Origin: a virus
Direction: 5' to 3' (one strand)
Length of the DNA stretch: 21,199 nucleotides
Virus record (IMG/VR): IMGVR_UViG_3300024346_000615
Location: 1-21,199 of that record
Part shown: positions 1-21,199 of the stretch, one piece after another
Numbering within the stretch: position 1 is the first letter of the stretch
Layout of the letters: every line of letters begins with the position of its first letter
Position numbers and translations under genes: made by a program
Notes under the pieces: generated by a model
Database searches by the model: none
What the model was told of the DNA's origin: nothing
The model's input: the letters and a program-made list of their open reading frames with translations, nothing else

Positions 1-654
1 GTATGCAAACGGATTATCTGACTTAGACTCGTCAAATTGTAGTCCAATTTGTGAAAGTTGCAAGATGGCTTGCCCTTTCATCTCGTCATTGTAGGTATAT
101 CCACGTACATTGCCTCGAGTTGCATAACGATCAACAAGTTTCAACCACATCATAGCAAGTTTGTCTGTTGCTTTGCCGTGCTTGTGATTAAAGTTGCCAT
201 TTTCCATACCGCCTTCCCAGTGACTTTTTCCTACTAGGATAATTTCACCTTCGTCGTTGTACTTATAGTGCTTAAATGGCGGAAAAGGAAGTTTAACTTT
301 TGTATCAGCAACAGTTTTTGGGTTCTTTTTACGACCAGGCTCATCCGGAATATGATCAAATGTCATCACGCGGAAGATTAACTCTTCTTTAGTAATTTGA
401 GCAGCAGTAGTTTCGCACTCTGCTTGCTTAACCTTCTCACCAAGGCCTTTACGGCGCTCGTATTCAGCAGATGACATCTTCTTTGCTTTATTACGCTTTG
501 CTTCTGCAACAGTAAGCCGGTTAATTTTACTTACATCAGATAAAATGATGTCGTATTGACCAAACTCTGGTTCAAGATAACTGTTAAACTTATTTTTTGA
601 ATTGTGTATTTCTTTAAGTATGTCTTTATTGTTAAGATAATTCTTAGGTCTCAT
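1..654 (-). CDS. 55: Late-transcription sigma factor, T4 gp55-like (partial, C-terminus outside window)
   Basis: The reading frame enters at the left edge, so only the first 218 residues are present. In T4, gp55 is a minimal sigma factor that, with gp33 and the sliding clamp, directs host RNA polymerase to late promoters. Two stretches match T4 gp55 as I remember it. The N-terminal YLNNKDILKEI resembles YVNNKELLQAI. Residues about 160-218, including GYTYNDEMKGQAI and FDESKSDNPFAY, resemble the T4 region-2-like segment (GYTQSWKQEM, FDETKYKNPHAY). Between them lies an extra segment of roughly 100 or more residues that T4 gp55 (185 aa) lacks, with a basic stretch near residues 48-74. I chose the ATG at 654 because GGAG lies 6 nt upstream; an in-frame ATG at 660 abuts that GGAG and is less likely. 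Two consensus promoters lie upstream. The family call is fairly secure; the role of the insert is unknown. Confidence 0.75.
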   Translation of the reverse strand, partial: MRPKNYLNNKDILKEIHNSKNKFNSYLEPEFGQYDIILSDVSKINRLTVAEAKRNKAKKMSSAEYERRKGLGEKVKQAECETTAAQITKEELIFRVMTFDHIPDEPGRKKNPKTVADTKVKLPFPPFKHYKYNDEGEIILVGKSHWEGGMENGNFNHKHGKATDKLAMMWLKLVDRYATRGNVRGYTYNDEMKGQAILQLSQIGLQFDESKSDNPFAY

Positions 655-679
655 GTACATCTCCGGTTATGTTATACTT

Positions 680-708
680 ATTATAAACTATTATTGTATA
701 AATGTCAA
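680..708 (-). promoter_or_regulatory. Consensus sigma70-type promoter, proximal, driving the gp55-like gene
   Basis: On the minus strand, TTGACA (708-703) is followed after exactly 17 bp by TATAAT (685-680). Both hexamers match the bacterial sigma70 consensus perfectly. The expected start is near 673, about 20 nt before the ATG at 654, leaving room for the GGAG ribosome-binding site. It should be read by unmodified host RNA polymerase, which suits early expression of a late sigma factor. Confidence 0.8.
697..704 (+). promoter_or_regulatory. Possible late promoter motif (TATAAATG), first copy
   Basis: This octamer matches 7 of 8 positions of the T4 late promoter TATAAATA, which gp55 recognises. 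It points toward the structural operon and would start a transcript near 710, with a leader of about 68 nt before the ATG at 778. It overlaps the -35 box of the opposing proximal promoter by two bases (703-704). Chance occurrence is possible in such AT-rich DNA. Confidence 0.4.
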
Positions 709-717
709 CCAAAAATA

Positions 718-746
718 ATTATAATATACATACATAATTTTGTCAA
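718..746 (-). promoter_or_regulatory. Consensus sigma70-type promoter, distal, driving the gp55-like gene
   Basis: A second perfect minus-strand promoter lies 38 bp upstream of the first. TTGACA (746-741), a 17-bp spacer and TATAAT (723-718) give an expected start near 711. The two spacers differ from each other while both pairs of boxes are intact, which suggests the boxes are under selection. Its transcript would run through the proximal promoter into the same gene. Confidence 0.75.
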
Positions 747-754
747 CTAAATAG
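747..754 (+). promoter_or_regulatory. Possible late promoter motif (CTAAATAG) for the baseplate operon
   Basis: CTAAATAG contains the TAAATA core of the T4 late promoter (core at 748-753). With T4 spacing, transcription would begin near 759, just ahead of the AGGAG ribosome-binding site at 761-765 and the ATG at 778. The motif directly abuts the distal opposing -35 box (741-746). Geometry supports this copy better than the one at 697, although its upstream two bases differ from the T4 consensus. Confidence 0.45.
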
Positions 755-777
755 TAGTGTAGGAGTAAAAATAAATT

Positions 778-1650
778 ATGGCATTTCCAATTAATTTTAA
801 TTCAAGTAATTTTATTAGCAGCATAGTGTCTGATGCTAAGGGCGCTGTCTCCAGCGCCGCAAGTGACACTATTAATCAAAAGTTAGGCAGTCTCGGCCCA
901 CTTGGTAAATTAGCAGCAACATTTGTTAATCAAACAGGCGGCTTTGGTTCTGGCGGCGCAAACAATAGATCAATTTCAAGAGCAATTATTTCATCAAACA
1001 ATACTGTATCAGATGCAAGTGATTGGCGTGTTAGTATCAGTGTTCCGCAAGTTTTTCTAGATGAAGGAGAAATACTTGCTCCTCTTAAAGAACTTAGTAA
1101 GGATGGTACTAACGGATCAAGTGCGTTTAATACAGGAAACAGAATGGTATTTCCTTTTAACCCTACAGTATTATTAAGTCATAGTGCAAATTACAGATCA
1201 ATACAGCCTACACATACAAATTATCCATATCAGGCATATGAAAACAGCCAAGTTGATGCAATAACAATTACTGGCGAGTTTTTCCAAGAAAATGAAAACG
1301 ATGCAAGATATTGGATTGCATGTTTGCACTTTTTAAGAAGTGCAACAAAGATGTTTTATGGAGATAGTAATCCGCAAGGAAATCCTCCTGTTGTTTGTAG
1401 ATTAAATGGTTACGGTGAACACATATTAAATGATATGCCAGTAGTAATTACAAACTTTACAACTGATTTACCTGTTGATGTAGATTATATCCAATGTACA
1501 GTTCAGGGAAAACAAAACTACGTACCGACGCAAAGTTCAATAACAGTTACACTACAGCCGCAGTATGCAAGACGCTCGCAATCAGGATTTAGCCTAAATA
1601 ACTTTGTTGCTGGCTCCTTTATTGGCAAAGGCAAGGAGGGATTTGTATAA
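778..1650 (+). CDS. 48: Baseplate tail-tube cap/initiator protein (gp48/gp54-like)
   Basis: This 290-residue protein opens the structural operon. In T4, gp48 and gp54 sit on top of the baseplate hub and nucleate tail-tube polymerisation. The N-terminal ~85 residues are low-complexity and rich in Ser, Ala and Gly, as in T4 gp48. The likely tube-like beta domain spans residues about 85-265, with the strings FPFNPTVLLSHSANY, HTNYPYQAYENSQVD and YWIACLHFLRSATKMF that I associate with marine phage proteins annotated as gp48. T4 gp48 is longer (364 aa). The start follows AGGAG at 761-765, with a 12-nt spacer. Gp53 follows with no gap. I am confident it is a baseplate/tube-junction protein; the choice of gp48 over gp54 is less certain. 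Confidence 0.65.
   Translation: MAFPINFNSSNFISSIVSDAKGAVSSAASDTINQKLGSLGPLGKLAATFVNQTGGFGSGGANNRSISRAIISSNNTVSDASDWRVSISVPQVFLDEGEILAPLKELSKDGTNGSSAFNTGNRMVFPFNPTVLLSHSANYRSIQPTHTNYPYQAYENSQVDAITITGEFFQENENDARYWIACLHFLRSATKMFYGDSNPQGNPPVVCRLNGYGEHILNDMPVVITNFTTDLPVDVDYIQCTVQGKQNYVPTQSSITVTLQPQYARRSQSGFSLNNFVAGSFIGKGKEGFV
1633..1639 (+). promoter_or_regulatory. Perfect Shine-Dalgarno AAGGAGG before gp53
   Basis: AAGGAGG lies inside the last codons of the cap protein gene, 11 nt ahead of the gp53 ATG at 1651. It is the strongest ribosome-binding site in the operon; the other genes use AGGA, AGGAG, AAGG or AAGGA. It fixes the gp53 start and suggests especially efficient initiation on this short gene. 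Confidence 0.7.
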
Positions 1651-1950
1651 ATGGAAGCAAATAATTTAAGCCCGTATGGACGAACACCAATTAATAGACG
1701 TGGGTATTTAGATATTTTATCTCCTCGCCCAGTTCCTGTAAATAAAAATGATATATCTTTTACAATTACAACTGAGTTTACATATCGTCCTGATTTGTTA
1801 GCATATATTACCTACGGTAAAAGAGAACTATGGTGGGTTTTTGCACAAAGAAATTTAGACGTATTAAAAGATCCTGTTTTTGATTTTGTAGCAGGAACCA
1901 CTATTTTATTGCCTAACCCATCGGCTCTACGTAACACATTAGGATTCTAA
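1651..1950 (+). CDS. 53: Baseplate wedge protein gp53-like
   Basis: This 99-residue protein starts at the base after the previous stop codon. Its centre, FTYRPDLLAYITYG followed by ELWWVFAQRN, parallels the T4 gp53 segment ELANAIYGNPQLYWVLLMCN as I recall it. It ends with DPVFDFVAGTTILLPN, typical of the LysM-like fold described for this family. T4 gp53 is 196 aa; this version lacks a long C-terminal part and amounts to the conserved core. In T4, gp53 joins the wedges to each other and to the hub during baseplate closure. The position beside the cap and hub genes agrees with that role. Confidence 0.72.
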   Translation: MEANNLSPYGRTPINRRGYLDILSPRPVPVNKNDISFTITTEFTYRPDLLAYITYGKRELWWVFAQRNLDVLKDPVFDFVAGTTILLPNPSALRNTLGF

Positions 1951-1951
1951 T

Positions 1952-4900
1952 ATGGCATTTAACTTAGGCGCATCTTTAAAAAGTAGTTTGCAATCTTCAA
2001 TAGTGAGCAATATTAGTAACAGAATTAATTCTGCTGTTCCTGGAATTAATAGTCAACTAATGAATTCTGCGCTTTCAGGAGGAAGTGTTAAGGACGCAGT
2101 TTTAGGCGCATTTGGCGGAGCGGGTGCAGCAGTTAGTAGTGACTTATTTGGCGGAATACAAAATAAATTATCTGGTGTAATTGAAAATGCGCAAGAATTA
2201 AAAGGATTGGCAAATAATCCTTTAAAAATTATAGAACGCGGCGCAGCTGACTTAGCAGGAATAACTGGCGGCGAATACGGATTACAATTAGACCAATTTA
2301 GAGAATTGTCTAGCCGAAGTGTAGTTACTGAAAAATTTTTAGACAGTGGGTTTTTACCGTCATATCAAGTTGATGATAGTTCTGCAAGTAAAATGCCAAA
2401 TCCTTTAAGAAATCACAATGGATTTAATTACGTTATTACATTAGGTGTACTTGGAGCCGCAGAATATAATAACCCGGAACTATACAGAAAGGCCGGCGGA
2501 TTTAAAAATTATGTAATAAAAAGCGGTGGCGGAAACTTAGATAATCGTTATCAAACGTTTGATGAAAAAGTTGGAAACACGTATAGTGATTTTGGAGACG
2601 CTATTACTAGTCATGCAGAATATTATATTGAGGATCTTGAAATAGATGCCGTAGTTGCACCAAATCCAAATACTAGAATGACATTAGGTACTGGTATAAC
2701 CTTTACTGTTATTGAACCTTACAGTATGGGAAATTTTATACAGGCTTTAATTGGATCTGCAAGCGAAGCAGGCTATGACGCATACACACAAGCACCGTTT
2801 TGTTTAAGGATTGATTTTGTTGGCTGGAATTTAGACGGCGCAACTGATGCAAATAATATAACACAGCCGATGTTTGTGCCTGTAAAAATACTTAATATGG
2901 ATTTTAATGTTTCTGGACAAGGTAGTAAATATGAAGTTAAAGCAGTTCCGATGAGCGAAACAGGCCTTAACGACAATATCAATGAAATACCGCACCAGAT
3001 TCGGGCATCTGGAACAATATGTCACGAATTACTTGAAACAAATGATCAATCAGTAACTGGTGCGTTAAATAGATCTGTTGAAGATTTAGAAGAATCTGGA
3101 GCATTATCACCAAATGATAGATACATAATTTGCTTTCCAAAAAGTAGACAAGCATTGCAAGCAGCCTTAAATGCAGGCAATATTACCGAAACTGCATTTA
3201 CTACTTCTCCAGAAGAACAAGAAGCAGAACGTAGAGGATATACAGGCCCGGATGACGGATTGCGAGGTTCGTTTAGTCCTCAAATAATAACAGTTTCTAG
3301 ACCAAATGAAACTTATGCAATACTTAAAAGTTTTGCAGAAGACACAAACCAAATGAACGCAATTGGGTTAAGTCCAATAAATGAAGATACTAATGCTCCT
3401 GGCTCAAGCGGCGAAGCAGAACCAGCAGCAGCAACCAATCCAGATACAAATTTAGTTGACCCCGGCAATCAAGCAACCCAACCAACAGATAAGGCTAGAG
3501 AGTTACAGTATAATCAAGGCCAACAACTTACTAGTATTATTGAACGTACAATATTAGAAACTGTATACGCAGCAGAAAGATCAACTGAAGAATCCACTAC
3601 TGGATTGAACAAATGGTTTAGAATTGATACTCATACCTACATTGATGATGGTGCGTTAACTGAGTCAACTATGGGAATTCGGCCAAAGGTTTATGTCTAC
3701 AGTGTTATTGAGTACGAAGTTGACGAAGCAGTAACAACTGCACCAAACAAACGTGCAAAAAATACCAAAGGCCTAAGAGAAATGGCTAACAAAGAATACA
3801 ATTATATCTATACTGGCAAAAATGAAGATGTATTAAATTTTGATATTAATTTTAATAATGCATTTATGATGTCAGCACACGCAGATCTTGGAATGAACGC
3901 AGCACCGCAGCGAGATCCTGATAGTGCTGTAACTAATACATCAGGCAATGGCACAGATAGTGGTGCACAATTTTCACAACCAGGAGATCAACAATCTAAT
4001 GACGATGCATCCGGAGGCGCCCAACGAGTAGGAAGAATAGCTGATTCAGGCGGCACAAGAAGTAATGATGTACGCCGCAAAATTGCAGAAATATTTCATG
4101 ATAGAATTACAAATATGACTGTAGATATGGTTACCGCAGAAATGGAAATAATGGGAGATCCGTATTTTATTCCGCAACAAACTGGCAATCATGCTGCATT
4201 AAATGGATCAAATCCAAGTGTTACAGAAGATGGCACATTAAATGCATTAGATCAATCAGTATTTTGCATAGTAAATTTTAGAACTCCTTTTGATTACCAA
4301 GTTAAAGGCGCAACTATGGAATTTCCGCAACTTGTTCCGGGATTTAGCGGAATATTCCAAATATGGGCAGTAACTAATAGTTTTAGCAGTGGCAATTTTA
4401 CACAAACTCTTAAAATGATTAGACGCAAAGGACAAGATGACAAAGAAACTACAGGCCCGGGTGGCGTAGTACAAGTTAATAATACAACAGCCCTTAATCA
4501 AGACAGGGCTCAATCAGACGGAACAGTTGGACAATCGGGCACTAACACTAACTGCGAACCTGCACCGTCGCAAGACGATATAAGAAGAATAAATCCTGCA
4601 ATTGATAATGCAACTAGTGCTGCCCTTACTGCTCCATACCAAACAGAAATTCAATCAGGATTAGATGCCTTTGGCGGCATTGGCGCAGGAATTGAACAAA
4701 ATGTAACAGGTTCGCTTGCTGAAATTACTGGTCTATCGGGTAAAAATCTTATTCCAAGTCTTGATGCATTTGGGGGAATAGGAGCACAAGTAACCGGTGC
4801 AGTTAGTAACGCCCAAAATGCATTAGGCGGATTAGAAAATCAAGCCAGAGACGCAGCAAATAGAGCACAATCAGCGGCAAGTAATGCTGCAACTCAAGGA

Positions 4901-4954
4901 ATTAATGCTGCGTCTAACGCAGCAAAAGTACGCATTAGAAGTTTATTAGGATAA
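1952..4954 (+). CDS. Large virion protein, probable baseplate hub (gp27-like role)
   Basis: This 1000-residue protein starts one base after the gp53 stop, with AGGA 7 nt upstream. The N-terminal ~100 residues are Ser/Ala/Gly-rich and probably helical. Residues about 155-345 form a beta-rich domain containing HAEYYIEDLEIDAVVAPN and FTVIEPYSMGNF. Residues about 556-650 form a second one with YIYTGKNEDVLNFDINF. Then come MEIMGDPYF (GDP at 735-737) and FSGIFQIWAVTNSFSSGNFT (798-817), which resemble the end of phage hub proteins of the gp27 / late-control-D type. The tail (about 900-1000) is Ala-rich, helical and repeated. A gp27-like hub is otherwise absent here, and gp5, its T4 partner, lies one gene downstream. 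The structural role is likely; hub identity is inference and needs a profile search. Confidence 0.6.
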   Translation: MAFNLGASLKSSLQSSIVSNISNRINSAVPGINSQLMNSALSGGSVKDAVLGAFGGAGAAVSSDLFGGIQNKLSGVIENAQELKGLANNPLKIIERGAADLAGITGGEYGLQLDQFRELSSRSVVTEKFLDSGFLPSYQVDDSSASKMPNPLRNHNGFNYVITLGVLGAAEYNNPELYRKAGGFKNYVIKSGGGNLDNRYQTFDEKVGNTYSDFGDAITSHAEYYIEDLEIDAVVAPNPNTRMTLGTGITFTVIEPYSMGNFIQALIGSASEAGYDAYTQAPFCLRIDFVGWNLDGATDANNITQPMFVPVKILNMDFNVSGQGSKYEVKAVPMSETGLNDNINEIPHQIRASGTICHELLETNDQSVTGALNRSVEDLEESGALSPNDRYIICFPKSRQALQAALNAGNITETAFTTSPEEQEAERRGYTGPDDGLRGSFSPQIITVSRPNETYAILKSFAEDTNQMNAIGLSPINEDTNAPGSSGEAEPAAATNPDTNLVDPGNQATQPTDKARELQYNQGQQLTSIIERTILETVYAAERSTEESTTGLNKWFRIDTHTYIDDGALTESTMGIRPKVYVYSVIEYEVDEAVTTAPNKRAKNTKGLREMANKEYNYIYTGKNEDVLNFDINFNNAFMMSAHADLGMNAAPQRDPDSAVTNTSGNGTDSGAQFSQPGDQQSNDDASGGAQRVGRIADSGGTRSNDVRRKIAEIFHDRITNMTVDMVTAEMEIMGDPYFIPQQTGNHAALNGSNPSVTEDGTLNALDQSVFCIVNFRTPFDYQVKGATMEFPQLVPGFSGIFQIWAVTNSFSSGNFTQTLKMIRRKGQDDKETTGPGGVVQVNNTTALNQDRAQSDGTVGQSGTNTNCEPAPSQDDIRRINPAIDNATSAALTAPYQTEIQSGLDAFGGIGAGIEQNVTGSLAEITGLSGKNLIPSLDAFGGIGAQVTGAVSNAQNALGGLENQARDAANRAQSAASNAATQGINAASNAAKVRIRSLLG
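2102..2128 (+). repeat. LGAFGGAGA peptide motif (diverged copy) in the hub-like protein
   Basis: Codons for residues 51-59 of the hub-like protein encode LGAFGGAGA, a diverged relative of the LDAFGG peptides at 4661, 4760 and 5736. It lies in the Gly/Ala-rich N-terminal region, so homology of this copy is uncertain. Confidence 0.35.
4661..4687 (+). repeat. LDAFGGIGA peptide repeat, copy 1
   Basis: Residues 904-912 of the hub-like protein read LDAFGGIGA. The same nine residues recur 33 residues later, and a near copy occurs in the next gene. The two codon series differ (ttagatgcc against cttgatgca), so this is conserved peptide rather than a fresh DNA duplication. Confidence 0.6.
4760..4786 (+). 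repeat. LDAFGGIGA peptide repeat, copy 2
   Basis: Residues 937-945 of the hub-like protein repeat LDAFGGIGA exactly at protein level. Flanking residues are also alike: SGLDAFGGIGAGIEQNVTG in copy 1 and PSLDAFGGIGAQVTGAVS in copy 2. This points to a duplicated module of about 33 residues in the Ala-rich C-terminal tail. Confidence 0.6.
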
Positions 4955-4958
4955 TAAT

Positions 4959-6350
4959 ATGTCAGAAGAAGATGTCGGCTTACCAGAAGAATCCGCAAAC
5001 AAATTAGACGAATCAAACTCAGTTCCGGTAACCGGCGAAGGTCCTTGGAAGAATTCTAATGATATGTGGACATTTCAAAACTTTGATGATCTAGAAGAAT
5101 ACGGTGGAGATATTATTAGTGGCGCCCCAGGTAGCAGCGCAACAGTAGTATTAGTTATTGATAATGAAGATCTTGGTCTTCCAAGTTATGAAAAAAACAA
5201 ACACTATTGGATTATAGAAAGTGCAGATTATGGTAATGCACTAAGCAACCAACTATATTTTCGACACAGTGTAGAATATTTTTCTCTTCTTATAGAAGAA
5301 GGTTCTGCAACTATGGAAGATTTTAAAACCGAATCAAATCTAGACTTTTTAGGTGCCGGAAGAAAAAAAGTTGATACATATCAAGGATTTCCTATTTATG
5401 TTAGAGATCCTGACATTAATGATAATCGCCCAGAAACAGAAACTAAATCTACAACTAGTGCAAAAACAGGAAATACAGTTACAACTACAACTGTATTAAA
5501 ACCTGGCACAGCTGGCTCTACAAAAAGTGAAACTACAACAGGCACGAAGCAATATGAACAAGTTACAGTTACAGGAGTTGATGCAGACGGATTTAGTTAC
5601 ACAGAGACAAAACTTGTAGAAATAGCACCAGATGGCTTGGCCCAGAGGCCGCCATCAAATGTAGATGCAACAGATCCACGCGGCAGAAATCAACAAAACA
5701 CACCTACACCTACATCTACATCTACAGCAGATCCATTAGATGCCTTTGGCGGAGCAGGAGATGCAGTAACACCTAGATCAAGAGTTCTTTCAGGTGCTGG
5801 CGGCAAAGTTGAATCAACAGGACCTGGTCCTTGTTTAGCGCAAAACGTAGGATTAGGAGCGGGATCTACTCCTCCTGCAAGTGTTCCATATCCTGATGCT
5901 ATTTTAAGACAAGCAAGAGCCGCTGCCGCTGCTCCTGCATCAGTAATACCAAATCCAGATGCAAACGATCCAAGAGGTCGAGATCAACGTAACACTACTG
6001 TTGCTGCAACAGCAACAGCACCTACACCAGTTACTCGACCGAGATCAGTAGTAACTTCTAGTTCATCTTCAGCAGGATCGCCACAAGCAAACGTATATAT
6101 ATACGAGCCAATAACGCCAGGATTTGATAGATATGATTTTAATACAGGAAAAAAAGTATACACACCAAATAATGGCGCAAGCAGAAATAATAATGGACAG
6201 ACTGTAACGCCGCCACAAGGACCTGTAACTACAAATACTCCTCCACCAGATCTTACAGTCATTCCGGCAGGAACAACTACAGGCGGTCCAAGTAGATTAA
6301 GACAACGAAGAGATAGCGAAAGAGACCCAAATCGGGTAGGAGCACAATAA
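4959..6350 (+). CDS. Thr/Pro-rich virion-operon protein of unknown function
   Basis: I do not recognise this 463-residue protein. AGGA lies 7 nt before the start and the gap after the hub-like gene is 4 nt, so it is translated within the baseplate operon and is probably a virion or assembly protein. Residues about 25-155 look like a folded domain with aromatic and acidic residues (GPWKNSNDMWTFQNFDDLEE, NKHYWIIESADYGNALSNQL). The rest (about 160-463) is low-complexity and rich in Thr, Pro, Ser, Ala and Gly, as in linkers or fibrous segments. Two internal repeats share the form N-x-DAxDPRGRxQxNT (residues 234-248 and 332-346). Residues 260-268, LDAFGGAGD, echo the tail of the preceding hub-like protein. 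The C-terminus is charged and basic. Lying between the hub and gp5, it may be a hub accessory or linker; that is inference. Confidence 0.55.
   Translation: MSEEDVGLPEESANKLDESNSVPVTGEGPWKNSNDMWTFQNFDDLEEYGGDIISGAPGSSATVVLVIDNEDLGLPSYEKNKHYWIIESADYGNALSNQLYFRHSVEYFSLLIEEGSATMEDFKTESNLDFLGAGRKKVDTYQGFPIYVRDPDINDNRPETETKSTTSAKTGNTVTTTTVLKPGTAGSTKSETTTGTKQYEQVTVTGVDADGFSYTETKLVEIAPDGLAQRPPSNVDATDPRGRNQQNTPTPTSTSTADPLDAFGGAGDAVTPRSRVLSGAGGKVESTGPGPCLAQNVGLGAGSTPPASVPYPDAILRQARAAAAAPASVIPNPDANDPRGRDQRNTTVAATATAPTPVTRPRSVVTSSSSSAGSPQANVYIYEPITPGFDRYDFNTGKKVYTPNNGASRNNNGQTVTPPQGPVTTNTPPPDLTVIPAGTTTGGPSRLRQRRDSERDPNRVGAQ
5658..5702 (+). repeat. DPRGR repeat, copy 1 (NVDATDPRGRNQQNT)
   Basis: This 15-residue unit at residues 234-248 of the Thr/Pro-rich protein matches the unit at 5952-5996 in 11 of 15 residues. 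DPRGR and the final NT are retained. The DNA has diverged at many third positions, so the duplication is old or selected at protein level. Confidence 0.6.
5736..5762 (+). repeat. LDAFGGAGD peptide motif in the Thr/Pro-rich protein
   Basis: Residues 260-268 read LDAFGGAGD, matching seven of the nine residues of LDAFGGIGA found twice in the preceding hub-like protein. At DNA level the first 16 bases (ttagatgcctttggcg) are identical to copy 1 at 4661, which hints at sequence exchange between the neighbouring genes or shared ancestry of their tails. Confidence 0.55.
5952..5996 (+). repeat. DPRGR repeat, copy 2 (NPDANDPRGRDQRNT)
   Basis: Second copy of the 15-residue unit, at residues 332-346 of the Thr/Pro-rich protein, 98 residues after the first. 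Both copies sit in disordered-looking sequence. Confidence 0.6.
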
Positions 6351-6351
6351 T

Positions 6352-8829
6352 ATGGCAAGCGGTAATTATACAAGAACTACTAGTTCTCAAACAAATGGCT
6401 TTAAAGATGCTGGTCCATACGAAGCAATTGTAGTTAATAATTTAGATACAAAGTATATGGGCGGCCTTGTTGTTGAATTATTAAGATACACAAGTGCAGG
6501 CGGCACTCCGGAACGTAGCGGGCAGTTATTAAATGTAAAATATCTAAGCCCGTTTTACGGAGTAACGCCTAACGCTGCACTCACAGCAAATGACGGTTAT
6601 GAGCATACACAAAAAAGTTACGGTATGTGGATGGTGCCACCTGATGTAGGAACAAAAGTTCTTGTAATATTTGCTGAAGGTAACTCTAACTTTGGTTATT
6701 GGATGGGTTGCATACCAGCAGAATATATGAACTTTATGGTGCCTGACGGCCGAGCATCTACTGAAAATACTACAGGACTAACTCCTCCTAGTTTAAGAGG
6801 AAGAAAAGTACCAACAGGTGAATATAATAAAGCAATTGAAACTGGCGCAAGAGTTGATCCGACTCTTTTTGCTAAACCCTACAATAAAGACTTTTCCGAA
6901 ACACTTGAAATACAAGGTTTACTAAACGACGAAGTACGAGGGACAACTACTTCTAGTGCAAGACGAGAAATACCTAGTATGGTATTTGGTATTAGTTCCC
7001 CTGGACCTAAGGATCGCAGAGCCGGATCGCCAACTGTAGAAATTGGAACTAGGGGCCAGAAAATTGCCACACCTTCGAATAGACTAGGCGGCTCGTCATT
7101 TGTAATGGATGATGGTGATGAAAGATTTGTTCGTGCAACGCATGCAGAAGATGGCCCACCAATTTATAAAAACAAAGGCGCAAACGAGTCAGGCGGTGAT
7201 AGAACTATTCCACAAAACGAATTATTTCGTTTAAGAACTAGAACCGGTCATCAAATATTAATGAATAATAGTGAAGATTTAATTTATATTGGCAATGCCC
7301 GAGGCACTACTTGGATAGAAATGACCAGTGATGGTAAAATTGATATCTACGCACATGATAGTGTTAGTATTAATACTGACAATGATTTAAACATTACTGC
7401 TGAACGTGATATAAACATGGAAGCAGGGCGAAATGTTAATATTAAAGCAGCAGGTCGTAGCAACACAGGCGAATCTGGCAGGGTACAGATAGAATCTAAA
7501 AATAACTTTAATTTAAATGTTGGCAAAGACAGCAAGATTACTGTAGGACAAAATCAACACATAAAAGTAAAACAATCTCAATATATTGATACTGCAAAAA
7601 GTTTACATATTAAAAGCGGACAAGACAACAGACTAACTGCTGGTGCATACACTCATATTAAAAGTGGCAAAGAACATAGAGAAACAGCAACATATGTGCA
7701 TATGAACGGCCCGGCTGCTGCCACTGCAAATCCAGCAAGCGAATCTCGACCATTAAGTGTAAACACGTTGCCAAAAGTAAAACCAGGAGGTCAAATATCT
7801 AGTTTTGAATCAATATTAACAAGATCGCCTCAACACGAACCTTGGCCACATCACGAAAATTTAGATCCCTTATCATTTAAGAAAATATTTACAGATAGAG
7901 AATCACCTGGAGGACTTCCTAGTTCTGATCGTGTACTTACACCTGATACATTTGCTAAAAATTTAAGCGGCAGAACTTCTAGTGCATTTGTTCAAGGCAG
8001 CGGCGGCAATGTTAGTACAGGAAATGCAAGTCGTCCTGGCGGCAATGGCCAGCCAAGTGTACCGCCAGGAGATTATAATAGTACTCATACATTTGATTTT
8101 AATATCGGCGCACTAAGCGAAAAATATGAATCTAAAGGCGATCCAGGAATAATTGGCTGGGATAGTACAGGCGGCTGGAGTTACGGAAAATACCAACTTG
8201 CAGCAAATACAGGTTCATTAAACGAATTTCATTCTTGGCTAGCAACTGCTTATCCTGATTTAGAATCGCAACTAGCAGCCGCTGGCGGCCCTGCTGCCGG
8301 AAGAGCCGGAACAGATGCATATAAAGCAGCCTGGGCACAAGTAATGGGGACGCCAGCAGGCGGCAATGCACAAAGTGAATATACAGCAATATCGTATTTT
8401 ACTCCGGCAAATAGATTGATCAATAGTGCAATTGGTCTTGATACTACAACACGGGCTAGAACAGTACAACAAGCATTATTTTCAACATCAATTCAGCACG
8501 GCGCAGGCGGCGCGAGGCGTGTATTCCGTGGAGCATTAGAAGGATTAGGATACCCGCCAAACGAAATAACTACAACAAATCCTACTGACGCAGCGTTAAT
8601 TAGAGCAGTTTATGCAGAACGTAGAGCAGGTAATGGAAGCAAGTATTTTCCAAGTAGTACACAGGCAATTAGAAATAGTGTTGTTAACAGATTTCATAAC
8701 GAAGAAGCAGATGCACTTGTAAGCCTACAACAAGAAATTGACGCGGCAAATGCTAATCCGCAAACAATGGAACCAACGGACGATGCATCGGCTACACCGA
8801 CAGTATCACCCCATGCTAATCCGCAATAA
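6352..8829 (+). CDS. 5: Baseplate spike with peptidoglycan hydrolase, gp5-like
   Basis: This 825-residue protein starts one base after the previous stop, with AGGAG 9 nt upstream. Residues about 22-125 look like the gp5/VgrG OB-fold (YGMWMVPPDVGTKVLVIF, YWMGCIP). Residues about 297-452 form a run of short alternating strands (IDIYAHDSVSINTDNDLNIT, NINMEAGRNVNIKAAG type), typical of the trimeric beta-helix needle. After a linker, residues about 583-785 resemble a lysozyme/transglycosylase-like hydrolase with KYESKGDPG and GGWSYGKYQLAANTG; Glu593 is the candidate catalytic acid. T4 gp5 (575 aa) places its lysozyme between the OB-fold and the needle, whereas here it follows the needle, and no separate lysozyme domain is evident in the middle. 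The protein should pierce the outer membrane and open the peptidoglycan during infection. The gp5 call is strong; the hydrolase class is tentative. Confidence 0.82.
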   Translation: MASGNYTRTTSSQTNGFKDAGPYEAIVVNNLDTKYMGGLVVELLRYTSAGGTPERSGQLLNVKYLSPFYGVTPNAALTANDGYEHTQKSYGMWMVPPDVGTKVLVIFAEGNSNFGYWMGCIPAEYMNFMVPDGRASTENTTGLTPPSLRGRKVPTGEYNKAIETGARVDPTLFAKPYNKDFSETLEIQGLLNDEVRGTTTSSARREIPSMVFGISSPGPKDRRAGSPTVEIGTRGQKIATPSNRLGGSSFVMDDGDERFVRATHAEDGPPIYKNKGANESGGDRTIPQNELFRLRTRTGHQILMNNSEDLIYIGNARGTTWIEMTSDGKIDIYAHDSVSINTDNDLNITAERDINMEAGRNVNIKAAGRSNTGESGRVQIESKNNFNLNVGKDSKITVGQNQHIKVKQSQYIDTAKSLHIKSGQDNRLTAGAYTHIKSGKEHRETATYVHMNGPAAATANPASESRPLSVNTLPKVKPGGQISSFESILTRSPQHEPWPHHENLDPLSFKKIFTDRESPGGLPSSDRVLTPDTFAKNLSGRTSSAFVQGSGGNVSTGNASRPGGNGQPSVPPGDYNSTHTFDFNIGALSEKYESKGDPGIIGWDSTGGWSYGKYQLAANTGSLNEFHSWLATAYPDLESQLAAAGGPAAGRAGTDAYKAAWAQVMGTPAGGNAQSEYTAISYFTPANRLINSAIGLDTTTRARTVQQALFSTSIQHGAGGARRVFRGALEGLGYPPNEITTTNPTDAALIRAVYAERRAGNGSKYFPSSTQAIRNSVVNRFHNEEADALVSLQQEIDAANANPQTMEPTDDASATPTVSPHANPQ

Positions 8830-8845
8830 TTAAGGTAAATATAGT

Positions 8846-9280
8846 ATGAGCCAATTAGAAAAAAATCTGTATAAACGAGTAACTGTAAACACTACAAATC
8901 AAACAGCATCTACTGGAAGAAAGTACAGAGGCTTTAGTACAGTTGCAGATTCTAAGAGTTTTAGTATCTATGATTTTGAACTAATTAAGCAAGACTTAAT
9001 TAATCACTTTCATATACGTCAAACTGAAAAATTAAGCGATCCTACATTTGGTACAATTATTTGGGATACATTATACGAGCCTTTCACTGTTGAAGTTCAG
9101 GAAGCAATAATCGAAGATGTTACTCGCATTATTAACTACGATCCTAGAATAAAAGCAGAAGATATCATTATTGATACTTATGAGCAAGGTATACAAATTG
9201 ACTGCACTATTACAGTACTTCCTTTTGGTATAACAGACCAATTACGATTTAAATTTGATAAAGAAAACGGACTTCTTTAA
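8846..9280 (+). CDS. 25: Baseplate wedge protein gp25
   Basis: This 144-residue protein has the length and look of the gp25/TssE family (T4 gp25 is 132 aa). The core runs from residue about 33: SIYDFELIKQDLINHFHIRQ, then the conserved turn around GTIIWDTLYEPFT and the C-terminal strand region ITDQLRFKFD. Gp25 joins gp6 and gp53 in the inner baseplate ring and serves as the nucleation point for sheath assembly; TssE does the same in type VI secretion. The start is set by AAGG at 8832-8835, 10 nt upstream. It sits 16 nt after gp5 and 64 nt before gp6. The N-terminal ~30 residues, basic and Thr-rich, are extra relative to the core. Confidence 0.88.
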   Translation: MSQLEKNLYKRVTVNTTNQTASTGRKYRGFSTVADSKSFSIYDFELIKQDLINHFHIRQTEKLSDPTFGTIIWDTLYEPFTVEVQEAIIEDVTRIINYDPRIKAEDIIIDTYEQGIQIDCTITVLPFGITDQLRFKFDKENGLL

Positions 9281-9315
9281 ATTTAAAAATTAAATACACA
9301 CATTATCATTTCAGG

Positions 9316-9321
9316 TAAATA
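9316..9321 (+). promoter_or_regulatory. Possible internal late promoter (TAAATA) before gp6
   Basis: In the 64-nt gap between gp25 and gp6, TAAATA (context GGTAAATACA) sits so that a T4-type late start would fall near 9327. That is just before the AAGGA ribosome-binding site (9333-9337) and 18 nt before the ATG at 9345. The same geometry is seen with CTAAATAG at 747. The two preceding bases (GG) differ from the TA of the T4 consensus. Confidence 0.35.
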
Positions 9322-9344
9322 CATTAGTAAACAAGGAAAATGAT

Positions 9345-12300
9345 ATGTCTTCAAACGATAGACAGTCTAGGCTACTAATAGCAGAGGACTGGAAAAGAAT
9401 TTACCAAAGTTTTAGAAACGCAGATTTCCAAAGCTACGATTTTGATAACCTAAGACGCACAATGATTAACTATCTGCGTCAAAACTATCCAGAAAATTTT
9501 AACGATTACATTGAATCAAGTGAATACCTTGCGCTGATTGATATGATTGCTTTCCTTGGGCAAAACTTATCATTCCGTATTGATTTAAATGCTCGTGAAA
9601 ACTTCCTTGAAACAGCAGAACGTAGAGAAAGTGTATTACGTCTAGCACGTATGCTATCTTACAATCCTCGTAGAAACCAAGCAGCTAGTGGTTTACTAAA
9701 GTTTAACACAATTAAAACTACAGAAAGTCTTTTAGATTCAAATGGTTTAAACATGGCAGGCATTACTGTTAAGTGGAATGACCAAACTAACTCAAATTAC
9801 TTTGAACAGTTTACTAAAATTTTAAATTCAGCATTGCCATTATCTAACTCAATCGGTAATCCGTTAAAGAGTTCGTTAATTGCAGATGTTCAAACACAAA
9901 AATATCGCTTAAATGCTACAAATACAGGACAAGCAATTTATCCGTTTACTAAGCGCATTGAAGGTGTAAGTACACGCTTTGAAATTGTAAGTTCGGATAT
10001 TTTAGATCAAACTATTTTGGAAGAAGCACCGTTGCCTGGCAACAGTCCTGCATTTTTGTTTAGAGATGACGGCCAAGGTGCTGGCAGTACTAATACAGGT
10101 TTCTTTATGCACTTCCGCCAAGGTAAACTTGAGACAGGAAACTTTACAGTAAGTAACCCGACGCCAAATCAAGCAGTTCAAATTGATGCCGAAAATATTA
10201 ACGATAGTGATGTATGGTTGTTTGCATTAAACAGTGCAGGCTTTGAAGATAACGAATGGCAAAAGATTGACTCAACAGAAGGCAATAATGTTATCTATAA
10301 TAGTTTGTTTAATAAAACTAGAGATGTATTTGCAGTAACAACACGCATTGGCGACAGAATTAATTTAAACTTTAGTGATGGCGTATTTGGTAACTTACCT
10401 GCAGGCAATTTTAGAACATATTATAGAACTAGTTCGGGAGCAAGGAGTGTAATTACTCCGAGTGCAATAAGCACAGTGAGCATTGACATTCCGTATCAGT
10501 CAAAAACCGGATCTCAACACAAACTTACAATTGGTTTTACTTTAGATTATACAATTAATAATGGCACTGCAACAGAAACTAATCAAGAAATTAAACAAAA
10601 TGCACCTGCAACATATTATACACAAAATAGATTAATAAATGGTGAAGATTATAATATTGGTCCACTTGCAATTAGTCAAGATATTATTAAAACTAAGAGT
10701 TCAAATAGAATATCAAGCGGTATTAGTCGTTTCTTTGATCTAAAAGATGCCAGCGGAAAATATTCAAATACTAGTTTGTTTGCAGACGATGGTGTAATTT
10801 ATAAAGAAGAATTTGTCGAAAAACAATCATTCACATTTGCAACACAAACAGATATTGAAGGTGTTATATACAACACAATCGAAGGTATTTTAGACAGTGT
10901 TAATGCACAAAATTTCTACTTATCAAAATATCCAAAAATCATTGTTAGTGATCTTAATGCAACTTGGAATCAGTCCAGCACTAGTACAAATCAGTCATTA
11001 GGTTTAATACAAGACATTGATACTAATCCGTTTAATGTAGGTTCATTTACAGCAAATAGTTTACGTTTACTTGAAGCAGGGTCAATGTTAAAGTTTGTTG
11101 CTCCAAATGGTAAACACTTCATGCCAGACGGCACAATAATGGATGACGGAGATTCTGATCACCTAGGTAAAACTACATATAAATGGTGTAAAGTTGTGTC
11201 TGTTGTAGGTAATGGAACAGTAATCGACGAAGACGGTATTGCTCCCATAAAATTAAATGATGTTATTCCTACAACTGCAATATTAGAACAAATTATTCCA
11301 AATTTTTCTAAAACATTAATTAATGATGTAAAAGTAGAATTAATTGACCAAGCATTTGAATATAAAGATTTTGCATTAAGATATGATCAATATGACAGAC
11401 AATGGAAACTTATACTAGCAGAAAATATTAACACTCTTAGTAGTTTTGCTACTGGTAAATCAGGTGATATTACTGGTGAAAATCTTGATGCAAGTTGGAT
11501 GTTATACTTTAAAACAGATGGTGAAAAATATACGATTACATATCGAAATCTACGCTATGTAATGGAAAGTGCAGATGAAATTAGATTCTTCTTTGATGCC
11601 GCTGATAAAATTTATGATCCTACAACAGGACAAATTGTTAGAGATAAAATTGATATTTTAAATATCAATCGTAAGCCGGGAGAATTAACTCCGTTTACTA
11701 GAGACTTTAATTGGACTATTACAGATGCATATAGAGATACAGAAGGATATCTAGATAGCCGCAAAATACAAGTGCAATTTATTGATCTTGATGAAGATGG
11801 TGTAGTTGATGATCCTGATATTTTTGAGCAAATTGTTGGCGAAGAAGATAATAGTATTGCTACGTCAGCAAAACTTATTTTTCAAAAGAAATACACAACA
11901 ACAGATGGTGTAGAAGATTTTAAATATTTTGCAAATACTAATGCTGAAATAATTGTAATACAAAATGAAGCAGCAATTGCTCCAGTTAGTTCGCGTGAAG
12001 AAGGGCAAATATTTTATCTAATCGACGAAGGTGTGTTTAGGAAATTAAACAAAACACTTAACAACTCTGTTCTTAATACAGATTATAAAGCACATTTTGG
12101 TCGTGCAGATTTAAAATTCCATTACATTCACGTTGCTGATAGTGGCTATAGAATTGATCCAAGTGCAAGTAATATTATTGACACTTACATATTATCTAAA
12201 ACTTATGATACACAAGTTAAACAATATATTTCTGGAACAACTTTAATACAACCAAAACCACCGAGCAATGACGAATTGTTTAGAAGTTACGGTACTGAAA

Positions 12301-12830
12301 TTAATAAAATAAAAAGCATTAGTGATGAAATAATTTATCATCCTGCAAAATATAAAATATTATTTGGTGATAAAGCAGCACCTGATTTACAAGTTAAGTT
12401 TAAGATTGTTAAAAATACTAGTATAGTTATTAATGATAACGAACTTAAATCAGATATTATCGAAGCAATTAATAAATTCTTCGATATTGAAAATTGGGAC
12501 TTTGGAGAAACATTTTACTTCCAAGAACTTAGTGCCTATATTATAAACCAGATGTCTCCAAAACTGGTAAGTATACTAATAGTACCGCGCCAAACTACAC
12601 AATCGTTTGGCAGTCTATTTGAAATAAAAAGTGAGCCAGATGAAATATTTGCAAGTGCAGCAAAGGTGAGTGATATCGAAACAATTGATCAATTAACAGC
12701 AACTAACCTACAAGCCAGCGGAGCAGTAATTAATACTGTAGCAACTAGCATAACATCAGGAATATCAAGCAGTGCATCAACTACAACAACTACAACAACT
12801 AATTCAACAGGCGGAGGCTATAGTTACTAA
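9345..12830 (+). CDS. 6: Baseplate wedge protein gp6 (enlarged)
   Basis: At 1161 residues this is nearly twice T4 gp6 (660 aa). Gp6 dimers form the continuous inner ring of the baseplate, and the fold belongs with baseplate J / TssF-type proteins. Residues about 1-125 carry the conserved N-terminal region (EDWKRIYQSFRNADFQSYDF, YLRQNYPENFNDYIESSEYL, IAFLGQNLSFRIDLNARENF). Residues about 1044-1115 resemble the J-family C-terminal part (FFDIENWDFGETFYFQELSA, then MSPKLVSILIVPRQ). The middle is beta-rich and probably insertional. The tail ends in a Thr-rich run and GGGYSY, encoded by acaact-like repeats near 12779-12802. AAGGA lies 7 nt before the start. The last base of its stop codon is the first base of the next start, so the two genes are translationally coupled. 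Confidence 0.85.
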   Translation: MSSNDRQSRLLIAEDWKRIYQSFRNADFQSYDFDNLRRTMINYLRQNYPENFNDYIESSEYLALIDMIAFLGQNLSFRIDLNARENFLETAERRESVLRLARMLSYNPRRNQAASGLLKFNTIKTTESLLDSNGLNMAGITVKWNDQTNSNYFEQFTKILNSALPLSNSIGNPLKSSLIADVQTQKYRLNATNTGQAIYPFTKRIEGVSTRFEIVSSDILDQTILEEAPLPGNSPAFLFRDDGQGAGSTNTGFFMHFRQGKLETGNFTVSNPTPNQAVQIDAENINDSDVWLFALNSAGFEDNEWQKIDSTEGNNVIYNSLFNKTRDVFAVTTRIGDRINLNFSDGVFGNLPAGNFRTYYRTSSGARSVITPSAISTVSIDIPYQSKTGSQHKLTIGFTLDYTINNGTATETNQEIKQNAPATYYTQNRLINGEDYNIGPLAISQDIIKTKSSNRISSGISRFFDLKDASGKYSNTSLFADDGVIYKEEFVEKQSFTFATQTDIEGVIYNTIEGILDSVNAQNFYLSKYPKIIVSDLNATWNQSSTSTNQSLGLIQDIDTNPFNVGSFTANSLRLLEAGSMLKFVAPNGKHFMPDGTIMDDGDSDHLGKTTYKWCKVVSVVGNGTVIDEDGIAPIKLNDVIPTTAILEQIIPNFSKTLINDVKVELIDQAFEYKDFALRYDQYDRQWKLILAENINTLSSFATGKSGDITGENLDASWMLYFKTDGEKYTITYRNLRYVMESADEIRFFFDAADKIYDPTTGQIVRDKIDILNINRKPGELTPFTRDFNWTITDAYRDTEGYLDSRKIQVQFIDLDEDGVVDDPDIFEQIVGEEDNSIATSAKLIFQKKYTTTDGVEDFKYFANTNAEIIVIQNEAAIAPVSSREEGQIFYLIDEGVFRKLNKTLNNSVLNTDYKAHFGRADLKFHYIHVADSGYRIDPSASNIIDTYILSKTYDTQVKQYISGTTLIQPKPPSNDELFRSYGTEINKIKSISDEIIYHPAKYKILFGDKAAPDLQVKFKIVKNTSIVINDNELKSDIIEAINKFFDIENWDFGETFYFQELSAYIINQMSPKLVSILIVPRQTTQSFGSLFEIKSEPDEIFASAAKVSDIETIDQLTATNLQASGAVINTVATSITSGISSSASTTTTTTTNSTGGGYSY

Positions 12831-15800
12831 TGGCTAAGAATGATCAAAACGAAAGCGCACTACCTGTTCCAGGGCAGAATAATAAAATTACTGCAAGTGA
12901 CTTTTTACCAAAGTTCTTTAGAACACAGGCAAACAAAAAGTTTTTACAAGGCACGCTTGATCAACTTATACAGCCTGGTGTTGCAGAAAAGATTAATGGT
13001 TACTACGGCAGAACAACTGCAAAAGCATACAAAACTACAGACAACTATGTTGATGATGTAACTACTGATAGAACTAATTACCAGTTAGAACCTGCTACTG
13101 TTGTTAAAGATGTTTACGATAATGTAACTTTTTATAAAGATTATAATGACTATATTGGGCAACTTAGTGTATTTGGTGCAAACACTTCTAATCACAGTCG
13201 TTTAAATAGTCAAGAAACATATGGATGGAACCCAAATATTGATTGGGATAAATTTGTAAACTTTCGTGAATATTATTGGATGCCGAACGGGCCTATTAGT
13301 ATTCCTGTAAGAGGACAAAGTAGAGAAGTTGTTAGTACATATACTGTTACAACCGAGGATCAAGGCGATAACGTTGCATATGTATTTAACGACGGATTAA
13401 CACGTAATCCTAATTTAAAATTATATCGCGGACAAACATATCGTTTCGAAATTGACACTCCTGGTCATCCTATGGCTATTGCTATTAGTAGAACATTTAC
13501 TCCTGGTACTGCTATCTTAACAGCAGGAACAGAAGGTCTACGTGCTGATGGATTATTTGATGCAGTATTATACGGTAATGAATATGACCAAGGAGAATAT
13601 ATTGTTCTTCCAAGTGGCGGTAGCGTAACATTTGCAGCCGACGACAATGTTTCTACACTATATCCAGACGGAATTCGTAAGTTGGGTGAAGAAGGTGAAG
13701 AAGTAGCAATTGCTTATATTGAAAAAGGCACAATTGAATTTACTATTCCGTTTAATGCACCTGACAGACTGTACTACATTAGTAAAACTGTAGTTGATAC
13801 AAGCGGCCAAATTAGAATTTATGATATTGAAGAAAATGCGTTTCTTAATGTTAGCGAAGAAATATTAGGCAAGAAAAAATACCTAAGTGCAAATGGTGTT
13901 GAATTGTCAAATGGAATGAAAATTAGATTCCAAGGTGATGTACTACCAATAGACTATGCCACTAATGATTGGTATGTTGAAGGCGTCGGCGATAAAATTA
14001 AATTGATTAAAGATCAAGATTTAATTATTCCATCTGCATATAGTGATACTAAGCGTATTGCATTTGACAGTGATAATTTTGATACACTTCCCTTTAGTGA
14101 TGCAAGTGCATATGCAACAGAAAAGGATTATATAGTTGTTAATCGAGCCTCTTTAGACAGAAATGCATGGAGTCGTTACAATAGATGGCACCATAAAGAT
14201 ACAGTTGTAAAAAGTTTTGAATTAAACAATTTACCTGTAAATGTCGACGAATCTACTCGTGCAAAACGTCCTATTATAGAATTTGAAGCAGGACTAAAAC
14301 TAGATAACTTTGGCGCAATTGCAAAACAAGATATTGACTTAATTGATACATATACAACTGATGTTTTTAGTATAATCGAAGGACAATCCGGATACAATAT
14401 AGACGGAATTAATCTTGCTGATAATATGCGTATCTTATTTACAGCAGATACAGACGTATTAGTAAGTGGAAAAATATATCAAGTTAAATTTATTAAAATT
14501 GGAAACAACAGACAAATTAGTTTAATTGAAACTACTGATACTACTCCAATTGATCTCGAAACTGTATTAGTTACACAAGGTGTAAAAAATGCAGGTAAAA
14601 GTTATCACTACCACGGAGAAAAGTGGACAGCAGCACAAGAAAAAACAACTCGCAATCAGCCACCGAGATTTGCTGTTTGTGATATAAACGGTAATAGTTA
14701 TAGCGATGAAACATATTATGGTTCGACTACATTTAACGGTACTAAATTATTTTCGTATGCAGTAGGAGAAGGTGTTGTAGATAATGAACTAGGATTTGCA
14801 TTAGAATATAAATCTATTAATAATTCAGGCGACATTGTATTTGACTTTAATTTATTAAATGATACATTCACTTATCAAACTGATACTGAGTTATTTACAC
14901 AAGGAATTAGTAGCGGCTACTTAAAGAAATACAGTTCACTTACTAAATTTGCATATGTAAATGGATTTAGCAGTACGCCTACAATTAGTAAGCAATATGT
15001 TGTTAGAGAATATTCTGCTACTGACATACAAGTTAACAATTTTGAAATCGATGTTTATAATGATTCAAGTAGTATTAATGATTTAAAAGTATCTGTATCT
15101 GTTAATAATAAATTAAAATTAATTAATACTGATTATACAATTGATAAAACTAATACAAATGCAGTTATTACATTTACAAAAGATTTAATAGCAAATGATG
15201 TTATTAAAATTAAAACAGATAGTAAAACTATAAAAAATTCTAACGGTTATTATGAATTCCCCTACAATTTAGAACGTAACCCGCTTAACGACGATGTTAA
15301 TCAATTTACACTTGGTGAAGTTATAGATCATGTTGATAGTATGCTAGAAGATATTCCAGGATATGCAGGCAACTATTTAGGATCAAGTAATCTACGAGAT
15401 CTAGGCGATCTTGATAAATTTGGCAAGCGTTTTGTAAAGCATAGCGGCCCAATTAATCTACCGTTATATCACGTAACTAATAAAGATTATAATATTGTTA
15501 AAGCATTAAAATATTCTAAGAAGGAATATTCGAGATACAAAAAAACATTTTTAGATACTGCTTCTACTTTAGGTTATGACGGTCCTGTTAAAACTCATGT
15601 TGATCTTGTATTAAAAACAATTAATACTAATAAGTTAAAGTCACAGCCGTTTTACTTTTCAGATATGCTTGCTACAGGAGCATCTAATAAAATTGAATAT
15701 AAAGTATTAGATTCTAGAGTAACAGATTATCCAATTACTAACAATTTTAACTTATCTGCACTAAGCCCAACTAGTGTATTAGTATACTTAAACTCTGATC

Positions 15801-18800
15801 AATTAACGCACGGCAAAGACTACAATTTTGATACATCTGGATATGTTTCAATTGATGCTAACCAAGTTGAAAATGATAAAATTGAAATATATGAATACGA
15901 AAATACTGATGGTAGTTTTGTTGCACCAACGCCAACAAAATTAGGCTTATATCCTAAGTATTATCCTGAATTAACAATTGACGATACTGTACAAGGTACT
16001 GAACCAAACACTGCAGGTCCGTTTAAAGTATATGGCGAAGATAGTGCAACTGGTAATAGAGGATGGTTCTATCCTGTGTACACTACTAAGAGTGCAGCAG
16101 GCACAGGAGCAGCATCAAAGTCTTACACATTTACAGGAATGAACAAATTATTTTATATTCCTGTAACAGGAGCAACCTTAGGCGGTAATGATGATATTGA
16201 AGTTACTGAATACCCAATCGGCGTTGCGTTTATTAGAGGCCACGACGGCAGTTATGTTAAGGCTTACAAAGACTTTAGAGATGAATTACTGTTAGAATTA
16301 GAAAAGAGAATCTTTAATAATATTAAAGCAGAATACTCAACTGATAGACTAGACGTTAATGCATTTATCGGCGGCGAATTTAGAGTTAATGAATTTACTA
16401 ATGTTGAAATTAACAATACACTACTTGGAGATTTCCAAAAATGGTTAAGTCAAAATTTAAACAATCAAACTTATACAAACAATACGTTCTACGACAGAAC
16501 TAATAATTGGACGTTTAATTATGGATCAACAAACTCTCCGGACGGAAATACAAATCTAGGCTTTTGGAGAGGACTATATGTAAGGGCATTTGATACTGAC
16601 CGCCCACACAGTCATCCTTGGGAGATGTTAGGGTTAACAACTAAGCCAAACTGGTGGAATTCAGTTTATGGTCCTGCCCCTTATACAGGCGACAACTTAG
16701 TACTTTGGAAAGACTTAGAAAAAGGTCGTATTGCTGATCCTACTAATACTAAAATTGATCTTAAATATGCCCGCCCTGGATTAACTAGTTTTATTCCGGT
16801 TGACAGTACTGGGAAACTATTATCACCATTAGATAGCCGATATGCTAAGAACTTCCAAATACAAAGTGCAACACAAAATTTTAAATTTGGAGACCAAGCA
16901 CCAATTGAAAATGCATGGCGCAAAAGTTCTGAGTACCCGTTTGCTGTACTAACTGCAATGTTATTAAACAAGCCTGCAAAAACAATGGGCTTAGGATTTG
17001 ATGTTTCAAGAATTAATAAAAACTTAGCAAATCAATGGGTAGATACAACTACTAATGCTCCTATTGTTATTAAAGACTTAAAATTGCCAAACACATTTGA
17101 ATCAACTACACGGACTAACACTTCTGGTTTAGTAAACTACATTTATAATCTTGTAGCAAGTGATATATTATCAGTATACGACGGTTATAAATCTGAGTTA
17201 GCGTTGATTACTAATCAAATTGGCATTAAGATTGCTGGATTTACTAGCAAAGAAAAATTTAATTTAATTCTTGATAGTAGGTCTCCTACACAATCATTAA
17301 CACAAGATGGCATATTTGTCCCTCAAGAAAACTACCAAGTATTTTTAAACACAAGTAGTCCTAGTGAATTAGCAGTATATAGTGGTATTATTATTGAACG
17401 TGCTGAACTAGGATATGTGATACGTGGTTATAATTTAGAAAAACCTTACTTTGAATATTACAAACCACTACTTGGATCGTCTGCAAATACTGTAACAGTC
17501 GGCGGAATTTCTGAAAAGGTATCTCCTTGGGATTCTAATACATCTTATATTAGCGGTGAAGTAATACAGCACAATAATGCATATTATAGAGTTATTACTT
17601 CTTTTACTAGTGGAAGAACATTTGACACAAACAATATAGTTAAATTGCCAAGTTTGCCGTTAACCGGCGGAAGAACAGCACAATTTAAGAAAGACTTTAA
17701 TACTGCATCTATTAACAGAATTCAGTACGGAACTCGTATTGACACTGCTCAAGAAGTTGTTGATTTTATTTTAGGATACAGTATAAAACAAAAAGAAATT
17801 GGATTTAGCTTTGAAAATGTTATTGAAGGATCAAACGAAGTTGAAAACTGGAATCAATCAGCAAAACAATTTTTATTCTGGACAACACAAGGTTGGGCAA
17901 ATAATTCTTTAATTGCACTTAGTCCAGGCGCTAATTTATTAGAATTTCAAAGAGACTATTATATTGTTGATAATATCAAAGATGATTTTTACGGATATAA
18001 TATCTTTAAAGCAGACGGTTTATTTTTAGATTCAGAGTTTAGTAGTCTGTTAAGAGATCAAAATAGTTTTGGTGTTCAAACAATTGGAACTACAGAAGGC
18101 ATGTACCACGTAGCACTTCCATTAGTTCAAAAAGAACACGTTGTGCTATTAGATAATAAAACAGATTTTAATGATACAATATATAATCCAAGTACAGGGT
18201 ACAGACAAGAACGTATACGTGTTAACGGATACAGATCAGACAATTGGAACGGCGGATTAAATATTCCAGGTTTTGTTTATGACGATGCAAGATTTACTGA
18301 CTGGGCACAATGGAAAGATTATCAAATTGGAAATATTGTAAAATACAAACAATATTATTATGTAGCAACATCTAATATAATTGGATCGGAAGTTTTTAAC
18401 GCAAACTTTTGGTATCAATTAAGTGAAAAACCTGAGTCGGAGTTAATAACTAACTTTGATTACAGAATTACACAGTTTACAGACTTTTATGATTTAGACT
18501 CAGACAGTTTTGATACTGAGCAGCAAAAAATGGCACAGCATTTGATAGGTTATCAAAAGCGCCAGTATCTTGCTAACATTATTAATGATGATGTAAGTCA
18601 GTTTAAATTCTATAGAGGTGCAATAGCAGACAAAGGCACAATGAATGTGTTTACTAAACTGTTTGATGCACTAGGTAATACAGCCGATAACTTAGAGTTC
18701 TACGAAGAGTGGGCAATTCAAGTTGGTCGTTACGGAGCAGTCGATGATGTTGAACAAGTCGAATACAACTTAAAGCAAGATAAAATGCAAGAGTCTCCGC

Positions 18801-21199
18801 AAGCAGTTGAACTTGTAAGTACTTTACCTGCAACTAACTTTGATAAGATTTATAGAATACTACCAAACGAAGTATATGATCGTCCTGCAGATTATGCACA
18901 TGCACCGTTGCCAACTAAATCGCTAACTAACGAGTATATTAGAACGTCAGGATATGCGAATGAAGACGATGTTGATTTTATTGTTAGTAATCTATCTGAT
19001 TTAGCAACAATTAATACTAATCAAATTTCGATAGGCAATACTATTTGGGTAACTAATACAGATAATAAATCTTGGACAATTGCCCAGTTAACAAATGCAA
19101 ATGTAAATGTTACTGCTCTTAATCCGCTTGTTGCTGACTTTGCAACTAACGGTTTGCGTCTAGTAGAAATAACACTAGATAAATGGGCAAATGGAATACT
19201 AACTGCAGGCGACTATATAGGCATTCGAAATGCGCAAGAGTATTCTATTAATGGATTATACGAAATTGACAGCATTAATTTAAACACTATTCGTATAAGA
19301 GTTCCGTTATCTAATGAAATAGCAGACTTTGAAGATGAAAAGTTTACTATGTCAATGTTAAGAACTATAAGAACAGATAATGTTGATGAAATTAACAATG
19401 CAACAAAACAAGATATATATGATAAACAAAAAATATGGGTCGATACGTATAATACCGAATGGGCAGTATTAGAAAATAATCCTGTATATTTAAATTCTCA
19501 AGAAATTATAAATCCGTCAGAATACGATAGTACTGATCAAGGTTTTAGTGATAGTGTTGCTGTAACTAAAAATAACACTAATGTTTTTGTGTCAGCGCCA
19601 AATGACAGTAATGGAAAAGTGTCTGTATATCGTAGGACTAGAGAACAATCTAATTTATTATTAGATCAAGAAATTATTCTTGAAAATGACGATTTGTTCG
19701 ACATTAACGATTCAGACTTTGGAAAAAGTATTGCAGTATCTCCAGACGGCGAATATCTAGTTGTAGGCATACCTCAAGCAAGTAATGTTAAAACTCGACT
19801 ATCTTATAAGACAGACGTAGTTACTGGAAATTCCACGTTTAACTTCCAGCCAAATACAACATATGTAAAAAATGATATTGTGCGTTATAGAGAAAGTTTA
19901 TGGAAAGCAAACAGAGAAATACTTCCAGAAATTGCTAACCAACCATTTAGTACATTTGAAACATATGTAAATATTGCTTCCCAAGCAGATGCTGACAGTA
20001 CAACCTTAAACTTGTTAGTTGCAGGTGATCTTGGATTACCAAATAATACAACAAGCCATATGCTAATACGTGCTCCTAAAGATATGTATATTGGTACAAC
20101 CCCCGGCGACATAGTTAACTTGTTTTGGAATCAACGTAGTTTTGCTTATCCAACATTAGATAATTATGTACCGTTTGACGGACTAATACCGGAAATTACT
20201 TCACAGTTTATAAGTCAAGATCATGAAATTATTGAAAAAGTTGATCATGTATTCTTCCTTGAAACATTTGTTTCGCTGCCAGTTGTAGGCAGTATTGTAA
20301 CAACTGACACCGGCAGTGCCGAAGTAGTATATGCAGGATCTCGTAGAGATAGTGCAGTAGTATATGTTAAAAATACAAACGGTGTATTTGACGTTACTGG
20401 CGAATTGTATATTAATGAATTAGACTTTGTAGGATTTTATACAGAAGAAAACACCTTTACTTCTAGCAATGCAGTTGCTGGCTTTTGGATGATTACTACG
20501 CCCTCATATTCGAATAACAGCACGTACTATGACACCGGTAGAGGCTTAGTTTATGCCGATATTAAACTACAAGGATCAGTAAGAGATCTTAATGAATATT
20601 ATAATATTCAAAACACAGTTGGCCAAATTGGTACATATATTGCTAACAAAAATAATGTAAGCTATATTGAACAATTGTCATATCGAGGTGATCCGTCAGG
20701 CGCTGACGCACAGGACGGTGTTGAGAGAGATCTTCCAAGTAATAAATTTATAGTTAGAGTAGGAAAAACTTTTAGTGACAACTTAACAATCGGCAAAACA
20801 CAAGAGTTCCGTTTATATAATCTTGATAACAGAGTAATTGACGTTGCAAGTGCTGGATTCACATACGACATTTTAAATAAGCAACAAACAATTGTCGACT
20901 TATGGGATGGTTACATTAATTTTGATCTAGATATATTTGATTTCGCAGGGTTTGCATTCGAGCCACAAGTCGGCGATGTAATTGAAGATGTACAAATTCC
21001 TAGAGATGGCCAAGGCGGCTTAGCATTAACTACTATTAGTACAAGTACTGCTGAAGTTGTGTTTATAAAACGTAACTTTAACGCTGTAAGAGTTTACTTA
21101 AAGGTACTAACAGGTGATTGGTTAGAACAGTCTAATATTGGACGTTTCCAGATTCGTAGAAAAGCAAATGTTAGTTTACGAGGCGCCGCGGATGCTGAT
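12830..21199 (+). CDS. 7: Giant baseplate protein, gp7-like wedge initiator (partial, C-terminus outside window)
   Basis: An open frame of 2790 codons runs from the ATG at 12830 to the right edge without a stop; T4 gp7 has 1032 residues. GGAGG lies 12 nt upstream, inside gp6. The N-terminus (FLPKFFRTQANKKFLQGTLD) and residues 1904-1970 (ANIINDDVSQFKFYRGAIAD, then KGTMNVFTKLFDALG and LEFYEEWAI) resemble T4 gp7 / P2 gpI tail proteins (compare FYSTKGIEASYKFLFKVL in gp7). Residues about 193-330 look cupredoxin-like. Residues about 1245-1290 carry RAFDTDRPHSHPWEML and NWWNSVYGPAPYTGDN, which I recall from large marine phage structural proteins. CBM5/12-like patches lie near 1567-1600, 1825-1864 and 2335-2380. 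FG-GAP-like strands lie near 2236-2310. Its place after gp6 matches T4 gene order. The gp7 role is inference; the family of giant virion proteins is more certain. Confidence 0.7.
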   Translation, partial: MAKNDQNESALPVPGQNNKITASDFLPKFFRTQANKKFLQGTLDQLIQPGVAEKINGYYGRTTAKAYKTTDNYVDDVTTDRTNYQLEPATVVKDVYDNVTFYKDYNDYIGQLSVFGANTSNHSRLNSQETYGWNPNIDWDKFVNFREYYWMPNGPISIPVRGQSREVVSTYTVTTEDQGDNVAYVFNDGLTRNPNLKLYRGQTYRFEIDTPGHPMAIAISRTFTPGTAILTAGTEGLRADGLFDAVLYGNEYDQGEYIVLPSGGSVTFAADDNVSTLYPDGIRKLGEEGEEVAIAYIEKGTIEFTIPFNAPDRLYYISKTVVDTSGQIRIYDIEENAFLNVSEEILGKKKYLSANGVELSNGMKIRFQGDVLPIDYATNDWYVEGVGDKIKLIKDQDLIIPSAYSDTKRIAFDSDNFDTLPFSDASAYATEKDYIVVNRASLDRNAWSRYNRWHHKDTVVKSFELNNLPVNVDESTRAKRPIIEFEAGLKLDNFGAIAKQDIDLIDTYTTDVFSIIEGQSGYNIDGINLADNMRILFTADTDVLVSGKIYQVKFIKIGNNRQISLIETTDTTPIDLETVLVTQGVKNAGKSYHYHGEKWTAAQEKTTRNQPPRFAVCDINGNSYSDETYYGSTTFNGTKLFSYAVGEGVVDNELGFALEYKSINNSGDIVFDFNLLNDTFTYQTDTELFTQGISSGYLKKYSSLTKFAYVNGFSSTPTISKQYVVREYSATDIQVNNFEIDVYNDSSSINDLKVSVSVNNKLKLINTDYTIDKTNTNAVITFTKDLIANDVIKIKTDSKTIKNSNGYYEFPYNLERNPLNDDVNQFTLGEVIDHVDSMLEDIPGYAGNYLGSSNLRDLGDLDKFGKRFVKHSGPINLPLYHVTNKDYNIVKALKYSKKEYSRYKKTFLDTASTLGYDGPVKTHVDLVLKTINTNKLKSQPFYFSDMLATGASNKIEYKVLDSRVTDYPITNNFNLSALSPTSVLVYLNSDQLTHGKDYNFDTSGYVSIDANQVENDKIEIYEYENTDGSFVAPTPTKLGLYPKYYPELTIDDTVQGTEPNTAGPFKVYGEDSATGNRGWFYPVYTTKSAAGTGAASKSYTFTGMNKLFYIPVTGATLGGNDDIEVTEYPIGVAFIRGHDGSYVKAYKDFRDELLLELEKRIFNNIKAEYSTDRLDVNAFIGGEFRVNEFTNVEINNTLLGDFQKWLSQNLNNQTYTNNTFYDRTNNWTFNYGSTNSPDGNTNLGFWRGLYVRAFDTDRPHSHPWEMLGLTTKPNWWNSVYGPAPYTGDNLVLWKDLEKGRIADPTNTKIDLKYARPGLTSFIPVDSTGKLLSPLDSRYAKNFQIQSATQNFKFGDQAPIENAWRKSSEYPFAVLTAMLLNKPAKTMGLGFDVSRINKNLANQWVDTTTNAPIVIKDLKLPNTFESTTRTNTSGLVNYIYNLVASDILSVYDGYKSELALITNQIGIKIAGFTSKEKFNLILDSRSPTQSLTQDGIFVPQENYQVFLNTSSPSELAVYSGIIIERAELGYVIRGYNLEKPYFEYYKPLLGSSANTVTVGGISEKVSPWDSNTSYISGEVIQHNNAYYRVITSFTSGRTFDTNNIVKLPSLPLTGGRTAQFKKDFNTASINRIQYGTRIDTAQEVVDFILGYSIKQKEIGFSFENVIEGSNEVENWNQSAKQFLFWTTQGWANNSLIALSPGANLLEFQRDYYIVDNIKDDFYGYNIFKADGLFLDSEFSSLLRDQNSFGVQTIGTTEGMYHVALPLVQKEHVVLLDNKTDFNDTIYNPSTGYRQERIRVNGYRSDNWNGGLNIPGFVYDDARFTDWAQWKDYQIGNIVKYKQYYYVATSNIIGSEVFNANFWYQLSEKPESELITNFDYRITQFTDFYDLDSDSFDTEQQKMAQHLIGYQKRQYLANIINDDVSQFKFYRGAIADKGTMNVFTKLFDALGNTADNLEFYEEWAIQVGRYGAVDDVEQVEYNLKQDKMQESPQAVELVSTLPATNFDKIYRILPNEVYDRPADYAHAPLPTKSLTNEYIRTSGYANEDDVDFIVSNLSDLATINTNQISIGNTIWVTNTDNKSWTIAQLTNANVNVTALNPLVADFATNGLRLVEITLDKWANGILTAGDYIGIRNAQEYSINGLYEIDSINLNTIRIRVPLSNEIADFEDEKFTMSMLRTIRTDNVDEINNATKQDIYDKQKIWVDTYNTEWAVLENNPVYLNSQEIINPSEYDSTDQGFSDSVAVTKNNTNVFVSAPNDSNGKVSVYRRTREQSNLLLDQEIILENDDLFDINDSDFGKSIAVSPDGEYLVVGIPQASNVKTRLSYKTDVVTGNSTFNFQPNTTYVKNDIVRYRESLWKANREILPEIANQPFSTFETYVNIASQADADSTTLNLLVAGDLGLPNNTTSHMLIRAPKDMYIGTTPGDIVNLFWNQRSFAYPTLDNYVPFDGLIPEITSQFISQDHEIIEKVDHVFFLETFVSLPVVGSIVTTDTGSAEVVYAGSRRDSAVVYVKNTNGVFDVTGELYINELDFVGFYTEENTFTSSNAVAGFWMITTPSYSNNSTYYDTGRGLVYADIKLQGSVRDLNEYYNIQNTVGQIGTYIANKNNVSYIEQLSYRGDPSGADAQDGVERDLPSNKFIVRVGKTFSDNLTIGKTQEFRLYNLDNRVIDVASAGFTYDILNKQQTIVDLWDGYINFDLDIFDFAGFAFEPQVGDVIEDVQIPRDGQGGLALTTISTSTAEVVFIKRNFNAVRVYLKVLTGDWLEQSNIGRFQIRRKANVSLRGAADAD

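Follow-up and report, generated by a model that had tools for sequence, protein, structure and literature searches.

We consider it rather probable that a block of about 36 bp, located between the gene for a gp55-type late sigma factor and a baseplate operon, acts as a conserved, mutually exclusive divergent promoter, in which sigma70 would make gp55 early and gp55-polymerase would make the baseplate operon and shut gp55 off; activity, timing and shut-off are what we infer from the sequences. The evidence includes the arrangement of the boxes in one virus record, the conservation of this arrangement over a large set of gp55 loci, and its return at an unrelated pair of genes.

The gp55 locus and its promoters

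The stretch of DNA analysed (the window) is a 21.2-kb virus record, IMG/VR IMGVR_UViG_3300024346_000615, for which a nucleotide search against a phage collection gave no match. The first-pass annotation had assigned the minus-strand gene at its left end (1–654, cut by the window edge, with the start codon at 654 or 660) to gp55, and this assignment is confirmed. The gene product matches phrog_12791 with an E-value of 8e-58, and gp55 of the window type matches T4 gp55 (7d7c_F) with a profile E-value of 1e-7. T4 gp55 is also the best fold match of the gp55 model (Z 7.4, 118 residues, rmsd 4.6), and all chains listed in the fold search with this model (pLDDT 82) were sigma factors. By sequence and fold homology the product is a gp55-type late sigma factor, with a predicted promoter-directing activity. 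Homologues were found at 160 loci in two scans that used the gp55 protein only. The family gp55 has about 280 residues (full-length relative L002:5001–5846), which is roughly 100 more than the 185 residues of T4 gp55; the extra sequence sits before the sigma region-2 part.

On the plus strand, a baseplate/tail operon starts at 778 and fills the rest of the window, and the profile matches of its genes agree with the earlier description of the opposing operon as baseplate. The first gene (778–1650; phrog_12050, virion structural protein), which has AGGAG at 761–765, is followed by gp53-, gp5- and gp25-like genes. The long wedge-type gene after the gp25-like gene starts at 9345 and was named gp6 from its position. 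The gp5-like hub protein (6352–8826) has a VgrG3-type C-terminal domain (PF21277, residues 585–785), and a Thr/Pro-rich ORF of 463 amino acids within the operon (4959–6347) gave no match in the PHROG search.

Two sigma70 promoters of gp55, each with all 12 consensus bases (TTGACA-17-TATAAT), are present on the minus strand at 746–718 and 708–680. The distal promoter has its −35 TTGACA at 746–741, a 17-nt spacer at 740–724 and its −10 TATAAT at 723–718; the −35 and −10 of the proximal promoter are at 708–703 and 685–680, again with a 17-nt spacer. The plus-strand box CTAAATA (747–753), the predicted late-promoter −10 box of the baseplate operon, directly abuts the distal −35. Apart from the −35 boxes, the first-pass annotation had named the plus-strand motifs TATAAATG (697–704) and CTAAATAG (747–754), all of which are present at these positions. 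As single motifs they are not above chance: TATAAATR was observed 4 times in the window where 7.8 occurrences are expected, and CTAAATAG with one mismatch 20 times where 31.6 are expected. The probability of a late-type 7-mer abutting one given −35 is ∼0.002, and ∼0.04 when ten offsets and two promoters are allowed. The window alone thus proves little, and a comparison of loci was needed.

Conservation of the promoter block

The 160 gp55 loci had been fetched without reference to the promoter; when near-identical loci, and three whose upstream part was too short, were dropped, 123 non-redundant loci remained. A late-type box [C/A]TAAATA was found at 0 nt from the gp55 −35, or overlapping it by 1 nt, in 122 of the 123 loci. 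The junction reads TATTTAG/TTGAC in 106 loci and TATTTAT/TTGAC in 5, and TATTTA/TTGAC with one shared base (TATTTATTGACA) in 11; the sole exception is L275 (see below). The mean pairwise identity per column, taken over 121 aligned loci, was 0.88 for the late box, which is close to the values for the sigma70 boxes (−35, 0.93; −10, 0.97). The spacer reached 0.68, compared with 0.37–0.40 for the flanks and 0.40 for 31 four-fold degenerate sites in gp55. The distances to the genes vary (14–59 nt from the −10 to the gp55 start and 14–61 nt from the late box to the opposing start), with the box-to-box spacing fixed. Judged from these values, the geometry of late box and −35 is under strong purifying selection.

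The proximal promoter, on the other hand, is lineage-specific, being present only in the window and in L002–L009 (five non-redundant loci of the 123). The counterpart of TTGACATTTATACA of the window is, for example, TTGACACTGATACA in these relatives, and none of them has a late motif at the proximal promoter. The 2-nt overlap of TATAAATG with the proximal −35 was rejected as a real early/late element and attributed to chance, given the 4 versus 7.8 occurrences in the window and because the motif is absent in the nearest relatives that have the same proximal promoter. The earlier proposal that late motifs interlock with both early −35 boxes, for which conservation in related genomes had been suggested as a check, consequently stands for the distal site and falls for the proximal one.

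In 13 long records (70–169 kb) there was one best match to TATTTAGTTGACA each, located at gp55; the match was exact in 12 and read TATTTAGTTGACT in G004. Other perfect or strong sigma70 promoters in the same records do not have the fused motif, which makes it a single-site feature in these records, and TATTTAG as a general early-promoter element was ruled out. The phages with the fused motif at gp55 are a large family of mainly marine T4-like phages, and TATTTA[G/T]TTGAC can serve as a signature by which gp55 genes and early/late borders may be located in phages known only from uncultured material. A further strong sigma70-type promoter lies on the same strand about 0.9 kb beyond the gp55 promoter (G003:79285, G004:35927, G011:81571 and G005:96756) and probably serves the gene after gp55.

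Late promoters of the family

Enrichment of the late box was determined in twenty 20-kb stretches of long relatives, comprising 227 genes, for the region from −45 to −15. ATAAATA was found upstream of 29 of the 227 genes versus a mean of 4.4 in permutations of the same letters, indicating that the family has a T4-type late promoter, and the window box at 747–753 agrees with this motif. T4-type late promoters are recognised by a TATAAATA-like −10 box enriched upstream of structural genes, and the enrichment of ATAAATA agrees with this; the site at gp55 itself is CTAAATA, which was present at 3 upstream sites versus 1.8 in the permutations. In phage Aeh1 the late promoter motif is CTAAATA, beginning at −12 (PMC1524935). 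The gp55 site thus has the same C-variant as Aeh1, but in the present family C is the minority variant and is fixed mainly at the gp55 site. By analogy with the Aeh1 numbering, in which the 7-mer spans −12 to −6, the baseplate transcript would start near 759, which would place AGGAG (761–765) close to the 5' end of the mRNA. Since CTAAATA is the minority variant (3 sites against 29 with ATAAATA), the late promoter at gp55 may be a weak competitor.

Other late boxes, located about 5 kb from gp55 (L044:9865, L056:5279, L071:9807, L076:9916 and similar), have a short inverted repeat in front of them, TATCTACGAAGTAGATA being one example. The combination of inverted repeat and late box resembles a terminator plus late-promoter cassette.

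Proposed competition of two polymerases for one site

Sigma70 polymerase is expected to cover about −55 to +20 of a promoter and gp55-polymerase about −35 to +20. At the distal site this predicts an early complex at ∼691–766 and a late complex at ∼724–778, with ∼40 bp in common, and the two polymerases should therefore exclude each other, only one being bound at a time. The claim that the geometry at this site forces sigma70- and gp55-polymerase to compete is upheld by the abutting boxes and the overlap of the predicted footprints. In the mechanism that we propose, host sigma70 polymerase would read TTGACA-17-TATAAT on one strand and make gp55 early, and gp55-polymerase would read [C/A]TAAATA on the other strand, beginning where the early −35 ends, and make the baseplate operon. 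Early on, sigma70 complexes would restrain the baseplate operon; with rising levels of gp55 and assembly of the late machinery, the site would be taken over by late complexes and early initiations of gp55 would become fewer. The selection on box spacing seen in the aligned loci suggests that polymerase competition matters. A search of nine long records for MotA (PF09158) and AsiA (PF09010) gave no match; the control genomes gave none either, so that the result does not establish absence.

The consequences would differ between genomes. The expected footprint of the proximal promoter (∼653–728) barely meets that of the late complex, so occlusion at the distal site would leave this promoter largely free, and the self-limiting effect may be weak or leaky in the window genome. 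By far the most loci have just the distal promoter, and there occlusion would shut gp55 off more cleanly.

The nearest known logic is that of the A2c/A2b–A3 switch of phage phi29, where early (A2c, A2b) and late (A3) promoters have overlapping control sites and the p4 sites overlap the early −35 boxes (PMC3100819). In both phages early and late promoters lie together, and in phi29 one event, involving p4 and p6, turns the late promoter on and the early ones off. The regulators of phi29 are DNA-binding proteins, whereas the competitor at gp55 would be a polymerase bearing the sigma factor whose own gene is the early one; here, moreover, the boxes directly adjoin each other. Warman et al. (2026) have reported for E. 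coli that a bidirectional promoter strongly activated on one side can become repressed on the other through nothing more than competition between polymerases, and that promoters of basal strength do not compete (PMC12825309). The same logic, one binding event excluding the other, is proposed at gp55; the E. coli promoters are pseudo-symmetric, however, whereas here two different sigma specificities would compete. In T4, as in the present family, the late box is short, −10 only, and the sigma factor is of the gp55 type (PMC2988020); the cited part of this account describes no such layout at gene 55 of T4. Searches of the open-access literature yielded no account of a gene for a late sigma factor with its early promoter fused to a promoter that the gene product itself would use, and nothing usable on gp55 autoregulation or on expression in PA5oct. 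Explanations of how phages end the production of late sigma factor when its level suffices are rare; the conserved gp55 block offers a direct, testable answer, namely two holoenzymes competing for one site.

A putative upstream element within the sigma70 spacer

Selected positions of the 17-nt sigma70 spacer are conserved. In the late-strand reading, the 14 outer bases (724–737, plus strand) correspond to the consensus ATATACGCAGTTAA (ATATACATACATAA in the window) and form a putative upstream element of the late promoter. A profile of this motif, built from the gp55 loci, was moved across the sequence upstream of gp6, where no divergent gene is present. Its best score fell at exactly the distance from the late box known from gp55 in 22 of the 26 loci and one base off in 3. 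At this fixed position a score of >5 bits was obtained for 16 of 27 gp6 loci, versus 1 of 54 other late promoters and 0.1% of shuffled sequences. In the window this second late promoter (9292–9321, plus strand) consists of the upstream element at 9292–9305 and the late box GTAAATA at 9315–9321, and precedes gp6. In L275 the gp55 promoter has moved nearer to gp55; the old site has no −35 and −10, but the late box and GCGTAGTTAATTTT remain. Together with the gp6 sites, this single case indicates that the spacer motif goes with the late promoter.

From sequence comparison the spacer motif seems to be the upstream element of a sub-class of late promoters, those of baseplate genes, and to interlock with the sigma70 promoter over its full extent. 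That every late promoter has such an element was ruled out, as the motif is present mainly at the gp54-like and gp6 promoters and at 1 of the 54 others. T4 late promoters, which depend on gp55, gp33 and gp45, have no conserved −35 sequence in the cited part of PMC2988020, whereas the two baseplate late promoters of the present family have a common element, conserved in register at the gp54-like and gp6 genes. This suggests that, unlike in the T4 model, some T4-type late promoters have an upstream element.

The same motif could also be read by a phage DNA-binding regulator, which would bind between the −35 and −10 of gp55 (repressing or activating) and just upstream of the late box (activating), thus acting as a dual regulator, like p4 in phi29, and not through polymerase competition alone. 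Such a protein would account for the conserved positions of the spacer, for the equally spaced motif upstream of the gp6 late box in 22/26 loci and the motif near other tail genes, and for its staying with the late box in L275 after the early promoter had moved. However, no protein is known to bind there, the motif is missing from most of the family's late promoters (1/54 above 5 bits), and the UvdE sites described below show the abutment without it. We regard a dual regulator as possible but unlikely, and retain polymerase competition as the preferred explanation.

Recurrence at UvdE and the layout in cultured phages

Other phages have the fused motif in front of UvdE genes. A retrieval of UvdE loci that used the protein yielded 48 distinct upstream regions, of which 20 have a late box ≤10 nt from the −35 and one more has it at 47 nt. 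Most of the near boxes (17/20) are at the exact spacing seen at gp55, with 10 at 0 and 7 at −1. The spacers at these sites are unrelated to the gp55 spacer, and gp55 of the window type was not found in the records, most of them fragments, that have the exact fused motif at UvdE; the abutment thus recurs without the upstream element. In L370, L374 and L085 only about 5 nt separate the late box from the start of the gene opposite UvdE, and the late mRNA of this gene would start at the AUG (leaderless) if the T4 spacing holds.

The layout was further examined in 12 cultured jumbo phages. In all of them gp55 is divergent from the baseplate genes, with an additional nucleotidyltransferase gene in between in Atu_ph07 and Phosso, and a correctly oriented late box is present upstream of the gp55 promoter region. 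The gap between the late box and the best −35 is 2–6 nt in RaK2, PBECO4, GAP32, Munch, XaC1 and Hallingskeid, 11–28 nt in Vibrio 2.275.O, PA5oct, MIJ3, Atu_ph07 and SCTP-2, and 72 nt in Phosso, some of these values being uncertain because the −35 boxes are weaker. Atu_ph07, whose gp55 is ∼40% identical, has TATTTAGTTGACAAATTAACTAC, with a −10 that is not obvious; its gp55 as search query yielded no new relatives. The range of gaps indicates that the layout does not require exact abutment; exact abutment is typical of the uncultured clade, and the divergent layout is older. The presence of a related layout in jumbo phages of laboratory E. coli relatives makes it testable.

The gaps of 2–28 nt that related jumbo phages tolerate would also fit the view that two promoters, each needed for its own sake, were simply packed closely between the genes and passed on in this form, with no regulatory role. 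The intergenic regions are indeed short, and the one-base sharing (TATTTATTGACA) in 11 loci resembles packing. Packing does not readily explain why the inner distance is constant in 122/123 loci, in which neutral sites are near-saturated, when the outer distances differ by tens of bases, nor why the same exact spacing is found again at an unrelated gene pair (UvdE), and we think it improbable. That TATTTAG, which is AT-rich and directly upstream of the −35, is an UP-like part of the sigma70 promoter with an accidental likeness to a late box is very improbable, since other perfect sigma70 promoters of the same genomes do not have it, the variants still have the shape of a late box, beginning with C or A, its position relative to the opposing start codon is that of family late boxes, and L275 retains it though the early promoter moved.

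With competition between sigma70- and gp55-polymerase as the preferred reading, a more specific version can be put forward, tentatively and at less than even chances: a two-sigma bidirectional switch, in which a bipartite late promoter (upstream element plus [C/A]TAAATA) is wholly overwritten by a perfect sigma70 promoter on the opposite strand and the late sigma gene is turned off by the transcription that it enables. TATTTAG/TTGACA would then be a reusable module that arose also at the early/late border of UvdE. Searching with the motif itself, we also found it before genes for DNA polymerase B (L170:2313–2348), a primase-like protein (L134:3800–3835) and a glycosyltransferase-like protein (L111:1683–1718).
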